From a virus, in IMG/VR virus record IMGVR_UViG_3300027977_000008, positions 62,001 to 126,000 of that record: a DNA stretch of 64,000 nucleotides. The stretch is one strand, 5' to 3'. Position numbers and translations under genes: made by a program. Each line of letters starts with the position of its first letter. The first letter of the stretch is position 1. The notes beneath the pieces are model-generated. The model ran no database searches. It saw only the letters and a list, made by a program, of their open reading frames with translations, and was not told the origin of the DNA. This document shows positions 1-64,000 of the stretch, one piece after another.

Positions 1-2
1 TT

Positions 3-419
3 CTTGAGACAGAAGGTGTCAAACATGATCCAAAAGTTCTTGTTGAAATAATCAATCAACACTTTCCAGATTGGCGTCGTATTCTAAATGAATGTCAACG
101 ATATTCTGCTGGTGGATCTATCGACACTGGCATTCTTAGTTTATTGTCTAATGTTAATACAAAAGAACTTGTTGGATACCTTTCTAAAAAAGAATTTGCC
201 AATGTTCGTAAGTGGATTGTACACAATTTGGATAACGATCCAAACACAATTCTTCGTAATATTTACGATTGTATTTTTGATACACTAAAATCAAATTCTA
301 TTCCTGAAGCAGTTTTAATTATTGCTAAGTATCAATATCAAACTGCATTTGTTGCTGATCAAGAAATTAATTTACTGGCAGCACTAACTGAAATTATGTG
401 TAATTGTGAATTCAAATGA
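3..419 (+). CDS. 44: Sliding-clamp loader large subunit gp44, 3' part
   Basis: C-terminal 138 residues of the T4-type clamp-loader ATPase. The gene enters from the left edge, so the Walker motifs lie outside the window. The stretch PDWRRILNECQRYS followed by helical segments is the lid/collar part of the family. With gp62 it loads the gp45 clamp onto primer ends using ATP. In T4 gp62 follows directly; here four cargo genes come between. The stop overlaps the next start (ATGA). Identity rests on the C-terminal pattern plus gp62 and regA downstream. Confidence 0.85.
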   Translation, partial: LETEGVKHDPKVLVEIINQHFPDWRRILNECQRYSAGGSIDTGILSLLSNVNTKELVGYLSKKEFANVRKWIVHNLDNDPNTILRNIYDCIFDTLKSNSIPEAVLIIAKYQYQTAFVADQEINLLAALTEIMCNCEFK

Positions 420-1051
420 CTATTGAACCTGGATATATTATTCGTCCTTTTGGACCAGTAATTTATAAGAACAAAGTATCAGAACAATTGCGGCAAGTTA
501 TTATTGATGCTGCAGAAAATTCAAATATTGAAAACAATCATCTTCTTGCAGGCAACATTGATCGAGAAGTTGCTTTTCATACTGAAATTGATACTGTCAA
601 CGAACTTCAAGAGTATCTTGGAGATTGCCTTATTCAAATGGGTAAAGTTGGATTATATAACCCACCAGAAGATCATAAATTGGATAGTATTGAACTTGAT
701 CGTCCCTGGGTCAATGTTCAACGTAAAGGCGAATGGAATCCACCTCACATTCATGCAGGGGATTTTTCGTGCATAGTTTATGCACAAGTTCCACAGGAAC
801 TAAAAGATGAATGGAAACATCCTACACAACGAGGAAGAAATCCTACTGCTGGTATGGTAGAATGGCAATATGGTCAATGGGCTCCTCATAATATGCATAC
901 TTTTGGTCCTGTTGCACCAGAAGAGGGTGATATCTATTTGTTTCCAGCATGGTTGATTCATTATGTGTATCCCTTTAATGCTGATGTAGAAAGAATTAGT
1001 TTTTCTACAAATTTCTTTTTACATTACGGACAAAAAGAAACTAATTCTTGA
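416..1051 (+). CDS. 2OG-Fe(II) oxygenase (TIGR02466-like)
   Basis: A 211-residue double-stranded beta-helix oxygenase candidate. The motif PPHIHAGDFSCIVY supplies the His/Asp iron ligands and FPAWLIHYVYPF the distal His; an Arg follows in RISFSTNF and would bind 2-oxoglutarate. This layout fits the TIGR02466-type putative 2OG-Fe(II) oxygenases common in cyanophages. The substrate is unknown. It overlaps gp44 by four bases and starts the cargo block that splits gp44 from gp62, so it is probably co-transcribed with the replication genes. Confidence 0.7.
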   Translation: MTIEPGYIIRPFGPVIYKNKVSEQLRQVIIDAAENSNIENNHLLAGNIDREVAFHTEIDTVNELQEYLGDCLIQMGKVGLYNPPEDHKLDSIELDRPWVNVQRKGEWNPPHIHAGDFSCIVYAQVPQELKDEWKHPTQRGRNPTAGMVEWQYGQWAPHNMHTFGPVAPEEGDIYLFPAWLIHYVYPFNADVERISFSTNFFLHYGQKETNS

Positions 1052-1053
1052 TT

Positions 1054-1899
1054 ATGGCAAATCTGAAAACACCTCTTCGTTATCCTGGAGGAAAGTCAAG
1101 AGCAACAAATAAAATAAATCAGTTCTTTCCAGATTTTTCTAAGTACCAAGAGTATCGTGAACCGTTTCTTGGAGGAGGATCTGTTGCACTTTATGTTACT
1201 CAACAGTATCCTAATCTTAATATTTGGGTCAATGATCTTTATGAACCACTGGTAAATTTTTGGCAAACTCTTCAAGATGAAGGAGAAGAGTTATCAAAAG
1301 AACTTTTGAGTTTAAAAAAATCTTATTTTAATCCAGATAAGGCAAAAGTTTTATTTTTAGAAGCAAAAGACTGTCTTGCTCACAAGAAGTCAAAGGACTT
1401 TGATAGGGCAGTATCTTTTTATATTTTGAATAAGTGTTCTTTTAGTGGACTAACTGAAGCATCAAGTTTTTCTGCTCAGGCATCAGTCAGTAATTTTTCA
1501 GAAAGAGGGATTGAAAAATTACCAGAGTACTCTAAAATAATTGAAAAGTGGTGGATAACTAATTACTCTTATGATTGTTTGATTGATGGAAACAGATGTT
1601 CTTTTGTGTATCTTGATCCTCCTTATGATATTAAGGATAATCTCTATGGCAATAGAGGAGCAATGCACAAAGGATTTGATCACGATAAGTTTGCTGTTGC
1701 TTGTGATATTATTAATATGGATATGATGATTAGTTATAATTCATCACAATTGGTCAAAGATAGATTTTCTAAATGGTCTGTAGTTGAATTTGATCATACA
1801 TATACTATGAGATCAACTGGAGATTACCTAATGAATCAGAAAGATCGAAAAGAACTTATTCTTCTAAATTACTTTGATGGGCAAGCATTATCTACTTAA
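1054..1899 (+). CDS. dam: DNA adenine methylase (Dam family)
   Basis: A 281-residue N6-adenine methyltransferase. RYPGGKSR (residues 9-16) and EPFLGGGS (about 36-43) form the AdoMet site; DPPY (near 188) is the catalytic motif IV. This order is that of D12-class enzymes such as T4 Dam. It methylates adenine in short DNA sites, probably to protect phage DNA or mark it for timing. ATG 1054 is preferred over the in-frame TTG at 1048 because families begin just before the LRYPGGK motif. It overlaps speD by 23 bases. Confidence 0.9.
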   Translation: MANLKTPLRYPGGKSRATNKINQFFPDFSKYQEYREPFLGGGSVALYVTQQYPNLNIWVNDLYEPLVNFWQTLQDEGEELSKELLSLKKSYFNPDKAKVLFLEAKDCLAHKKSKDFDRAVSFYILNKCSFSGLTEASSFSAQASVSNFSERGIEKLPEYSKIIEKWWITNYSYDCLIDGNRCSFVYLDPPYDIKDNLYGNRGAMHKGFDHDKFAVACDIINMDMMISYNSSQLVKDRFSKWSVVEFDHTYTMRSTGDYLMNQKDRKELILLNYFDGQALST

Positions 1900-2203
1900 T
1901 TTGTATGGATGTTCATTTGTTCTTTTGGACGATGAACAATACCTTATAGAATTATTAAAAAATGCTGCAATAGCAAGTGGTGCTACTGTACTTCAAACTA
2001 TTTCAAAAAAGTTTGATCCACAAGGTGTCACTGTCATTTCTTTACTTGCGGAAAGTCATATTAGCATTCACACTTGGCCAGAAGAAGGTAGAGCGGCAGT
2101 AGATGTTTATACCTGTGGAAATTCTAATCCAAAAATAAGTTGCGATATTATTATTCATCAATTATACTCACAATCACACACACTATCTTATATTGAAAGA
2201 TGA
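1877..2203 (+). CDS. speD: S-adenosylmethionine decarboxylase (SpeD)
   Basis: A 108-residue proenzyme of the bacterial short type. The motif ESHISIHTWPEEG (near residues 52-64) contains the Glu-Ser bond that self-cleaves to make the pyruvoyl cofactor; DVYTCG is the second family signature. It makes decarboxylated AdoMet for spermidine synthesis, and polyamines neutralise packaged DNA. speD is a known auxiliary gene in some cyanophages. The start at ATG 1877 (MGKHYLLNLYGC) matches the family's N-terminus and lies inside the end of dam. Confidence 0.9.
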   Translation: MGKHYLLNLYGCSFVLLDDEQYLIELLKNAAIASGATVLQTISKKFDPQGVTVISLLAESHISIHTWPEEGRAAVDVYTCGNSNPKISCDIIIHQLYSQSHTLSYIER

Positions 2204-2721
2204 TTACTAATTTGAATTCTGACTTTAAGCCAGTCGTTCGTTATGGAAAAGTAATTCCTAATTATTATTGTAATCAAAATGGTGACGTTTATAGTACCAT
2301 TGGTAAATCTGGAAGGTTCTTAAAAGCAAAAGTTAAATGGTCAGCTAGATTGACAATGGATCAAAGACGATTACGATGTCATTCATACACACTTTCTATA
2401 CCAAAAGATTTATTCGATGATTATAATCATCGGGCAAGAGGTAAAGGACATTCACCAGCAATGTCAATAGATCGTCATCGTATTGTAATGGAGACATGGA
2501 GACCAATTGATGAATATCCTCCCATTCAAGTTGTAACATGTTGGAATGAAATTCCAGAACCTGCTAAAGAATGGGTTAGAAGGACAGCATTTGTTGACCA
2601 TATTGATGATAATCCTGCCAATAATCATGTAGATAATCTTAGGTGGGTAATGCCGATTGATAATCAATCACACAGAAAGAAGGCAAAACTGGATATTATG
2701 ATAGTTGGAGTGAAGAATTGA
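2200..2721 (+). CDS. HNH endonuclease, homing type
   Basis: A 173-residue protein with a C-terminal HNH_3-like core: DHIDDNPANNHVDNLRWVMP (near residues 137-156), where DHID supplies the catalytic His and NNHVDNLRW the rest of the beta-beta-metal fold. The N-terminus resembles the DNA-reading part of free-standing phage homing endonucleases. It sits directly before gp62, a place where a mobile endonuclease would explain the split of the gp44-gp62 pair. Overlaps speD by ATGA. The cleavage site cannot be told from sequence. Confidence 0.75.
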   Translation: MITNLNSDFKPVVRYGKVIPNYYCNQNGDVYSTIGKSGRFLKAKVKWSARLTMDQRRLRCHSYTLSIPKDLFDDYNHRARGKGHSPAMSIDRHRIVMETWRPIDEYPPIQVVTCWNEIPEPAKEWVRRTAFVDHIDDNPANNHVDNLRWVMPIDNQSHRKKAKLDIMIVGVKN

Positions 2722-2740
2722 AAGATCGTATTCTAAATCG

Positions 2741-3124
2741 ATGATAGAACTAAAAGACTGGTTGAATAGTATTAATACTTCTAAGATCAATTTGATTGAT
2801 GAAGATCCTACAATTGAAAATAAATATCTTCCATATATTATTAACAGATGTTTATCTGGACATGTTGATGCTGTGATGTTTGCTAACGAAATGAACATTA
2901 ATCATCATCTTAATAAAAAGTTGCAGTATGATTTTTTACTAAATACTTTGAGATCAAAACGGAGATTTTCTCCGTGGATTAAAAAGGAAGAATTGAAAAA
3001 TCTTGAATGCGTCAAATCTTACTATGGTTATAGTAATGAAAAAGCCAGGCAAGTTCTTTCTCTTCTAACAGAAGATCAACTAACGTTTATTGGAAAAAAA
3101 CTTGATACTGGAGGAATAAAATGA
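2741..3124 (+). CDS. 62: Clamp loader small subunit gp62
   Basis: A 127-residue T4-type clamp-loader accessory subunit, shorter than T4 gp62 (187) but usual for cyanophages. It begins with a family-like helix (MIELKDWLNSI) and contains RSKRRFSPWIKK. It forms the loader complex with gp44. The assignment leans on position: it immediately precedes regA (4-base overlap), as in T4. Separated from gp44 by about 2.3 kb of cargo. Confidence 0.75.
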   Translation: MIELKDWLNSINTSKINLIDEDPTIENKYLPYIINRCLSGHVDAVMFANEMNINHHLNKKLQYDFLLNTLRSKRRFSPWIKKEELKNLECVKSYYGYSNEKARQVLSLLTEDQLTFIGKKLDTGGIK

Positions 3125-3552
3125 GTGTTGTCGTTGAACCAGAATATCATTGGTCTCCTGATAAGATGGTTGAAGTTGTTCTTGCAGAACCTGATGATTT
3201 TCTCAAGGTTCGTGAGACACTAACAAGGATCGGTGTTGCATCAAGAAAGGAAAAAAAATTATATCAATCTTGCCATATTCTGCATAAACAGGGTAAGTAT
3301 TATATTGTTCATTTCAAAGAACTTTTTGCACTAGATGGTAAAAGCACAAATCTTAGCATCAATGATGTGCATAGAAGAAATAGAATTATTCAACTCCTTG
3401 CTGACTGGGGATTGGTTGAAGTGATTAAACCAGATACTATTTCTGATATTGCACCATTAAATCAAATCAAAGTGATTCCATATAAGGTAAAAAGTGAATG
3501 GGTGTTGGAAACCAAATACAATATTGGTAAAAAACGAACTGAACCAGGATAA
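3121..3552 (+). CDS. regA: RegA translational repressor
   Basis: A 143-residue homologue of T4 RegA, which binds start regions of early phage mRNAs and blocks translation. The segment VRETLTRIGVASRKEKKLYQ (residues 23-42) and HILHKQGKYYIVHFKELF match the family core; RRNRIIQLLADWGLVEV is the conserved helix after it. It follows gp62 with ATGA overlap, the T4 order, and is followed by a terminator. It probably represses its own operon. Confidence 0.9.
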   Translation: MSVVVEPEYHWSPDKMVEVVLAEPDDFLKVRETLTRIGVASRKEKKLYQSCHILHKQGKYYIVHFKELFALDGKSTNLSINDVHRRNRIIQLLADWGLVEVIKPDTISDIAPLNQIKVIPYKVKSEWVLETKYNIGKKRTEPG

Positions 3553-3565
3553 CCGAATATAACAA

Positions 3566-3590
3566 GCGGGTTTTTACGACCTGCTTTTTT
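3566..3590 (+). terminator. Terminator after regA
   Basis: GCGGGT (3566-3571) pairs with ACCTGC (3579-3584) allowing one G-U, followed by six T. It closes the gp44-regA transcript and lies just upstream of a TATAAT box, an arrangement like the early-promoter stem-loop cassettes described in T4-type phages. Confidence 0.65.
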
Positions 3591-3601
3591 ATTGATTAGT
3601 A

Positions 3602-3631
3602 TATAATTAGTAATGTCGCCGTAAGGGACAT
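3602..3631 (+). promoter_or_regulatory. hsp20 promoter -10 box and leader hairpin
   Basis: TATAAT at 3602-3607 has no good -35 at 17 bases (ACCTGC of the terminator lies there). Downstream, ATGTC(G)CC at 3613-3620 pairs with GGGACAT at 3625-3631 around a GTAA tetraloop, leaving one bulged G. The leader to the hsp20 start is about 45 nt. A stable GNRA-capped hairpin in a heat-shock gene leader may affect translation; this is inference. Confidence 0.45.
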
Positions 3632-3659
3632 TTAACACTAGACGCTCAAAGAGGTCACT

Positions 3660-4040
3660 ATGTTTGGTTCACATTCAATTACACTTAGCGTGCCTGAAAC
3701 CAGGACGTATCTAGACGCAATTACAAATAAAAGTTATCCACCACATAATATTCTTAAGACCAAGGAAGGATACTGTCTTGAACTAGCAGTAGCAGGTTTC
3801 AAAAAAGAAGAGATCAAAGTTTACACTGAAGAGGATACTCTTTACGTTGAAGGATTGCGTGAAGACATTCATGATGAAACTGAATACATTTATCGTGGAT
3901 TAGCATTCCGTCGCTTCAGTCGTGTATGGAAAATGCCAAATAACTTAGAAGTTGACAAGGTTACTCATAGTGATGGATTGGTTTCTGTTAACTTTAAGAA
4001 GATTATTCCTGAAGCACAAAGGAGAAAAGATTACCTCTAA
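3660..4040 (+). CDS. hsp20: Small heat-shock protein Hsp20
   Basis: A 126-residue alpha-crystallin-type chaperone, the usual cyanophage Hsp20. The core LAVAGFKKEEIKVYTEEDTL followed by YVEG is the alpha-crystallin beta-sandwich; a second motif lies in FRRFSRVWKMPNNLEVDKV. It holds unfolding proteins without ATP and may protect host photosystems or folding virion proteins. It has its own terminator-promoter unit upstream and an AAGAGG ribosome site. Its stop codon lies within a CTAAATA late-promoter motif for the next gene. Confidence 0.92.
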   Translation: MFGSHSITLSVPETRTYLDAITNKSYPPHNILKTKEGYCLELAVAGFKKEEIKVYTEEDTLYVEGLREDIHDETEYIYRGLAFRRFSRVWKMPNNLEVDKVTHSDGLVSVNFKKIIPEAQRRKDYL

Positions 4041-4060
4041 ATACTTCAAACGAATGAAGT
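4037..4060 (+). promoter_or_regulatory. Late promoter merged with hairpin before 4064 gene
   Basis: CTAAATA (4037-4043) overlaps the hsp20 stop. ACTTCA (4043-4048) pairs with TGAAGT (4055-4060). With T4 late spacing (last A at -6), transcription starts near 4049, just past the left arm. Read-through RNA could therefore form the hairpin over GAAG, whereas late RNA could not. Confidence 0.5.
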
Positions 4061-4063
4061 GTT

Positions 4064-4807
4064 TTGTATAGTCGGATAATAAAACATATTTCAGCGTCAG
4101 ATTTTAGACGACTAAATGAAAATCTGACGTTAAAATTTAGAGATCAACTCAATCCAACATTCTGGGAGGGCAACGTTCTGAAATCAAATATCAGAACTGC
4201 CCTTTTTAAATTTGCTGATGCTTTTGCGGAATACGTTGGGATTGATAGTAAGGCAATCAAAGATGTATTGATGCTTGGTGGTAATGCTGGATATAACTAT
4301 ACGACATATTCAGATGTTGATGTTCATTTAGTTATTGATCCAAAGTATCTTCCTCAGTGTGATCCTGAACTATTAGATGATTATTTCAAGGACAAAAAAA
4401 CTTTATGGTCATTAACGCATGACGTAAAAGTTTATGGTGCAGATGTAGAACCTTATATTGAAAAACCTGGTATTATCAGAAGAAAAAGTCAAGGAGTTTT
4501 TAGTATACTAAAAAACAAGTGGATGCAAAGTCCACAAAAGTTTGAAGGAGAACTTGACGAAGCAGAACTGCAAAAAAAATTAAACAACATTAAAAATAAA
4601 ATTGATACGTTGATCCAAGGTAATAATGAAACTGGACTTCGTGCAATTTTAAAGAAGTTAAATACCGCAAGAAATTCTTCTTTAGATAAATTTGGAGAAT
4701 ATGGATTTGAAAATCTTGTGTTTAAAGAACTACGTAACAGTGGATACATTGACAAAGTGCGTACATCAGTGGTAGAATTAAAGACGAAAAAGTTGTCTTT
4801 GCCATGA
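4064..4807 (+). CDS. Nucleotidyltransferase-fold protein
   Basis: 247 residues. GGNAGYNYTTYSDVDVHLVI (near residues 70-89) is the polymerase-beta-like nucleotidyltransferase signature: a GG turn followed by D-x-D carboxylates; DVKVYGADVEPYIE later supplies the third acidic residue. The second half is charged and helical. It would transfer a nucleotide to an unknown acceptor (protein, RNA or small molecule). No ATG lies before the domain; the start is TTG at 4064, since an in-frame TGA sits at 4055. It overlaps the next gene by ATGA. Confidence 0.6.
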   Translation: MYSRIIKHISASDFRRLNENLTLKFRDQLNPTFWEGNVLKSNIRTALFKFADAFAEYVGIDSKAIKDVLMLGGNAGYNYTTYSDVDVHLVIDPKYLPQCDPELLDDYFKDKKTLWSLTHDVKVYGADVEPYIEKPGIIRRKSQGVFSILKNKWMQSPQKFEGELDEAELQKKLNNIKNKIDTLIQGNNETGLRAILKKLNTARNSSLDKFGEYGFENLVFKELRNSGYIDKVRTSVVELKTKKLSLP

Positions 4808-5052
4808 TCAAAATTTTGTTTTTGAAGACTAATATTATTTTGATTGCTAGAGTTGATGAAGTATCATCAGAACTTGGAGAGCCTGATTGTAAACTAATTA
4901 AACCATTTATAGTTTCTCAGAATGGTTTGATTCCATGGATGAATGAGTTTACTAATCAACCTGAAATTATGATTCATTCTGATAGCATTCTAACTATTGT
5001 AGATCCTAATAAGGAGTATTTGGACAAATATCAATCGTTGACTGCTGAATGA
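4804..5052 (+). CDS. Conserved cyanophage protein before gp43
   Basis: 82 residues, small and beta-rich. The pattern IARVDEVSSELGEPDCKLIK followed by PF, then MIHSDSILTIVDPN, recurs in small cyanophage proteins and could form an Sm/SH3-like barrel (inference). It overlaps genes on both sides by four bases, so it is translationally coupled to DNA polymerase. Its function is not known to me. Confidence 0.6.
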   Translation: MIKILFLKTNIILIARVDEVSSELGEPDCKLIKPFIVSQNGLIPWMNEFTNQPEIMIHSDSILTIVDPNKEYLDKYQSLTAE

Positions 5053-7544
5053 GGTATTATACAAACGTTCAAATGGTAGGGAACGAATTTCTCGTTCGGG
5101 GATTTGAAAATGGTAAAAGTTTTATTACCCGTGAAAACTTTGAACCAACATTATTTGTTCCAAGTCAAAATAAAACTAAGTATAAAACATTAGAAGGAAA
5201 GTACGTACAGTCCATTCAACCTGGTAGTGTACGAGATTGTCGTGAGTTTATCAAAACACACCAGAACGTAGAAGGATTTGAGATCTACGGAAATACAAGA
5301 TATATCTATCAGTATATTTCTGAAAAGTATCCCGAAGATCATATTGAGTTTGATCTTAAAAAGATGAAACTTGTAACAATTGATATTGAAGTTGCATCTG
5401 AACGTGGATTTCCTACCGTTGCAAAATGTGATGAAGAAATGCTTTGCATTACTTTGCAAAATTATTCAAACAAAAGAATTATTACTTTTGGGCAAGGTAA
5501 ATTTAAAAACGATGATCCAGACGTTCAATATGTTGAATGTAAAGATGAATATGATCTTCTCAATAAATTTCTAGGTTATTGGCAAGTCAATAGTCCAGAA
5601 GTAATTACTGGTTGGAACTGTACATTATATGATATTCCATATCTTGCAAAACGTATTGCAAGAGTTCTTGGAGAAAAGTCGGTAAAAATTCTTTCTCCGT
5701 GGGGACTTGTTACAAATGAAGAAATTACTCTTGCTGGTCGTCATCATTTAGTCTATGATATTGGTGGTATTACTGTTCTAGATTATCTAGATCTTTATAA
5801 GAAATTTACTTATAAATCACAGGAAAGTTATCGTCTTGATTATATTGGTGAAGTAGAACTTGGTAAGAAAAAACTTGATCACTCAGAATTTGATACTTTC
5901 AAAGAGTTTTATACAAAAAATTGGCAAAAGTTTGTAGAATACAATATTCAAGACGTGCGACTTGTTGACGCACTTGAGGAAAAAATGAAGCTCGTTGAGT
6001 TAGCAGTTACTATGGCATTTGATGCTAAGGTAAATTTTCACGACGTTTTTTATCAAGTTCGCATGTGGGATATGATTATCTACAATGATTTGAAAAAGAA
6101 GGATATCGTTATTCCACCCAAAAAATCTGAAAGTAAAAATGAAAAATATGCTGGTGCTTATGTAAAGGAACCTATTCCTGGTATCTATGATTGGGTTGTA
6201 AGTTTTGACTTGAATAGTCTGTATCCACACCTAATCATGCAATATAATATTTCTCCAGAAACACTTCTCGATAAGAAGTTTGCTGGTGTTAGTGTTGATA
6301 AACTTTTAAAAAAAGAAGTTGATCTTAGTAGTCTTGACGGTGTAACTGTATGTCCAAACGGAGCGCAGTTTACAACAAAGAAGCGTGGGTTCCTTCCAGT
6401 ATTGATGGAAAGGATTTATAATGAACGTGTAGTCTTCAAAAATAAGATGTTGGAGGCAAAAAAAGAATATGAGAAGAAAAAAACTAAAGTACTGGAACGC
6501 GAAATTGCGCGATGTAACAACATCCAGATGGCAAAAAAGATCCAGCTTAATAGTGCTTATGGTGCTATTGGGAATAATTATTTCCGTTACTATAAGTTAG
6601 ATAATGCTGAAGCAATTACTCTTGGGGGTCAACTTAGTATACGATGGATTGAAGCAAAGATGAATTTATATATAAACAACATTCTTAAAACTAACAATAT
6701 CGATTATGTGATTGCTTCTGATACCGATAGCATATATCTCAATCTTGGTCCTTTGGTCAAAAGTGTATACATAGGAAGAGAGAAAACTACTGAAGAGATT
6801 GTTTCGTTTCTTGATAAAGTATGTAAGGTGGAACTTGAAAAATATATTCAAAATTCTTATGAAGAACTAGCAGAATATGTAAATGCTTATGATCAGAAGA
6901 TGATTATGAAGCGAGAAACAATTGCTGACCGTGGAATTTGGACTGCTAAGAAACGTTATATTTTGAATGCATGGGACGTTGAAGGAGTTCGGTACAGTGA
7001 ACCAAAACTCAAGATCATGGGTATCGAAGCAGTAAAATCTTCAACTCCGGCACCATGTCGATCCATGATCAAGGAGGCACTTAAATTGATGATGAATGGG
7101 ACTGAAAATGATGTTATAGATTTTATTGAAAAATCTAGAATTCAATTTAAAAAATTATCTCCAAATGAGATTGCATTTCCGCGTTCAGTATCTGATGTAG
7201 ATAAGTATAAAAGTAATCTTTCAATTTATGCAAAAGGAACTCCAATTCATGTAAGAGGAGCACTTTTATTTAACCATCATATAAAAGATAAGAAACTTAC
7301 TGAAAAGTATAATACCATTAACAATGGTGAAAAAATTAAATTTTGCTATTTAAAAAAACCAAATCCAATACATGAAAATATTATTTCATTTATCAATGAA
7401 TTCCCAATAGAACTTGGACTAATGAATTACATTGACTATGATTTACAATTTAATAAAGCATTCTTAGATCCATTGAAGACACTTCTTGATAGTATTAAAT
7501 GGTCGGTAGAAAAAATTTCTACACTTGATAGTTTTTTTATATAA
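5049..7544 (+). CDS. 43: DNA polymerase gp43 (family B)
   Basis: An 831-residue replicative polymerase with proofreading. Exonuclease motifs: TIDIEVASE (Asp112, Glu114), GWNCTLYDIPYLAKR, and YNIQDVRLVDAL. Polymerase motifs: FDLNSLYPHLI (A), NSAYGAIGN (B), ASDTDSIYL (C, with both catalytic Asp). Length is close to other cyanophage gp43 proteins and shorter than T4 (898). It copies the phage genome with the gp44/62/45 clamp system. The start overlaps the preceding gene; uvsX with its own promoter follows. Confidence 0.97.
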   Translation: MRYYTNVQMVGNEFLVRGFENGKSFITRENFEPTLFVPSQNKTKYKTLEGKYVQSIQPGSVRDCREFIKTHQNVEGFEIYGNTRYIYQYISEKYPEDHIEFDLKKMKLVTIDIEVASERGFPTVAKCDEEMLCITLQNYSNKRIITFGQGKFKNDDPDVQYVECKDEYDLLNKFLGYWQVNSPEVITGWNCTLYDIPYLAKRIARVLGEKSVKILSPWGLVTNEEITLAGRHHLVYDIGGITVLDYLDLYKKFTYKSQESYRLDYIGEVELGKKKLDHSEFDTFKEFYTKNWQKFVEYNIQDVRLVDALEEKMKLVELAVTMAFDAKVNFHDVFYQVRMWDMIIYNDLKKKDIVIPPKKSESKNEKYAGAYVKEPIPGIYDWVVSFDLNSLYPHLIMQYNISPETLLDKKFAGVSVDKLLKKEVDLSSLDGVTVCPNGAQFTTKKRGFLPVLMERIYNERVVFKNKMLEAKKEYEKKKTKVLEREIARCNNIQMAKKIQLNSAYGAIGNNYFRYYKLDNAEAITLGGQLSIRWIEAKMNLYINNILKTNNIDYVIASDTDSIYLNLGPLVKSVYIGREKTTEEIVSFLDKVCKVELEKYIQNSYEELAEYVNAYDQKMIMKRETIADRGIWTAKKRYILNAWDVEGVRYSEPKLKIMGIEAVKSSTPAPCRSMIKEALKLMMNGTENDVIDFIEKSRIQFKKLSPNEIAFPRSVSDVDKYKSNLSIYAKGTPIHVRGALLFNHHIKDKKLTEKYNTINNGEKIKFCYLKKPNPIHENIISFINEFPIELGLMNYIDYDLQFNKAFLDPLKTLLDSIKWSVEKISTLDSFFI

Positions 7545-7553
7545 TGCTATAAT
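7525..7553 (+). promoter_or_regulatory. Sigma-70-type promoter for uvsX
   Basis: TTGATA (7525-7530), 17-base spacer, TATAAT (7548-7553) with a TG extended -10. It overlaps the 3' end of gp43 and would start transcripts about 14 bases before the uvsX ATG at 7574. Confidence 0.7.
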
Positions 7554-7573
7554 ATGTAAAACAAACTTGTGCT

Positions 7574-8617
7574 ATGGACTTTTTAAAAGACATTTTAAAG
7601 GAAATTAAAGATGAATACACAAATCTTGCTTCAGATATAAATGAAGAAGAAACGTATGTAGATACTGGATCCTATATTTTTAATGGTTTAGTTAGTGGAT
7701 CTATTTACGGTGGTGTATCTGGAAACAGAATTACAGCAATTGCTGGTGAAACCTCAACAGGTAAAACATTCTTTAGTCTTGCTGTAGTTAAAAACTTTTT
7801 GGATACTAATCCTGATAGTTATGTTCTTTATTTTGATACTGAAGCAGCAATTACTAAATCACTTTTAGAAAGTCGTGGTGTTCCTACTAATAGGTTAGTT
7901 GTTATCAACGTTGTAACCGTTGAAGAGTTTCGTAATAAAGCACTTAAAGCTGTAGATATATTCTTAAAAAAACCTGCAGATCAACGCAAACCATGTATGT
8001 TTGTGTTAGACTCATTGGGAATGCTTTCAACCAACAAGGAAATTAATGATGTTTTAAACGATAAAGATGTAAAGGATATGACCAAATCTTCACTAATTAA
8101 AGGTGCATTTAGAATGCTAACTTTAAAACTTGGTCAAGCAAATATTCCTCTTATTGTTACTAATCATACCTATGATGTCATTGGATCTTATTTTCCCACA
8201 AAAGAAATGGGCGGCGGTAGTGGTCTTAAGTATGCTGCTTCTACAATTATATATCTCAGTAAATCAAAAGAAAAGGAAGGAACAGAAGTCGTTGGAAATA
8301 TTGTCAAAGCAAAGACTAATAAATCACGTTTAACTAAAGAAAATAAGCAAGTTGAAGTTCGTCTTTTTTATGATGAACGTGGATTGGATCGTTATTATGG
8401 TCTACTTGATCTTGCTGAAAAACATGAAATTGTTAAGAAGATTGGTACTAGATATGAAATTAATGGTGTTACAGCATATGCTAAGTCAATTTATGCCAAT
8501 CCAGAAAAATATTTTACTAAAGAATTAATGCAGTATTTGGATGCTGCAGCAAAAATGGAGTTTACTTATGGCGGAGAAAGTTGCACTGACGATACTGAAG
8601 AACTTGCTAAATCGTGA
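7574..8617 (+). CDS. uvsX: RecA-like recombinase UvsX
   Basis: A 347-residue strand-exchange ATPase. Walker A GETSTGKT is at residues 58-65; the Walker B-like strand is PCMFVLDSLGML; PLIVTNHTYDV matches the RecA/UvsX core. It coats ssDNA and drives recombination-dependent replication, the main late replication mode in T4. The short acidic C-terminal tail (CTDDTEE) overlaps the start of gp41 by 50 bases. Confidence 0.95.
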   Translation: MDFLKDILKEIKDEYTNLASDINEEETYVDTGSYIFNGLVSGSIYGGVSGNRITAIAGETSTGKTFFSLAVVKNFLDTNPDSYVLYFDTEAAITKSLLESRGVPTNRLVVINVVTVEEFRNKALKAVDIFLKKPADQRKPCMFVLDSLGMLSTNKEINDVLNDKDVKDMTKSSLIKGAFRMLTLKLGQANIPLIVTNHTYDVIGSYFPTKEMGGGSGLKYAASTIIYLSKSKEKEGTEVVGNIVKAKTNKSRLTKENKQVEVRLFYDERGLDRYYGLLDLAEKHEIVKKIGTRYEINGVTAYAKSIYANPEKYFTKELMQYLDAAAKMEFTYGGESCTDDTEELAKS

Positions 8618-9953
8618 AGAGTATACTCGTAAAGTATTACCCTTTATTAAAACAGAATACTTTGAAGAACGAACTGACAAGGTAATTTTTGAAGAGATTA
8701 GTTCTTTTATAACAAAGTATGATAGTCTTCCATTGAAGGAAGTTTTGTTTATTGAAATTGAAAAGAGAACAGACATAACTCAAGATGAATTTAAGTTATG
8801 TGAACAACTTATTGTTGCATTAGAACCATCTGATGTAGACTTTCAATGGGCAATTGATACTACTGAAGAGTGGTGTAAGGAACGTGCCATTTATTTGGCA
8901 CTGATGGAAAGTATCAAGATTGCTGATGGGCAAGATGATAAAAAGGGAAGAGATGCTATTCCTTCTATTTTGTCTGATGCATTAGCAGTGAGTTTTGATA
9001 ATCATGTTGGGCACGATTACATAGATGATTACCAAGATCGCTATGCATATTATCATAAGGTTGAAAGTAAAATCCCATTTGATCTTGAATACTTCAATAA
9101 GATTACTGCTGGTGGTATTTCTAACAAAACTCTTAATATCGCGCTTGCTGGTACTGGTGTAGGTAAGTCTCTTTTTATGTGCCATTTTGCTTCCAGCGTT
9201 CTTGTTGCAGGAAAAAATGTTTTATACATTACACTTGAAATGGCAGAAGAAAAGATTGCAGAAAGAATTGACGCAAATCTTCTCAATACTAACATTGGGG
9301 AAATTAGTCAATTGCCAAAAAACACATTCTTTAAAAAAATCAATGCACTCAGTTCACGTACTAACGGGAAGTTGATCGTAAAAGAATATCCTACAGCATC
9401 TGCACATGTTGGACATTTTAGATCACTTCTAAATGAATTATCACTAAAGAAATCATTTAGACCAGATATTATTTTTGTTGACTATTTAAATATTTGTTCT
9501 TCTTCTAGGTATCGTTCTGCAGTCAATGTCAATTCTTATTCTTATATCAAAGCGATTGCTGAAGAATTACGGGGTTTGGCAGTTGAATTTAATTTGCCTA
9601 TTGTCTCTGCTACTCAAACCACTAGAAGTGGATCTACAAGTTCCGATCCAAATCTAACGGATACTTCAGAAAGTTTTGGTCTTCCTGCTACTGCTGACTT
9701 GATGTTTGCTTTGATTAGTAGTGAAGAATTGGAGCAGTTGGGACAGATTATGGTGAAACAATTGAAGAATAGATATAATGATCCTACTATTAACAAGAGA
9801 TTTGTTGTTGGTATTGATCGTGCTAAGATGCGTCTTTACGATTGCGAACAAAAAGCTCAAGATAATATTCTTGACAAAGGAGATGATGCGGAGTATAATA
9901 ATACGGGTGATGATAAATCATCTAAAGCTAAATTCAATGATTTTAAATTCTAA
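8568..9953 (+). CDS. 41: Replicative helicase gp41
   Basis: A 461-residue DnaB-like hexameric helicase. Walker A AGTGVGKS lies near residues 194-201; the Walker B strand is IIFVDYLNI; SATQTTRS follows, typical of the family. It unwinds DNA 5' to 3' on the lagging strand and works with primase gp61 and loader gp59, both in this window. The ATG at 8568 (MAEKVALTILKNLL) fits the family better than the in-frame ATG at 8541. Coupled to mazG by TAATG. Confidence 0.95.
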   Translation: MAEKVALTILKNLLNREEYTRKVLPFIKTEYFEERTDKVIFEEISSFITKYDSLPLKEVLFIEIEKRTDITQDEFKLCEQLIVALEPSDVDFQWAIDTTEEWCKERAIYLALMESIKIADGQDDKKGRDAIPSILSDALAVSFDNHVGHDYIDDYQDRYAYYHKVESKIPFDLEYFNKITAGGISNKTLNIALAGTGVGKSLFMCHFASSVLVAGKNVLYITLEMAEEKIAERIDANLLNTNIGEISQLPKNTFFKKINALSSRTNGKLIVKEYPTASAHVGHFRSLLNELSLKKSFRPDIIFVDYLNICSSSRYRSAVNVNSYSYIKAIAEELRGLAVEFNLPIVSATQTTRSGSTSSDPNLTDTSESFGLPATADLMFALISSEELEQLGQIMVKQLKNRYNDPTINKRFVVGIDRAKMRLYDCEQKAQDNILDKGDDAEYNNTGDDKSSKAKFNDFKF

Positions 9954-10351
9954 TGGCATTTGAAAAATATAAAAAGTTTGTTTCTGAAGTAACTAGTCCT
10001 GCTTCTAGTAATAAAGATGCATTTGTTGCTCGTATTCAAGAACTTGAAGATGGTGGTTTAGAAATTCATCGTCTTCTTACTGGTGCAGTTGGAATTTCAG
10101 CAGAAGCAGGAGAGTTTATGGAAATTGTAAAAAAAATTATTTTTCAAGGCAAACCTGCTAATGAAGATAATCTTGAGTATTTGAAGATTGAACTTGGTGA
10201 TATTATTTGGTATGTTGCTCAAGCATGTCTTGCTCTTGATATTTCATTGGAAGAATTGACTGATATGAATATCAAAAAACTTTCAAAGCGTTATCCTGAA
10301 GGAACCTTTGATGCTTACTATTCGGAAAATCGAACAGCAGATGATCGATAA
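9953..10351 (+). CDS. mazG: MazG nucleotide pyrophosphohydrolase
   Basis: 132 residues of the all-alpha NTP-PPase family. SAEAGEFMEIVKK and ELGDIIWYVAQA give the E-x-x-E and E-x-x-D magnesium-binding carboxylates. MazG is a hallmark cyanophage gene; proposed roles are hydrolysing (d)NTPs or altering host nucleotide and alarmone pools during infection. The first is family chemistry, the second remains debated. It overlaps the gp41 stop and the next gene. Confidence 0.9.
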   Translation: MAFEKYKKFVSEVTSPASSNKDAFVARIQELEDGGLEIHRLLTGAVGISAEAGEFMEIVKKIIFQGKPANEDNLEYLKIELGDIIWYVAQACLALDISLEELTDMNIKKLSKRYPEGTFDAYYSENRTADDR

Positions 10352-11045
10352 TTATTGTATTACATGTCTAAAAATTGGCGATAAGTTTGGTTCAGATTAT
10401 GTAAACAAACTTTATACTATGGTGCGTCACCAAACTGATGCACCATTTTTCTGTTTTACAGATAATGTTGATGGAATTATTGATGGTATTGATATAGTTT
10501 TTATTGACGTATCTGAATACTTAACATGGCAAAATTGGTGGGCAGCATGGTATAAACTATGTTTGTTTGTTGCTCCAGAACTAAGTGAATTTGATAGAAA
10601 AATATTCTTTGATCTTGATGTTATTATTCATGGAGATATAAGTTCTATTTTAAATTGCAATGATAAATTTTCATTAATTTATTCTAAGTGGAAAGGAGTT
10701 ATGCATAAAGCAAAATATCCTACCAAATCCATGTTCAATTCTAGTGTTATGATGTGGAAAAATAACACTTCAATTTATGAATATTGGATGAAAGATCCAA
10801 AAACATACGTTAAAAAGTATCATGGTACAGATGATTTTTATCACAATGAAAGAATAGAAAGAACTCATATACCAAGTATTTGTTATTCTTATCGAGATGG
10901 ATGTAAAACCAATCAGGAAAATAGTTTAGTATTACGAGAAGATCATGCTCTAGCAATACTTCATCAACAACCAAAAAATCATGAGTTGAATGTATCACAG
11001 CATCCTATTGTTGAATACTGGAATGGAAAGAAACCCCTTCTCTAA
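10341..11045 (+). CDS. Glycosyltransferase, GT8-like
   Basis: 234 residues from ATG 10341 (MIDNYCITCLKIGD); an in-frame upstream ATG at 10308 exists but would extend into mazG. FFDLDVIIHGD is the DxD metal and nucleotide-sugar site of a GT-A fold; MFNSSVMMWKN matches the following conserved strand of GT8-like enzymes. It would move a hexose from an NDP-sugar. It lies apart from the main sugar cluster, in the replication block. Its stop is inside the late-promoter/hairpin unit of the next gene. Confidence 0.65.
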   Translation: MIDNYCITCLKIGDKFGSDYVNKLYTMVRHQTDAPFFCFTDNVDGIIDGIDIVFIDVSEYLTWQNWWAAWYKLCLFVAPELSEFDRKIFFDLDVIIHGDISSILNCNDKFSLIYSKWKGVMHKAKYPTKSMFNSSVMMWKNNTSIYEYWMKDPKTYVKKYHGTDDFYHNERIERTHIPSICYSYRDGCKTNQENSLVLREDHALAILHQQPKNHELNVSQHPIVEYWNGKKPLL

Positions 11046-11062
11046 ATATCTGGAGAAGGGGG
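11034..11062 (+). promoter_or_regulatory. Hairpin covering ribosome site with late promoter in its loop
   Basis: CCCCTTCTC (11034-11042) pairs perfectly with GAGAAGGGG (11053-11061). The right arm contains the purine-rich ribosome site for ATG 11069. CTAAATA (11042-11048) lies at the loop, so a T4-type late transcript would start near 11054 and lack the left arm. Confidence 0.6.
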
Positions 11063-11068
11063 ATTTTT

Positions 11069-11881
11069 ATGGCAATCGACAGGGGAAAGCAATTTGAATA
11101 TGCTATTATGCTTGCAGCATATAATAGGATTATTAATCCTACCCTTGGCGAACAAAATGAAATTCGTAAATTATCATTTCAACCAATAGAAGGGGCAGTT
11201 CAATCAGCTGCTAATGTAATGATTGATAAAATTGAACCATATAATCCTCAACAATTTTATAAATCATTTAGACAACTTGGTGGTTCTAGTCCAGAACCAA
11301 AAACAGATGTCTTGTGTATAAAAAATGGAATGAAACTTAAGTGTTCATTAAAATGGGGTGATGCATATCAACTTTCTAGTTCTGGAATTCAAGGAACAGT
11401 AAATGTATTAAACAATGTTTTATTTAAAGTTGCAATAGCAGGAGGGATGGGTGCAGCAGAAGTAAAAAAAGTTGCTATGGTTCTTGATGAATTATCTCAA
11501 ACTTTAGGTGAAGGTCCAAAGAAACAACCTCAACCAGTAATTAAAGCAATTCTTGATCAAGCAAAAAGATCAGGTGGTTTAAATGAACGACTTCAAGGTA
11601 TTTTAGGTTCAAGAAAAAATCCTGAAGGAGATAAATTATTTTTAGTATTTAAACGAGAACTTGTAAGAGAATCCTTGACTGGTGAATCGCTTTTTGGAAA
11701 ATCTAATGATAAAACTGCAAACTATATTTTAAATGAACGGGAGTTAAAACCAATAGATGATAAATTGGTGAATGAAATTGCTGATAAAACTTATGTCGAT
11801 ATTAGATTAAAAGGTCGTGGAACAGATCCTTCAGGTGTTAGATTGAACGAAGCAGTTATTAGAATTGAACCAGTATCATGA
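11069..11881 (+). CDS. Uncharacterised late protein, possible PD-(D/E)XK fold
   Basis: 270 residues, no firm family. The region EPKTDVLCIKNGMKLKCSLK (residues 76-95) has Asp80 and, 13 residues on, S-L-K (93-95), spaced like the D...(D/E/S)xK core of restriction-like nucleases; Glu10 in an N-terminal helix could be the third acid. The C-terminus ends RLNEAVIRIEPV. The late promoter suggests a role in packaging, head assembly or late DNA processing. The nuclease idea is inference. Confidence 0.5.
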   Translation: MAIDRGKQFEYAIMLAAYNRIINPTLGEQNEIRKLSFQPIEGAVQSAANVMIDKIEPYNPQQFYKSFRQLGGSSPEPKTDVLCIKNGMKLKCSLKWGDAYQLSSSGIQGTVNVLNNVLFKVAIAGGMGAAEVKKVAMVLDELSQTLGEGPKKQPQPVIKAILDQAKRSGGLNERLQGILGSRKNPEGDKLFLVFKRELVRESLTGESLFGKSNDKTANYILNERELKPIDDKLVNEIADKTYVDIRLKGRGTDPSGVRLNEAVIRIEPVS

Positions 11882-12180
11882 ACCAACTTATAGATGAACT
11901 AATTACTTCATATAAATCTTTAAGAAGACGGAAGCAAATTATGAAGCGTGAAATTGAAGATTTTATGCGATTTTATTTAGCGTCTATTGAAAACTACAAA
12001 GAAAACAAAACTAAATATTTACAACATAAAACGCTAGGACTAGCGTTTATTGAGAAGAATAAAACTCAAATCTATCAAAAAATTAGTGAAGCAGTTCAAC
12101 CAATTCATTCTAGAAGCACGAAACACCCAAGCATCGCAGCAAGCAAAGCGTTTGGGGTTGGTAGGAAACGGGCACGGTGA
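11878..12180 (+). CDS. Small basic protein, unknown
   Basis: 100 residues, very rich in Lys/Arg, predicted helical (KSLRRRKQIMKREIEDFMRF). Starts with ATGA overlap on the preceding gene. The last 30 codons overlap the next gene in another frame, so the C-terminal part may be poorly constrained. I do not recognise a family. Confidence 0.5.
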   Translation: MNQLIDELITSYKSLRRRKQIMKREIEDFMRFYLASIENYKENKTKYLQHKTLGLAFIEKNKTQIYQKISEAVQPIHSRSTKHPSIAASKAFGVGRKRAR

Positions 12181-12976
12181 TTGGTACGATAAACAAGGAG
12201 CGTTAAAAGCTAAAACTGTAAGGGGTCAACTTAAGATGCTCACCCCAAGACAGGGTGATGATAAAGATGGAGAAAAATCTTCCCAATCGGCAGCAAATTC
12301 TGGAAGTGGCAAAGCGAATAAAACGAATGGATCTGAAACTTCTACAACTTCTACAACTACTGCACGAACAGCAGACTATGAAAAACTGCAGAAAGTAGTT
12401 CAAAATCAACAAGATAGACAAGAATTTGATGCAATGGCACGTAAGGAGCCATTAACAATTGCTTTTGATAAGTTTGACAGTGATGAAGTTACTAATAATA
12501 TCTTAGCAGCTGTAGAAGAAACTGCTCAAGGTTCTCCTTATTATATCTTCCCAAGTAGAGATGCAGATATCGCCAAACTAAAAGAAACTTTTGGTGATAT
12601 TATTATTGACGATGTTAATGCAGAAACAATTTATGATGTCCTACAGTCCATTTATGAAAGTGGATACAATGCAATCAATATTATAGTACGAAAAAGTAGA
12701 GCACAAGAGATTGCCAAACTTGCATTAGAGCAGAATGGGGAATTATATCGTTATGTGATGATGAATATTATTCCTGTAGATGAAAGATCTATTAGAGAAC
12801 AATATATTGCTGGTGATATTTTTAGAGAAGGTAAACTTGTAGAAACTAAAAAATCTTCTGGTGTTATTATAAGGCGTGGAGCAAATCATATCATTTGTCT
12901 TGATGAGAATAATAATACTTTTAGATCTTGGATTACTGAAGTAAAACTTGATTACGATACTTACTTGTTACAATAA
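12086..12976 (+). CDS. Probable internal head protein with capsid-targeting N-terminus
   Basis: 296 residues from GTG 12086; an in-frame TTG at 12050 is possible. The start MKQFNQFILEARN closely resembles T4 capsid-targeting peptides (MKTYQEFIAEA in IPIII), and ILE-A fits the gp21 prohead-protease rule (I/L-x-E before the cut). Then comes RLGLVGNGHGDWYDKQG, a pattern seen in cyanophage proteins, a Ser/Thr/Lys-rich linker, and a folded C-terminal part. Packaging into the head is inference; the role of the C-terminal domain is unknown. Confidence 0.5.
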   Translation: MKQFNQFILEARNTQASQQAKRLGLVGNGHGDWYDKQGALKAKTVRGQLKMLTPRQGDDKDGEKSSQSAANSGSGKANKTNGSETSTTSTTTARTADYEKLQKVVQNQQDRQEFDAMARKEPLTIAFDKFDSDEVTNNILAAVEETAQGSPYYIFPSRDADIAKLKETFGDIIIDDVNAETIYDVLQSIYESGYNAINIIVRKSRAQEIAKLALEQNGELYRYVMMNIIPVDERSIREQYIAGDIFREGKLVETKKSSGVIIRRGANHIICLDENNNTFRSWITEVKLDYDTYLLQ

Positions 12977-12999
12977 ATAAATACAGAAAAGTATAAATT
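12972..12999 (+). promoter_or_regulatory. Late promoter motifs before 13006 gene
   Basis: AATAAATA (12972-12979), overlapping the previous stop, and TATAAATT (12992-12999). Either could act as a T4-type late promoter for the gene at 13006. Confidence 0.45.
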
Positions 13000-13005
13000 T
13001 ATCCA

Positions 13006-13890
13006 ATGAACATTTGGGAGCAGTCTTTTGAAGATCTTCGTCGTCCTCATCTTGAGGAAAAGAAAGGCGACGGAAATCTAGCAAACAATTATCCTCCTTA
13101 TGGTAAAGTTACTAGAGGAGATGTAATTGCTGGTGCAACTGGTAAGGACCAGATGGGTGGAAAAAAACTTGTTACTGCAAAACGTTACAAAGAAATGAAA
13201 AAGGAACACTCCAGTTGGAGATCCGATTTTAAAATTCTTGATGAAGAAGGATGTGAATCTGATAATTCTATAAAACCTAAAAGAGGTATTAAAAATAAAA
13301 TCACGATTAATCCAGAGTTAAAGACTGAGCAAATTACAACTGGTCCAGTAATGAAACCTGGATCTGGATTGGGTGGTGGTAAATTAGTATATCCAAAAGG
13401 TCAAGAACCAAAAACGACTGGAGCAAAACTGCCAACTCTTCAGCAAGCACATTATGAACCAGAAGGTGGAGAGATTTCTGAAAGAGAAATGACTTCTAGT
13501 GATATGCAGAAGGAAAAAAATCTAAAAAAAAGGTATGATCCTTCTGGCATGAAATCTTCTATGAAGAAGCAATATGGCACTGAGAAGGGTAAGGAAGTTT
13601 ACTTTGCTACAATTCGTAAAAAAGCGAAAGAAGCAAATACCAATATAACCAACGAAGGCGCTTTGGGTTGGGCAGCTCTTGCCGCCGGAGCTTCTGCATT
13701 ACCATATCTTGCCAAAAAGTTCATTGGACCAACAATCAATAAGGCGCTTGATAATGCATCAAGTCCAACTGGTGCTGCACAAAGGGCAGTAACAGATATC
13801 AATAAAAAAAATCAAAGTACCGTAGATGCTGTAAATCAAGTAATGCCTGGTAGTGCTTCTATTACATATCCTGGTCGGAAAAAAATCTAA
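13006..13890 (+). CDS. Late structural-type protein, unknown
   Basis: 294 residues, Lys- and Gly-rich, largely low-complexity. It contains YKEMKKEHSSWRSDFKILDE, and KKQYGTEKGKEVYFATIRKK, a short motif found in several phage proteins of unknown role. A Gly/Ala segment (GALGWAALAAGASALPYLA) near residue 220 is hydrophobic. The N-terminus includes LEE-K, a weak prohead-protease-like site. Late promoter upstream. Probably virion-associated. Confidence 0.5.
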   Translation: MNIWEQSFEDLRRPHLEEKKGDGNLANNYPPYGKVTRGDVIAGATGKDQMGGKKLVTAKRYKEMKKEHSSWRSDFKILDEEGCESDNSIKPKRGIKNKITINPELKTEQITTGPVMKPGSGLGGGKLVYPKGQEPKTTGAKLPTLQQAHYEPEGGEISEREMTSSDMQKEKNLKKRYDPSGMKSSMKKQYGTEKGKEVYFATIRKKAKEANTNITNEGALGWAALAAGASALPYLAKKFIGPTINKALDNASSPTGAAQRAVTDINKKNQSTVDAVNQVMPGSASITYPGRKKI

Positions 13891-13919
13891 AAAATGATCC
13901 CAGGTATGGATCTGTAAAA

Positions 13920-13927
13920 GATAAATA
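13920..13927 (+). promoter_or_regulatory. Late promoter motif
   Basis: GATAAATA, 35 bases before the ATG at 13963, in a 72-base gap between genes. Confidence 0.45.
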
Positions 13928-13962
13928 ATTTAGAATTATATTTCAAACTATAAGAGGGTATC

Positions 13963-14136
13963 ATGAACGTAATAGTTGCAGTGGTAAAACCACTACTAAT
14001 CACAATCGCAACACATCCTGCTGTAAAGCAGTTGGTTGTTGATCTTCTAACCAAGTATGTAAGAACAACCGACAACTCGATTGACGATTTTGTTCTTACA
14101 TTAGTTAAAGAGAAACTATTCTCACCACAAGCATGA
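13963..14136 (+). CDS. Small protein, 57 aa
   Basis: The 57-residue product starts MNVIVAVVKPLLITIATHPA, with a hydrophobic N-terminal half and ends TLVKEKLFSPQA. A good AGAGGG ribosome site precedes ATG 13963, and the stop overlaps the next start (ATGA). The amphipathic, partly hydrophobic profile suggests membrane association. No family recognised. Confidence 0.6.
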   Translation: MNVIVAVVKPLLITIATHPAVKQLVVDLLTKYVRTTDNSIDDFVLTLVKEKLFSPQA

Positions 14137-14288
14137 TTACTTGCCTAGTTACAAACTGGGGATTTACGATCATATTTGGTCTATTGTTGTCATTTTCTGA
14201 ATGGTTAGCAAAAACAAAGCGGTTTAAAGAAAATGGAATAATAGATTTTATTTCACATTACTTAAAAATTATATTAAAAAGTAAATAA
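14133..14288 (+). CDS. Small membrane protein, 51 aa
   Basis: 51 residues with one clear transmembrane segment (TIIFGLLLSFSEWLA, residues 12-26) then a basic stretch and amphipathic helix. It resembles a group of tiny cyanophage membrane proteins containing SEWL/SEYL followed by KxNGI. It is translationally coupled to the preceding 57-aa gene and followed by a terminator. A holin-like role is possible but unproven. Confidence 0.55.
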   Translation: MITCLVTNWGFTIIFGLLLSFSEWLAKTKRFKENGIIDFISHYLKIILKSK

Positions 14289-14306
14289 ATAAACAAACCA
14301 ACTTTG

Positions 14307-14330
14307 CCACAACTTCGGTTGTGGTATTTT
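14307..14330 (+). terminator. UUCG-loop terminator
   Basis: CCACAAC (14307-14313) and GTTGTGG (14318-14324) enclose a TTCG tetraloop, followed by a T-rich tract. It separates the small membrane genes from the next late gene. Confidence 0.8.
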
Positions 14331-14338
14331 TATAAATA
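14331..14338 (+). promoter_or_regulatory. Consensus T4-type late promoter
   Basis: Exact TATAAATA directly after a UUCG terminator and 31 bases before the ATG at 14370. Confidence 0.7.
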
Positions 14339-14369
14339 TTTCAAGCAAAACCGATAGGGAAAACAGAAG

Positions 14370-15218
14370 ATGGCAATTTGGGGAATTTCAACTCAAGGTG
14401 AATATGCTGCTAATTATTATAATGTTCCTAAGCATCTAATTGATGTGGATAGAAATAGAACACCTCATAATTGTTTTGCAGATGAAAGAGGATGGGTATA
14501 TAGACATTATGGTGATAAAATATATTCTGGACTTTCTACTTCATATTATGATGAAGTTTTAGTTCATGTTTCGGGACTTTGCACTACAAGAAATCCAAAC
14601 GGAAGCAGAATTACTGGACTAGGTGCTGCTACACCGGTTGCTGTCTTCTTTGAAGATCCAAACGTTGCATCACCAATCAGCATCGGTGCTGGTGGCACTG
14701 ATAGAATTGTTAGAGCTGGTGGAGCATCAACTACAGGAATTAGTACTGGATTTGTCCATGTTGTTTGGAATGAACCAGTATTCTGTTCTGCTGGTGCTAC
14801 TGTAAACATTAGAGCAACAACTGGTGCAGGAACTTCGTTTGCTGTTGGTACTGCTGTATCGATGACACCAAACGTTGAAATTCCAGTTTATTTCGGAACT
14901 CGTACATCAGGTTCTGATACTGGTTATGGTTATACCATGATGAAGAACTTCAATGGTCAAATTGGTAATATAATTGCTTTCAGATTTACAACCAATCTAG
15001 GTATTGGAACTATTTTAAACATCCATGTTGCAGGTAACGTGGTAGGAACAATCACAGACTTCCAAAACACAACTGCAGAAAAAACTTTCACTTCTAACAT
15101 GATTAGAAATGTTGGCGGTGCAGGAACATTCTTTGGCGGTGGTATTGCTGGAGTTAGCACATATCCTAATGCTGTAAGAGGCGTAGGCATCGGAACAACC
15201 ACACTAACACTTAAATAA
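14370..15218 (+). CDS. Virion structural protein, cyanophage-specific
   Basis: 282 residues. The N-terminus (WGISTQGEYAANYYNVPKHL, then DVDRNRTPHNCFADERGWVY) and SGLSTSYYDEVLV match a widespread cyanomyovirus structural protein; the rest is Gly/Thr/Ala-rich beta sequence typical of fibre or baseplate decoration proteins. It has its own terminator and perfect late promoter, fitting high late expression. The exact place in the virion cannot be told. Confidence 0.6.
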   Translation: MAIWGISTQGEYAANYYNVPKHLIDVDRNRTPHNCFADERGWVYRHYGDKIYSGLSTSYYDEVLVHVSGLCTTRNPNGSRITGLGAATPVAVFFEDPNVASPISIGAGGTDRIVRAGGASTTGISTGFVHVVWNEPVFCSAGATVNIRATTGAGTSFAVGTAVSMTPNVEIPVYFGTRTSGSDTGYGYTMMKNFNGQIGNIIAFRFTTNLGIGTILNIHVAGNVVGTITDFQNTTAEKTFTSNMIRNVGGAGTFFGGGIAGVSTYPNAVRGVGIGTTTLTLK

Positions 15219-15224
15219 TTTTAG

Positions 15225-15596
15225 ATGATATTTGATGAATTGAATGAAGATAACCATCTTCTATTCGCCATAAAGCATTATGAAAACCCTCATACTTCCA
15301 CTATGGAAGAGTTTGAAGAGGATTTGAAACGCTTCAAATATATCAAGAGATTGCTAAAGAAATATCTTGAGCAGAATGAACTGAGGCACCATTTGATTTT
15401 AAACCACTTGATAATTTGCTTCAATGTTTTTGGTGAAGCAACGGTTCCTCTTTTGTTTTTTAAAATTGAAAAGGAATACTGGTCTATTATAAAAACATTT
15501 TTAATTTTTTTAAATAAAATCCCAGATTACCCTAAATCAGGATTAGATGATATTTTAATTCATGATGAATGTCACAGAATACTTAGTTCAATCTAA
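15225..15596 (+). CDS. Conserved T4-type phage protein (DUF7207-like)
   Basis: 123 residues, helical, acidic N-terminus. EEFEEDLKRFKYIKRLLKKY and LILNHLIICFNVFGEATVPL are the signature blocks of a protein conserved across T4-like cyanophages. It is followed by two small genes in overlapping frames, an arrangement commonly seen in this group. Function unknown; nothing suggests an enzyme. Confidence 0.6.
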   Translation: MIFDELNEDNHLLFAIKHYENPHTSTMEEFEEDLKRFKYIKRLLKKYLEQNELRHHLILNHLIICFNVFGEATVPLLFFKIEKEYWSIIKTFLIFLNKIPDYPKSGLDDILIHDECHRILSSI

Positions 15597-15826
15597 TGGA
15601 TTTTTCTAAATTGAACCGTATCATAAATATTATTAGAGAAGATATTATGTCTACCGATCCTGGTGGCACTAGCAAACCAGGATTTAGTTCATCTGCGGAA
15701 AAACCTGTTGCAGGTTTCGATCCTGTTATGGATTTGCGACGTAAGTATGGTAAAAAATTGAATCTTTTTTATCGCAAACGTCTAGGAGAACTAAGAGATG
15801 TTAACAAACAACGACACAAAAACTAG
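15596..15826 (+). CDS. Small conserved cyanophage protein
   Basis: 76 residues: an N-terminal helix (SKLNRIINIIREDI), a Gly/Ser linker with AGFDPVMDLR, and a basic C-terminus (RRKYGKKLNLFYRKRLGELR). It starts on the last base of the preceding stop and overlaps the next gene by 29 bases. Likely part of one late operon with its neighbours. Function unknown. Confidence 0.55.
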   Translation: MDFSKLNRIINIIREDIMSTDPGGTSKPGFSSSAEKPVAGFDPVMDLRRKYGKKLNLFYRKRLGELRDVNKQRHKN

Positions 15827-16238
15827 AATAGCTGTCTTGGAACAAAAAAGTATAACCCAAGAAAGATTGATTGAAAAAGTTGAAGATGCCATCCAAGTAA
15901 TGAAGGATGTTGTTGAAAACGTTTCAAAAATGCTTGCCGTTCATGATGAAAGAATAGAGCAGGCATCAAAGAGTGATAGTATTATTATTTCTATGCTAAA
16001 AGAAATGAAGCATGATCTTGACGCAGAAGATATTGATCTAAGTGCTAGAATTGATGAGATTAGTATAAAGGTTGAAGAGATCAAAAAAATTAAATGGATG
16101 ACCATTGGTATCGGAGTTTTTGGTGCTGTATTGGTTGGAGCAATTTCAACTGTTGCTTCTGGGTGGTTGACACCAGGCGAATTGGAGTATAGAATGGAAC
16201 CTAGGTATGTTCCAAATCCTGAAAACATTAAAAAATGA
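15798..16238 (+). CDS. Coiled-coil membrane protein, XhlA-like
   Basis: 146 residues: about 100 residues of heptad-rich coiled coil followed by one transmembrane helix (MTIGIGVFGAVLVGAISTVA, then SGWL) and a short tail. The long coil plus C-terminal anchor resembles XhlA-type phage proteins that help holins, though it is longer. Membrane attachment is clear from sequence; a lysis role is inference. It overlaps primase by ATGA. Confidence 0.55.
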   Translation: MLTNNDTKTRIAVLEQKSITQERLIEKVEDAIQVMKDVVENVSKMLAVHDERIEQASKSDSIIISMLKEMKHDLDAEDIDLSARIDEISIKVEEIKKIKWMTIGIGVFGAVLVGAISTVASGWLTPGELEYRMEPRYVPNPENIKK

Positions 16239-17254
16239 GTTATGTTGATGTCAAGTACATCTGTTTGATTTCTTCAAGATTACAAAAATTTACTAAGAAA
16301 AAGGAAAATTTATACAACTTTAGATGTCCTTATTGTGGAGATTCTCAAAGGAATACAAATAAGACAAGGGGGTATTTCTATCAGTGTAAATCGGATTACA
16401 ACTTTAAGTGTCATAATTGTGGAGTTTCAAAATCTTTTACATATTTTCTAAAAGATATTGATCAGTCTTTATACGACCAATATCTTTTAGAAAGATATAA
16501 AGAAGGATTAACTGGCAGATCCACTAACACACCAGAACCAAAGTTTGAGTTTAAACAACCAGTCTTTATAAAGAAGACAAAAGTAAATCTACCACAAGCA
16601 TCCGAAAATCCAAGATCAAGTGATTACCTAAAAAAAAGAAAAATCAATCCTACAAAATTTTTCTACGCAGAAAAATTTAAAGAGTTTACAAATAAACTCA
16701 AACACACATTTAATGATATTCGTAATGATCATGCGAGAATTATCATTCCCCTTTATAATGAAGAAAAGCAACTTATAGGTTTTCAGGGTAGAAGTCTTGA
16801 TCCTTGGGCACAACCCAAATATCTTACTGTTATGCTTGATGAAGATGCTCCCAAAGCTTATGGACTTGATACTGTAAATAAAGATGAGACAGTTTATATT
16901 ACGGAAGGTCCATTTGACAGCACGTTTATCGAAAATTCAATTGCAATGTGTGGAGCTGATGCTAATCCTGTATTGTGGGGTATCAGTGATTGTGTTTACA
17001 TATATGATAACGAACCACGCAATACAGAAATTGTATCAAGAATTTCCCACACTATTGAAACTGGACAAAAGATTGTTATTTGGCCATCATCAATAAGTGA
17101 AAAGGACATAAACGATATGGTTCTGTCTGGACATAATATTCAAGACGTGGTAAAATTAAATACTTACTCAGGTCTAGAAGCAAAACTAAAATTCACTAAC
17201 TGGAAGAAGAATGAGCAACGGAATAACAGTCAAAAAACGAGACGGTTCTATTGA
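16235..17254 (+). CDS. 61: DNA primase gp61
   Basis: 339 residues. An N-terminal zinc ribbon is formed by CPYCGDS (near residue 32) and CHNCG (near residue 60). The TOPRIM-like part has YITEGPFDSTFI (catalytic Glu in TEGPFD) and VYIYDNEPRN (the DxE-like acidic pair). It makes the short RNA primers for Okazaki fragments on the gp41 helicase. It overlaps nrdA by 44 bases, coupling replication and precursor synthesis. Confidence 0.92.
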   Translation: MSYVDVKYICLISSRLQKFTKKKENLYNFRCPYCGDSQRNTNKTRGYFYQCKSDYNFKCHNCGVSKSFTYFLKDIDQSLYDQYLLERYKEGLTGRSTNTPEPKFEFKQPVFIKKTKVNLPQASENPRSSDYLKKRKINPTKFFYAEKFKEFTNKLKHTFNDIRNDHARIIIPLYNEEKQLIGFQGRSLDPWAQPKYLTVMLDEDAPKAYGLDTVNKDETVYITEGPFDSTFIENSIAMCGADANPVLWGISDCVYIYDNEPRNTEIVSRISHTIETGQKIVIWPSSISEKDINDMVLSGHNIQDVVKLNTYSGLEAKLKFTNWKKNEQRNNSQKTRRFY

Positions 17255-19502
17255 AGGTCTGAACCTCGATAAACTACATGTGATGGTAGAAGAAGCCTGC
17301 AAAGACATTGCAGGTGTTTCTGCATCGCAAGTAGAAATTAATTCCGGTATTCAGTTCTACGATGGCATTACTACGGGAGAAGTTCAAGAAATCTTGATTC
17401 GTAGTGCTTCAGATTTGATTGATTTGGAAACTCCAAACTATCAATTTGTAGCAGCAAGATTGCTTCTATTTGCGATTAGAAAGCAGTTTTGTGGAAGAAT
17501 AAAGGAAATTATTTCTTTAAAAGATCATATCCACAAATGTGTTGCTTCTGGCGTATATGATAAAGAAATTCTTTCTAAATATACCAAAGCAGAAATAGAT
17601 AAGATTGATACTTTTATCAATCATGATCGTGATTATTTGTTTACATATGCTGGACTACGACAGGTTGTTGATAAGTATCTTGTACAGGATAGAAATTCTG
17701 GTAAGATTTTTGAACTACCACAGTTCATGTATATGTTAATTTCAATGACGATCTTTGCAGAATATCCTTATGAAACAAGATTGTCATATGTCAAACGATA
17801 CTACGACGCAATCAGCAAACACAGAATCAACATTCCTACCCCCATTATGGCAGGAGTTAGGACGCCACTTAGACAATTCGCTAGCTGTGTTCTTATTGAT
17901 GTTGATGACACCCTCAATAGCATCTTTAGCAGTGATATGGCTATTGGGAGATATGTTTCTCAAAGAGCGGGTATCGGTATCAACGCAGGTCGCATCCGTG
18001 GCATCAACAGTAAGATCCGAGGCGGAGAAGTTCAGCATACTGGCGTTGTTCCGTTTCTCAAAAAGTTTGAGTCAACTGTGCGATGCTGTACGCAAAACGG
18101 CATACGAGGCGGAAGCGCGACAGTCCACTTCCCAATTTGGCACCAAGAAATCCAAGACATCTTAGTATTAAAAAATAACAAGGGAACTGAAGACAATCGT
18201 GTCCGTAAACTAGATTATAGTATTCAACTTAGTAAACTTTTTTATGAAAGATTTATTCAAGATGGTGAGATCACGCTTTTCTCCCCACACAATGTTCCTG
18301 GTTTGTATGATGCTTTCGGAACAGACAAGTTTGACGAGTTATATGTCCAATACGAGAACAATTCGTATATTCCGTCGAAAACTGTTAAGGCACAGGAACT
18401 CATTCTTAGTCTCCTGAAAGAACGTGCTGAGACAGGTCGTATCTATATCATGAATATTGATCATTGCAATTCACATTCTTCTTTTAAGGATAAAATTGAG
18501 ATGAGTAATTTGTGTCAAGAAATTACTCTTCCTACTAAACCACTTCAACACATTGATGGTGAAGGTGAAATTGCACTTTGTATTCTTTCTGCAATTAATG
18601 TTGGTAAAATAAAATCCGATGAAGAGTTAGAAAATCTTTGTGACTTGTCTGTACGTGCTCTTGAAGAATTAATTGATTATCAACAGTATCCAATTATTGC
18701 TGCTGAAAAAGGAACCAAAGCACGTAGATCTCTTGGTATTGGATTTATTGGTCTAGCACATTATTTGGCTAAACTTGGATACAAGTATGACAGTCAAGAA
18801 GCATGGAATGCTATTCATGGACTTTCCGAAAGTTTCCAATACTTTTTATTGAAATCTTCTAATCAATTATCAAAAGAAAAGGGTCCATGTTCGCTATTCA
18901 CAAATACCAAATATGCTGATGGAATGTTACCAATTGATACATATAAAAAAAATGTAGATGAAATTGCTTGTATTCCTTACAACCATGATTGGGAATCTCT
19001 TAGGGCATCTATTTTGGAACACGGTCTCCGGCACTCAACATTGTCGGCACAAATGCCTTCGGAGAGCAGTTCCGTTGTGTCAAATGCAACAAATGGAATT
19101 GAACCACCTAGAGGATTCTTGTCCATTAAGAAATCCAAGAAAGGTCCACTTAAGCAAATTGTTCCACAGTATCAAACTCTTAAAAACAACTATACGCTTC
19201 TTTGGGATATGCCTAGCAATCGTGGTTATATCAATACTGTTGCTGTTATGCAAAAATTCTTTGATCAGGCAATCTCGGGTAACTGGTCATATAATCCAGA
19301 GCATTATGCCGATAATGAAGTACCTGTGTCGGTAATGGCACAAGATTTTCTGACTACATACAAATATGGTTGGAAAACTAGTTACTATCAAAATACTTAT
19401 GATAGTAAAGGTGATGAAATGGATAATAAATCTGATATCAATTCACTAATATTTGAACTTTTAAATGAAAATGAAGAAGACTGCGAAACGTGTAAAATCT
19501 AA
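17211..19502 (+). CDS. nrdA: Ribonucleotide reductase alpha subunit, class I
   Basis: 763 residues, near full NrdA length. Active-site markers: FASCVLIDVDD (first redox Cys), NLCQEITLPT (radical Cys and Glu), and ALCILSAINVG (second redox Cys). The C-terminus CETCKI holds the swinging Cys pair that reduces the active site, probably via thioredoxin or the glutaredoxin encoded at 51454. It turns ribonucleotides into deoxyribonucleotides. A run of about 300 bases near 17.8-18.2 kb is visibly more GC-rich, a possible transfer patch. Confidence 0.96.
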   Translation: MSNGITVKKRDGSIEGLNLDKLHVMVEEACKDIAGVSASQVEINSGIQFYDGITTGEVQEILIRSASDLIDLETPNYQFVAARLLLFAIRKQFCGRIKEIISLKDHIHKCVASGVYDKEILSKYTKAEIDKIDTFINHDRDYLFTYAGLRQVVDKYLVQDRNSGKIFELPQFMYMLISMTIFAEYPYETRLSYVKRYYDAISKHRINIPTPIMAGVRTPLRQFASCVLIDVDDTLNSIFSSDMAIGRYVSQRAGIGINAGRIRGINSKIRGGEVQHTGVVPFLKKFESTVRCCTQNGIRGGSATVHFPIWHQEIQDILVLKNNKGTEDNRVRKLDYSIQLSKLFYERFIQDGEITLFSPHNVPGLYDAFGTDKFDELYVQYENNSYIPSKTVKAQELILSLLKERAETGRIYIMNIDHCNSHSSFKDKIEMSNLCQEITLPTKPLQHIDGEGEIALCILSAINVGKIKSDEELENLCDLSVRALEELIDYQQYPIIAAEKGTKARRSLGIGFIGLAHYLAKLGYKYDSQEAWNAIHGLSESFQYFLLKSSNQLSKEKGPCSLFTNTKYADGMLPIDTYKKNVDEIACIPYNHDWESLRASILEHGLRHSTLSAQMPSESSSVVSNATNGIEPPRGFLSIKKSKKGPLKQIVPQYQTLKNNYTLLWDMPSNRGYINTVAVMQKFFDQAISGNWSYNPEHYADNEVPVSVMAQDFLTTYKYGWKTSYYQNTYDSKGDEMDNKSDINSLIFELLNENEEDCETCKI

Positions 19503-20682
19503 TAACTTTAGAATTAACCCACCGCAAACGAAAAAAATGGCCATCAACGGAATGACCGTTTTTAATGATGCTCAAGTTGACATAAAAAAGGAACCAATGT
19601 TCTTTGGACAACCATTAGGTATTCAAAGATATGATACTTATAAGTATCCAGTATTTGAAAAACTAACTAATCAACAACTTAGTTATTTTTGGCGTCCAGA
19701 AGAAATATCCTTACAAAAAGATCGTAGTGACTACCAGACACTACGACAAGAACAAAAACATATTTTTACTTCCAATTTAAAGTATCAAGTTCTTCTTGAT
19801 AGTATTCAAGGTCGTGGACCTAGTATGGCATTTGCTCCATACTGTTCACTACCAGAACTGGAAGGTGCTATGAAAGTATGGGAGTTTATGGAGATGATCC
19901 ATAGTCGTTCTTATACTTACATCATAAAAAATATATATGCAAATCCTTCTGAAGTTTTTGACACAATTTTAAATGATCAAAAGATCTTAGATCGTGCTAG
20001 GTCTGTAACTGAAGCGTATGATGATTTCATCAATGCTGCTCATGCATATGATAGTAGTAATCAATGGAAGTTTGTAAATGAAGGAGTTCCTTCTGCTACG
20101 GATGAATTGTATGAACTAAAGCGTAAACTTTATAGAGCAGTTGCTAACGTTAACATTCTTGAGGGTATTCGTTTTTATGTTTCTTTTGCATGTTCTTTTG
20201 CTTTTGGTGAACTGAAAGTAATGGAAGGATCTGCAAAGATAATCTCACTTATTGCTCGTGACGAAAATCAACATCTTGTTCTTACTCAGAATATTTTGAA
20301 CAAGTGGAAAGAAGGTGATGATCCTGATATGGAAAGGATTGTTGAAGAGGAAGAAGAAAATATTGTTGCAATGTTTAGGAAAGCAGTTGATCAAGAAAAA
20401 GAATGGGCAGAATATTTGTTCCAGGATGGATCAATGATTGGATTGAATCAAAAACTTCTCAGTTCTTATGTTGAATGGATTGCCAATCGTCGTATGAAAG
20501 CGATTGGATTGAAATCAATTTATGATATTTCTTCTAAAAATAATCCACTTCCTTGGACTGAACATTGGATCTCTTCTAAAGGTCTTCAAGTTGCTCCACA
20601 AGAAACGGAAGTTGAAAGTTATTTGGTTGGTGGCATCAAACAAGATATGAAGAACAATACCTTTGCTGGATTTCAGTTGTAA
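19465..20682 (+). CDS. nrdB: Ribonucleotide reductase beta subunit, class Ia
   Basis: 405 residues. KDRSDYQTL provides the first iron ligand; WEFMEMIHSRSYTYIIKN holds Glu, His and the radical Tyr in the E. coli spacing (E-x2-H-x3-Y); DENQH supplies later ligands. The C-terminal tail TFAGFQL is the peptide that docks on NrdA. The first 24 residues are absent from most relatives, so the start may instead be ATG 19537 or 19552. It overlaps nrdA. Confidence 0.95.
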   Translation: MKMKKTAKRVKSNNFRINPPQTKKMAINGMTVFNDAQVDIKKEPMFFGQPLGIQRYDTYKYPVFEKLTNQQLSYFWRPEEISLQKDRSDYQTLRQEQKHIFTSNLKYQVLLDSIQGRGPSMAFAPYCSLPELEGAMKVWEFMEMIHSRSYTYIIKNIYANPSEVFDTILNDQKILDRARSVTEAYDDFINAAHAYDSSNQWKFVNEGVPSATDELYELKRKLYRAVANVNILEGIRFYVSFACSFAFGELKVMEGSAKIISLIARDENQHLVLTQNILNKWKEGDDPDMERIVEEEEENIVAMFRKAVDQEKEWAEYLFQDGSMIGLNQKLLSSYVEWIANRRMKAIGLKSIYDISSKNNPLPWTEHWISSKGLQVAPQETEVESYLVGGIKQDMKNNTFAGFQL

Positions 20683-20831
20683 TGGAAGAGTGGAAAGAGA
20701 AGGCACTGAAATACAAAAAACTCTTGGAGTACAACAAACGAATTCTTCGGGAGGGACCAAGAGATCTGTCGGAAGCGTGGTTTCTGGGAGCAATGAAACA
20801 AAAATACTACCAACCCCCCTGGTTTAACTGA
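20682..20831 (+). CDS. Tiny protein after nrdB, 49 aa
   Basis: 49 residues starting on the last base of the nrdB stop (TAATG). Predicted helical and charged (MEEWKEKALKYKKLLEYNKR), ending QKYYQPPWFN. Translational coupling to nrdB and the absence of any other frame support it as real. No function known to me. Confidence 0.55.
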   Translation: MEEWKEKALKYKKLLEYNKRILREGPRDLSEAWFLGAMKQKYYQPPWFN

Positions 20832-20834
20832 ATA

Positions 20835-20858
20835 GATAAATACCTCCATATGGAGGTA
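20835..20858 (+). promoter_or_regulatory. Anti-ribosome-site hairpin with embedded late promoter
   Basis: TACCTCC (20841-20847) pairs perfectly with GGAGGTA (20852-20858) around an ATAT loop. GGAGG at 20852-20856 is the ribosome site for ATG 20866. GATAAATA (20835-20842) predicts a late start near 20848, in the loop. RNA read through from nrdB can hide GGAGG, while late RNA exposes it. Confidence 0.75.
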
Positions 20859-20865
20859 TTTTATT

Positions 20866-21204
20866 ATGAACCCAAGTTCGGCTAAAGCTAAAGGCAGAAG
20901 ATTGCAACAATGGGTTCGTGATCAATTGATTGAGCACCTTGAAGTACATCCTGAAGATATTGAAAGTCGTAGTATGGGTGCTGGTGGAGAAGATCTTATC
21001 ATGGCTCGTGCTGCCAGATCTAAGTTTCCTCATAGTATAGAATGTAAAAATGTCGAGAAGCTAAATATCTGGGATGCTTACTCTCAAGCATGTGCAAATT
21101 GTGGCGAGTATGAGCCCGTTTTGTTTATAAAAAAGAATAACAAAAACCCATTAGTGGTTGTGGATGCAGAGTATTACATAAACTTATTTGGAGATAAAAA
21201 ATGA
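20866..21204 (+). CDS. PD-(D/E)XK endonuclease
   Basis: 112 residues. The core MGAGGEDLIM (Asp43) and SIECKNVEKLN (Glu59, Lys61) give the D...ExK catalytic triad of restriction- and resolvase-like nucleases, with a basic N-terminal helix. Widespread in cyanophages as a putative endonuclease. Given late expression it may resolve branched DNA before packaging, the job of T4 gp49; that role is inference. Its translation appears gated by the upstream hairpin. Confidence 0.8.
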   Translation: MNPSSAKAKGRRLQQWVRDQLIEHLEVHPEDIESRSMGAGGEDLIMARAARSKFPHSIECKNVEKLNIWDAYSQACANCGEYEPVLFIKKNNKNPLVVVDAEYYINLFGDKK

Positions 21205-21896
21205 AAATTGATTTACATAACTTCTTTAAGCATTACGATGAAAAAAATCCTAAGCATGTTGCTGGTGTAGAGCAACTGGAAAAGGATCTAACAGATTCTC
21301 TATTGATTGATGACACCTCAAATTGGGTTAGGATTTATAGAACTAAACCAAGCAAACCAGTAAATCCATCTATTCTTGATGTGCCTTACTATCCACAGAC
21401 AGATAACTATACAAATGCAGAACGCACTTGTAATTCCTCTGCCTGTGCGATGTGTCTTGAGTATTTCAAACCCGGAACTCTTAAAGGAGCACAAGGAGAT
21501 GATGCCTATATTAGAAAAGTATTTGCCATCGGTGATACAACTGACCATTCTGTGCAGACAAAAGTTCTCGCAAGTTATGGAATTCAGTCAAGTTTTAGTT
21601 ATAATCTTTCTTTTGCTGATCTTGATAAAAGTCTTAGTGCTGGCAAACCTGTTGTTATTGGCATCCTACATCGTGGTTCTTTGTCTTATCCTACGGGCGG
21701 CCACATGGTTGTAGTGATTGGTAAGACACAGAGTGGTGACTATGTTGTAAATGATCCTTATGGGTCACTCAATGATGGTTATACGGGTGATGTTTATAAT
21801 GGCAAAGGTGCTATCTATAAGAAATCAGATCTATCTGCTCGCTGGTGTCCTAATGGTAATGACGGATGGGGCAGAATCTTTGATGTAAAAAAGTAG
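21201..21896 (+). CDS. C39-like cysteine peptidase, 0-frame product
   Basis: 231 residues. LDVPYYPQTDN followed by ERTCNSSACAMCLEY is the C39_2-like start (catalytic Cys in TCNSSA); TGGHMVVVIGKT carries the His and VVNDPYGS the Asp. Such domains cut peptides, probably peptidoglycan cross-links. The frame ends at TAG 21894, directly after an A-AAA-AAG slippery heptamer; the GH24 lysozyme lies in the -1 frame. Products would be a 231-aa peptidase and, by frameshift, a 395-aa peptidase-lysozyme. Coupled to the preceding endonuclease by ATGA. Confidence 0.8.
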   Translation: MKIDLHNFFKHYDEKNPKHVAGVEQLEKDLTDSLLIDDTSNWVRIYRTKPSKPVNPSILDVPYYPQTDNYTNAERTCNSSACAMCLEYFKPGTLKGAQGDDAYIRKVFAIGDTTDHSVQTKVLASYGIQSSFSYNLSFADLDKSLSAGKPVVIGILHRGSLSYPTGGHMVVVIGKTQSGDYVVNDPYGSLNDGYTGDVYNGKGAIYKKSDLSARWCPNGNDGWGRIFDVKK

Positions 21897-21948
21897 AAAA
21901 CTCTACTCCTTCTGGAAGCAAGTATGATGTACCTGCAAAAGGAGTAGA
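21887..21948 (+). other. Candidate programmed -1 ribosomal frameshift site
   Basis: A AAA AAG (21887-21893) in the 0-frame phase GTA-AAA-AAG, followed at once by TAG. After a 9-base spacer, CTACTCCTT (21903-21911) pairs perfectly with AAGGAGTAG (21939-21947), plus T-A at 21902/21948; the loop is 27 bases. This matches the E. coli dnaX layout. A -1 slip leads straight into the lysozyme frame (GTA GAA AAC TCT). Confidence 0.7.
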
Positions 21949-22387
21949 TCTTATTAAAGAGTTTGAAGGTTGTCATTTGCAGGCATATCCAGATCCTCTG
22001 TCTGGACATCTTCCGATTACTATTGGTTGGGGAAGCACTAGAGATTTGAATGGAAAACCATTTAAACTGGGTCAAAAGATATCACAAAAAGTTGCTGATG
22101 ATCTTTTGATAAATCAAATTAAAAATGAGTTTCTTCCTACACTTTCAAAAATACCTTATTGGAGTGAGATGACAGATGGAAAACGTGGTGCTCTTCTTAG
22201 TTTTGCTTACAATCTTGGAGCTGGTTTTTATGGATCTGGAAATTTTAGTTCAATCACTGCGAGATTAAAAAATAAAGAATGGGATAAAGTTCCTGATGCT
22301 CTTTATCTTTATCGTAATCCTGGTTCAAATGCAGAAGCAGGTCTGGCACGTAGAAGAAAGGCAGAGGGAAAACTCTGGAATTCTTAA
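21893..22387 (+). CDS. GH24 lysozyme domain, -1 frame of the lysin
   Basis: 164 residues in the -1 frame. IKEFEGCHLQAYPDPLSGHL followed by PITIGWG is the T4-lysozyme-type (GH24) start with catalytic Glu in EFEG; SFAYNLGAG and the Arg-rich end (EAGLARRRKAEGKLW) are family marks. It cuts the sugar backbone of peptidoglycan. The frame is open back to a TGA at about 21879 and has no ATG or GTG before the domain; the first candidate, TTG 21977, would delete the catalytic Glu. Expression therefore needs frameshifting, or the sequence has an indel. Confidence 0.75.
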   Translation, partial: VENSTPSGSKYDVPAKGVDLIKEFEGCHLQAYPDPLSGHLPITIGWGSTRDLNGKPFKLGQKISQKVADDLLINQIKNEFLPTLSKIPYWSEMTDGKRGALLSFAYNLGAGFYGSGNFSSITARLKNKEWDKVPDALYLYRNPGSNAEAGLARRRKAEGKLWNS

Positions 22388-22796
22388 AGGAGCACAAGGA
22401 GATGATGCCTATATTAGAAAAGTATTTGCCATCGGTGATACAACTGACCATTCGGTTCAAACTAATGTGTTGAATTCATATGGGGTTAAATCACACTTTA
22501 GTTACAATCTTTCTTTTGCTGATCTTGATCGTGAAATAGCAAATCAAAGACCAGTAGTGATTGGCATTCTACATCGTGGTTCTTTATCTAATCCTACGGG
22601 CGGCCACATGGTTGTAGTGATTGGTAAGACACAGAGTGGTGACTATGTTGTAAATGATCCTTATGGGTCACTCAATGATGGTTATACGGGTGATGTTTAT
22701 AATGGCAAAGGTGCTGTATATAAGAAGTCTGACTTAACTTATAGATGGTTAGAGAATGGTAAGGATAAGACTGGTTGGGGAAGAATTTTTAAATAA
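22383..22796 (+). pseudogene. Partial second C39 domain copy
   Basis: 138 codons homologous to residues 94-228 of the C39 protein, in a third frame after the lysozyme. It keeps TGGHMVVVIGKT and NDPYGS but lacks the part with the catalytic Cys, and I see no plausible start codon in frame. Two blocks are identical to the first copy at constant offset 903: 21479-21550/22382-22453 and 21688-21812/22591-22715. Between them the copies differ. Probably a duplication remnant or an assembly join of two alleles. Confidence 0.7.
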
Positions 22797-22812
22797 AGTT
22801 TAAAACAGTAAA

Positions 22813-23007
22813 ATGTTACGCGAATGGAATACTCCCTTTAGAGAACCATGGAACCCTGTTATAAAAAAATGCTTAGATGCAATAGATTTGCACACTAAAT
22901 TGTATTTAGAAACTAAAAATTCTTTTCATTTATCTCAATCAAATCTTCTTAGAGAATATATTACCAATTTAAAAAATTGGATTATTGAAAATGAACCAGA
23001 AGGTTGA
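22813..23007 (+). CDS. Small conserved cyanophage protein
   Basis: 64 residues, helical, with REWNTPFREPWNPVIKKCLD near the N-terminus and an acidic/aromatic end (NLKNWIIENEPEG). Similar short proteins occur beside lysis or tRNA regions in cyanophages. No enzyme motif. Starts 16 bases after the C39 remnant. Confidence 0.5.
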   Translation: MLREWNTPFREPWNPVIKKCLDAIDLHTKLYLETKNSFHLSQSNLLREYITNLKNWIIENEPEG

Positions 23008-23017
23008 CATAGAAGTC

Positions 23018-23046
23018 TTGACAAAAGATAAATAATCACTTATAAT
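23018..23046 (+). promoter_or_regulatory. Consensus sigma-70 promoter with late motif in the spacer
   Basis: TTGACA (23018-23023), exactly 17 bases, TATAAT (23041-23046): full consensus. GATAAATA (23027-23034), a late-promoter motif, lies inside the spacer. Drives the structured leader and the tail-lysozyme-like gene. Confidence 0.85.
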
Positions 23047-23053
23047 GAAACAT

Positions 23054-23127
23054 CGCCTTACAGCGGTTACATCATGAGATTTTGATGTGAAAATTAGAGC
23101 CCAGGAGATTGCCCTTTGAAAAAAGGG
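23054..23127 (+). ncRNA. Structured 5' leader of the tail-lysozyme-like gene
   Basis: Three hairpins by eye: CGC/GCG (23054-23065), ACATCA/TGATGT (23069-23088), and CCCTTT-GAAA-AAAGGG (23112-23127). The last includes the purine run just before the GTG start, and its GAAA loop is a GNRA tetraloop. An AGGAG at 23103-23107 could serve a short TTG reading frame (23116-23151). Cis-regulatory function is inferred. Confidence 0.4.
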
Positions 23128-23131
23128 AAGT

Positions 23132-23830
23132 GTGCTTTCTCTATTGGGATGTAGAATTCTATTAAACTTAATGCTACTATCAACAATTGCTACCCTTTCA
23201 GTCTTAACTGCGTTTCAGTCACCACTCTTAATACCAGTGAGTGCTCCACCAGTTCCTGAGAAAGAAAGTTTAGAACTCACAGTTCAAGACTTCTCAAATC
23301 AGAAAGACACCAAATCTGAAAAACTAAACATTACAGAAACGAAGGTCGAAAATAAAGAAAAGATTTGGAAATGTAAAGGGTGTAATCAAACAGAAACTTA
23401 TGCTTTGAGTTACTTACAAAAACAAGGAATCAAAGATAAGAATGCTCTAGCAACAATCATGGGCAATATCAAACAGGAATCAGATTTTGTTCCTAATATC
23501 TGTGAGGGTGGGTCTAGAGTTTCCTACCAAGGATGTGGAAGCGGTGGTTACGGATTAATTCAGTGGACCGATTCTGCAAGATATAATGGTTTAGGAAGAC
23601 ATGCTGCCCGTATGGGTGCCAGTGCTTCCACACTTGACACTCAACTCAACTATATGTTGTATGAGGGTGACTGGAAAATGATTGAACCAAGAATGAAAAC
23701 TCCTGGTAAATCTATTGACCAGTACATGTATTATGCTAGTAAGTGGATTCGTTGGGGACATCATGGAGCAAGAACTGACTTTGCATATAACTATGCAAAG
23801 AAAATGGTTCTTACTGAAGTAGATGCCTAA
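23132..23830 (+). CDS. Secreted or anchored tail-lysozyme-like muralytic protein
   Basis: 232 residues from GTG 23132; ATG 23171 is an alternative. A hydrophobic N-terminal segment (LLNLMLLSTIATLSVLTAF) is a signal or anchor, followed by a charged linker and a domain from about residue 90. There, NALATIMGNIKQESDF has the catalytic Glu of phage-tail-lysozyme-type enzymes and GSGGYGLIQWTDSARY the glycine-rich substrate loop. It likely cuts peptidoglycan from the periplasmic side. A second lysin near the C39/lysozyme locus makes this a lysis module. Confidence 0.7.
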   Translation: MLSLLGCRILLNLMLLSTIATLSVLTAFQSPLLIPVSAPPVPEKESLELTVQDFSNQKDTKSEKLNITETKVENKEKIWKCKGCNQTETYALSYLQKQGIKDKNALATIMGNIKQESDFVPNICEGGSRVSYQGCGSGGYGLIQWTDSARYNGLGRHAARMGASASTLDTQLNYMLYEGDWKMIEPRMKTPGKSIDQYMYYASKWIRWGHHGARTDFAYNYAKKMVLTEVDA

Positions 23831-23834
23831 CTGA

Positions 23835-23862
23835 ATAAATATGGGGGAATATATCTTCCCCC
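23835..23862 (+). promoter_or_regulatory. Late promoter and hairpin
   Basis: ATAAATA (23835-23841) followed by GGGGGAA (23843-23849) pairing with TTCCCCC (23856-23862). The hairpin could end the upstream transcript and lies 3 bases before the GTG start of the next gene. Confidence 0.5.
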
Positions 23863-23865
23863 TTT

Positions 23866-24273
23866 GTGGTTAACTTTAATTTTGGCAAGAAGAAACCAGA
23901 TATAAAACAGTATGCTATCATCGGAGTTGTATTGACAGCAGTGATAGCAACCCTCTCGCAATGCACTAAGATATCTGAAAATAATCTATGGGATATTTTA
24001 GATGAGATACAAAGAAAATATTTTCCTCAAACCATATTGAATGAGTTTATAATCAAAGATGATGAAAAACTTCAGAGAAGAATTGGTAGAGATGTAGATC
24101 GAGCAATAAATGATATAACTCCGGAGTATGATCGTATTATTTCTGATTATGACAGGAAATACAAACCCAGATACAGCGAAAAACCGGTTGACGAAAATGT
24201 GTGCTATACTAAAGACTGTAAGGCATTGGGAGGTGAGATTAGACTAACTGCTCCATGGTACGTGTCTCAGTAA
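23866..24273 (+). CDS. Membrane-anchored protein, unknown
   Basis: 135 residues from GTG 23866. A short basic N-terminus (FGKKKPDIKQY) precedes a transmembrane segment (AIIGVVLTAVIATLSQC) and a charged, probably coiled periplasmic domain with two Cys (NVCYTKDCK). Its last 10 bases overlap tRNA-Arg. A fragment of a related gene is found at 50198. A spanin-like layout is conceivable next to lysis genes but no family was recognised. Confidence 0.5.
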   Translation: MVNFNFGKKKPDIKQYAIIGVVLTAVIATLSQCTKISENNLWDILDEIQRKYFPQTILNEFIIKDDEKLQRRIGRDVDRAINDITPEYDRIISDYDRKYKPRYSEKPVDENVCYTKDCKALGGEIRLTAPWYVSQ

Positions 24274-24337
24274 CTCAGTGGACTAGAGTAACGCTCTTCT
24301 AAAGCGTGAGTCGTAGGTTCGAATCCTACCTGAGACG
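24264..24337 (+). tRNA. tRNA-Arg (anticodon TCT)
   Basis: Acceptor GTCTCAG (24264-24270) pairs with CTGAGAC (24330-24336); anticodon stem ACGCT/AGCGT with loop CTTCTAA gives TCT; T-arm GTAGG-TTCGAAT-CCTAC. CCA is not encoded. Its 5' end overlaps the stop region of the preceding gene. Confidence 0.93.
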
Positions 24338-24396
24338 TTCCTTTACTAAGGAAAATTATATCAGTACTATACCACCCAGTTGCTATTGTAACTCAG

Positions 24397-24921
24397 ATGG
24401 ATATTTTAGAAATCCAAATGAAACTTATAAAGAACTCCCTTAGAAAAGAATTGATTTCATTATGCAACGATGAAATAGATAAGTTGCTTCCTAGTCGTGC
24501 ATGGTCCATTAATCAAACCACATGGAATAAAGAATTACTTGGAGATGATTTTCATGGAGTTTGTCTTTCTGCTGATGTTTCTTCCTTTACAGAAAGAAAA
24601 ATAAAAACTGAATTGTTGAAGTTGCTTCCAGAAGCAGACAAAATTACCATGAATTATAATGTGTTTCTTAAAAATTCTGGCATCCGATGGCATAGTGATG
24701 CTAATTATAAATTTGGTGCAACATTATATTTGAATGAATGGAATAATAAGTGGGGTGGATTATTTCTATGGGAAGACAAAGAGGAAAACTTACACGTTAT
24801 TTGTCCTGAACCAGGCACATTAGTAATAAATACAGAAGAAGAAAACCATTCTATAACTCATTTGTCTTCTATTGCACCATATCCAAGAAGGTCTTTACAG
24901 ATTTGGGGAACCATGCTATAA
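24397..24921 (+). CDS. 2OG-Fe(II) oxygenase
   Basis: 174 residues. GIRWHSDANYKFGATLYLN has the H-x-D iron ligands; GGLFLWEDKE is the next strand; EEENHSITHLSSI has the distal His and RRSLQIW the 2OG-binding Arg. This is a prolyl-hydroxylase-like oxygenase of the kind that cyanophages carry in several copies. Substrate unknown. It sits between tRNA-Arg and the Leu/Gly tRNAs. Confidence 0.75.
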   Translation: MDILEIQMKLIKNSLRKELISLCNDEIDKLLPSRAWSINQTTWNKELLGDDFHGVCLSADVSSFTERKIKTELLKLLPEADKITMNYNVFLKNSGIRWHSDANYKFGATLYLNEWNNKWGGLFLWEDKEENLHVICPEPGTLVINTEEENHSITHLSSIAPYPRRSLQIWGTML

Positions 24922-24922
24922 T
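24894..24922 (+). promoter_or_regulatory. Sigma-70 promoter for tRNA-Leu/Gly
   Basis: TTTACA (24894-24899), 17 bases, TATAAT (24917-24922) with a TG extended -10. It lies over the 3' end of the oxygenase gene, 55 bases before tRNA-Leu. Confidence 0.65.
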
Positions 24923-24976
24923 GTTCAAGTGTGAAGGAAGTGCAACAGGCATGAGAAATTTGTAAGTCCCTTTTTT

Positions 24977-25056
24977 GTCGGTGTGGCGGAATGGTAGACG
25001 CGCTGGGTTTAGGTTCCAGTGACTAGTTCGTGGAGGTTCAAGTCCTCTCACCGACA
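24977..25056 (+). tRNA. tRNA-Leu (anticodon TAG)
   Basis: Acceptor GTCGGTG (24977-24983) pairs with CACCGAC (25049-25055); anticodon stem CTGGG/TCCAG, loop TTTAGGT gives TAG; a longer variable arm as expected for Leu; T-arm GAGG-TTCAAGT-CCTC. Confidence 0.93.
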
Positions 25057-25059
25057 TTT

Positions 25060-25131
25060 GCGAAATTAATTCAGCGGTAGAATGTCTGCCTTCCAAGCAG
25101 AACGTCAGGAGTTCAAATCTCCTATTTCGCT
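25060..25131 (+). tRNA. tRNA-Gly (anticodon TCC)
   Basis: Acceptor GCGAAAT (25060-25066) pairs with ATTTCGC (25124-25130); anticodon stem TCTGC/GCAGA with loop CTTCCAA gives TCC; T-arm AGGAG-TTCAAAT-CTCCT. Three bases after tRNA-Leu. Confidence 0.93.
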
Positions 25132-25156
25132 TGCCCAAAAAATTGGGCACTAAATA
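25132..25156 (+). promoter_or_regulatory. Stem-loop followed by late promoter
   Basis: TGCCCAA (25132-25138) pairs with TTGGGCA (25143-25149); CTAAATA follows at 25150-25156. The hairpin borders the tRNA block and the late promoter serves the SLH porin-like gene at 25190. Confidence 0.6.
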
Positions 25157-25189
25157 AATCTTGTATTTGTAATTTTTTAATACATTCTT

Positions 25190-26065
25190 ATGAAAATCAA
25201 ATCTATTGTTGCTAGTGCAGTTGCTGTTTCTGCAATGACTGTTCCTGCATTTGCTGGACAATTCTCTGATGTTTCCCCCACTAACTGGGCATATCAGGCA
25301 ATTACCAATCTAAATGCTCGTTACGGTTGTCTTGTTGGATATCCTAATGGTACTTTAAAGCCTGCTCAGGATGCTACTCGTGCTGAGCTGGCTGCTCTGA
25401 CGAATGCTTGCCTGGATCGCATTTCCGAGTTCTCCAGTGCTGAAGATGCCCGCACTGCTGCTGCTCTTCGTGCTGAGTTCTCTAAGCAACTTGCTGCTAC
25501 TAATGTTCGTGTAAGGACTCTTGAAGTTGCTGCCGCTCGTAAGGCACAAGGAGTTGGTCAGTATGTTGGTGTTGGTGTTCTTGTAAATAAGCAAGGTACT
25601 GATGGTAATGGTTATGGTGCTAACCGAACTGTTTCTGGTGCTACTGTTCAAGCGCGTTTCCCTGTGGCGACTGTTTGGAGTAATGATGTTTCAGTTCGTC
25701 CTTATGCTAACTTTGTCGGTAGTCCTGCTGGACAGATTGGTGCTGCTGGTGGAGCACTTGCTACTTATGATTACTCCATCTCACGCAAGACTCTTGCTAA
25801 TGGAACTAAAGTAAGTCGTGCAAATGTTTATGGTGGTGTTGGTTATCAAGTTCCTTTCGTAAACAATACTTCTTCTAACTATCAGTCTGCTGTTGGTTCA
25901 CAGGGTCAAGTTGTGTTTGCTCTGGGTGTTGAAAGTCGCATTACAGATTCTCTGGTTGGTTTTGCTGATGTTAAGTTTCCCACTACCAATGCTACCAATA
26001 GCTATGGTGGTTCCAATGGAACTTATAGTCCAGTATTTACAACTGGTCTAGGTATCAAGTTCTGA
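25190..26065 (+). CDS. SLH-domain porin-like outer-membrane protein
   Basis: 291 residues. A signal peptide (MKIKSIVASAVAVSAMTVPA, then FAG) leads into an SLH domain (FSDVSPTNWAYQAITNL through YPNGTLKPAQDATRAELAAL, residues 25-70), an Ala-rich coiled coil, and a Gly/aromatic beta-strand region ending in GLGIKF, a typical terminal beta-strand with C-terminal Phe. This is the plan of cyanobacterial SomA-type porins but much shorter (usually 450-550). Codons in the first part are more GC-rich than neighbours, suggesting host origin. Late promoter upstream, terminator downstream. Confidence 0.8.
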   Translation: MKIKSIVASAVAVSAMTVPAFAGQFSDVSPTNWAYQAITNLNARYGCLVGYPNGTLKPAQDATRAELAALTNACLDRISEFSSAEDARTAAALRAEFSKQLAATNVRVRTLEVAAARKAQGVGQYVGVGVLVNKQGTDGNGYGANRTVSGATVQARFPVATVWSNDVSVRPYANFVGSPAGQIGAAGGALATYDYSISRKTLANGTKVSRANVYGGVGYQVPFVNNTSSNYQSAVGSQGQVVFALGVESRITDSLVGFADVKFPTTNATNSYGGSNGTYSPVFTTGLGIKF

Positions 26066-26088
26066 TAAACTACTCATAGGTTGAGTTA

Positions 26089-26111
26089 GATCACTCATTT
26101 TTTGAGTGGTC
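26089..26111 (+). terminator. Terminator after the SLH gene
   Basis: GATCACTCA (26089-26097) pairs with TGAGTGGTC (26103-26111), one G-U, T-rich loop, followed by TTT. The next 80 bases to tRNA-Asn hold one 5-bp hairpin ACTGG/CCAGT with a 7-base loop near 26164-26180 and nothing else I can name. Confidence 0.65.
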
Positions 26112-26192
26112 TTTGAAAGGAAGTTAAGTCAAAGAATCAAGACAAGCAGATAATGCCCTCGTAACTGGTGTAAGTCCAGTAACTTTCTTTAT

Positions 26193-26264
26193 TCCACAAT
26201 AGCTCAGCGGTAGAGTCGGTGACTGTTAATCACTTTGTCCCTGGTTCGAATCCAGGTTGTGGAG
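26193..26264 (+). tRNA. tRNA-Asn (anticodon GTT)
   Basis: Acceptor TCCACAA (26193-26199) pairs with TTGTGGA (26257-26263); anticodon stem GGTGA/TCACT with loop CTGTTAA gives GTT; T-arm CCTGG-TTCGAAT-CCAGG. Confidence 0.93.
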
Positions 26265-26267
26265 CTT

Positions 26268-26339
26268 GGGCGATTAACTCAGCGGTAGAGTGCCTCGTTT
26301 ACACCGAGTATGTAGGCGGTTCAATCCCGTCATCGCCCA
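26268..26339 (+). tRNA. tRNA-Val (anticodon TAC)
   Basis: Acceptor GGGCGAT (26268-26274) pairs with ATCGCCC (26332-26338); anticodon stem CCTCG/CGAGT with loop TTTACAC gives TAC; T-arm GGCGG-TTCAATC-CCGTC. Confidence 0.92.
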
Positions 26340-26347
26340 TATAAATA
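26340..26347 (+). promoter_or_regulatory. Consensus late promoter after tRNA-Val
   Basis: Exact TATAAATA starting one base after tRNA-Val, 31 bases before ATG 26379. Confidence 0.65.
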
Positions 26348-26378
26348 AATAAAATTGGTGTATAAGCATTAGTAATAA

Positions 26379-26891
26379 ATGAAAAATTTTGCTGAGTTTA
26401 TGCTAGAATGTCAGTGTATTCAAGAGACTTCACTCAATCGTGTAAAATCTAAATCAGACAAAGGTGGCATGGCAATCATGTCTGCCGAAAGAGGTGATAA
26501 GTCTAAGTCTCAAAACAAAGCACGATCCAAGCAATTAACAAAAGACATTCGTGGTGCTGGTCTTCCTGGTCCAACAAAAGTAAAAGGAAGATATACAGAA
26601 AATCCTGGCACTAAAGATGAGAAAAAAGTTTCTGAAAAGTCTTATGTAATTTCATCTGGAAAGAAAAGTAAAAAAAAGTTTAAAAAGGCAGTTGCTAAAC
26701 TTGGTGCTAAGTATGATCAAGATTCCGTTTTAGTTCAAAAAAAAGGAAAGGGTGGTGCAAGTCTTACTGGAACTTCTAAAACATCTTGGCCAGGGAAAGG
26801 AAAAAATGTTAAGGTTGGCAAAATGAAACCTGGACGTACTGGTGAATTTGACACTAAAGTGAAAAACAAAACATTTACTTATGAAAACTAA
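26379..26891 (+). CDS. Basic protein with capsid-targeting-like N-terminus
   Basis: 170 residues, about a quarter Lys/Arg. It begins MKNFAEFMLECQCIQETSLN, close to T4 internal-protein targeting peptides; IQE-T is a possible prohead-protease cut. The rest is Lys/Gly/Ser-rich (GKKSKKKFKKAVAKLGAKYD), suited to binding packaged DNA. Perfect late promoter upstream. Internal head protein is the best guess. Confidence 0.5.
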   Translation: MKNFAEFMLECQCIQETSLNRVKSKSDKGGMAIMSAERGDKSKSQNKARSKQLTKDIRGAGLPGPTKVKGRYTENPGTKDEKKVSEKSYVISSGKKSKKKFKKAVAKLGAKYDQDSVLVQKKGKGGASLTGTSKTSWPGKGKNVKVGKMKPGRTGEFDTKVKNKTFTYEN

Positions 26892-27087
26892 ATTTCCTCT
26901 TCCACATGTAGTGGACACTAATGAAAAAACTGTATGGGTACTTTGTGATAGTGCCATTACTACAATGGGTATTGGTAGTATTGTAAAAAAATTCTATCCT
27001 GGATATACTCTTAAAATTGCAAGTAAAGAATATTTTAAAACCTTAAATGAATTTAAACACACTGACAATACGTTGCAAAACTTGTAA
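26881..27087 (+). CDS. Small conserved cyanophage protein
   Basis: 68 residues; LPHVVDTNEKTVWVLCDSAI is the recognisable conserved block, with ITTMGIGSIVKKFYPGYTLK after it. Overlaps both neighbours. Function unknown. Confidence 0.5.
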   Translation: MKTKFPLPHVVDTNEKTVWVLCDSAITTMGIGSIVKKFYPGYTLKIASKEYFKTLNEFKHTDNTLQNL

Positions 27088-27307
27088 CAAGGAGTTAACA
27101 AACTCCTCAAAATGGATCGTTTGTGGATGTCCAAATCAAGCAACAATTTATAATGATAAAATTTCTGCAGTAGATCTTTCGCAGATTGTTATCATAGAAG
27201 GGTTGACAAAGAAAAAAAATTCTGGTATACTGAGTCAAGATGACCTCGCTTTTCAAGAGGCAAAACGTCAACGAAAAGTTAAAAAACTTGAATTTGAAAT
27301 TCGTTAA
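27047..27307 (+). CDS. Small zinc-ribbon-like protein
   Basis: 86 residues. IRCKTCNKEL and IVCGCPNQATI provide two Cys pairs (C-x2-C, C-x-C) that could bind zinc; NDKISAVDLSQIVII follows. Similar short proteins are frequent in cyanophages. A consensus sigma-70 promoter lies inside its 3' third. Role unknown. Confidence 0.55.
   Translation: MNLNTLTIRCKTCNKELTNSSKWIVCGCPNQATIYNDKISAVDLSQIVIIEGLTKKKNSGILSQDDLAFQEAKRQRKVKKLEFEIR
27203..27231 (+). promoter_or_regulatory. Sigma-70 promoter inside the preceding gene
   Basis: TTGACA (27203-27208), 17 bases, TATACT (27226-27231). It could drive the 27307 gene, the HNH remnant and tRNA-Pro. Confidence 0.6.
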
Positions 27308-27438
27308 TGTGGAAACTTTGGTGTAAAGCATTAGGTGAAAAATCTTCTGATAACAATCATGAAGCAGATCGCATAGCAATTATTCGTACCATAATCTTTC
27401 TGAAATTGCAAGATTTAGATCTTGGAAGAATGTTCTAA
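27307..27438 (+). CDS. Truncated small protein, MWKLW family
   Basis: 43 residues starting on the previous stop (TAATG). The N-terminal half MWKLWCKALGEKSSDNNHEA, then DRIAIIRT, looks like a small cyanophage family that normally continues into a hydrophobic segment. After RTIIF the sequence becomes that of a different gene read in another frame (HNH remnant), so the C-terminus is probably lost. Confidence 0.5.
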   Translation: MWKLWCKALGEKSSDNNHEADRIAIIRTIIFLKLQDLDLGRMF

Positions 27439-27503
27439 AAGAACTTAGTAAATGCGAAGTCTTATGTTCTAACTGTCATAGAATAGAACACTTCAAAGAA
27501 TAA
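27393..27503 (+). pseudogene. C-terminal remnant of an HNH endonuclease
   Basis: 37 codons reading NLSEIARFRSWKNVLKELSK, then CEVLCSNCHRIEHFKE. The ending KCEVLCSNCHR is typical of HNH homing endonucleases, but the DNA-binding part and the first HNH half are missing. It ends directly at tRNA-Pro. Confidence 0.6.
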
Positions 27504-27579
27504 CCGAACGTCGCCTAACTTGGTCATGGCACCGCTTTTGGGAAGCGGAATAATCTGAGTTCAAATCTCAGCGTTCGGA
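27504..27579 (+). tRNA. tRNA-Pro (anticodon TGG)
   Basis: Acceptor CCGAACG (27504-27510) pairs with CGTTCGG (27572-27578); anticodon stem CCGCT/AGCGG with loop TTTGGGA gives TGG; T-arm CTGAG-TTCAAAT-CTCAG. It starts on the base after the HNH-remnant stop. Confidence 0.92.
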
Positions 27580-27582
27580 CTC

Positions 27583-27616
27583 GGCACTTGACAAAAGTGC
27601 CTTTTCATTCTATACT
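27583..27616 (+). promoter_or_regulatory. Terminator hairpin with -35 in its loop, plus promoter
   Basis: GGCACTT (27583-27589) pairs with AAGTGCC (27595-27601), followed by TTTT. TTGACA (27588-27593) runs from stem to loop; after 17 bases comes TATACT (27611-27616). It ends the tRNA transcript and starts the next one. Confidence 0.75.
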
Positions 27617-27640
27617 AAAACAGTAAACTTACAACAACAA

Positions 27641-27868
27641 ATGTCTCGCAGTCCATTTTTTTCTAAGTTCAAAACAGACATCAAAAAACTTACTTCTGCT
27701 GTAAAAGGAAGTGTTTATCTTGATGAAATGTATCCTAAACTTTATGAAAAACTTTGTAAATACTACAAATCTCGCAATGTTTATTTTTATGACGATGCGG
27801 AAAAGGATTACAACGTAATTCTTGATAATCTAGAATATGATCTAATGGACGCGGGCGTTTTAGTCTAA
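27641..27868 (+). CDS. Small early protein, unknown
   Basis: 75 residues with Lys-rich N-terminus and acidic C-terminus (YNVILDNLEYDLMDAGVLV). Expressed from the early promoter at 27588-27616. No family recognised. Confidence 0.5.
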   Translation: MSRSPFFSKFKTDIKKLTSAVKGSVYLDEMYPKLYEKLCKYYKSRNVYFYDDAEKDYNVILDNLEYDLMDAGVLV

Positions 27869-27909
27869 GTCATGGAGAGACTATAAAAACCCTGGTCGGG
27901 AGCAACCCA

Positions 27910-28131
27910 ATGCCTAAATCTAGTATTTTACGATACCTAGGCAACATTCTCCTCATACTTGGGTATCAACTTATGTTATGGGGAGATTTTCGTTATGGAT
28001 TACTTATCAAGTGTATTGGTGGTATTCTAATAATACCGTTTGCAATTAAACTTAAACTTTATGACGTTTTAACCTTATGTGGATTTTTCTCCATAAACGA
28101 AATTGCAAAACTGGTAAATTTGTTTTCTTAA
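27910..28131 (+). CDS. Small membrane protein
   Basis: 73 residues with two to three hydrophobic helices (LGNILLILGYQLMLWGDF, LLIKCIGGILIIPFAIKL, and a weaker C-terminal one). Of a kind seen in other cyanophages. Role unknown. The structured leader of the sugar operon follows. Confidence 0.55.
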   Translation: MPKSSILRYLGNILLILGYQLMLWGDFRYGLLIKCIGGILIIPFAIKLKLYDVLTLCGFFSINEIAKLVNLFS

Positions 28132-28140
28132 TTTTTTAAA

Positions 28141-28287
28141 AAAATAAGTGGTGGAGTCAATTATGACCCTATTGTTTTCTTGCTTTTTTCAAGAGCAAGT
28201 GGTGCGGATGGGGAATTCTTTCTCCGCCTGGTTTCCAATTTCCAGTTAAAGAATTGGTGGCGAGCTTGAGAATTTACTTATACGAAA
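28141..28287 (+). ncRNA. Structured leader of the sugar operon, candidate manA RNA
   Basis: A 147-base gene-free stretch with several local pairings: GTCA/TGAC (28155-28166), CTTGCT/AGCAAG (28180-28200), GCGGA/TCCGC (28205-28228), and CCAATT/AATTGG (28235-28257). It lies directly before a mannose-6-phosphate isomerase-like gene. The manA RNA motif is a known structured 5' leader in cyanophages, often upstream of manA-type genes; position and complexity fit, but I could not compare against its covariance model. Confidence 0.45.
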
Positions 28288-28656
28288 ATGGATTGTACAT
28301 GTGTACGTAGGAAAAGACCTTGGGGTTGGTATGAAACTATTGACAAAGGACTAACACATAAAGTCAAACGAATTTATGTAAATCCAAATCAAAGGTTTTC
28401 ACTTCAGTATCATAATTATCGAATAGAGCACTGGATTATTGTCCAGGGTTCTGGTATTGTTCAATTAAACGAATATACTGAATGGGTTTATCCTGGAAAA
28501 CATTTTCATATTGCAATTAACTCCCGTCACCGCATGACTGCTGGTGACAATGGAGTTCTTTTTATTGAAGTTCAACATGGGCAATGCCAGGAGAACGATG
28601 TTGTAAGATTGGAAGATGATTATGGTAGAATTGATAACGTGTATTATAACGACTGA
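28288..28656 (+). CDS. manA: Mannose-6-phosphate isomerase-like cupin
   Basis: 122 residues, the type II cupin form. RPWGWYETIDKG, VNPNQRFSLQYHNYRIEHWI and GKHFHIAINSRHRMTA contain the His/Glu/Gln metal site (Q-x-H, E-H, H-x2-R-H) of GMP-PMI C-terminal domains. It would interconvert mannose-6-P and fructose-6-P, or act as a related sugar-phosphate cupin. First gene of the sugar cluster; its stop overlaps the next start. Confidence 0.75.
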   Translation: MDCTCVRRKRPWGWYETIDKGLTHKVKRIYVNPNQRFSLQYHNYRIEHWIIVQGSGIVQLNEYTEWVYPGKHFHIAINSRHRMTAGDNGVLFIEVQHGQCQENDVVRLEDDYGRIDNVYYND

Positions 28657-29588
28657 TGTTTTTAGTTACTGGCGGCGCAGGTTTTATCGGCAGTAACTTC
28701 CTTCACTATATGAAGGAAGTTACGAATGAAAAAGTTATTGTGCTGGACAACTTAACTTACGCTGCGGATCTTCGGTTTATTCCTGAAGATCCGCAGTTTG
28801 AGTTTGTTTGGTGCGATATCACAAATGAAAATCATGTAAATTATATCTTCAAAAAATATAAACCACGCAAAGTTTTTCACTTTGCTGCAGAAAGTCATGT
28901 TGATAATTCAATCAGAAACTATAGACCATTTTTAGAAACAAATGTAATTGGAACAGTCAATCTTTTAAATGCAAGTTTAACAATTGATATACAGAAGTTT
29001 CATCATATTTCCACAGATGAAGTCTATGGATCATTAGAATACGAAGATACAGAATTATTCACAGAAGAAACTCCTTATGATCCCAGGAATCCATACAGTG
29101 CCAGTAAAGCAGCTTCCGATCATTATGTCAGAACATGGCACAACACTTACGGATTACCTTATCTCATTACTAACTGTAGCAATAATTATGGTCCTCATCA
29201 GCACATTGAAAAACTTATTCCAAAGGTAATTTTCAATACACTAAAGGATGAAGTGACTTATATGTATGGTGGTGGGCAACAGATTAGAGACTGGTTATAT
29301 GTTTACGATCATTGCCGCGCTATTTGGATGCTTGAAGATCAGCGTGTTATGAATGATCGTTTTAATATTGGTGGGGACTGTGAATTAAAAAACATTGATG
29401 TTACCAAAAAGATTTTAAAAATTCTTGGTAAACCAGAAAATTTAATTAAAGTATCTCAAGATCGTCCTGGACAAGATAAACGTTATGGTATGAGTTTTGA
29501 AAAACTTACACAACACACTGGTTGGATCCCACATTTTGATTTTGATCAAGCACTTAAAATGACTGTTGATTGGTATTTGAAACAATGA
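28656..29588 (+). CDS. rfbB: dTDP-glucose 4,6-dehydratase (RmlB family)
   Basis: 310 residues, extended SDR. TGGAGFIGSN (residues 5-14) binds NAD; HFAAESHVDNS and ISTDEVYGS (catalytic Asp-Glu) are RmlB hallmarks; NPYSASKAASD holds the Tyr-Lys pair. It makes a 4-keto-6-deoxy sugar nucleotide, the entry to deoxysugars. Next to another SDR and a 3-dehydratase, so it probably supplies the cluster's deoxysugar. Confidence 0.92.
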   Translation: MFLVTGGAGFIGSNFLHYMKEVTNEKVIVLDNLTYAADLRFIPEDPQFEFVWCDITNENHVNYIFKKYKPRKVFHFAAESHVDNSIRNYRPFLETNVIGTVNLLNASLTIDIQKFHHISTDEVYGSLEYEDTELFTEETPYDPRNPYSASKAASDHYVRTWHNTYGLPYLITNCSNNYGPHQHIEKLIPKVIFNTLKDEVTYMYGGGQQIRDWLYVYDHCRAIWMLEDQRVMNDRFNIGGDCELKNIDVTKKILKILGKPENLIKVSQDRPGQDKRYGMSFEKLTQHTGWIPHFDFDQALKMTVDWYLKQ

Positions 29589-30400
29589 TTTCTCTATACG
29601 GTGGTACTGGGTTTGTAGGTGGTAATTTTAAAAAAATGTATGATGGTTGCATAGAAATGCAACGTGATGAACGCAAACCCAAGACAAAGAATATTTTATA
29701 TTTTATCTCCACAGTTGACAATTATAATGTTCATGATAGAATTACTCTAGACGTAGATACTAATTTAAAAGTTCTATGTGAAGTATTAGATCATTGTAGA
29801 TCTGAAGACATTACTTTCAATTTTATTAGTTCTTGGTTTGTGTATGGTAAAACACCATATATTCCAGCAAAAGAAGATGCACGTTGTGAACCAACAGGAT
29901 TTTATTCCATTACTAAACGCTGTGCAGAACAACTAATCATGTCGTTCGCAGAGACATACGGAATAAAATATCGCATTCTTCGCCTTTGTAATGTTCTTGG
30001 TGTTGGGGATCAAAAAGCATCTAGAAAAAAGAATGCTATTACTTGGTTGATTGATGAACTCAAACTTCATCATGACATCAAACTTTATAATCACGGATCA
30101 CATTGTCGTGATATTATGCACGTTCAAGATGTTTGTCGTGCAATTAAACTTGTAATTGATGGTGGTAATTTAAACGAAATCTATAATATTGGATCTGGTA
30201 AACCAACATCAGTTGGTGAAATCATTCATCTTGCTAACCACTATATAAAGTCGAAAGGTAAGATTGAGAATATGGAACCGCCAGCGTTTCATAAAAATGT
30301 TCAGACAGAAAACTTCTGGATGGACACAAGGAAACTTCAAATGCTTGGGTTTGAACCAAAACTTTCATTAGAATTTATCGTCAAAGATTTATGTCTGTAA
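29585..30400 (+). CDS. NAD-dependent sugar epimerase/reductase (SDR)
   Basis: 271 residues from ATG 29585. SLYGGTGFVGGNF is the nucleotide-binding loop, FNFISSWFVYGKT the Ser-containing strand, and TGFYSITKRCAEQ the Y-x3-K catalytic pair. A late CRDIMHVQDVCRAI fits epimerases and 4-reductases. Probably modifies the 4-keto sugar made by the preceding enzyme. Exact chemistry uncertain. Confidence 0.75.
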   Translation: MISLYGGTGFVGGNFKKMYDGCIEMQRDERKPKTKNILYFISTVDNYNVHDRITLDVDTNLKVLCEVLDHCRSEDITFNFISSWFVYGKTPYIPAKEDARCEPTGFYSITKRCAEQLIMSFAETYGIKYRILRLCNVLGVGDQKASRKKNAITWLIDELKLHHDIKLYNHGSHCRDIMHVQDVCRAIKLVIDGGNLNEIYNIGSGKPTSVGEIIHLANHYIKSKGKIENMEPPAFHKNVQTENFWMDTRKLQMLGFEPKLSLEFIVKDLCL

Positions 30401-31707
30401 ACGGAAAAGTAACAAATTTTATTTCGCAACTGCAACGTGAAGGTGAAAACCTTTTTCCTTATCTTGCTAATAAGAATTGGAAGAAGGGGGATCAGATTTT
30501 TTACTCTGGTCCTTACTGGGATGAACGTGAAGTTGCTGCAGCAATTACAACTCTTCTAGAAGGTAAGTGGTTGCCTGCTGGTGAAGAAGTCGATAAGTTT
30601 GAACGAGCATTTTCTAAGATGTTTGATTTCAAACATTCTTTGATGGTTAACTCAGGTTCTTCTGCAAACCTGGTGATGATCGCTGCACTAAAAAAATACT
30701 TTGACTGGCAAGATGGTGATGAGATCATCGTTTGTGCTTGTGGATTCCCAACTACAATTAATCCTATCATTCAGAATGGTTTGAAACCAATCTTTGTAGA
30801 TATTGATTACAGTGATTTGAATTGGGATCTAAAACAGATTCGTGAAAAGATTATGACTAGAACAAAAGCAGTATTCTCTTCACCTGTCTTGGGAAATCCC
30901 TACGACTTTGATAAGTTTTTTGATATTATCAAGCAGTATAATCTTCATTACATCGCTGATAACTGTGATAGTCTTGGTAGTAAGTGGAGAGGTGATCTTC
31001 TTACCAAACATGCCGTCGCAGCGTCGTGTTCGTTTTACCCAGCTCACCATATCAGCACTATCGAAGGAGGAATGGTTTCCTCTAACAATGAAGAGATTGT
31101 TCAGATTGCTAGATCTTTTGCCTGGTGGGGTCGTGGATGTTATTGTGTAGGATCCCAAAATAAACTGCCTAACGGTGTTTGTGGTAATCGCTTCGACCGC
31201 TGGTTAGAAGGGTACGATAAGGATATTGATCATAAGTATGTCTTTGGCGTTCAAGGATACAACCTCAAACCTGCAGACTTGCAAGGGTCTATTGGTCTTG
31301 TGCAGTTGGAAAAACAAATAGATATCCATGATATTCGTCGTATCAACAAATCTCGACTTCATGAGATCTTCTCTAAGATCCCTGGTGTAAGAGTTATTGA
31401 AGAAAAAGAACATGCCGAAACCTCCTGGTTTGGAGTTCCTATTGTATATGATGACGGTAAACCACAACTTGTTAAATATTTGGAGGGTTGTGGTATTCAA
31501 ACAAGAAATTATTTTGCTGGTAATATTCTTGCACATCCTGGATATCGTCACATCGAACCAGCATCAAACTATCCTAACGCATCTAAAGTGTTAGATAATG
31601 TATTTTTCCTTGGATGTAGTCCAGTTATTACCAGTGAAATGATCGACTACATAGAAGAGGTTGTCCAAAACTATACAAAAGAAACTTTATTCTATCATTC
31701 AGTATGA
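30391..31707 (+). CDS. rfbH: NDP-4-keto-6-deoxyhexose 3-dehydratase (RfbH/E1 type)
   Basis: 438 residues, DegT/DnrJ/EryC1 fold. At the usual PLP-Lys position it reads FYPAHHISTIEGG, with His instead of Lys, the mark of sugar 3-dehydratases (ColD, RfbH/E1) rather than aminotransferases. Cys in DNCDSLGS lies 57 residues before CYC, and another Cys follows (GVCGNRF): the C-x57-C-x-C spacing of the E1 [2Fe-2S] site, with a longer last gap (11 instead of 7). It removes the C3 hydroxyl to make 3,6-dideoxy sugars. Confidence 0.85.
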   Translation: MSVNGKVTNFISQLQREGENLFPYLANKNWKKGDQIFYSGPYWDEREVAAAITTLLEGKWLPAGEEVDKFERAFSKMFDFKHSLMVNSGSSANLVMIAALKKYFDWQDGDEIIVCACGFPTTINPIIQNGLKPIFVDIDYSDLNWDLKQIREKIMTRTKAVFSSPVLGNPYDFDKFFDIIKQYNLHYIADNCDSLGSKWRGDLLTKHAVAASCSFYPAHHISTIEGGMVSSNNEEIVQIARSFAWWGRGCYCVGSQNKLPNGVCGNRFDRWLEGYDKDIDHKYVFGVQGYNLKPADLQGSIGLVQLEKQIDIHDIRRINKSRLHEIFSKIPGVRVIEEKEHAETSWFGVPIVYDDGKPQLVKYLEGCGIQTRNYFAGNILAHPGYRHIEPASNYPNASKVLDNVFFLGCSPVITSEMIDYIEEVVQNYTKETLFYHSV

Positions 31708-32765
31708 CTCAATATATTAAAAAAGCACTAGTTCTTGGTGCAGGTGGCTTTATTGGAAGTCATATGGTTAAAAGACTACGATCCGAAGGATATTGGGTTC
31801 GTGGTGTAGATCTAAAGAACCCTGAGTATTCTCCTACTGAAGCACATGAATTTGTTCATGGGGATCTTCGTGATGTAGATTTTGTTCGTCGTGTTCTGGA
31901 ATATAAAGGTGATAGAGGAAACTTCTATCAGTCAGTTCCCTATCGTTATATTCAGGCATTTGATGAGATCTATCAGTTTGCTGCTGATATGGGAGGCGCA
32001 GGATTTGTTTTCACTGGTGAAAATGATGCAAACATTATGCATAATTCTGTAACAATTAACTTAAACGTTCTTGAGATGCAGCATCAAATGAATGAAAGAC
32101 TTGGTATTAATAAGACCAAGATCTTTTATTCTGGTTCTGCATGTATGTACCCAGAGCATAATCAACTTGATCCTGACAATCCTGACTGCCGTGAAGAATC
32201 CGCTTATCCTGCTGCACCAGATTCTGAATATGGTTGGGAGAAACTTTTTTCGGAACGTCTTTACTTTGCGTACCATAGGAATCATGGCATACCTGTTAGG
32301 GTATCTCGTTATCATAATATATTTGGTCCAGAGGGAACCTGGGAAGGTGGACGTGAAAAAGCACCAGCAGCAATCTGTCGTAAGGTAGCATATCTTCCTG
32401 CAGAAGGTGGAACTATTGATGTATGGGGAGATGGTGAACAAACTCGTTCATTCCTTTATATCGATGAATGTATTGAGGCAACTCGTCGCATGATGGATTC
32501 GGATTTTATTGGACCAGTAAATATTGGTTCTGAAGAAATGGTAACTATCAATCAGTTGGTAGATACTGCTGCCAAAATTGCTAATAAACAAGTAGAAAAA
32601 AATCATATTGATGGTCCTCTTGGTGTTCGTGGACGTAATTCTAACAACGATCTTGTCCGTGAGAAACTTGGTTGGGAGTATTCTATGACATTGGAAGATG
32701 GAATTTTAAAAACTTATAAATGGATTACTAATCAAATTTTAAAAAAAATTTATAGTGTTGACTGA
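31704..32765 (+). CDS. gme: GDP-mannose 3,5-epimerase-like SDR
   Basis: 353 residues. GAGGFIGSHMVKRL binds NAD; FAADMGGAGFVFTGENDANI followed by MHNSVTINLNVLE, SACMYPE, EYGWEKL (Tyr-Lys) and GGREKAPAA match GDP-mannose 3,5-epimerase closely; GVRGRNSNNDLVREKLGW is the family end. It makes GDP-L-galactose/gulose from GDP-mannose, consistent with the manA-like gene in the same operon. Confidence 0.88.
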   Translation: MTQYIKKALVLGAGGFIGSHMVKRLRSEGYWVRGVDLKNPEYSPTEAHEFVHGDLRDVDFVRRVLEYKGDRGNFYQSVPYRYIQAFDEIYQFAADMGGAGFVFTGENDANIMHNSVTINLNVLEMQHQMNERLGINKTKIFYSGSACMYPEHNQLDPDNPDCREESAYPAAPDSEYGWEKLFSERLYFAYHRNHGIPVRVSRYHNIFGPEGTWEGGREKAPAAICRKVAYLPAEGGTIDVWGDGEQTRSFLYIDECIEATRRMMDSDFIGPVNIGSEEMVTINQLVDTAAKIANKQVEKNHIDGPLGVRGRNSNNDLVREKLGWEYSMTLEDGILKTYKWITNQILKKIYSVD

Positions 32766-33424
32766 TGAATACAAATTACAATGTGGATTGTGATATCCTA
32801 ATTAACAACTTCCCTGGGGTTGAAAAAATTAAAAGAAATTTTTCTCAAGCATATCAAGATTTATTTGTTTTGACTATGCTTCAAGGAAAACGTAGTGGTA
32901 AGTATCTTGAAGTTGGTGCTAATCATCCAGTAGAATTTAATAATACTTTTCTTTTAGAAGATATGTTTATGTGGAAAGGAATTTCTGTTGAAATCAACAA
33001 AGAAATGGTTGAACTATTCAATACCATTCGTCATAACAAATGTGAATATGCAGATGGTACTGTCTTTGAGTTTTTAAAGAAACTGGATGGTCGTAGGTGG
33101 AAAGATAAAACGATTGATTATCTTTCACTTGACTGTGAACCTGCGATGACAACTTATAAAATTCTTACTAGAATTCCTTTTGATGAATATAAAGTTTCTG
33201 TCATTACATACGAAACAGATGTCTATAAAGATGGTCCTCAAGCAAGAGAACTATCAAGAGAATTTTTGAAATCTAAAGGATTTGAATTGGTTGCTGCTGA
33301 TGTTTGTAATGGTGACAATCCTTATGAAGATTGGTATGTAGATCCAACAGTCATTCCAGAAACAATCTGGGGACCATTTATTTCTAAAGGTGCTGAAGCA
33401 AGAAATTTGTTTGTATGTCAGTAA
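32765..33424 (+). CDS. FkbM-type methyltransferase-like protein
   Basis: 219 residues. GKYLEVGANHP is AdoMet motif I, WKGISVEINKEM the acidic strand 2, and IDYLSLDCEPA the motif IV-like strand. Similar to FkbM-family O-methyltransferases that act on sugars. A second copy is at 37386. Starts on the last base of the preceding stop. Confidence 0.65.
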   Translation: MNTNYNVDCDILINNFPGVEKIKRNFSQAYQDLFVLTMLQGKRSGKYLEVGANHPVEFNNTFLLEDMFMWKGISVEINKEMVELFNTIRHNKCEYADGTVFEFLKKLDGRRWKDKTIDYLSLDCEPAMTTYKILTRIPFDEYKVSVITYETDVYKDGPQARELSREFLKSKGFELVAADVCNGDNPYEDWYVDPTVIPETIWGPFISKGAEARNLFVCQ

Positions 33425-34194
33425 AAATTTCACATTGGTATGGAAGACTTGGTAATAACATTCAGCAGTGTGCTGTTGGATGTATGGTTGCTGAAGTATT
33501 GATGACACAATTTGAAAGTATTGATCATGAAATTATCTCAAAATATCAAACTTCATTTGGATATGGCACTCAAGAACTATCATCAAAGTTCTTCTACTGG
33601 GAAGGTATATATAAAGAAGTTGATCTTCCTAGGGATCATATCTATCGCAACATGCGTAGGATTTGTAAAGAATACATTGCACCACATCTAAAATTGCCAC
33701 CCAAGAAAATTATATCTGACGATACTGTTGTTATTCACCTTAGGAGTGGAGATATTTTTGACCAAGTTCATCCTAACGGTCATCAGTATACTCCTAATCC
33801 TCTTGATTTTTACAACAAATTACTTTCTAATTTTGAAAAAGCGATTGTTGTTACCGAACCCGATAAAAACAATCCCATTGTTGAAGTTCTTAGACAAAAT
33901 CCAAAAGTAACTATTCAATCTTCTTCTGTTGCTGAAGATTTTGTAACCCTAATGTCAGCAAAAAATTTAGCAAATTCTGGTGTGGGAACATTTTGTGTAG
34001 CTGCTGCACTGTGTAGTGATAAAGTTCAAAATTTTTACTGTACAGATTTAATGTTGACAGAGCATCTAAATTATAGTATGCTTGTGGGTACAGATATTAA
34101 AGTCTGTCAAGTGAAATTAAATGAATATCTTCAAGTTGGTGAGTGGACAAATGTGGAAGATCAACGCAAGTTTATTCTTGAATATGTTTTATGA
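33415..34194 (+). CDS. GT11-like glycosyltransferase
   Basis: 259 residues. GRLGNNIQQCAVGCM near the start and VVIHLRSGDIFDQ (the H-x-R-x-G-D GDP-fucose site) resemble alpha-1,2-fucosyltransferases, more weakly than the gene at 38740. Predicted to transfer fucose or a related sugar from GDP. Overlaps both neighbours. Confidence 0.6.
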   Translation: MSVKISHWYGRLGNNIQQCAVGCMVAEVLMTQFESIDHEIISKYQTSFGYGTQELSSKFFYWEGIYKEVDLPRDHIYRNMRRICKEYIAPHLKLPPKKIISDDTVVIHLRSGDIFDQVHPNGHQYTPNPLDFYNKLLSNFEKAIVVTEPDKNNPIVEVLRQNPKVTIQSSSVAEDFVTLMSAKNLANSGVGTFCVAAALCSDKVQNFYCTDLMLTEHLNYSMLVGTDIKVCQVKLNEYLQVGEWTNVEDQRKFILEYVL

Positions 34195-35030
34195 AAATTT
34201 TTGATACATTTACTTTTTATAATGAACTTGATCTGCTAGAACTTAGGATGAATATCCTAGGGGATGTAGTGGATTATTTTGTTATCAATGAAGCTACGAT
34301 TACATTTACTGGAAAGGAAAAGCCATTATACTTTGCAGAGAATAAAGATCGTTTTAAAAAGTGGAAAGATAAAATTATCCACTATGTTACAGTTGATGAT
34401 AATAAAACCTTAGAAAAGTATTGGAAAGATATTCCATATCATCGCAACATGATGGAAGATGATATATACAAACTTCCATTGCATTATCAACGTGCTTGCT
34501 TTCATAAAGATAGTGCAATTTATGCTCTGTTAGATCATGCACAAGACGATGATATTATTTTGTCAAGTGATGCTGATGAGATTGCTAATCCAGAAGTAAT
34601 CAAAGCAATTGATGAATGGTTTAAACCAAGTAATCACTATGTTCTCAAGGGTCCAGTTTATTATTATTATCTAAATCTTCTATGTGAGAAAGAGTGGATG
34701 GGGACAAGAGTTTCTACCATGAAGATGCTAAAAACTATGAGTGTAGATAAACTCAGACAGTCACATCAAGATGCATGGAAAGTTGAAGATGGATCTTGGC
34801 ATTGGAGTTTCTTTGGTGATGCTGATACTGTTCGTGCAAAAATGGATGCATATGAACACCAGGAAAACAATCTTCCACAATTTAGAAATACTATGGAAGA
34901 ACGTATTGAAAAAGGTATGGATCCTTTTGGTAGAGATTATCTTTACACTCCACAAGTTGTTCCTATTGATGATACCTTTCCCGAATATATTATTAAAAAT
35001 TCAAGTAAGTTTGCAAAGTTTATCAAGTGA
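34191..35030 (+). CDS. GT17-type glycosyltransferase
   Basis: 279 residues. FDTFTFYNELDLLELRMNIL at the N-terminus, the Ile/Asp-rich DDIILSSDADEIANPEVI (D-x-D) in the middle and WHWSFFGD match GT17 N-acetylglucosaminyltransferase-like proteins. Donor probably UDP-GlcNAc by family. Overlaps the next gene by 4 bases. Confidence 0.75.
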   Translation: MKIFDTFTFYNELDLLELRMNILGDVVDYFVINEATITFTGKEKPLYFAENKDRFKKWKDKIIHYVTVDDNKTLEKYWKDIPYHRNMMEDDIYKLPLHYQRACFHKDSAIYALLDHAQDDDIILSSDADEIANPEVIKAIDEWFKPSNHYVLKGPVYYYYLNLLCEKEWMGTRVSTMKMLKTMSVDKLRQSHQDAWKVEDGSWHWSFFGDADTVRAKMDAYEHQENNLPQFRNTMEERIEKGMDPFGRDYLYTPQVVPIDDTFPEYIIKNSSKFAKFIK

Positions 35031-35947
35031 ATATTATTGAAGGCGTAGCAGTTTCTAATCACTGTGATTATTCTTTTGGTGATCAGTCTGGATGCATTGG
35101 ACGTGTACCCGGATCGTTCATGAAACAAGCAGATCCATCTAACTCAGAATTCTCTGAACTTGTAAAGGGAAAAGAATGGATGACAATTTTTATTGATAAC
35201 ATTCGCCTTTATAATCGACAGATCAAATGCACCAATGACGAAGATCAGAAGTGGGTTGATACTTTGCTTGAGACAAATAATATATTGGAGACATGTGCAT
35301 CATTTCCAGAGACAAAATTTATCATCTTTACTAATCTAGAAGATACTCCTATCAACGATGATATTCATGATTTAATTCCTGATAACGTAAAGTCAATTTA
35401 TGGTGTTAATGCTATTGGATTTGGTGGTAAAGTTCACCCATTTCCATATGGTGTTCAACGTATTATTCATTCCTCTGATAATCGAATTGCTATCTTACAC
35501 AATGCAATACAGCAAGATGTAACTCCAACAAAACTTCTTTACATCAACCATGCTGAGCACACAAATATTAGTGAGCGTGGTAATATTCGAGAAAAATTTG
35601 CAAAATTAAAGTATGCTACTGTCGATAATCGAATATCCTATGATATCTACTGCAGACAAATTCAAAACCATAAATTCATGATTTGTCCCCAGGGTAATGG
35701 TGTTGACTGCCATAGAAACTGGGAAGTTCTTTACCTCAAAAGAGTTCCTATCATGAAAAGAACTCCATACTTACAAGAACTATACAAAGAATATCCTGTG
35801 CTTTGGGTAGATGATTATGCAGAAGTGACCAAGACACTTCTTACAAACAACGAAGATCTTTATGATCGGTCTAGACATTTAGACAACAATCTGCTAGACT
35901 TATATTCAGTATTCAATCGAGATGTGAAACGTGCTAAAAATTCCTGA
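35027..35947 (+). CDS. Exostosin/RXYLT1-like glycosyltransferase
   Basis: 306 residues from GTG 35027. The C-terminal segment FMICPQGNGVDCHRNWEVLY then LKRVPIMKRTPYLQELYKEY resembles the nucleotide-sugar part of exostosin-like (GT47) and RXYLT1 proteins (a GNG..C/T-HR-WE pattern). N-terminal half less conserved. Acceptor unknown. Confidence 0.6.
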   Translation: MNIIEGVAVSNHCDYSFGDQSGCIGRVPGSFMKQADPSNSEFSELVKGKEWMTIFIDNIRLYNRQIKCTNDEDQKWVDTLLETNNILETCASFPETKFIIFTNLEDTPINDDIHDLIPDNVKSIYGVNAIGFGGKVHPFPYGVQRIIHSSDNRIAILHNAIQQDVTPTKLLYINHAEHTNISERGNIREKFAKLKYATVDNRISYDIYCRQIQNHKFMICPQGNGVDCHRNWEVLYLKRVPIMKRTPYLQELYKEYPVLWVDDYAEVTKTLLTNNEDLYDRSRHLDNNLLDLYSVFNRDVKRAKNS

Positions 35948-36599
35948 TGTAACATTATTGATGTTGGCAGATATTGATATACCGGATGCGGTATATGCTG
36001 TTAATAAATCTTGTGAAGAGATTGAATGGGGTGCTGTAAAGTTTCTTGGTAGTAATGGTAAACCAGAAGGACTTTGTGATCAAGCAACTTTTGAGTTGAC
36101 ATATCCAATCCAAAGCATTAACGATTTCAACTTCTATTGCATTTATAATCTTGGTAAACATGTAGAAACATCTCATGTATTGTTGATCCATCCTGATGGA
36201 TATGTTATTCGCCCTTGGTTGTGGGATAACGACTGGCTTCAATATGATTATATTGGAGCCCCATGGAGAGATGATCCTACAGCATACTTAGATCCTTGGG
36301 GTAAAAATCATCGTGTAGGTAATGGTGGATTTTCATTGAGGAGTAAGAAATTATTGGATCTTCCAAGCATAGTAGAAGTGCCTTGGGAAGTAAATGCTAG
36401 TAATTTTTATCACCACATGAATGCTGGGCTATATAATGAAGACGGCAACATTTGTGTTCATAACAGACACATTTTTGAAGAAAACGGATATAAATTCGCA
36501 CCCGTAGAAGTTGCATCTAAATTCTCCAGAGAAGAAACTTTGCCTGATAGCGAAGAGGAAACCTTTGGATTTCATTATCATTTTCAAGAGATCAGATGA
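35931..36599 (+). CDS. DUF5672 glycosyltransferase-like protein
   Basis: 222 residues from GTG 35931. HVLLIHPDGYVIRPWLWDND, YDYIGAPWRDD and RVGNGGFSLRSKKLLD are the signature of DUF5672, a GT-A-like family found in glycan clusters. The residues equivalent to DxD (HPDG) and the GNGGFS loop are present. Overlaps neighbours by 17 and 4 bases. Confidence 0.7.
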   Translation: MLKIPDVTLLMLADIDIPDAVYAVNKSCEEIEWGAVKFLGSNGKPEGLCDQATFELTYPIQSINDFNFYCIYNLGKHVETSHVLLIHPDGYVIRPWLWDNDWLQYDYIGAPWRDDPTAYLDPWGKNHRVGNGGFSLRSKKLLDLPSIVEVPWEVNASNFYHHMNAGLYNEDGNICVHNRHIFEENGYKFAPVEVASKFSREETLPDSEEETFGFHYHFQEIR

Positions 36600-37405
36600 A
36601 GGCAAACATATTTCCATTATGGTGGAACCCTTGGGGTGAAAATGGACTTGATCTAGGAAATACTGTAGTTAGTATTTCGATTGATAACTTATCTTTTAAT
36701 CCAGACGCAGACTACAGAATTCTATTTCTTGCAGAACCTTATGCTATTGCACCGACTGTCAATGAAGGTGCTCTAAAAAACGCTCATGCGTTTGATAAGA
36801 TATATACGTTTGGACAAGCAATCTTAGATAATTATAAGACTGCAGAACTTTTCCCTTGGGGGTCTTCTTGGTTAGATTTTAAAGATCTTAAAGTCAATAA
36901 GAAACCACATATTACTTTTGTTACTAGTAGTAAAAGTCAAGCACCAGGACATGGACTAAGGTTAGCAATTCATGCTACACTTGCTAGACTAGATGAAGTC
37001 AATAGACTGGAAATCTATCAACACAAATCACCACCGTTCCACGAAAGGCGGAATGATTTTTTTGAAACTGCAATGTTCCATATTGCAGCAGAAAATTCTC
37101 AGCAAAAAAATTATTTTACTGAAAAAATTATTGATTGTTTTGCAAGTAAAACTATTCCCATTTATTATGGATGTCCAAACATCGGTGACTGGTTCAACAT
37201 GGATGGCATCATTACCTTCAATGATATTAAGGATTTAGAAAATATCTTTGACTATATTGATGAAAACTACTATAATAGTAGGCAGTCAGCTATTGAAGAG
37301 AACTATGAGATTGCTAAACATTTTCATAGTGACAACGATGTTGTTCCCAGATTAACCAGACAAATTATTCAGGACGTGAAAAACAATGCCACTCAACGGA
37401 TCTAA
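36596..37405 (+). CDS. GT10-like (alpha-1,3-fucosyltransferase-type) protein
   Basis: 269 residues. FHIAAENSQQKNYFTEKIID then FASKTIPIYYGCPNIGDWFN matches the GT10 donor-site motif (F-x-x-x-x-E-N-S ... T-E-K ... I-P-I-Y-x-G). Predicted to add fucose from GDP-fucose. Together with GT11-type genes it suggests a fucose- or L-galactose-containing glycan. Confidence 0.75.
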   Translation: MKANIFPLWWNPWGENGLDLGNTVVSISIDNLSFNPDADYRILFLAEPYAIAPTVNEGALKNAHAFDKIYTFGQAILDNYKTAELFPWGSSWLDFKDLKVNKKPHITFVTSSKSQAPGHGLRLAIHATLARLDEVNRLEIYQHKSPPFHERRNDFFETAMFHIAAENSQQKNYFTEKIIDCFASKTIPIYYGCPNIGDWFNMDGIITFNDIKDLENIFDYIDENYYNSRQSAIEENYEIAKHFHSDNDVVPRLTRQIIQDVKNNATQRI

Positions 37406-38063
37406 TCAAACCAATTATATTCAAAAAGACTACAATTTTCTTCGGGTTAGACCTGAGGGGATGAAAGAATTAAAGAAAAACCATTCTCAAGTATGGCAAG
37501 ATATTTTTGCTTTGGTTGTCAACGATGCCAAACAAAATGGAACATTCATTGAGATTGGTGGAGCACAACCTTGTATTGGTAATAATACATGGTTGCTTGA
37601 AGAACAATATGGATGGAAAGGATTTTCTATTGAATTAGAAAAAGATCTCTGTGATATGTGGACACCTGGATTGAGACCTAATACACAACTTTTTTGTACA
37701 GATGCATTGGAGTTTGATTACGTTGGAACAGTAGATACTCTTGGTCTACCACGTCATATGGATTATCTTTCATTTGATCTTGAACCACCTGCGATCACAT
37801 TAGAAGCACTGAAGAAGTTCCCTTTAGATAAGTTATCGTTCAATGCAGTTACTTATGAACATGACGCCTATCGTGGATGGGGAGATATCTATGCTCATCG
37901 AGAAATTTTTGTCCAGCACGGTTACGATCTTGTAGGAGAAAATTTACGTAACAATTCATGTACTATGGAAGAGTGGTTTATTCATGAAAGTGTAGACAAG
38001 GAAGTTCGTGATGTATTGCGTCATGGTAACTGTGAAGCATATCAACTTCTTCTAGATCTATGA
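37386..38063 (+). CDS. FkbM-type methyltransferase-like protein, second copy
   Basis: 225 residues. GTFIEIGGAQPCIGNNTWLL and WKGFSIELEKDL repeat the AdoMet motif I and strand 2 pattern of the gene at 32765; MDYLSFDLEPPAI and NAVTYEHDAYRG also align. Motif I has GGAQP where the first copy has GANHP. Likely sugar O-methylation. Overlaps both neighbours. Confidence 0.65.
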   Translation: MPLNGSNQTNYIQKDYNFLRVRPEGMKELKKNHSQVWQDIFALVVNDAKQNGTFIEIGGAQPCIGNNTWLLEEQYGWKGFSIELEKDLCDMWTPGLRPNTQLFCTDALEFDYVGTVDTLGLPRHMDYLSFDLEPPAITLEALKKFPLDKLSFNAVTYEHDAYRGWGDIYAHREIFVQHGYDLVGENLRNNSCTMEEWFIHESVDKEVRDVLRHGNCEAYQLLLDL

Positions 38064-38743
38064 GAGTAAGTTTTTGTATTCCGTGCTATGAAAGTCATGG
38101 TAGATCCAAACAGTATTTGTTTGAAATTTTTCATGCACTAACTCAACAAACATGTAAAGATTTCAATGTATGGATTTCAGATCATAGTCAAAATGATGAC
38201 GTTTTAGAAGCATGTCATGAGTATGCTGATTTATTTGAAATCAATTATGTAAAAAATAATAATTCCTTAGGAAATATGTCTGCTAATACCAATTGTGTTT
38301 TAGGACATGCTGATGGGGAAATTTTAAAAATCATGTTCCAAGATGATTTTATTTTAACTAAAACTTTAGTAGAAGAGCTTGACAAAGTATTTCATAATGA
38401 TGTATTATGGGCAGTAACTGGGTTTGCACATACTATTGATAATGGGCATACACATTACAATCCAAAACTACCCCAATATAATGATCGTCTTTTAGAAGGA
38501 GTAAATACATTGAGTTCTCCTTCTATTCTTGCTATAAGAAATGGTCTCAATGAGTTTTTTGATGAAAAACTTACCATGCTTATGGATTGTGATATGTACT
38601 ATCGTCTCTATAAATATCACGGTGAACCTGCAGTTTTAACTGATTATCACATTTCTAATAGAGAACATAAAAACCAAACACAACGTTCTCACGAACATCT
38701 TTTACCATCTGAAATTAAGTATTTGAAGGAGAAGTATAAATGA
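38060..38743 (+). CDS. GT2 family glycosyltransferase
   Basis: 227 residues. VSFCIPCYESHGRSKQYLFE and WISDHSQNDDVLEAC form the GT-A nucleotide-binding start; ILKIMFQDDFIL has the metal-binding acidic pair; LTMLMDCDMYYRLYKYHGEP is the acceptor-side block. Short for GT2 but complete. Donor not predictable. Confidence 0.8.
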   Translation: MRVSFCIPCYESHGRSKQYLFEIFHALTQQTCKDFNVWISDHSQNDDVLEACHEYADLFEINYVKNNNSLGNMSANTNCVLGHADGEILKIMFQDDFILTKTLVEELDKVFHNDVLWAVTGFAHTIDNGHTHYNPKLPQYNDRLLEGVNTLSSPSILAIRNGLNEFFDEKLTMLMDCDMYYRLYKYHGEPAVLTDYHISNREHKNQTQRSHEHLLPSEIKYLKEKYK

Positions 38744-39522
38744 TAGGTTTCAATCATCTAGGTCGTCATGGTCGCCTAGGCAATCAAATGTTCCAGTATG
38801 CTGGACTTCGTGGTATTGCTGCACATCGTGGATTTGATTTTGCTATTCCCCCCAGTGATTTCAAAGATCCTTGGACAGACCATCAACTATTTGAAGCATT
38901 CAAATTGGTTGGTCTAACAAATATTTCGGTTATTCCTGGACCATATGTTCAGGAAGCATCGTTTAAGTTTGATGAAAACCTATTCCTCAATATGCCGGAT
39001 GGACATAATGTATATGGATATCTTCAGACAACAAAATATTTTTCGAATATTGAAAAAGAAATTCGTGAAGATTTTCAATTCAAAAATGATATCTACGGAC
39101 CATGTAAAGAACTAATTGATAGTGTTAATGCTCCTATCGCATTACATGTTCGTCGTGGAGATTATCTTGTAAACTCAGATAATCATCCTCCATGCCCAAA
39201 AGAATATTATGATGAAGCATTATTGAAATTTGATCCTTCTCGTAATGTTATTGTTTTTTCTGACGATCCTGAATGGTGTGGGACTGTATTTACTGATGAC
39301 AGGTTCCTTATCTCTGAAGGTGGGGATAACTTAGCAGATTTGTGTATGATGACACTATGCACAGACTTTATTATTGCAAACTCATCATTCTCTTGGTGGG
39401 GATCGTGGTTATGTGAAAATAAAGATAAACGTATTATTACACCTAAGAAATGGTTTGGAACTGGTTATACTGCAGCACACGACACATCTGATTTATATTG
39501 TTTAAATTGGGAAATAATTTAA
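38740..39522 (+). CDS. Alpha-1,2-fucosyltransferase (GT11)
   Basis: 260 residues, near full GT11 length. GRLGNQMFQYAGLRGIA, ALHVRRGDYLVN (H-x-R-R-G-D-Y, GDP-fucose site), DFIIANSSFSWWGSWL and IITPKKWF are the four GT11 motifs. Clear assignment. It adds fucose to a galactose-like acceptor. Overlaps the preceding gene by ATGA. Confidence 0.9.
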   Translation: MIGFNHLGRHGRLGNQMFQYAGLRGIAAHRGFDFAIPPSDFKDPWTDHQLFEAFKLVGLTNISVIPGPYVQEASFKFDENLFLNMPDGHNVYGYLQTTKYFSNIEKEIREDFQFKNDIYGPCKELIDSVNAPIALHVRRGDYLVNSDNHPPCPKEYYDEALLKFDPSRNVIVFSDDPEWCGTVFTDDRFLISEGGDNLADLCMMTLCTDFIIANSSFSWWGSWLCENKDKRIITPKKWFGTGYTAAHDTSDLYCLNWEII

Positions 39523-40424
39523 TGGAAGAACTAGAATTTGTAAAACAAGAATATGTACCACTGAAAGAAGCAACATTTATTATTCCGTTGAGAATTGAAA
39601 CAGATGATCGAATGCGTAATATTATTACGACGTTGATATATCTTCTTCGTGGTTTTGACACTAATATTATTGTAAAAGAATTTGATAGTGTATCTACCTT
39701 TGAGCAGTCTGTTTTGCCTCAACTGCAACAAGCGTTAACTAAAGACCAATTAAAAAATCTTGTTCATGTATTTGAACAGACTAATGACTATACCTTTCAT
39801 AGAACAAAACTACTCAATGATATGACAATGATGGCAACAACGCCAATTGTTGTCAACTATGATAGTGATATTATTCTACCTAAACATGTCTATAAGCAAG
39901 CGGTAGATTTAATCATGAATGGATTTACTAATCCAGAATTTCCTAATACAGAACCAGAACCAATCAAGGTAGTTTATCCTTATGGGTATGGTGAATATCA
40001 ACGTCAGATTTTCTTTGATGATGAGCAAGCGAGTAACTTTGTCAATTCTAATTTTAACTTTTTAACATTTACTAATACTAGACCTTGGGATGCTAAGTTT
40101 GGGTTCTGTCAATTCTTTGATAGAGAAGAATATATTCGTTTAGGTATGGAAAACGAAAACTTTGTTTCTTATGGATACGAAGATGATGAAAGATATAATC
40201 GCTTCAATCAACTATCTCATGTAGCACGAATTGATGATGTTGTTTATCATCTAGAGCACAAAAGAACTTCTAATTCTTGGTTCAACAATCCTCACATTGA
40301 AGAGAATAGAAGTTTGTTTGGATACTTATCTAGAATGTCTCCAGAAAATATTTTGAAGTATTATACAAATCAACCATACATGGCAAATAGAGGTATCGTT
40401 CACGGGAAGAAGATTGGTGGATAA
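39522..40424 (+). CDS. GT-A glycosyltransferase with galactosyltransferase-like C-terminus
   Basis: 300 residues from ATG 39522. ATFIIPLRIETDDRMRN starts a GT2-like domain; PIVVNYDSDIILP has D-x-D. KFGFCQFFDREEYIRLGMEN then FVSYGYEDDERYNR fits the C-terminal galactosyltransferase block (Glyco_transf_7C), with the GxxxxD/E-D acceptor motif. Confidence 0.75.
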   Translation: MEELEFVKQEYVPLKEATFIIPLRIETDDRMRNIITTLIYLLRGFDTNIIVKEFDSVSTFEQSVLPQLQQALTKDQLKNLVHVFEQTNDYTFHRTKLLNDMTMMATTPIVVNYDSDIILPKHVYKQAVDLIMNGFTNPEFPNTEPEPIKVVYPYGYGEYQRQIFFDDEQASNFVNSNFNFLTFTNTRPWDAKFGFCQFFDREEYIRLGMENENFVSYGYEDDERYNRFNQLSHVARIDDVVYHLEHKRTSNSWFNNPHIEENRSLFGYLSRMSPENILKYYTNQPYMANRGIVHGKKIGG

Positions 40425-41214
40425 GAATAAGTCTGCATATAAACTGAAAGAATTTCCAAAGTGCTTGTGGATTAACCTCGATAGATTTCCTGATCGTAGG
40501 AAATATATGGAAGATCAATTTTCTTATTGGGAAATTGAAAATCATCATCGCATTTCTGGCATTGATGGTAAAGAAGATGATCCAACTTCATATTTAAAAG
40601 GAACTATTCCGCATAATATGAACCAAGGTGAGATTGCTTGTGTGCTTTCTCATTTAAATGCAATCAAATATTTTTTATATGAAACAGATCTTCCTGAAAT
40701 TATGATTATGGAAGATGATGTTGATCTTTCTACTGCGAAGTATTGGAACTTTACTTGGAAAGAAGTTAGGAAAAGATTTCCTATCAATTTTGATACCTGT
40801 CAGTTTACGATTATCAATCCAAATGGTATCACTCTAAAATTACATCATAGATTTATCAATGATTTTTCTGCTGCATGTTATATAATTACTAGACATCATG
40901 CAGAAAAAATTTTTAAACTTCATAACAGAGGATCTTGTTGGAAGATCGATCAAAATATCAAACCAAGAGCTGTGTCTGAAGATTTAATCCTTGATAGTGG
41001 TAAAGGATATTCTACTCCAATATTCAATTATAGGATTGATCTTGGTTCTGCAATTCATGAAGAACATATTGATGTCTTTCATAAGGATAGCAGAAATGCT
41101 CTTGCTGAATTTTGGGAACTTCAAGGTCCAGACCAAAATGTAGATCAAATTATGGAACTTGATGAATATTGTGGTAGAATTCCACCACAGGTATATTTAA
41201 ATCAACAACAATGA
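40417..41214 (+). CDS. GT25-type glycosyltransferase
   Basis: 265 residues from GTG 40417 (TTG 40414 is adjacent). CLWINLDRFPDRRKYMEDQF, QGEIACVLSHLNAIKYF and EIMIMEDDVDLS match the LOS glycosyltransferase family GT25 (N-L-D-R-x2-R, G-E-x-x-C-x-x-S-H, E-D-D). DFSAACYIITRHHAEKI follows as in the family. Overlaps neighbours. Confidence 0.85.
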   Translation: MDKNKSAYKLKEFPKCLWINLDRFPDRRKYMEDQFSYWEIENHHRISGIDGKEDDPTSYLKGTIPHNMNQGEIACVLSHLNAIKYFLYETDLPEIMIMEDDVDLSTAKYWNFTWKEVRKRFPINFDTCQFTIINPNGITLKLHHRFINDFSAACYIITRHHAEKIFKLHNRGSCWKIDQNIKPRAVSEDLILDSGKGYSTPIFNYRIDLGSAIHEEHIDVFHKDSRNALAEFWELQGPDQNVDQIMELDEYCGRIPPQVYLNQQQ

Positions 41215-41840
41215 AACTTATAGATCATATTGGTATTTTTGATAATGCTGTCCCAGATGATATGTGCGACAGCATTATTCTTGCATTTGATAATTGGACG
41301 GATAAAAAATTTACTCCTGAAGTTGGAGAATGGATTTCTTCTGGACAAGATCAATTTCAAGATAAAATTTTGAGTAGAAGCGATCATCAATTATATCTTG
41401 AATATGTTGATCTAAAAATGGCAATGCAACTCAATACATTTATTGGGCAGTGTTTTGAGCAGTATGCAAAACACTATCAGGGAATTGTTCAAGATAGTGA
41501 TCCTGTATCATCCTGGACAACTAAAGTTCAAAAAACTGTGGCGGGTGGTGGTTATCATAAGTGGCATTGTGAAAATGGTGTTTTTATGTATCGTGATCGT
41601 GTTTTGACTTGGATGGTATATCTGAATGACATTTCATCTGAGAATGGAGGTGCTACAGAATTTCTTTATCAGAAACTAGCACTGCATCCAAAGAAAGGAA
41701 CAGTAGTTCTTTGGCCAGCAGCATACACTCATATGCATCGCGGAGGATTTTTGACTGGTCCTATTGATAAATACATTGCAACAGGTTGGTTTCTGAGAGA
41801 ACCTGGAAACGTCAGTAGTAAAGTTCTTTCTGAATTGTGA
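41211..41840 (+). CDS. 2OG-Fe(II) oxygenase, prolyl-4-hydroxylase-like
   Basis: 209 residues. GGYHKWHCENGVF supplies the iron-binding His and acid (H-x-E in place of H-x-D), GGATEFLYQKLALHPKKGTV the beta-helix middle, and YTHMHRGGFLTGPIDKYIAT the distal His and a Lys for 2OG. Third such enzyme in the window and the only one within the sugar operon; it could hydroxylate a protein carrying the glycan. Confidence 0.75.
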   Translation: MKLIDHIGIFDNAVPDDMCDSIILAFDNWTDKKFTPEVGEWISSGQDQFQDKILSRSDHQLYLEYVDLKMAMQLNTFIGQCFEQYAKHYQGIVQDSDPVSSWTTKVQKTVAGGGYHKWHCENGVFMYRDRVLTWMVYLNDISSENGGATEFLYQKLALHPKKGTVVLWPAAYTHMHRGGFLTGPIDKYIATGWFLREPGNVSSKVLSEL

Positions 41841-43471
41841 TCATTTACACTTGTATTACAAATGGATATGATAGTATCTCTGATGATAATTATTATGATC
41901 CAGATGTTAGATACGTATGTTTTTATGATGACAAATTAAAAAAGAAAGGTCCTTGGGAATTCATTAAACTTGATTTAAAAATTGAGTGCCCTGTAAGAAG
42001 ATCTTATCATCCAAAGCATCTCCCCAATCATTATTTTGATGAGGGAGAATTGACAGTATGGATAGATGGATGTTATCTTCTCACAAAAGAATTTACAAAT
42101 TTTTCAAAAGATATTTTTTTAGAACATGATTTTTGCTTACAAAAGCATCCAGATCAGAGATCTTTATTAGCTGAATTTTCTAAACTTTATTTTCAAGGAT
42201 TTTCTACTTTAGAAGAAATTCTTGAAATGTCTAGAAATATAAAAGATATTGGTTATACTTTGTTAGACTATCATCAAACAATCAATTGTGCTATTTGGAG
42301 AAAGATTTGTCCCACAGTCAATGATTGGAATGATCTTTGGCGTGAATGGTATGATACTGGTGTAAATCGAGATCAAATTTCTAGCTCGATTGCAGAATTT
42401 TTAATTTCTAAAAAATATAAATCACCGCTTAGATATGTTGTAAACAAAGTTACTCCACAATTAAACTTTAAACTTAGCATTACTAGAAAAAAGGAGTATA
42501 AACAAGCGTATAAACTCCACAAAATTCCAGGAATGAAAGAAAGAATTGGATTACTAGATAAACTAAAAGAAATTTTTGGAGAACCCGTTGATACATTTAC
42601 CGTCAATAGAATGTATGCTTGTGTTAGATACACTCCGTTTGAACTTAATGATTATGTTGAAAAAAAAGATATGGTTGTCTACACATGCATTACAAATGGG
42701 TATGATGAATTTGTTCCACTAAATCATTATGATTCAGATGTAAGGTATGTTTGTTTTCATGACGGAACAATCAATACTTCAATAGAACCATGGGAATATA
42801 TTGATATCAGAGACTATCATCAAGAAGAATGTCCTCGTAGATTATCTTTTTTCCCTAAAGCTAATCCTCATATTTGGTTTCCTAATGGAACAAATACAAT
42901 TTGGATCGATGGTTGTTATCAACATACTAGAGAGTTTATTAATAGAAGCCAAGGATGTTTTCCTTTTACCATGCTAAGACATGCATCAAGATTTTCATAC
43001 TTTGATGAAATGTTAGAAGGATTTACTTGTGCATTTTTTTCTTATGAGGATGCAATTCGTCTTACAGAGGAATTGAAAAAAATAAATTATAATTTTAGAA
43101 CTTATGGAAGTCCTTTAGGTACTATTGTATGGAGAACTATGAGTGATCAAATGACAGAATTTAATAAACTTTGGTATAAATGGTCTCTTATTGGTTGCAA
43201 TAGAGATCAAATATCTTTTGATGTTGCATTGAGACTTTCTAATGTGGATTTACCATCAGTGTATGAACAAAGAGAACACTCTGGCATTCCTTTAGGATAC
43301 TTCAATAAAAAAGGAAGAAAAGGAATGCATCCACAAAAAGGAGATAAAAGTCAATATTTAAGACAAGATGAATTTTTGAGTGACTTAGAAAAACTAACTG
43401 GGTTAAATCCTAAATTATACACAGGATATCCAGCTCACGATTTTTACATGAAAGTTTACGGGATTATATAA
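41837..43471 (+). CDS. Tandem DUF616 (TOD1/MUCI70-like) protein
   Basis: 544 residues from GTG 41837. Two copies of one domain: residues 1-200 (YTCITNGYDSISDDNYYDPD, VRYVCFYDD, TVWIDGCYLL, NRDQIS) and about 281-450 (YTCITNGYDEFVPLNHYDSD, VRYVCFHDG, TIWIDGCYQH, NRDQIS). This is the DUF616/TOD1-MUCI70 glycosyltransferase-like fold. A Lys-rich C-terminus with a GRKGMHPQKGDKSQYLR block follows. Donor and acceptor unknown. Confidence 0.7.
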   Translation: MIIYTCITNGYDSISDDNYYDPDVRYVCFYDDKLKKKGPWEFIKLDLKIECPVRRSYHPKHLPNHYFDEGELTVWIDGCYLLTKEFTNFSKDIFLEHDFCLQKHPDQRSLLAEFSKLYFQGFSTLEEILEMSRNIKDIGYTLLDYHQTINCAIWRKICPTVNDWNDLWREWYDTGVNRDQISSSIAEFLISKKYKSPLRYVVNKVTPQLNFKLSITRKKEYKQAYKLHKIPGMKERIGLLDKLKEIFGEPVDTFTVNRMYACVRYTPFELNDYVEKKDMVVYTCITNGYDEFVPLNHYDSDVRYVCFHDGTINTSIEPWEYIDIRDYHQEECPRRLSFFPKANPHIWFPNGTNTIWIDGCYQHTREFINRSQGCFPFTMLRHASRFSYFDEMLEGFTCAFFSYEDAIRLTEELKKINYNFRTYGSPLGTIVWRTMSDQMTEFNKLWYKWSLIGCNRDQISFDVALRLSNVDLPSVYEQREHSGIPLGYFNKKGRKGMHPQKGDKSQYLRQDEFLSDLEKLTGLNPKLYTGYPAHDFYMKVYGII

Positions 43472-45399
43472 TGATTATTTACACTTGCATTACAAATAAC
43501 TATTGTGAACTTCCTGAGATTGAAGATCTTGGGCATCAGTATATTTGTTTTCACGATGGCACTGTGGAACCAAAATCTCCTTGGGAACTAAGGGATATTA
43601 AATATCAACATAAGGATCCTGTTGTATTATCCAGGCATCCAAAAATCATGTTTCATGAATATTTTGATGACCCCTGTGTTTATGTTGATGCTTCTCGATT
43701 ACATTTAATTAATAATAAACAATTTTTTGATATTTCTAAAATAATTTTAGAAGAAGAACTGCTTGTGATGGATCATCCAGAACATCATAATTATTTTGAA
43801 GAATGTTTAGAATATTATTTAAGATCGTGGGTAAATGAAAGTGATATTTTTAAATTAACAAATTATTTGCGCAAAGAAAATTATGATTTCAATAATCATA
43901 ATACAATTTTTGCATGTATATTATGGAGAACTCCAAATGTAGAAACAATACAGTGGTCAAAACTTTGGTGGGATCTATACTTGGATTGTGGTCCTAGAGA
44001 TCAGTTGTCTGGTTCAGCATCTTTGAAATTATCTAATATAGATTATATTAGAGAGCATCCAGTTTCTATCATTTCTAAGTTTACTTATTATAGAGATTGG
44101 TGGAACGATCTCATAGGAAAATCTGGTGAGTATACTTTAAATAAAACTAATGAATGGAATTGGAAAAGTTTTATTGATGAATTATCAAAGATTTCTGGAC
44201 TAGATTGTAAATCCAAAATATCTTTGGAACATCTTAGATATCTGTCTGATCTTAAGAATGGTAATATTTTTAATCAAATTGTTAATTCGTTTGATTATAA
44301 AATTTATAATGACATAGAAAAATCTGAGGAACAGAAGGAAGCATATCGAATTCATTTAGAAGAATTAACTAAACAAAACGAGGTAAGGTTTACTGTATAT
44401 AGTTGCATTACCAACAATTATGATAACATACCTGAAGAAAATTATTATGATCCAAATGTGAGATACGTCATGTTCCATGATGGAACAATTGACACCACAA
44501 AGGGTCCGTGGGAATATATTGATGTTAGAAATTATTGTGATTTAGAATGTTCAAGAAGACTATCTGCTTTTCCAAAAATAAATCCTCATAGATTATTTGA
44601 ACCAGGTGAGCACACAGTGTGGATAGATGCTTGTTATATACAAACAAAAGAGTTTATAAAATTTTCAAAGACAGTTTTTCCTACAAAAGGAGTAACAACC
44701 TTAGAGCATTGTTATCGATTTAGTTATTATGATGAAATGCTTGAAGGATTTATGTGTGAATTTTTCTCTTACGATGATGGTATAGAATTGACAAAAAAAT
44801 TATCAGAAACAAACTATAATTTTAAAAATTACATTAGTCCTTGTTGTACTATAATTTGGAGAACTGTAAAAAATACAAAACAGTTTAGTGATTTTTGTAA
44901 TCTTTGGTGGAAATGGTCTTTGATTGGATCTAACAGAGACCAGCATTCATTTGATGCTGCAAGACAATTCACTGAAATACATATTACTCGTGTTCAGAAC
45001 AAACCACCATCGACAATTGCTGGGGGAATTGACTTAAAATTTGATTTAAAAAATAAAAATAGAAAAGGAAAACACCCTAAAAGAGGACAAAATTCTCAGT
45101 GGAAACGTATGGATGAATTTTTAAAAGAAATGCAATTATATGCAGGGTTAAGTCCGAGAATTTATGCAAAACATGAACATATAACAATGATGGATTGGAA
45201 TAATGTTTTTGAAGATGACATGGATAGACAAAAGTATACAATCCAATCTTCAACTATGAGAAATTTATCTCATCAACGCAGTTTGTGGGGGAGTACAAAA
45301 TCTTTAAATGATGCTATATGGTCTGATCATAAATCATCTCATATTAAACGCCTTGATGCTGATAGACTTAAAAAAATTAAAGCACTTCAAAAAAAATGA
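43471..45399 (+). CDS. Second tandem DUF616 (TOD1/MUCI70-like) protein
   Basis: 642 residues with two domain copies: residues 1-190 (YTCITNNYCELPEIEDLGHQ, more diverged, WIDGC replaced by VYVDASRL) and about 308-500 (YSCITNNYDNIPEENYYDPN, TVWIDACYIQ, NRDQHS). The C-terminus repeats the GRKGKHPKRG-type block of the preceding protein, so the pair arose by gene duplication. Last gene of the sugar operon; the psbA promoter follows. Confidence 0.7.
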   Translation: MIIYTCITNNYCELPEIEDLGHQYICFHDGTVEPKSPWELRDIKYQHKDPVVLSRHPKIMFHEYFDDPCVYVDASRLHLINNKQFFDISKIILEEELLVMDHPEHHNYFEECLEYYLRSWVNESDIFKLTNYLRKENYDFNNHNTIFACILWRTPNVETIQWSKLWWDLYLDCGPRDQLSGSASLKLSNIDYIREHPVSIISKFTYYRDWWNDLIGKSGEYTLNKTNEWNWKSFIDELSKISGLDCKSKISLEHLRYLSDLKNGNIFNQIVNSFDYKIYNDIEKSEEQKEAYRIHLEELTKQNEVRFTVYSCITNNYDNIPEENYYDPNVRYVMFHDGTIDTTKGPWEYIDVRNYCDLECSRRLSAFPKINPHRLFEPGEHTVWIDACYIQTKEFIKFSKTVFPTKGVTTLEHCYRFSYYDEMLEGFMCEFFSYDDGIELTKKLSETNYNFKNYISPCCTIIWRTVKNTKQFSDFCNLWWKWSLIGSNRDQHSFDAARQFTEIHITRVQNKPPSTIAGGIDLKFDLKNKNRKGKHPKRGQNSQWKRMDEFLKEMQLYAGLSPRIYAKHEHITMMDWNNVFEDDMDRQKYTIQSSTMRNLSHQRSLWGSTKSLNDAIWSDHKSSHIKRLDADRLKKIKALQKK

Positions 45400-45412
45400 G
45401 TATTTATACTGA

Positions 45413-45446
45413 TTGACTTTTTATTAAGATTGTATTATACTAAATA
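45413..45446 (+). promoter_or_regulatory. Composite early/late psbA promoter
   Basis: TTGACT (45413-45418), 17 bases, TATACT (45436-45441), directly overlapped by CTAAATA (45440-45446). The site can therefore serve host sigma-70 polymerase and the phage late sigma factor. Confidence 0.75.
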
Positions 45447-45602
45447 AGTTAGGAAATGAAGACAAAACTTTACGATTCCTCACATTCCCGCTAACCAAGA
45501 CCTATGGGAATTGAAATACGTCTTTCTACCTACACTGGAGGGTGGTGTAGGAATACTGCCAACAGTTCGTTCCCCCGAACTCATAACTACCCTTTTAATT
45601 CA
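45447..45602 (+). ncRNA. Long structured psbA leader
   Basis: A 156-base 5' region. CCTACAC (45529-45535) pairs with GTGTAGG (45545-45551) around a loop containing GGAGGG; AGTTCG (45564-45569) pairs with CGAACT (45576-45581) around TTCCCC, so the two loops could kiss. A 12-codon frame (45456-45494, AGGA upstream) and an in-frame 33-codon extension of psbA (from ATG 45504) also occur. Conserved psbA leaders (PhotoRC RNAs) are known in marine cyanobacteria and phages; whether this is one needs a model search. Confidence 0.5.
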
Positions 45603-46688
45603 ATGACTACTGCTACAATTGCTACACGCTCTAATACTACTAACTTATGGAACGATTTCTGTGAATGGGTAACCTCAACTAACAACCGTTTATATGTTGG
45701 TTGGTTTGGTGTATTGGGAATTCCAACTTTATTAGTTGCTACAACTTGCTTTATTATTGCCTTCATCGGTGCTCCTCCTGTGGACATAGATGGTATTCGT
45801 GAACCTGTCGCTGGATCTTTACTCTATGGAAACAACATTATCTCGGGAGCGGTCGTACCAAGCTCCAACGCAATCGGATTACATTTCTACCCAATTTGGG
45901 AAGCTGCTTCTGTTGACGAATGGCTCTACAATGGTGGACCGTTCCAACTTGTTGTCTTCCACTTCCTCATTGGCATCTATGCTTACATGGGACGAGAATG
46001 GGAACTTAGTTATAGACTAGGTATGCGTCCTTGGATCTGTATTGCTTACAGTGCTCCTGTTGCTGCTGCCTCTGCTGTATTCTTAGTGTATCCTTTTGGT
46101 CAAGGTTCTTTTAGTGATGCGATGCCTTTGGGTATCTCAGGCACCTTTAACTATATGCTTGTATTCCAGGCAGAACATAACATCTTAATGCACCCCTTCC
46201 ATATGCTTGGAGTTGCTGGTGTCTTTGGAGGAAGTCTATTTTCTGCGATGCATGGATCTTTGGTAACCTCATCATTGGTTCGTGAAACCACAGAAACCGA
46301 AAGTCAGAACTACGGATATAAGTTTGGTCAAGAAGAAGAGACCTATAATATTGTTGCTGCTCACGGATACTTTGGAAGACTTATTTTCCAATATGCTTCG
46401 TTCAACAACTCTCGTTCACTTCACTTCTTCCTTGCTGCCTGGCCTGTTGTAGGCATCTGGTTCACCGCTCTTGGTGTTTCAACCATGGCTTTTAACCTTA
46501 ACGGCCTAAATTTCAACCAGAGTATTCTGGATAATCAAGGACACGTTATTAATACGTGGGCTGATGTTCTTAACCGTGCTGGACTCGGTTTAGAAGTGAT
46601 GCATGAACGTAATGCCCACAACTTTCCCCTAGATCTTGCTGCTGCTGAAGCAACTCCTGTTGCTTTGACTGCACCTGCTATCGGTTGA
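45603..46688 (+). CDS. psbA: Photosystem II D1 protein (PsbA)
   Basis: 361 residues, full length. [40 protein letters not shown], the chlorophyll/pheophytin region ([20 protein letters not shown]) and the QB/iron region ([20 protein letters not shown]) are intact; [11 protein letters not shown] is the C-terminal processing site. It replaces damaged host D1 so photosynthesis continues during infection. ATG 45603 is chosen because D1 proteins begin close to it. No intron interrupts the frame. Confidence 0.97.
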
Positions 46689-46708
46689 TAAATAAATCAT
46701 TGTCGTGC

Positions 46709-46736
46709 AAAGGATCCTTCGGGATCCTTTTTTTTT
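46709..46736 (+). terminator. psbA terminator, UUCG loop
   Basis: AAAGGATCC (46709-46717) and GGATCCTTT (46722-46730) enclose TTCG, followed by a T run to 46736. Strong intrinsic terminator. Confidence 0.9.
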
Positions 46737-46743
46737 ATAAATA
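46736..46743 (+). promoter_or_regulatory. Consensus late promoter before the homing endonuclease
   Basis: Exact TATAAATA beginning in the terminator's T tract, 27 bases before ATG 46770. Confidence 0.6.
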
Positions 46744-46769
46744 ATAATGCACGACAATGCACGAATACT

Positions 46770-47219
46770 ATGACTAAAACAACTCAAACATCTGGGACTA
46801 AAACTTGTACTAAATGTGGTGCAAGTAAAGACATCGCAGAATTTTATAAGAGAGGTGGTAAAACATCACCTGAAACTAGGCATAATCACTGTAAAGAATG
46901 TACTAAATCTAGAGTAACTTCAAAGTATAAAGAAGATCCTTCTCTTTATAGAGAACAGCATTTACAGAGAAGTTATGGAATTGGTAGAGATGAGTACAAC
47001 AATATGTTGCAAGAGCAAAATAATCAATGTGATATTTGCAAATCATTAGATCCAAAGGGCAAACATAACAATAATTATTTTCCCGTTGATCATTGTCATT
47101 CTACAAATAAAGTTAGGGGATTACTATGCCATAACTGCAACACCGCATTAGGACTTGTGGGGGACAATATTAGCACACTACAAACAATGATTGAATACCT
47201 GAGTAAAAACACCTATTGA
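46770..47219 (+). CDS. Endonuclease VII-family homing endonuclease
   Basis: 149 residues. An N-terminal Cys-rich part (TCTKCGASKDIAEFYKRGGK, then HCKECTKSR) resembles a zinc module; the C-terminal core YGIGRDEYNNMLQEQNNQCD then ICKS, VDHCHSTNKVRGLLCHNCNT and ALGLVGDNI is Endonuclease_7, with DHCH catalytic and two C-x2-C pairs. Homing endonucleases of this region are known near cyanophage psbA genes (for example F-CphI). Here it lies between psbA and psbD, with no intron in psbA. Confidence 0.85.
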   Translation: MTKTTQTSGTKTCTKCGASKDIAEFYKRGGKTSPETRHNHCKECTKSRVTSKYKEDPSLYREQHLQRSYGIGRDEYNNMLQEQNNQCDICKSLDPKGKHNNNYFPVDHCHSTNKVRGLLCHNCNTALGLVGDNISTLQTMIEYLSKNTY

Positions 47220-47249
47220 CTTTTTTATTAACAAATGTTAAGATAAATA
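47215..47249 (+). promoter_or_regulatory. Composite early/late promoter for the psbD operon
   Basis: TTGACT (47216-47221), 17 bases, TAAGAT (47239-47244), overlapped by GATAAATA (47242-47249). Drives the 81-aa gene and psbD. Confidence 0.6.
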
Positions 47250-47258
47250 TGAGAAATA

Positions 47259-47504
47259 ATGAAGGTGCTTATGGTTGGAAAGTTAGATCCTGAGGAAAAT
47301 GTTCTTCAGTGGTTTGAACAAACTTCTAATGAACCTTATAATCGTCATGATTATAAACTAGTATACACTAATGGTAATATAAAAGTATTTGAGGATTATC
47401 AAGAGTTTATGGCAGCATGGTTTCAATATCCAAAACAACTTCTAAGTCACGGAGAAGTTTTGAATAAAAAAGTAAAAAAAATTAAATCTGGAGGATTTAT
47501 GTAA
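47259..47504 (+). CDS. Small protein cotranscribed with psbD
   Basis: 81 residues: [20 protein letters not shown], then a mixed region with [15 protein letters not shown] and a Lys-rich tail. Its stop overlaps the psbD start (TAATG), and psbD's GGAGG ribosome site lies in its end, so the two are coupled. Family not recognised. Confidence 0.6.
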
Positions 47505-48562
47505 TGGTTTCTTCAACATTTACTCAACAAACTCAGAGAGGATGGTTCGATGTCTTGGACGACTGGCTTAAACGAGATCGCTTTATCTTTGTGGGGTGGT
47601 CTGGACTACTTCTTTTTCCCACTGCTTATTTGGCAATTGGTGGCTGGCTTACTGGGACAACGTTTGTTACAAGTTGGTACACCCACGGGTTGGCGTCTAG
47701 TTACCTTGAGGGTGCTAATTTCCTCACGGCAGCTGTGTCAACGCCTGCTGATGCTATGGGTCATTCTCTTCTTCTACTTTGGGGTCCTGAGTCTCAAGGG
47801 GATATTATCAGGTGGTTCCAACTTGGGGGACTCTGGGCTTTTGTGGCACTCCACGGGGCTTTCGCTCTGATTGGATTTATGCTTCGTCAGTTTGAGATTG
47901 CTCGTTTAGTAGGGATTAGACCGTACAATGCTATTGCGTTTTCTGGACCGATTGCAGTATTCGTTTCGGTATTCTTAATGTATCCTCTGGGTCAATCCAG
48001 CTGGTTCTTTGCTCCTTCTTTTGGTGTTGCTGCTATCTTCAGGTTCCTGCTATTCCTACAAGGTTTTCATAACTGGACACTCAATCCCTTTCACATGATG
48101 GGAGTTGCTGGTATACTGGGAGGAGCATTGCTCTGTGCGATTCACGGAGCAACTGTAGAAAACACTTTATTTGAGGACAGTGGACAAGCAAACACATTCA
48201 AAGCATTTGAACCTACGCAAGAAGAAGAGACTTATTCAATGGTTACTGCGAACCGTTTCTGGTCGCAGATATTTGGTATCGCGTTTAGCAATAAGCGTTG
48301 GTTGCATTTCTTTATGCTATTTGTTCCTGTCATGGGTCTTTGGACCGCTTCTATTGGTATTATTGGTCTTGCTTTTAATTTGAGAGCATATGACTTTGTA
48401 AGTCAGGAGATTAGAGCTGCTGAAGATCCTGAATTTGAAACATTCTATACAAAGAATATTCTTTTGAATGAAGGACTTCGTGCTTGGATGGCACCAGCAG
48501 ATCAACCTCACGAGAACTTTGTATTTCCAGAGGAAGTACTACCACGAGGAAATGCTCTTTGA
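47504..48562 (+). CDS. psbD: Photosystem II D2 protein (PsbD)
   Basis: 352 residues, full length. [40 protein letters not shown], the quinone/iron region ([39 protein letters not shown]) and C-terminal [11 protein letters not shown] are canonical. D2 pairs with D1 in the reaction centre. GGAGG at 47490-47494 precedes ATG 47504 by 9 bases. A short GC-rich stretch and presence beside psbA fit host origin. Confidence 0.97.
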
Positions 48563-48568
48563 TTATCC

Positions 48569-48604
48569 AGGGACCTTCTTGTAGGGTCTCTTTTTTTATA
48601 AATC
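48569..48604 (+). terminator. psbD terminator joined to a late promoter
   Basis: AGGGACC (48569-48575) pairs with GGTCTCT (48585-48591, one G-U), then seven T. TATAAATC (48597-48604), a near-consensus late promoter, follows at once. Confidence 0.7.
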
Positions 48605-48623
48605 TCCCAAGTAATATTAAAAA

Positions 48624-49247
48624 ATGTCTTATTTAAATCATAACTTACCTGATTGGAGTTGTTATATTCGTAATGAGTTTCTATACAATCACAAAAAAGG
48701 ACACGGAGAAATTACAAAATGTGATGTTCATTCTGTCGCAAGTATGGAGAAACGAGTTCCATTGTTTGAATGTTTTCTGGAGAATGGTGTAAACTGGACC
48801 CGAAGACCATTACATTCACTCTGCTGGAAACCTGATGCAGAAATAGAACCTCTCAATCAAATTATGTATTGGGATTGCTTCTCTTCTTATGTGGATGTGC
48901 AACGAAGAAATCGTCTTGCTGGATTGAAAGCAGAACTTATTCGTCCTGATAATACTAAAGTTCATGGTGAGTATATGTTTACTCTTGACTGGGGATTTGA
49001 GAATAAGGGAATGACGGATTTTAATTACTCAGAAACTCCAGAACATAAATGTGCTCATTTGTTCAAGGTGGAAACTGGTAACTACTATGCATACCCAAAT
49101 AATAGAATTATATGGTATGATAGTGCCTGGACATTCAATCGCATCAAGTCAAATCCAGGATATGAGATTGATACGAATTTGTATTCTGTAGAAAATACAA
49201 GAACCTTTGAGACTTCTGATCATTACATTTATCAAATTGAGGAATGA
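48624..49247 (+). CDS. Conserved cyanophage protein, late
   Basis: 207 residues, rich in Trp, Tyr and His. NLPDWSCYIRNEFLYNHKKG and SMEKRVPLFECFLENGVNWT, then RRPLHSLCW are distinctive; FTLDWGFENKGMTDFNYSET follows. Found in many cyanophages without assigned function. Late promoter upstream, no transmembrane segment. Confidence 0.6.
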   Translation: MSYLNHNLPDWSCYIRNEFLYNHKKGHGEITKCDVHSVASMEKRVPLFECFLENGVNWTRRPLHSLCWKPDAEIEPLNQIMYWDCFSSYVDVQRRNRLAGLKAELIRPDNTKVHGEYMFTLDWGFENKGMTDFNYSETPEHKCAHLFKVETGNYYAYPNNRIIWYDSAWTFNRIKSNPGYEIDTNLYSVENTRTFETSDHYIYQIEE

Positions 49248-49256
49248 ATTTAGGTT

Positions 49257-49382
49257 ATGATTTCGTCTACAACTCCATACAAACTCACAGAAATTATTCG
49301 GGATACTTGGCCCAATCTTTATAGACCACCAGCAGATTTCAAACCACCATCACTTTATAAATCAATAGATATAAATAACTAA
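49257..49382 (+). CDS. Small protein, 41 aa
   Basis: 41 residues (MISSTTPYKLTEIIRDTWPN, then a Pro-rich end RPPADFKPPSLYKS). No strong ribosome site. Its 3' end contains the TATAAATA promoter of the next gene. Plausible but weakly supported. Confidence 0.35.
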   Translation: MISSTTPYKLTEIIRDTWPNLYRPPADFKPPSLYKSIDINN

Positions 49383-49460
49383 AAAGTAGTTATAAGATGA
49401 GCCCACAAGAACTTCGTGCCCTTCAAGAAGCATATTTAAGTGTTTATGAACTTGATGAAG
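49370..49460 (+). repeat. 91-bp duplicated promoter-leader, copy 1
   Basis: Identical to 50262-50352 except one base (T at 49387, C at 50279). It includes TATAAATA (49370-49377), the untranslated leader and the first 21 codons of the gene. Confidence 0.95.
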
Positions 49461-50185
49461 CAACTGCCATGGCAAAGAGGGGCAAGGATGAGACTGAAAT
49501 TCGTAACCAAATTGCATCAAAAACTCGTGGTGGGGAATTTGCAGACAAAGCAGGTAAGTTAGCAGATCGTGAAACTTATGGTAATAAGGAAATGAAAGCA
49601 GGTAGAGAGAAACTTGCAAGAAAGCAAAGAGGTGATTTCCGTGATACAAATTCTTCAAGTCCTGGTCTTCGTGGATATGGTCATCAATCAAGTGACCCTG
49701 CTGTAAAAGCAAAACAAGACGCAAGAGGTAATCAGAGAGCTCGTGCTGCATTAACTCCTAATGAGAGAAAGCAATTAAATATGGAGTTTGATCTCTATGA
49801 TGTAATCCTTGCACACTTACTTGCTGAAGGTTATGCTGATACTAATGAAAATGCACTAGTGATTATGGCAAATATGAGTGAAGGTTGGAAGGATAATATT
49901 CTTGAGGCAAGAGTAGATGATAGTCTTTCTGATGAGGAAAAGCAAGATGCAAGAAATAAAAGATCTGGTGGACAATCTGATTTTACTAGAAGAAATTTAA
50001 CTAAGGCAGGAAGAGGTAAATCTCCAAAAGGACTGAAACCTGTAGAAACAACACCAGCAATGACTTCGGTGAGAAAATTTGAAATGTCACTCAATCAACC
50101 AAGAACATCTGTCGGAAAAAGAGTTCGAGGTGAGATTGAAATGAATAAGGCAGAAAGAGGACCCTCAGGTCGTCGTGGATCTTAA
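49397..50185 (+). CDS. Late protein with LQE-A leader peptide, paralogue 1
   Basis: 262 residues, basic and polar. The N-terminus MSPQELRALQEAYLSVYELD ends a helix at LQE-A, a good gp21-type cleavage site; ILE-A occurs again in DNILEARVDD. The middle block EFDLYDVILAHLLAEGYADT, then NENALVIMANMSEGWKDN is shared with the next gene. The rest is low-complexity Lys/Arg/Gly. A head-internal or scaffold-associated protein is likely. Confidence 0.55.
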   Translation: MSPQELRALQEAYLSVYELDEATAMAKRGKDETEIRNQIASKTRGGEFADKAGKLADRETYGNKEMKAGREKLARKQRGDFRDTNSSSPGLRGYGHQSSDPAVKAKQDARGNQRARAALTPNERKQLNMEFDLYDVILAHLLAEGYADTNENALVIMANMSEGWKDNILEARVDDSLSDEEKQDARNKRSGGQSDFTRRNLTKAGRGKSPKGLKPVETTPAMTSVRKFEMSLNQPRTSVGKRVRGEIEMNKAERGPSGRRGS

Positions 50186-50197
50186 ACACTAAAAATA

Positions 50198-50266
50198 GTG
50201 TTTAACTTTGGAAAGAAGAAACTAGATATAAAACAATATGCCATAATTGTTGTGGTTTTTTTATAA
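50198..50266 (+). pseudogene. Fragment of a 23866-type membrane gene
   Basis: 22 codons (GTG start): MFNFGKKKLDIKQYAIIVVV, then FL and stop. It matches the start of the gene at 23866 (VNFNFGKKKPDIKQYAIIGV) in DNA and protein. It breaks off exactly where the duplicated TATAAATA block begins. A hairpin AAACACT/AGTGTTT (50184-50203) covers its GTG. Confidence 0.6.
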
Positions 50267-50352
50267 ATAACTAAAAAGCAGTTATAAGATGAGCCCACAA
50301 GAACTTCGTGCCCTTCAAGAAGCATATTTAAGTGTTTATGAACTTGATGAAG
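50262..50352 (+). repeat. 91-bp duplicated promoter-leader, copy 2
   Basis: Second copy of 49370-49460 with TATAAATA at 50262-50269; it extends into the coding region of the second paralogue. Confidence 0.95.
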
Positions 50353-50993
50353 AAAAGGTAGAACTCAAAGATAGAAACAAAAATGAAATGCAACGCAAGG
50401 CAGGCAACCTTGGTCGTGAAGTAGTTTCTACTCCTAACACGAAGAAGAATGCAGTAAAGAGAACTGCTGCAATGGATAGAATGGGTAAATTGGTAAGTGC
50501 AATTGCTAGTGATGATGAAGATAAAAGATTTGATAGGATGCCTACTAGAGAAGAGTTTGTTGATGAAGCAAAGAAAAAACCAATGATAAAGGTTGGGGTT
50601 CCCAAGGAAAAACTTGGATATAAAGTTGCTGATATTGGACCTGGTGGTAAAGAGTATAATGTAAAAACTTATGGTGCCTATAATGAACAAGCAGACCTCT
50701 ACGACATCATTCTCTCACATCTTTTAGATGAAGGTTATGCTGATACTCAAGAAGCAGCAATCTATATTATGGCGAATATGAGTGAGGATTGGAGAGAGAG
50801 TATTCTTAGTGAAGACCCAGTTCAAGATTATAGAGATATGAAAAGAGCAGATCAAAATAGAAGTGGTATTAGAGGTCGTGAATTGAGTCACGATACAACT
50901 CTCGGACTTAAAGGCAAACCACAACCAGGAAGCGGATCTGTTACTCAAAAACTTACAGTTAGAGGAAGAGAATTTACTATTCCCCCATCCTGA
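50289..50993 (+). CDS. Late protein with LQE-A leader peptide, paralogue 2
   Basis: 234 residues with the same first 21 residues as the preceding gene and the same middle block (ADLYDIILSHLLDEGYADTQ, then IMANMSEDWRESIL). Outside these parts the two differ strongly, so the leader and the core block are shared modules. Late promoter within the repeat; terminator downstream. Confidence 0.55.
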   Translation: MSPQELRALQEAYLSVYELDEEKVELKDRNKNEMQRKAGNLGREVVSTPNTKKNAVKRTAAMDRMGKLVSAIASDDEDKRFDRMPTREEFVDEAKKKPMIKVGVPKEKLGYKVADIGPGGKEYNVKTYGAYNEQADLYDIILSHLLDEGYADTQEAAIYIMANMSEDWRESILSEDPVQDYRDMKRADQNRSGIRGRELSHDTTLGLKGKPQPGSGSVTQKLTVRGREFTIPPS

Positions 50994-51022
50994 TCCCAAA
51001 ACCACTTTCTGAACTGACACAG

Positions 51023-51057
51023 AGACCTCTTCCAAGGGGTCTTTTTTATGCTATAAT
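51023..51057 (+). terminator. Terminator with following extended -10 promoter
   Basis: AGACCTC (51023-51029) pairs with GGGGTCT (51036-51042, one G-U), then six T. TGC-TATAAT (TATAAT 51052-51057) follows, an extended -10 box lacking a good -35. Confidence 0.65.
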
Positions 51058-51069
51058 AAAGAAGTAAAT

Positions 51070-51276
51070 TTGAAAAGATCTCAAGTGTTAAAAAGCACTC
51101 AGTTCACTTACATTTTTCTTGGTGTCATTGCTATTCTTGGATGGAATATTTGGGCAATGCAAAAAGATGCTAAACTTATCAGAGCATATGATGATCAAAG
51201 AGCAAAAATAGAGTTCTGTAGTTCGCAGGCAGGATGGCATCCCGATTGTAATGATGATAAAATATACAAAAGATAA
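51070..51276 (+). CDS. Small membrane-anchored protein
   Basis: 68 residues from TTG 51070. One N-terminal transmembrane helix (TYIFLGVIAILGWNIWAM) and a short domain with two Cys (EFCSSQAGWHPDCND) that could form a disulphide outside the cytoplasm. Driven by the promoter at 51052. Unknown role. Confidence 0.45.
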   Translation: MKRSQVLKSTQFTYIFLGVIAILGWNIWAMQKDAKLIRAYDDQRAKIEFCSSQAGWHPDCNDDKIYKR

Positions 51277-51322
51277 AAACTTTGATGTATTATTATAAAA
51301 AAGAAGGAAGTAATTATTTTTT

Positions 51323-51457
51323 ATGAAATATGTTTCTGTAATGCTGTTATTAGAAAATAAAAAAATTGAATGGATAGATATTCCTTGGGGTAAAAAATAC
51401 TTAGATGTGATTAGAAAATTTGGCACAATTATTATGACAGTTGTAAAATATCAATGA
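51323..51457 (+). CDS. Small protein coupled to glutaredoxin, 44 aa
   Basis: 44 residues (MKYVSVMLLLENKKIEWIDI, then PWGKKYLDVIRKFG). The stop overlaps the glutaredoxin ATG (ATGA), which supports it. No family seen. Confidence 0.5.
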   Translation: MKYVSVMLLLENKKIEWIDIPWGKKYLDVIRKFGTIIMTVVKYQ

Positions 51458-51702
51458 AAGCAATAGTTTATAGCAAACTAGAATGTCCATATTGTGAAAA
51501 AGTAAAAACCATACTATTTCATTGTAATATTGAGTACATAGAATATGTGTATGGAAAAGATTTTATCAGAGATCAATTTTATGCAAAATTTGGAAATGGA
51601 TCTACTTTTCCCCAAGTAATATTGGATGATAAACATGTTGGAGGATGCACAGACACAGTAAAATACTTGAAAGAACAGAACCTCTTTCGAATTATACAAT
51701 AA
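51454..51702 (+). CDS. Glutaredoxin
   Basis: 82 residues with the CPYC active site at 11-14, the cis-Pro block TFPQVILDDKHVGG and the GCTDT glutathione-binding end. It reduces ribonucleotide reductase and other disulphides, as T4 NrdC does; nrdA/nrdB lie at 17-20.7 kb. Confidence 0.92.
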   Translation: MKAIVYSKLECPYCEKVKTILFHCNIEYIEYVYGKDFIRDQFYAKFGNGSTFPQVILDDKHVGGCTDTVKYLKEQNLFRIIQ

Positions 51703-51779
51703 ATAAAGATGTATAACTTCTACTTAGGAGTAAGAAACCAAAAATAAAAATCATAAGATTTGGAAAGTGGTTTCTTCCT
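51698..51779 (+). promoter_or_regulatory. Late-promoter-like motif and large hairpin
   Basis: AATAAATA (51698-51705) overlaps the glutaredoxin stop. AAGAAACC (51732-51739) pairs with GGTTTCTT (51769-51776) across a 29-base loop, followed by CCTTTT. The 140-base gap before the next gene holds nothing else clear. Confidence 0.4.
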
Positions 51780-51843
51780 TTTACAAATAAGGAATTTACC
51801 ATTTGCTTAGAGATAAGAGAACGGTAATCCCAGGAGAACAAAA

Positions 51844-52062
51844 ATGTTAGCAGCTATTATTGGTTTAGCAACTTTATGTTGCTTGTTGACATTAGGTTTT
51901 GGGGTTGTTATTGGATATTTGGTTAGACTATATTTACAAGATGTGACACCACAGTATTCACATCCTGAAATGTTTGACCCTAATGGCAACCCACTTCCAG
52001 ACGAAATTATTGCTTTCAGGTTTGAAGGTAACACAGAACACTTAGACGAATTTAATGACTAA
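51844..52062 (+). CDS. Small membrane protein, cyanophage-conserved
   Basis: 72 residues: a strong N-terminal transmembrane helix (IIGLATLCCLLTLGFGVVIG), then YLVRLYLQDVTPQYSHPEMF and an acidic tail. Found in other cyanophages; function unknown. AGGAG ribosome site at 51832. Confidence 0.6.
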   Translation: MLAAIIGLATLCCLLTLGFGVVIGYLVRLYLQDVTPQYSHPEMFDPNGNPLPDEIIAFRFEGNTEHLDEFND

Positions 52063-52064
52063 TT

Positions 52065-52514
52065 ATGACAAAACTACCAAATAACCCTTTAGTTTCTGAA
52101 GTTTTTAAAGCTGCACACGGCGGTAAAACTATAGAACGAAAGATTGAAATCTTACAAGAACACAGAAGTAATCATATCAAATCACTTTTGATTTGGAACT
52201 TTGATAAAGGAATTGAAACTATTCTTCCACCTGGTGAAGTTCCTTATAGAAAGAATGAAGCACCTGCAGGAACACCAGGACATACAAGACTTGCCCATGA
52301 ATGGAAGGTGCTTTATAACTTTATCAAAGGTGGCAATGACAAGATCTCACATATGAAACGTGAGCAAATGTTTATTCAACTTCTTGAATCACTTCATGCT
52401 GATGAAGCAGAGATTGTTACTCTAGTAAAAGATAAGGAATTGCAGTCTAAGTATCGCATCACCAGGAGTGTTGTTGAGCAAGCATATCCAGAAATTGTTT
52501 GGCTAGATAAGTGA
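52065..52514 (+). CDS. Conserved phage protein (DUF6433-like)
   Basis: 149 residues, helical. VFKAAHGGKTIERKIEILQE, SLLIWNFDKGIETILPPGEV and TRLAHEWKVLYNFIKGG are typical of a T4-like cyanophage family (DUF6433). No catalytic motif evident. Its stop overlaps the following GTG start. Confidence 0.6.
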   Translation: MTKLPNNPLVSEVFKAAHGGKTIERKIEILQEHRSNHIKSLLIWNFDKGIETILPPGEVPYRKNEAPAGTPGHTRLAHEWKVLYNFIKGGNDKISHMKREQMFIQLLESLHADEAEIVTLVKDKELQSKYRITRSVVEQAYPEIVWLDK

Positions 52515-53626
52515 TTGGAATTTTCATTGATATAACAGATCATTGCAATTCTAAATGTCCTCTTTGCACTAGACACAAAGTTTCTAAATTTACAAATGTT
52601 GTAGATTTAGTTCCTACAACATTTGTAAATAGATCATCAGTGTCTATTGAAACTTGGAAAACTTGGTTTTCCCCAAAAGTTCTTGAGAATATTTCTTTTA
52701 TAAACTTTCAAGGATCATTTGGGGAACCAAGTTTATGTGAAGATTTACTAAAAATAATTAAGTATTCAAGATTTATCAATAAAAATATTAATATTTTGAT
52801 GAGTACTAATGGAGGAACAAGGGATAAAAATTTTTGGAAGTCTCTTGGTAGACTTTTATTTTTTTCAACTCCCAACTCTAGAGTAATTTTTTCTATTGAT
52901 GGGTTAGACGATACACTAGCAGAATATAGAGTTGGGGTTGATTACAATAAAGTTATAGATAATGCCACTGCTTTCATTTCTGGTGGTGGTAATGCAGAAT
53001 GGAGGATGCTTGTCTTTAAGCATAATGAACATCAGATTGAAATCTGTAAACAAATATCCAAACAACTTGGATTTAAAAAGTTTTCCCACCAAACGGTGAA
53101 TGGGTTTTGGGATACTTCTGGCATGGGAAGTGGATCTTATAGTTACGTGTATAATGGTAAATTAAAAACTTTACAAGAAGCTTCTGACCCTAAGTATACA
53201 ACTAATCGAGGAAAGACAGAGAAAAATTCAGATATTCATTGTGACTTCAATCACAAAATAAATTCTATAGGAAATCTCAGAATAGATAGCATGGGGATAG
53301 TTCATGCTTGCTGCTATCATCAATCTAGACTAAGGTATTTTTATCCCGATTATTATATCAATAAAAATCCAGACGCAAAACCAGTTTATGATGAAAGTAT
53401 TGATAATCCTAATATGGGATCTGGTGTAAAATATTTGCATAAAATTTTTTACGATAGTATTATACCTTTGATAGAAGAGCAGGGTGGATTAAAAAGTATT
53501 AATTTAAATTACTTTTCTTTAGATGAAATTATTAACACTCCATTTTTTCAGCATAGTTTAATTTCATCGTGGAAAAATCCTGTACATATGTGCAGAGAAA
53601 ATTGTGGTATTTCTAGAATAAAATAA
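52511..53626 (+). CDS. Radical SAM protein, first of three
   Basis: 371 residues from GTG 52511. CNSKCPLC (C-x3-C-x2-C near residue 12) binds the 4Fe-4S cluster; FQGSFGEPSL is the GE-type AdoMet motif. Later Cys (HACCYHQSR, MCRENCGIS) could bind an auxiliary cluster as in SPASM proteins. It differs clearly from the two other radical SAM genes. The substrate is unknown; the 300 bases downstream hold a structured leader region. Confidence 0.75.
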   Translation: MIGIFIDITDHCNSKCPLCTRHKVSKFTNVVDLVPTTFVNRSSVSIETWKTWFSPKVLENISFINFQGSFGEPSLCEDLLKIIKYSRFINKNINILMSTNGGTRDKNFWKSLGRLLFFSTPNSRVIFSIDGLDDTLAEYRVGVDYNKVIDNATAFISGGGNAEWRMLVFKHNEHQIEICKQISKQLGFKKFSHQTVNGFWDTSGMGSGSYSYVYNGKLKTLQEASDPKYTTNRGKTEKNSDIHCDFNHKINSIGNLRIDSMGIVHACCYHQSRLRYFYPDYYINKNPDAKPVYDESIDNPNMGSGVKYLHKIFYDSIIPLIEEQGGLKSINLNYFSLDEIINTPFFQHSLISSWKNPVHMCRENCGISRIK

Positions 53627-53648
53627 GTAACAAACTATACAAAATTAC

Positions 53649-53677
53649 TTGCATAGATAGTGTATAGACGCTATAAT
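53649..53677 (+). promoter_or_regulatory. Promoter of the small-gene leader region
   Basis: TTGCAT (53649-53654), 17 bases, TATAAT (53672-53677). The -35 is weak, the -10 perfect. Confidence 0.5.
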
Positions 53678-53689
53678 GTGTCTACGTTC

Positions 53690-53734
53690 ATTCGCAAATA
53701 GCGAACGCAAGTAAGTCGCGGAACGGAGCGTTCA
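53690..53734 (+). ncRNA. Hairpin-rich leader RNA
   Basis: TTCGC (53690-53694) pairs with GCGAA (53700-53704); alternatively AACGC (53703-53707) pairs with GCGTT (53728-53732), competing for overlapping bases. GGAG within the second loop is the ribosome site for ATG 53738. A further hairpin AACTC-GTAA-GAGTT lies at 53838-53851. Confidence 0.4.
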
Positions 53735-53737
53735 TCT

Positions 53738-53827
53738 ATGGAAGCAGTTCTTATTACTTGTTTGCAACTTGGACAATTAGTTGGCAGGGTTAATCAATCT
53801 TATGCTCCTGCCATAGTGAAGAGGTAA
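53738..53827 (+). CDS. Micro-ORF, 29 aa
   Basis: 29 residues, MEAVLITCLQLGQLVGRVNQ, then SYAPAIVKR. GGAG lies 10 bases upstream, in the structured leader. Hydrophobic, possibly membrane-associated or a leader peptide. Conservation in relatives would decide. Confidence 0.45.
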   Translation: MEAVLITCLQLGQLVGRVNQSYAPAIVKR

Positions 53828-53926
53828 ATTATAGAGGAACTCGTAAGAGTTTCGCCAAAGAAGTGCAGCATAAATGCAAACGGATGAAGGAACGGACCTA
53901 AAAATCCATTCATTCAGGAGAAACAA

Positions 53927-54058
53927 ATGACTACTGCAACGTATAGAGGAGTAAAGTATGACGTTGAAGAGCGTAAATTAAATGTTCTTCAACTTCTTAA
54001 AGATCAAATTGAAAAAGCAGAGCGCCTTAAGCAAGCACAAATGCAACTAAAAGGATGA
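53927..54058 (+). CDS. Small DUF4278-like protein, 43 aa
   Basis: 43 residues: MTTATYRGVKYDVEERKLNV, then a charged helix. YRGVKYD is the mark of DUF4278, a short cyanobacterial and cyanophage domain. A strong AGGAGA ribosome site precedes it. Unknown function. Confidence 0.65.
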   Translation: MTTATYRGVKYDVEERKLNVLQLLKDQIEKAERLKQAQMQLKG

Positions 54059-54064
54059 TTGATT

Positions 54065-54108
54065 GGGAGAATTGACTTTCCCCTTTTTTATTGGTATAAT
54101 TATTATAC
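54065..54108 (+). promoter_or_regulatory. Stem-loop with embedded sigma-70 promoter
   Basis: GGGAGAA (54065-54071) pairs with TTTCCC (with a bulged G) and T run; TTGACT (54072-54077) sits in the loop, 17 bases before TATAAT (54095-54100). GTATAAT-T-ATTATAC (54094-54108) is a perfect palindrome over the -10. It ends one transcript and starts the thyX operon. Confidence 0.75.
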
Positions 54109-54123
54109 GGGAGGTACTATCTA

Positions 54124-54306
54124 ATGCGGTACAAGGAAACAATCCGCCTAGTCAAAAAAGCACTAGAGCAACCTTGGAAATATTCTGATGCTGAACTCTT
54201 GTACATGAGAAAGGCTTTAGATGATGCTACCTTAGGATTAGCAACAAAGAAATTTAACAAGAAAAAGAAAAAAGGATTTGGTTATCATGACAGTGCGATT
54301 GATTAG
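54124..54306 (+). CDS. Small protein before thyX
   Basis: 60 residues, helical and basic (ETIRLVKKALEQPWKYSDAE, then LLYMRKAL), with a Lys-rich run near the end. GGGAGGT lies at 54109-54115. Overlaps thyX. Seen in related phages; role unknown. Confidence 0.55.
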   Translation: MRYKETIRLVKKALEQPWKYSDAELLYMRKALDDATLGLATKKFNKKKKKGFGYHDSAID

Positions 54307-54919
54307 TGCGACATCAGATGCAGAAAAAACAATGGCATATATTGCTAGAGTTTCTAATCCTGCAAATCAAGATAATGAAAACTATACAGGTTTGTTACGT
54401 TATTGTATCAAGCACAATCATTGGTCTGTGTTTGAGCACGCTTTTATGACTTTGGAAATTGAAACGAACCGTGGTATAGCGGCTCAAGTGCTCCGACATA
54501 GAAGTTTTACATTCCAAGAATTCTCACAACGTTATGCTGATACAAATCTTTTAGCAGAAGAAATACCATTACCAGAACTTCGTAGACAAGATACTAAAAA
54601 TCGTCAGAATTCTATTGATGATATTGATGAGGAGAAAGTATTCGTAATGAATAAGATGATTAGAGACCTGTTTAAGGACGCTCAAGACACGTACAACTTT
54701 CTTTTGGAACAAGGAGTAGCAAAAGAATGCGCTCGTTTTGTGCTTCCTTTGGCAGTAAAAACAAAAATTTATATGACTGGATCTGTCAGGTCATGGATTC
54801 ATTATATTAATCTTCGTTCTGCAAATGGAACTCAGAAGGAGCATATGGATATTGCAAATGAGTGTAAAAAAGTATTTGTGGAACAGTTTCCTGCGGTATC
54901 CGAATCACTTGAGTGGTGA
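54287..54919 (+). CDS. thyX: Flavin-dependent thymidylate synthase ThyX
   Basis: 210 residues. RHRSFTFQEFSQRY is the ThyX signature (R-H-R-x7-S) for FAD and dUMP; HNHWSVFEHAFMTLEIET and GSVRSWIHYINLR complete the family. It makes dTMP using folate and FAD. ATG 54287 is preferred over the upstream in-frame TTG 54278. Its stop overlaps the carbamoyltransferase start. Confidence 0.95.
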   Translation: MTVRLISATSDAEKTMAYIARVSNPANQDNENYTGLLRYCIKHNHWSVFEHAFMTLEIETNRGIAAQVLRHRSFTFQEFSQRYADTNLLAEEIPLPELRRQDTKNRQNSIDDIDEEKVFVMNKMIRDLFKDAQDTYNFLLEQGVAKECARFVLPLAVKTKIYMTGSVRSWIHYINLRSANGTQKEHMDIANECKKVFVEQFPAVSESLEW

Positions 54920-56505
54920 TGAAAGTATTAGGAATAAACTTAGCAAAGAATGGATCTATTGCAATAGTCAATGATGGTAATCTAGAATTTTATCTTGAAG
55001 AGGAAAGAGTTACTAGGAAAAAACGTGACGTTGGTGCATATGCACTATGTGAAAAGTTTGTTGATAGCACTGTTGATGTTGCAGTTTATTCTGATTGTTT
55101 TACGCGATATTCATTTAAAAACAATCTAGAAAGAGTTACTGCTAGAAAAAAACTAGAACAACTTTTACATTCTAGGGGTGTAAAAGAAGTCTTAGATTTT
55201 TCTGATCATCATCATGAGTGTCATGCAGCATCTGCTTTTTATGGATCTGGATTTGATGATGCCGTTTGTGTTGTGATGGATGGGAAAGGATCTGTAATCC
55301 GAAAAAATGGGACTTTATTTTGTGAAACAGAAAGCATTTATAACTATGTAAATGGAAAATTTGTTTCACTATTCAAACACTATTCTTGTTTTTATAATCG
55401 TGCATTATGTGAAAAAATTGACAAACCTTTTTGGGACGGCAACAACTTATTCAGCAATCGAGTAAGTATTGGGCAAGCATTTAGATGTGTTTCTGGATAT
55501 TGTGGATTTGATGAAATTGAAGCTGGTAAAACCATGGGATTATCTTCTTATGGTTCTGGTCCAGTCAATCTTTTCAACGAAGAATACGGACATAGTTTTT
55601 GTAGTAAAGATATCTATCCTAGAGATAATACTGGATGGACAAAATATTATGGTGAAGAAACTACAAATGAAAATTTAGCATACAATCTACAGAAATCTGC
55701 TGAAAAACATGCAATCTATATGATCAAAAAGGCAGTTGAACTTTCTGGAAAAAAGAATGTTGTAGTTTCTGGTGGGTTTTTTTTGAATTGTGTTTCCAAC
55801 TATAATGTGTTAAAATCTTTAGACATAAATTTATATGCTGATCCGCTGTCATATGATGGAGGACATGCATTTGGATCTGCAATGCTAGTTTCTGATAAAA
55901 AGACAACTATGAAAACACTATACTTAGGACCAACTTATGATCTTTCTCACATTGAAGGAAAGGATACTTCGTATAGTGAAGTTGCACGACTAATTTCTGA
56001 GAAGAATATTGTTGCAATGTTTCAAGGAAGATCTGAAGCTGGTCCTAGAGCATTGGGGAACAGATCTATTCTCTATGATCCTAGAGATCCAAATGGAAAA
56101 GATCACGTCAACACAATTAAAAAACGTGAGACATTTAGACCTTTTGCGGGAACAGTTCTAAATGAATATGTTCATGAGTGGTTTGACATGGCAGGTATGG
56201 AAGAAAGTCCTTTTATGATGTATGCTGTTGATGCACATCTTGATGCTTGGGAACATATTCCTGCAATTCTTCATGTAGATAAAACCTGCAGAATTCAAAC
56301 GCTAACTAAGGAACAGAATGAACATTACTATAATTTGATTGAAGCATTTTATGAAAAGACAAGAGTTCCTATTTTATTCAATACATCTTTCAATCTTGCA
56401 GGCGAACCACTTGTAGAGACACCAGAAGATGCATTGAAAACTTTTTATAATAGTGATATCAAGTATCTTTATTTTCCCGAAGTTCAGAAACTTATAATCA
56501 AATGA
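54919..56505 (+). CDS. Carbamoyltransferase, NodU/CmcH family, full
   Basis: 528 residues from ATG 54919. N-terminal Kae1-like domain: GINLAKNGSIAIV and HHHECHAASAFYGSGFDDAV (metal-binding H-x3-H), VVSGGFFLNCV. C-terminal domain: FQGRSEAGPRALGNRSIL and FRPFAGTVL, the carbamoyl-adenylate part, and LFNTSFNLAGEP. It transfers carbamoyl from carbamoyl-phosphate, usually to a sugar hydroxyl. Linked by overlap to thyX and to a shorter homologue. Confidence 0.9.
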   Translation: MKVLGINLAKNGSIAIVNDGNLEFYLEEERVTRKKRDVGAYALCEKFVDSTVDVAVYSDCFTRYSFKNNLERVTARKKLEQLLHSRGVKEVLDFSDHHHECHAASAFYGSGFDDAVCVVMDGKGSVIRKNGTLFCETESIYNYVNGKFVSLFKHYSCFYNRALCEKIDKPFWDGNNLFSNRVSIGQAFRCVSGYCGFDEIEAGKTMGLSSYGSGPVNLFNEEYGHSFCSKDIYPRDNTGWTKYYGEETTNENLAYNLQKSAEKHAIYMIKKAVELSGKKNVVVSGGFFLNCVSNYNVLKSLDINLYADPLSYDGGHAFGSAMLVSDKKTTMKTLYLGPTYDLSHIEGKDTSYSEVARLISEKNIVAMFQGRSEAGPRALGNRSILYDPRDPNGKDHVNTIKKRETFRPFAGTVLNEYVHEWFDMAGMEESPFMMYAVDAHLDAWEHIPAILHVDKTCRIQTLTKEQNEHYYNLIEAFYEKTRVPILFNTSFNLAGEPLVETPEDALKTFYNSDIKYLYFPEVQKLIIK

Positions 56506-57353
56506 ATATCTTAGGAATAAATCTTTCCAATAATGGATCTATTTGCTTACTCAAAGATGGGCAAGTAGATTTTTATTTGGAAGCAGAAAGAATTACAAGA
56601 AAAAAACTTGATTATATTGTCAAAGATCTTGTAGATTATGTATCTGATGTTGATGTGATTGCAACAGTTGATGCTCATTGGGTTGGAGCTGAAAAAAATA
56701 TGCTTAGCGCAAGAGATATCGCACGGTTCAGACGTGCATTTCCCAATGCTAAACACGTTGATTACAAGAAGTCTCATCATCTAGCACATGCTGCAGGAGC
56801 ATTTTATAGTTCTAGATTTGATGAGGCAGTTTGTATTGTAGTTGATAGTAATGGATCTAGTATCGCAGATAAACTAGAAATTGAAACCATCTTTCATGCA
56901 AAGACTGACAACAGATTTCAATGGAAAACTATACATAAAAAATATTGGGATCCACCTGAAAATGGTATAGGAAAACTATTTGAATATGTGTCTAAGTTTT
57001 GTGGATTTGGTCGAGATGATGCTGGTAAAGTTATGGGATTGTCATCTTACGGATTTAATAAAGTGGATCTAAGTAATCTTGCACTTAAATCAAAAGAAGA
57101 CGCTGCATATACAATTCAAATTCTTTGGGAAGAACGTGCATTAGAACTTGCTAATCTTGCAATCAAAAAAACAAAGTGTAAGAACCTTGTATTATCTGGT
57201 GGATGTTTCTTGAACTGTGTTGTTAATTACAAACTTCGCAAACAATTACCAAAAGATGTTAAAATGTATGTTGAACCAGTTGCACATGATGGTGGAACTT
57301 CTATAGGAGCTGCTTACCTTGCCTATTACAATCCCAAAATTAAAAATTCTTGA
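56502..57353 (+). CDS. Carbamoyltransferase N-terminal-domain protein
   Basis: 283 residues, homologous to the first half of the preceding gene: GINLSNNGSICLL, HHLAHAAGAFYSSRFDEAVC, GKVMGLSSYG, LVLSGGCFLNCVVNY and EPVAHDGGTSIGAAYLA. It stops there and has no C-terminal domain. Metal-binding His are kept. It could be a regulatory or partner subunit of the full enzyme, or a product of deletion. It overlaps the radical SAM gene by 35 bases. Confidence 0.75.
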   Translation: MNILGINLSNNGSICLLKDGQVDFYLEAERITRKKLDYIVKDLVDYVSDVDVIATVDAHWVGAEKNMLSARDIARFRRAFPNAKHVDYKKSHHLAHAAGAFYSSRFDEAVCIVVDSNGSSIADKLEIETIFHAKTDNRFQWKTIHKKYWDPPENGIGKLFEYVSKFCGFGRDDAGKVMGLSSYGFNKVDLSNLALKSKEDAAYTIQILWEERALELANLAIKKTKCKNLVLSGGCFLNCVVNYKLRKQLPKDVKMYVEPVAHDGGTSIGAAYLAYYNPKIKNS

Positions 57354-58125
57354 TATCAGTGCAACGATTGGATGCAATCTAAGTTGTAAAGGATGTAATC
57401 ATTTCAGTAATTATTTTGCCCCCGGTAGCAAATTAGATACAGATAAACTCATTCAAGATATCCACACCATCCTGCCCAGGATAGACGTAGAACGTGTCTC
57501 AGTCATTGGCGGGGAACCATTGCTCAATGTACGCTGCCGAGACATCTTACACGCTTGTCTAGAGCATACAGAGACAGTCTATCTGTATACAAATGGCATA
57601 CTTCTTAATGAAGAAAACCGAGAATGGATTGAAGAAGACTTAGAAAAATATCCTGGCATGTCTTTACGTGTTAGTATTCATACTCCAGATGTTATTGATA
57701 ACATCAACAAGGTAAAGAGTAGCAAAGTTTTTGTTACAGAACACCATGATGGCAAAGATCGATGGTTCAGTTCTATCAAACAATCTAACGGTAAAGTATA
57801 CCCTTATGTTCATAATAACATAAAACAAAGTTATGAGTTGTGCTCTTGTCCCAATACACAACTATTCGATGGTAAACTTTGGAAGTGTCCTAATGCAGCA
57901 TTTTTAAAAGAACTTCTTTATGTTACTGAACAATTAGAAGAAGATTTTTGGAAACCTTTTATTGGTGATGGATTACCAGTTGACTGTAGTGATGAGGATC
58001 TGGTAAAATTATGTGATAACTCTAGTAAACCTGAACAAATATGTAACATGTGTACTGCTAGACCATTGAAGTTTAGCGCAGCATTACAAACCAATAATCA
58101 TAAAAAGATTATTACAACACAATAA
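57319..58125 (+). CDS. Radical SAM protein, second of three
   Basis: 268 residues. CNLSCKGC (C-x3-C-x2-C) and VIGGEPLLN are cluster and AdoMet motifs. The C-terminal half has CSCPNTQLFDGKLWKCPNAA and CNMCTARP, an auxiliary-cluster-like set shared with the gene at 60083. The start is TTG 57319, supported by AGGAG at 57305-57309. Operon with two carbamoyltransferase-like genes suggests one modification pathway. Confidence 0.85.
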   Translation: MPITIPKLKILDISATIGCNLSCKGCNHFSNYFAPGSKLDTDKLIQDIHTILPRIDVERVSVIGGEPLLNVRCRDILHACLEHTETVYLYTNGILLNEENREWIEEDLEKYPGMSLRVSIHTPDVIDNINKVKSSKVFVTEHHDGKDRWFSSIKQSNGKVYPYVHNNIKQSYELCSCPNTQLFDGKLWKCPNAAFLKELLYVTEQLEEDFWKPFIGDGLPVDCSDEDLVKLCDNSSKPEQICNMCTARPLKFSAALQTNNHKKIITTQ

Positions 58126-58128
58126 ATA
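58121..58128 (+). promoter_or_regulatory. Late promoter motif
   Basis: AATAAATA overlapping the radical SAM stop, 20 bases before ATG 58148. Confidence 0.4.
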
Positions 58129-58147
58129 TTTACGAATTGAAATAATT

Positions 58148-58399
58148 ATGCCCATATATCCTGTAAGACATTTAGAAACTGGGGAAACACAGGAACTTGC
58201 TATGTCTATCTCTAATTACGATCAGTGGAGAAAAGACAATCCCGAATGGGATAAAGATTGGTCTGCTGGTGTCGCTTCTGCTGTGAGTGCTGTAGGTGAC
58301 GTTTATAGTAGAACTGATGGTGGATGGAATGAAATCCTTCACAAAGTCAGCAAAATGCCTGGTTCAAAAGTAAAACCTCAAAAAACAACGCACTTCTAA
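58148..58399 (+). CDS. FmdB-like small protein before phoH
   Basis: 83 residues. MPIYPVRHLETGETQELAMS is the FmdB-like start but without its zinc-binding Cys; YDQWRKDNPEWDKDW follows, common in cyanophages. Directly precedes phoH with a one-base gap, as in many relatives. Role unknown. Confidence 0.65.
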   Translation: MPIYPVRHLETGETQELAMSISNYDQWRKDNPEWDKDWSAGVASAVSAVGDVYSRTDGGWNEILHKVSKMPGSKVKPQKTTHF

Positions 58400-58400
58400 A

Positions 58401-59156
58401 ATGACCTCAAGGAAAAAAAGAACTCCTTCTCAAGTCGGCGCTGGCATGTCTGCAAAACAAATATCCAGAAAAAAACCTTTCAATATCGATATGGTGGTTG
58501 ATATTGAACCACTTACAGAAAATCAAACAAAAGTTTTTGATTCATATAAAGAAGATAAAAACTTATTTGTTTATGGTGCAGCAGGTACGGGTAAAACATT
58601 TATTACTCTTTACCTTGCATTGAAAGAAGTCCTTAATCCTTTGACTCCATACAATCGAGTTGTAATTGTACGATCATTAGTTGCAACTCGTGAAATTGGT
58701 TTCCTTCCTGGAGATCATGAAGATAAATCTTCTCTTTACCAAATTCCTTATAAGAATATGGTAAAATATATGTTTGAGTTACCCACTGACAATGACTTTG
58801 AAATGTTATGGGGTAATCTCAAGACGCAAGAAAGCATAAAGTTTTGGTCAACATCTTTCATTCGTGGTACTACTCTTGACGATTGTATTGTAATTGTTGA
58901 CGAATGCCAGAACTTGAATTTTCACGAATTAGATAGTATAATTACTAGAGTTGGTGAGAACTGCAAGATTCACTTCTGTGGTGATGCTTCGCAGTCAGAT
59001 CTTGTCAAAACAAATGAGCGACATGGAATTCTTGATTTCATGAAGATCATTCACGCAATGCCCGAATTTGATTCTTTTGAATTTGGACCTCAGGATATTG
59101 TTAGATCTGGTCTTGTCAAGAGTTACATTCTAAACAAAATTAATTTGGGTCTCTGA
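58401..59156 (+). CDS. phoH: PhoH-like ATPase
   Basis: 251 residues. Walker A GAAGTGKT (59-66), IVRSLVATREIGFLPGDHED and Walker B IVIVDECQNLN are the PhoH signature. A P-loop ATPase/possible RNA helicase, used as a cyanophage marker gene; the phosphate-starvation role is inherited from bacterial naming and not shown here. Overlaps the exonuclease gene. Confidence 0.95.
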   Translation: MTSRKKRTPSQVGAGMSAKQISRKKPFNIDMVVDIEPLTENQTKVFDSYKEDKNLFVYGAAGTGKTFITLYLALKEVLNPLTPYNRVVIVRSLVATREIGFLPGDHEDKSSLYQIPYKNMVKYMFELPTDNDFEMLWGNLKTQESIKFWSTSFIRGTTLDDCIVIVDECQNLNFHELDSIITRVGENCKIHFCGDASQSDLVKTNERHGILDFMKIIHAMPEFDSFEFGPQDIVRSGLVKSYILNKINLGL

Positions 59157-59836
59157 TGTTTCAACATGTTGATATTGAGTTTCCCGCACTTAAGCGGGAA
59201 ACAATTGATGGAGTTCGATATTATGATGTAGAAGGTAGACCGATGGTATCTATTACCTCGGTCACCTCGCATTACAACAAAGAAATTTTTGTCAAATGGC
59301 GAGCGAAGATTGGTGAAGAAGAAGCAAACCGTATTTCTAAACGCTCCACAAATCGTGGTACAAAAGTACACACTTGTATAGAAAACTTCCTTTGGAATAA
59401 GAACGTTCTAGATACAGATCCTTTGCCAATGATGTTATTTACCCAGGCAAAAAAAATTCTAGGAAATATAGATAACATTTACGCTCTTGAGAAATCTTTA
59501 TACAGTAAACATCTGGGTGTTGCTGGTACTGTAGATTGTATTGCTGAGTACACGGGAGAAAGTGGTGTTCCAGAACTTGCAATCATTGACTTCAAGACTG
59601 CAGAAAAACCAAAACCAAGGGCATGGATCGAAAATTATTTTGTACAAGCAGCAGCGTATGCTTGCATGTTTTACGAAATGACTAACATCCCAGTAAAGAA
59701 ACTTGTCATTTTGATGACTTGCGAAAACGGGGAAGTTGAGGTTTACGAAGAGTATGATAAAAAACAATACATAGAAAAACTAGTTAAATACATTCAAAAA
59801 TTTGTGGAAGACAAACTAAATGACTACAAAAACTGA
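59156..59836 (+). CDS. RecB-like exonuclease
   Basis: 226 residues. Motifs of a PD-(D/E)XK exonuclease: GTKVHTCIE (His72, Glu76), GTVDCIAE (Asp127), and IIDFKTAE (Asp145, Lys147), then a conserved YFVQAAAYA helix with Gln/Tyr. It would degrade host DNA or process recombination ends. Coupled to phoH by TGATG. Confidence 0.85.
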   Translation: MFQHVDIEFPALKRETIDGVRYYDVEGRPMVSITSVTSHYNKEIFVKWRAKIGEEEANRISKRSTNRGTKVHTCIENFLWNKNVLDTDPLPMMLFTQAKKILGNIDNIYALEKSLYSKHLGVAGTVDCIAEYTGESGVPELAIIDFKTAEKPKPRAWIENYFVQAAAYACMFYEMTNIPVKKLVILMTCENGEVEVYEEYDKKQYIEKLVKYIQKFVEDKLNDYKN

Positions 59837-60083
59837 AATCAAATCTGTCATAAAAAGTAAATTTTTATGTCAAGATAAGTTTACTAATGACATCGAAAAC
59901 ATTGTAAAAGATAATTCTGACATGAATTATATTGAAGCAATTTGTTTTTATTGTGAACAAAATACGATTGAACTTGAATCGATTATAAAACTTATTTCCA
60001 AACCACTAAAAGAAAAACTCAAGTGTAATGCAACTAATCTAAATTATTTAAATAGAACTTCTAATGCGAAATTTTTTATCTGA
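59820..60083 (+). CDS. 33: Late transcription accessory protein gp33-like
   Basis: 87 residues, all-helical. NYIEAICFYCEQNTIELESI and the ending ATNLNYLNRTSNAKFFI match the cyanophage gp33-type proteins that link the late sigma factor and the clamp to RNA polymerase. Position before gp59 and gp32 is the T4 order. Weak sequence signal but good context; the late promoters in the window imply such a factor. Confidence 0.65.
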   Translation: MTTKTEIKSVIKSKFLCQDKFTNDIENIVKDNSDMNYIEAICFYCEQNTIELESIIKLISKPLKEKLKCNATNLNYLNRTSNAKFFI

Positions 60084-61114
60084 TGGACAAAGAACTTAAA
60101 GCAAAAGTTGATTATGTAAGAGGTTTAAAAGGATTTTGGGTAGATAATTTTAAACAGATTACCGTTGAGCAAATTGCAGAATTAGAAAAACAAAGACCCA
60201 CTACAAGACTTCTTAGTATTCATACAATAAACGGTTGCAATCTTTCTTGTAGAGGTTGTAATCATAATAGTAGTTTGCTTTCAGGAAAAAGTACTGTAAA
60301 TATTGATCAACTGATAGAAGATATTGAAAATATTCTTCCTAAAATTTATGTTTGGAGCCATGTTAGTATTATTGGTGGAGAACCATTATTAGAACCGAGG
60401 ACAAAGGAAGTTACAAGAATTGTAAGAGAACTTTGTTACGGTGAACGTGGATCACAACCATGTAATGTAAAGTTATTCAGCAACGGATCTAGACTTCTTC
60501 AGGAAAAGGAATGGATTGCTGATGAGATGTTGAAAGGAGTTATTTTTAGACTTACTTTTCATCGTCCACCATATACACAAGCAGGTAAAAAAGATTGGGA
60601 GAATGGGTATGAGTTCACTCATTATCTAATTGAACGTGGGGTTGATATTGACAATAAGTTTGAGTTGAGTGAAGCGTATTTACAACCAGACAACACTCCA
60701 AGGGTATGGTTTGATCTAGTAAAGTATGAATTCAATGAAGATGGATCAGTAAAATATTACCCACATGAAGATGGTAATCCATCTTCTAGTTTTAAACATT
60801 GTACTTGTGCTAATTCACAATTATATAATGGACATCTATGGAAATGTCCGATGGTAGCATATCTAAGAGAATCTTTAGCAGCAACTGATCAGTTAGAAGA
60901 TCCTGAATGGCAAAAATATCTTGGATATAAACCAACTAATATCAATGACACTGAGGAAGCACTTAGAAGTTCATTCAAAGAAGTTGTAGAACCTGGTTGG
61001 ATCTGTAACATGTGCCCAAGCAGACCAAAAATTGAATATGCTGCTAAAATACAATTGAAAGGACAGAAGAGGACAGTTGAAATGTTCGATCCTAAAAATT
61101 ATGAACCCGTTTGA
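60083..61114 (+). CDS. Radical SAM protein, third of three
   Basis: 343 residues. CNLSCRGC near residue 53, IIGGEPLLE, and a C-terminal Cys set (CTCANSQLYNGHLWKCPMVA; CNMCPSRP) closely parallel the gene at 57319; an N-terminal extension of about 40 residues is added. It lies between gp33-like and gp59, inside the core replication/transcription module. Substrate unknown. Confidence 0.85.
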   Translation: MDKELKAKVDYVRGLKGFWVDNFKQITVEQIAELEKQRPTTRLLSIHTINGCNLSCRGCNHNSSLLSGKSTVNIDQLIEDIENILPKIYVWSHVSIIGGEPLLEPRTKEVTRIVRELCYGERGSQPCNVKLFSNGSRLLQEKEWIADEMLKGVIFRLTFHRPPYTQAGKKDWENGYEFTHYLIERGVDIDNKFELSEAYLQPDNTPRVWFDLVKYEFNEDGSVKYYPHEDGNPSSSFKHCTCANSQLYNGHLWKCPMVAYLRESLAATDQLEDPEWQKYLGYKPTNINDTEEALRSSFKEVVEPGWICNMCPSRPKIEYAAKIQLKGQKRTVEMFDPKNYEPV

Positions 61115-61703
61115 TACTTATAAACAATATCTTGCATTCAAACAACATTTTACTAGAAAAAATTATGATTACTTTAGATATGGTGGTAAGTCTAGAGCAA
61201 GTTTGAATTCTTTTTACAAAAGAAAAGACAGATACTTCTTTGAAAAAATGTCGAGGAAGTATAATGATGATGAGATCAAGTTATTTTTTATTGCTAACTT
61301 CGTAGCGTGTGACAATCCAAATTCTTTATGGATTGGTGAGATTATTCGATCTGGTGAAAGTGTTTATTCTTCTTGGCAAGGAAGACAGCAAAGTTTGTTT
61401 TATCAGTTCAAGCAACACACAGAAGATTTGTTGTCTGAATACAACCTAGAAGAACTATTTGATGCTTCAAGGCAACATCCACCAGTTTTAAAAAATTTCT
61501 TGAGTGGGAATATTAGCATCGAAACCATTACAATATACGACAAAATATTCCTGTTTGGCAACAATCTTGATAAGAAATTGACTGACCCAATTTGGGAAGC
61601 GATTAGTTTAAAACTAAAAAAGTATGCACCGTTTCTAAATATTGATGCCGTCAAATACAAACAATATTTGCGGGAACGACTATTGGAGAAGACGCATGGG
61701 TAA
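61101..61703 (+). CDS. 59: Helicase loader gp59
   Basis: 200 residues from ATG 61101. MNPFDTYKQYLAFKQHFTRK followed by NYDYFRYGGKSRAS is the gp59 N-terminus; FIANFVACDNPNSLWIGEI continues the family. It loads gp41 helicase onto gp32-coated forks. Start chosen by family; an in-frame ATG at 61077 would overlap the radical SAM gene more. Confidence 0.92.
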   Translation: MNPFDTYKQYLAFKQHFTRKNYDYFRYGGKSRASLNSFYKRKDRYFFEKMSRKYNDDEIKLFFIANFVACDNPNSLWIGEIIRSGESVYSSWQGRQQSLFYQFKQHTEDLLSEYNLEELFDASRQHPPVLKNFLSGNISIETITIYDKIFLFGNNLDKKLTDPIWEAISLKLKKYAPFLNIDAVKYKQYLRERLLEKTHG

Positions 61704-62028
61704 GTTTTTTCAGTCTGAGATTATCCGTGAAGAGATGGAAGACATCTTTAGAATTCAAAAAGAATTATATGAAGTTATTATTCAGTTTAGTTCGTTTAGT
61801 GATAAAGAAAAGAATGAACACATTGAAAAACTAAAGACACTTTTAGATAAACAAGAAATCATGTGGACAAGACTTTCATTGTCCGATGATCGGGAAGCAT
61901 TAGAAATGAAAGAAAAAATCAAGATAACATCAGCAGCAATGGGGTTTAAAGATGTTGATATGTCAATCATCTTCAATAACATGAGAAGAACCTTGGAAGG
62001 TTTACAAAAACGCCTTGACACACCCTAA
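61696..62028 (+). CDS. DUF1825-like protein
   Basis: 110 residues from ATG 61696 (GGAGA upstream). FFQSEIIREEMEDIFRIQKE, DKQEIMWTRLSLSDD and MSIIFNNMRRTLEGLQ match DUF1825, a helical cyanobacterial protein common in cyanophages between gp59 and gp32. Function unknown. Confidence 0.75.
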   Translation: MGKFFQSEIIREEMEDIFRIQKELYEVIIQFSSFSDKEKNEHIEKLKTLLDKQEIMWTRLSLSDDREALEMKEKIKITSAAMGFKDVDMSIIFNNMRRTLEGLQKRLDTP

Positions 62029-62049
62029 ATGGTATGTTATAATATAACA
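62015..62049 (+). promoter_or_regulatory. Consens sigma-70 promoter of gp32 with palindromic -10
   Basis: TTGACA (62015-62020), 17 bases, TATAAT (62038-62043), extended TG. TGTTATA-A-TATAACA (62035-62049) is a perfect palindrome over the -10. Confidence 0.85.
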
Positions 62050-62087
62050 GGTAATCAATCCACCCAATCTAAAAATACAAAAATCTT

Positions 62088-63002
62088 ATGTCTTTTGCAG
62101 ATCTAAAAAAACAATCTCGCCTTGGCAGTTTGACTTCTAAACTGACAACAGAGATTGAAAAAATGAATAAGAGCACCACTGGTGGTGCTGATGATCGTGT
62201 ATGGAAACCTGAAGTAGATAAAGCAGGCAACGGTTATGCAGTAATTCGTTTTCTACCTGCACCACAAGGTGAAGAATTGCCTTGGGGAAAAGTGTGGTCA
62301 CATGCTTTTCAAGGTCCAGGAGGTTGGTATATTGAGAACAGTCTGACCACGCTTGGTGGTAAAGATCCTGTTTCGGAGTACAATCGTATTCTTTGGAACA
62401 GTGGTAGTGAAGTAGATAAAGAACAAGCACGTAAGCAGAAGCGTAAACTATCTTACATTAGCAACATCTATGTTGTGAAGGATCCTGCTAATCCCCAGAA
62501 CGAAGGCAAAGTTTTTCTATTCAAGTTTGGTAAGAAAATCTTTGATAAGATTACTGCTGCCATGCAACCTGAGTATGAAGATGAGCAAACGATTGATCCG
62601 TTTGACTTCTGGCAAGGTGCAAATTTCAAGATGAAAATCAAGAACGTTGCTAGTTATCGTAACTACGACAGTTCTGAGTTTGCAAAATCTGAACCACTTC
62701 TGGATGATGATGATGCACTTGAAGCAATTTGGAAAAAACAGTATTCTCTTGAAGAGTTTACTCGTCCTGATCAGTTCAAGTCCTACGAAGAACTTGAAAA
62801 GCGTATGAATATGGTTCTAAATCCTAACGCTTCTAGTCGTCGTGTTGATCCTGATACGTTCGATGAGGAAGAGCAAGTTGTGATGAAGTCTCGCCAACAA
62901 ATCAAGGAAGAAGAGCGTGTTGTTAAGTCATCTCCTGCTCCTGTAGCAGCAGATGATGATGACGATACACTGTCTTACTTCCAGCGACTTGCTGAAGAGT
63001 GA
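62088..63002 (+). CDS. 32: Single-stranded DNA-binding protein gp32
   Basis: 304 residues. N-terminal basic LAST-like part (FADLKKQSRLGSLTSKL), OB-fold core (YAVIRFLPAPQGEELPWGKV; LSYISNIYVVKDPANPQNEG with KVFLFKFGKKI) and an acidic C-terminal tail (DDDDDTLSYFQRLAEE) that contacts replication partners. It coats ssDNA at forks and in recombination. Own strong promoter; a bidirectional terminator follows. Confidence 0.96.
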   Translation: MSFADLKKQSRLGSLTSKLTTEIEKMNKSTTGGADDRVWKPEVDKAGNGYAVIRFLPAPQGEELPWGKVWSHAFQGPGGWYIENSLTTLGGKDPVSEYNRILWNSGSEVDKEQARKQKRKLSYISNIYVVKDPANPQNEGKVFLFKFGKKIFDKITAAMQPEYEDEQTIDPFDFWQGANFKMKIKNVASYRNYDSSEFAKSEPLLDDDDALEAIWKKQYSLEEFTRPDQFKSYEELEKRMNMVLNPNASSRRVDPDTFDEEEQVVMKSRQQIKEEERVVKSSPAPVAADDDDDTLSYFQRLAEE

Positions 63003-63074
63003 TTTCAAAATCAATTTTTGTTTTCAAAAAAGTCAATTAAAAAATTCTGGGTAAAAATTTCAAAATATGTTTTT

Positions 63075-63117
63075 GGAGTTATCTTGAGGATAAAATCCTT
63101 AAGTTAGCTCCTTTTTT
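63075..63117. terminator. Bidirectional terminator between gp32 and gp53
   Basis: GGAG (63075-63078) pairs with CTCC (63108-63111) outside, and CTTGAGGAT (63083-63091) with ATCCTTAAG (63095-63103) inside; T run on the right, A/T-rich on the left. It overlaps the gp53 stop and ends both converging transcripts. The 76 bases from the gp32 stop to it hold no gene. Confidence 0.75.
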
Positions 63118-63744
63118 TGTACGTTTATCAATATATTGAGAACTATCGGTATAAGTCATGATTTCACGCATATCATCAATTATGGTTTGGATGTAATTTT
63201 GTCTCAAAACGTAAATTGTGCGTTTTTCGTCGTTTTTCAAAACTTCGTAATCATAGTTACTGACTGAAGTTAGTATATTTGCCCCAGAAAGCACTTTATA
63301 CGTGCCAAAGTTAGAATACTTAAATTGGAAGTTTGCATCAACAAATAATCCTGCCTGTAAAAGCAAATTTCCTTCACTATTACGAACTTCTTTGGTTTCA
63401 TAATGATGAATTTCCTGTAAAAGTTCAGATCCATACTTATTCATCAAATAATTGTTTAGATCTGTTTGTGACATTGGCCATTCTTCTCTAACATTGATAA
63501 TATTGTTAGAAATTAGGATAATCCAGTCTAATTGTGGACTATTGTATAGTATTCCCGCAACATTATCTGGACGATTATCACCAACAATGGAGTATTTGTC
63601 AAATACTATAGCATTTTGAAAAAAATCATCTCTAATTTTAGCACGTTTGAAAAGATTTTTTACACGGACATAATCGTAACTGGAATTACGATTGTCTGAA
63701 AACGATGGTAATAATAGATCTGGAAATAAGTCAAAATATGCCAT
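63079..63744 (-). CDS. 53: Baseplate wedge subunit gp53
   Basis: 221 residues. YFDLFPDLLLPSF start, VKNLFKRAKIRDDF, GDNRPDNVAGILYNSPQLDW with IILISNNIINVREEWPMSQT, and IHHYETKEVRNSEG are gp53 hallmarks. It joins the outer baseplate wedge. On the minus strand, after gp48, with one base between; it starts a baseplate block leaving the window. Confidence 0.9.
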   Translation of the reverse strand: MAYFDLFPDLLLPSFSDNRNSSYDYVRVKNLFKRAKIRDDFFQNAIVFDKYSIVGDNRPDNVAGILYNSPQLDWIILISNNIINVREEWPMSQTDLNNYLMNKYGSELLQEIHHYETKEVRNSEGNLLLQAGLFVDANFQFKYSNFGTYKVLSGANILTSVSNYDYEVLKNDEKRTIYVLRQNYIQTIIDDMREIMTYTDSSQYIDKRTKKGANLRILSSR

Positions 63745-63745
63745 T

Positions 63746-64000
63746 TTAGAAACCTATATCGTCGAATGTAATTGCATCTTGTGGAGCAAGTGTAGATACA
63801 GACTGTTCAAATACATCTATAACACTAGGATCATCTTGATTAATGTAATCTTGCTCAAAGATTGGAGTTAGTTCTGTGAATGATAATGTCATATTTGTTC
63901 TTACTGGCATTGATACGGCATTTGGATCATCATATGATTGATAAACTCCTTCTGGTGTATAATTTATTTCGCATGAAGTCAAAGCACATATTTTGAATTT
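63746..64000 (-). CDS. 48: Baseplate tail-tube cap gp48, 3' part
   Basis: 85 codons, open to the right edge. NYTPEGVYQSYDDPNAVSMP, then VRTNMTLSFTELTPIFEQDY and an acidic end with DDIGF match the C-terminus of gp48-type tail-tube caps (the TP.G.Y..Y.....M P....L.F.E pattern). Its place before gp53 fits. The first in-window start-like codon (TTG at 63982) is internal. Confidence 0.75.
   Translation of the reverse strand, partial: KFKICALTSCEINYTPEGVYQSYDDPNAVSMPVRTNMTLSFTELTPIFEQDYINQDDPSVIDVFEQSVSTLAPQDAITFDDIGF

Follow-up and report, generated by a model that had tools for sequence, protein, structure and literature searches.

A programmed −1 ribosomal frameshift of the dnaX type very probably operates at the junction between a C39-type peptidase gene and a GH24 lysozyme reading frame in the viral DNA analysed here, a window of 64,000 nucleotides (positions 62,001–126,000 of the IMG/VR record IMGVR_UViG_3300027977_000008). 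In the proposed mechanism, ribosomes on the peptidase gene would reach the heptamer A_AAA_AAG with tRNA-Lys(UUU) in both the P and A sites and would be held by a hairpin located 8 nt downstream, with a fraction of them re-pairing one base back. The shifted ribosomes would continue through VENSTPSG… into the GH24 lysozyme and the unshifted ones would terminate at the adjoining TAG, so that a partial slip next to a stop codon would make two products from one gene: a protein consisting of an N-terminal module and the C39 peptidase (231 aa), and a bifunctional lysin composed of the N-terminal module, C39 and GH24 (395 aa). Comparison with related loci strongly supports the conservation of this putative dnaX-type signal at the lysin gene of Kyanoviridae and of related environmental contigs, and, as judged by the same comparison, some ribosomes probably change frame in many related cyanobacterial viruses, yielding both the peptidase and a longer, lysozyme-bearing enzyme. 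The ribosomal slippage, its efficiency and the role of both proteins in host lysis are what we infer from these sequences.

The elements of the junction are collected in Table 1. The peptidase gene ends in GTA AAA AAG TAG, and the heptamer, its phase in the peptidase frame and the TAG directly after it are all present in the sequence as originally predicted. The first post-slip codon would be GTA (21893–21895), the V with which the −1 reading VENSTPSG begins; the lysozyme frame is open from 21884 and closes with a TAA at 22385–22387. The product of the slip would therefore comprise 231 + 164 = 395 residues, and the frames agree with the lengths first predicted for the peptidase and for the bifunctional enzyme. 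The 27-nt loop also stands as described, while the stem, given as 9 bp extendable to 10 and starting nine bases on, is a helix of 10 bp preceded by a spacer of 8 nt (−16.2 kcal/mol with an inner helix). Finally, the −1 frame was said to have neither ATG nor GTG before the catalytic Glu of the lysozyme; this is correct, and TTG is absent from that region of the window too, the earliest listed start in the lysozyme frame being a TTG at 21977, 3′ of the catalytic Glu.

Table 1. Features of the predicted frameshift junction (window coordinates), and annotations of the lysozyme in related records (coordinates of each locus)
Feature	Positions	Strand	Product or basis
C39-type peptidase ORF	21201..21896	+	231 aa, zero-frame product
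Putative slippery heptamer A_AAA_AAG, peptidase phase	21887..21893	+	sequence inspection
Zero-frame TAG stop abutting the heptamer	21894..21896	+	sequence inspection
Predicted stem, 5′ arm, 10 bp	21902..21911	+	fold; swap and covariation tests on relatives
Predicted stem, 3′ arm, codes lysozyme-domain start KGVD	21939..21948	+	fold; pairing register I
GH24 lysozyme extension, −1 frame, 164 aa + stop	21893..22387	+	PF00959; dN < dS
Truncated-lysin or hypothetical-protein annotations	L001 4277-4495; L008 3211-3483; L381 and L382 1765-1983		

Taken alone, the window locus is suggestive, and it is the relatives that provide the decisive evidence. The motif AAAAAAG occurs 50 times in the window on the two strands, twice with an adjoining stop, and a helix as strong as that of the junction is found at just one of these 50 sites, the junction itself; the helix score is matched at 22 of 2556 evenly spaced plus-strand positions of the window. 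A plain 91-nt fold at the locus gives z = −1.59, with 18 of 200 shuffles equally stable, and we rejected this single-locus z-score as proof because it is too weak. When the 91 nt are folded as naked RNA, the minimum-energy structure has a competing 6-bp hairpin across the stop in place of the stem; the stem is present in the minimum-energy fold of the RNA 3′ of the heptamer.

Both halves of the predicted fusion are recognisable enzymes. The peptidase part matches PF13529 (Peptidase_C39_2; E 2.4e-15, residues 59–187) and is preceded by an N-terminal module (21201 to about 21350), the Pfam match starting only at residue 59. C77, H168 and D185 are invariant in the C39 alignments and would be the catalytic residues. 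The C39 part is predicted to adopt a papain-like fold, with a mean pLDDT of 79 and a best Foldseek E of 1.8e-5, and the C39 profile found no sequence relative in the PDB at E ≤ 0.1. The lysozyme part matches PF00959 (Phage_lysozyme, GH24; E 3.7e-21) and has the Glu/Asp/Thr pattern, which, by comparison with T4 lysozyme, we take to be catalytic. In the −1 lysozyme frame dN is lower than dS against all eight relatives compared, a sign of purifying selection, and the same is true of the C39 part. Furthermore, the window protein matches phrog_3617 (E 1.1e-97), a family of 405 positions that spans C39 and then GH24; PHROG 3617 covers both parts in this order, and the two are therefore one protein elsewhere.

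Several other features lie downstream in the window. A second, partial C39 copy is found after the lysozyme (22377–22796; spacing 903 nt) and also in contig L089; it is 84–93% identical in DNA over the matched blocks and matches only positions 60–143 of PF13529, and the presumed catalytic Cys region is therefore missing from it. A further lysozyme-type gene, with a match to Phage_lysozyme2 (PF18013, phage tail lysozyme), occupies 23132–23830, and between two of the tRNA genes of the window sits an ORF (25190–26065) that, by eye, we take to resemble a cyanobacterial S-layer-homology porin.

The comparison with relatives drew on at least 385 records, window included, which yielded 284 pairs of C39 followed by GH24, 144 distinct junctions and, at 95% nucleotide identity, 120 clusters; loci without a C39–GH24 pair were left out. 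The relatives are the best 80 loci per query, ranked by similarity, and the proportions of the groups are therefore not population estimates. Among the matches listed, the 120 clusters divide into 88 with a heptamer and without an overlapping start (hereafter frameshift-type), 11 start-coupled (the peptidase stop and a start overlap), 11 with separate genes (a gap of over 60 nt) and 10 in-frame fusions. Because two of the scans selected on the A-run motif, with the A-run matches being those among the matches listed, heptamer statistics use the 84 clusters that also came from other searches: 52 frameshift-type (the cluster of the window included), 11 start-coupled, 11 separate and 10 in-frame fusions. 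The heptamer is A_AAA_AAG in 50 of the 52 and T_TTT_TTT, the S-CAM7 type, in the remaining two, and in 46 of the 52 a stop follows it directly. Given the codon use of these genes, synonymous choices would make the heptamer by chance in about 0.07 of V/A-K-K endings. No cluster was found in which the domains lie within 60 nt of each other without a heptamer, an overlapping start or an in-frame fusion.

These relatives indicate that the stem is conserved as a structure downstream of the heptamer. It exceeds dinucleotide shuffles at p ≤ 0.05 in 81 of the 88 frameshift-type clusters as compared to one of the 11 start-coupled ones, beats all 100 dinucleotide shuffles in 57 and none, respectively, and beats every control window of its own gene in 68 and, again, none. 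Folding of 60 nt against mononucleotide shuffles separates the groups in the same way, with a median z of −3.6 for the frameshift type versus −0.09 for the start-coupled clusters and z below −2 in 74/88 versus 1/11. Seven of the 88 frameshift-type stems are not above shuffles at the 0.05 level, most clearly those of L084 and L030, and the stems of L275, L321 and L106 are weak. Weak cases aside, stems in the clusters have 7–17 bp and loops of 4–44 nt, and the spacer of the relatives extends over 3–9 nt after the heptamer. The alignment of relatives proposed as a check of the original prediction thus bears it out: many divergent phages have retained the heptamer in its phase, the stop close by, the spacer and the stem while their frames remain split.

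The two arms of the stem also match each other within each cluster. When 3′ arms were swapped between clusters, none of 5000 permutations reached the observed pairing sum (87 of the 88 clusters; L272 was left out as it has no anchor). Relative to the heptamer and the domain start, the stems fall into three pairing registers, I–III, with 25, 34 and 23 clusters; the five clusters with other registers are L008 and L176 (both S-CAM7 type), L236, L275 and L330. Cells changed on both sides of a pair number 20, 16 and 9 in registers I–III as compared to shuffle means of 7.8, 4.3 and 4.5, counts that none of 500 shuffles attains in registers I and II and one attains in register III, and the number of pairs with both-side changes is attained by 12, 1 and 12 of 500; these covariation shuffles take no account of relatedness between clusters. 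The signal is not uniform: the extra pair types of register I are not above shuffles (461 of 500 are as high), and sliding register III by +3 gives 11 both-side cells versus the real 9, although with 43% pairing versus 88.5%. A selection of 17 rows from register II, 16 of them distinct, shows pairing in 99.0% of cells, as compared to 30–44% when slid, and three pairs changed on both sides.

An upstream stimulator is a different matter. The dnaX signal has a Shine-Dalgarno element upstream, and at about its position the window has a Shine-Dalgarno-like GGGG upstream of the heptamer. This GGGG does not demonstrate a stimulator because it is coded by a conserved Trp-Gly; across the frameshift-type clusters the anti-Shine-Dalgarno duplex has a median of −6.1 kcal/mol and lies 11 nt upstream in 52 of 88, under the same Trp-Gly coding constraint. 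We therefore rejected the upstream Shine-Dalgarno as frameshift evidence. The likeness to dnaX that was originally predicted holds for heptamer, phase, spacer and stem; the coding-constrained GGGG speaks neither for nor against an upstream element.

The split frames recur in named isolates. In S-PM2 (two GenBank genomes and an IMG/VR copy) the junction reads GCA AAA AAG TAA and in S-CAM7 (three isolates and two contigs) GTT TTT TTT CCA CAG TAG, in both with the lysozyme in the −1 frame; the split is kept in the eight S-PM2 and S-CAM7 records and contigs compared. In these records the lysozyme appears as a truncated lysin or a hypothetical protein with its start inside the domain (Table 1), presumably because the frameshift went unrecognised. 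Relatives of other kinds exist as well. In-frame fusions with A7 are found in L170, L171, L173 and L174 (near relatives that form one cluster) and in L082; the near relatives still keep the stem, and slippage in them could act the other way round, ending some translation early while most of the product is fused. ACG-2014f-like phages encode C39 and GH24 in a single open frame, and the existence of these fusions, together with those through A7, means that the free peptidase is not indispensable. S-SRM01 belongs to the 11 start-coupled clusters, in which an ATG or GTG overlaps the peptidase stop. The original prediction had listed an A7 fusion and a start codon before the lysozyme domain as findings that would speak against it; relatives of both types do occur, but as distinct lineages.

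Could something other than ribosomal frameshifting join the two frames? Transcriptional slippage, in which RNA polymerase would insert an extra A at the A6 run of some transcripts and so bring the lysozyme into frame, is very unlikely. A homopolymer run is present (T8 in S-CAM7), and the relatives with A7 in their DNA are in-frame fusions. However, of the 50 A-type clusters retrieved independently of the heptamer pattern, 49 have a run of precisely six A and then G, shorter than the runs usual in polymerase slippage, and the conserved downstream stem and the stop near the slip site are typical marks of slippage by the ribosome rather than by the polymerase.

Still less probable, in our judgement, is that ribosomes reinitiate, or initiate internally, past the peptidase stop and make the lysozyme separately, without any fusion. 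That route exists in the family, as the 11 start-coupled clusters attest, and in 19 of the 88 frameshift-type clusters the lysozyme frame contains an ATG or GTG ahead of the catalytic Glu (3 ATG, 16 GTG; four of the 19 through a GTG formed from the G of the heptamer and a TGA stop). The other 69 have neither: 23 have only TTG, and 46 are startless like the window, with the number of clusters free of ATG, GTG and TTG rising to 50 of 88 if the heptamer-G GTG is discounted. An ATGA overlap was found in none of the 88, and the stem rises above shuffles almost throughout the frameshift type but in a single start-coupled cluster. A start codon simply missed at the lysozyme was rejected, since there is none in the window and none in the 46 startless clusters.

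Least credible of all is that an in-frame fusion gene lost one base or was misassembled and so shows a non-functional split, a one-base indel having been the main alternative in the original prediction: near relatives do have A7 in frame, and the partial peptidase copy nearby could trouble local assembly, but a lone indel or misassembly is rejected for the family on comparative data, as the split recurs in 88 clusters, among them dozens of contigs, and in two S-PM2 GenBank genomes and three S-CAM7 isolates, the stem covaries, and a second UViG contig (L089), differing from window positions 21686–25384 by one base and assembled from reads that may overlap with those of the window, also has A6.

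Programmed ribosomal frameshifting at A_AAA_AAG has been linked to a lone tRNA-Lys that serves both AAA and AAG, as set out in an excerpt of PMC5009743. The psbA gene of the phage is closest, among the best 80 loci, to those of Synechococcus RCC307 and Cyanobium. All 41 tRNA matches of Synechococcus RCC307 were typed individually and include one tRNA-Lys, with anticodon UUU, so a single tRNA-Lys(UUU) is found in this strain; the phage's own host may differ. The phage record itself (171,943 bases, window included) has eight tRNA genes, those for Arg, Leu, Gly, Asn, Val and Pro in the window (24263–27580) and those for Ile and Leu outside it, and no tRNA-Lys gene was found in the whole record.

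The predicted frameshift may also have consequences for how the N-terminal module is used. The module, DLHNFFK...YDEKNPNH, heads the peptidase, and a copy also heads the separate lysozyme gene in all 11 separate-gene clusters. The lysozyme gene of DSL-LC03 likewise starts with its own copy, the two module copies there being 56% identical across 61 aa, with E 1e-23 for this single pair, and S-CREM1 has the order lysozyme–module–C39 in one ORF. More broadly, the DLHNFFK module of about 45 aa (L004 2794-3462 and separate-type loci) is found in cyanophage C39 and GH24 enzymes in varying orders. Frameshifting may allow a single module and a single peptidase to be shared by the two products, whereas other phages would have duplicated the module. 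In 10 of the 11 start-coupled clusters the lysozyme has only about 9–12 residues before EFEG, which counts against a strict need for the module.

A quick tree of 113 C39 proteins, with eight truncated proteins left out, gives some indication of how these arrangements interchange. The frameshift type needs 11 changes on it, three of them forced by well-supported branches, and the start-coupled type needs six, one of them forced. Of the A7 fusions, L093 sits within the frameshift types beside the window, and L082 branches alone. The S-CAM7 type falls within a clade with SH-aLRT support of at least 95 whose other members are in-frame fusions. This placement suggests that frameshifting arose a second time, with another heptamer, although the branch order within the clade is weak and a single origin followed by losses may also account for it. 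A broader reading, to which we would give somewhat less than an even chance, is that the ratio of free peptidase to bifunctional lysin is under selection, and that frameshifting evolved at least twice, with A_AAA_AAG (in three or more registers) and with U_UUU_UUU (S-CAM7, nested in a fused clade), interchanging with one-base fusion, start coupling and duplication of the N-terminal module.

The E. coli dnaX frameshift gives the shorter product. The cyanophage shift differs in that it would lead to the longer one, and its shift site is followed at once by the stop. The resemblance to dnaX (tau/gamma), as described in PMC5009743, lies in A_AAA_AAG, a downstream stem-loop, products sharing their N-terminus and one tRNA-Lys(UUU). 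The same review mentions a stop abutting the shift site for dnaX candidates such as that of Chlorobium, and treats the lambda G/GT tail-assembly chaperone, likewise a −1 shift in a tailed phage giving a C-terminally extended product (PMC5009743), although gene and purpose are different: here a second catalytic domain would be appended to a cell-wall enzyme. The PHROG 3617 fusion of ACG-2014f-type cyanophages has the same N-terminal module, C39 and GH24 in the same order, but in a single open frame, with no frameshift and no free peptidase predicted.

Lysins are counted among the genes known to contain a frameshift in the PRFect paper (PMC10885494), and frameshifting in lysins as such therefore has precedent. 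The reference behind this in that paper is apparently a 1994 report which, going by its title, concerns a lactococcal phage lysin with overlapping genes, in a different phage group. The two documented frameshifts of SPP1 concern tail genes, according to an excerpt of PMC6316719. Full-text literature searches, judged mostly by titles and the starts of abstracts, returned no report of frameshifting in a cyanophage lysin, in line with the claim first made for this locus. The type of signal is thus known (dnaX-like), and its use on a cyanophage lysin is apparently unreported in the literature so searched.

If the frameshift is confirmed, the lysozymes of S-PM2, S-CAM7 and other annotated cyanophages would prove to be mis-annotated as a truncated 'lysin' or a hypothetical protein, and a cell-wall enzyme would join the phage genes under programmed frameshifting. 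S-PM2 in Synechococcus WH7803 offers a laboratory pair for testing, and the natural variants (frameshift, A7 fusion, start-coupled and separate) form a comparative set for asking why the ratio of lytic activities would be tuned.
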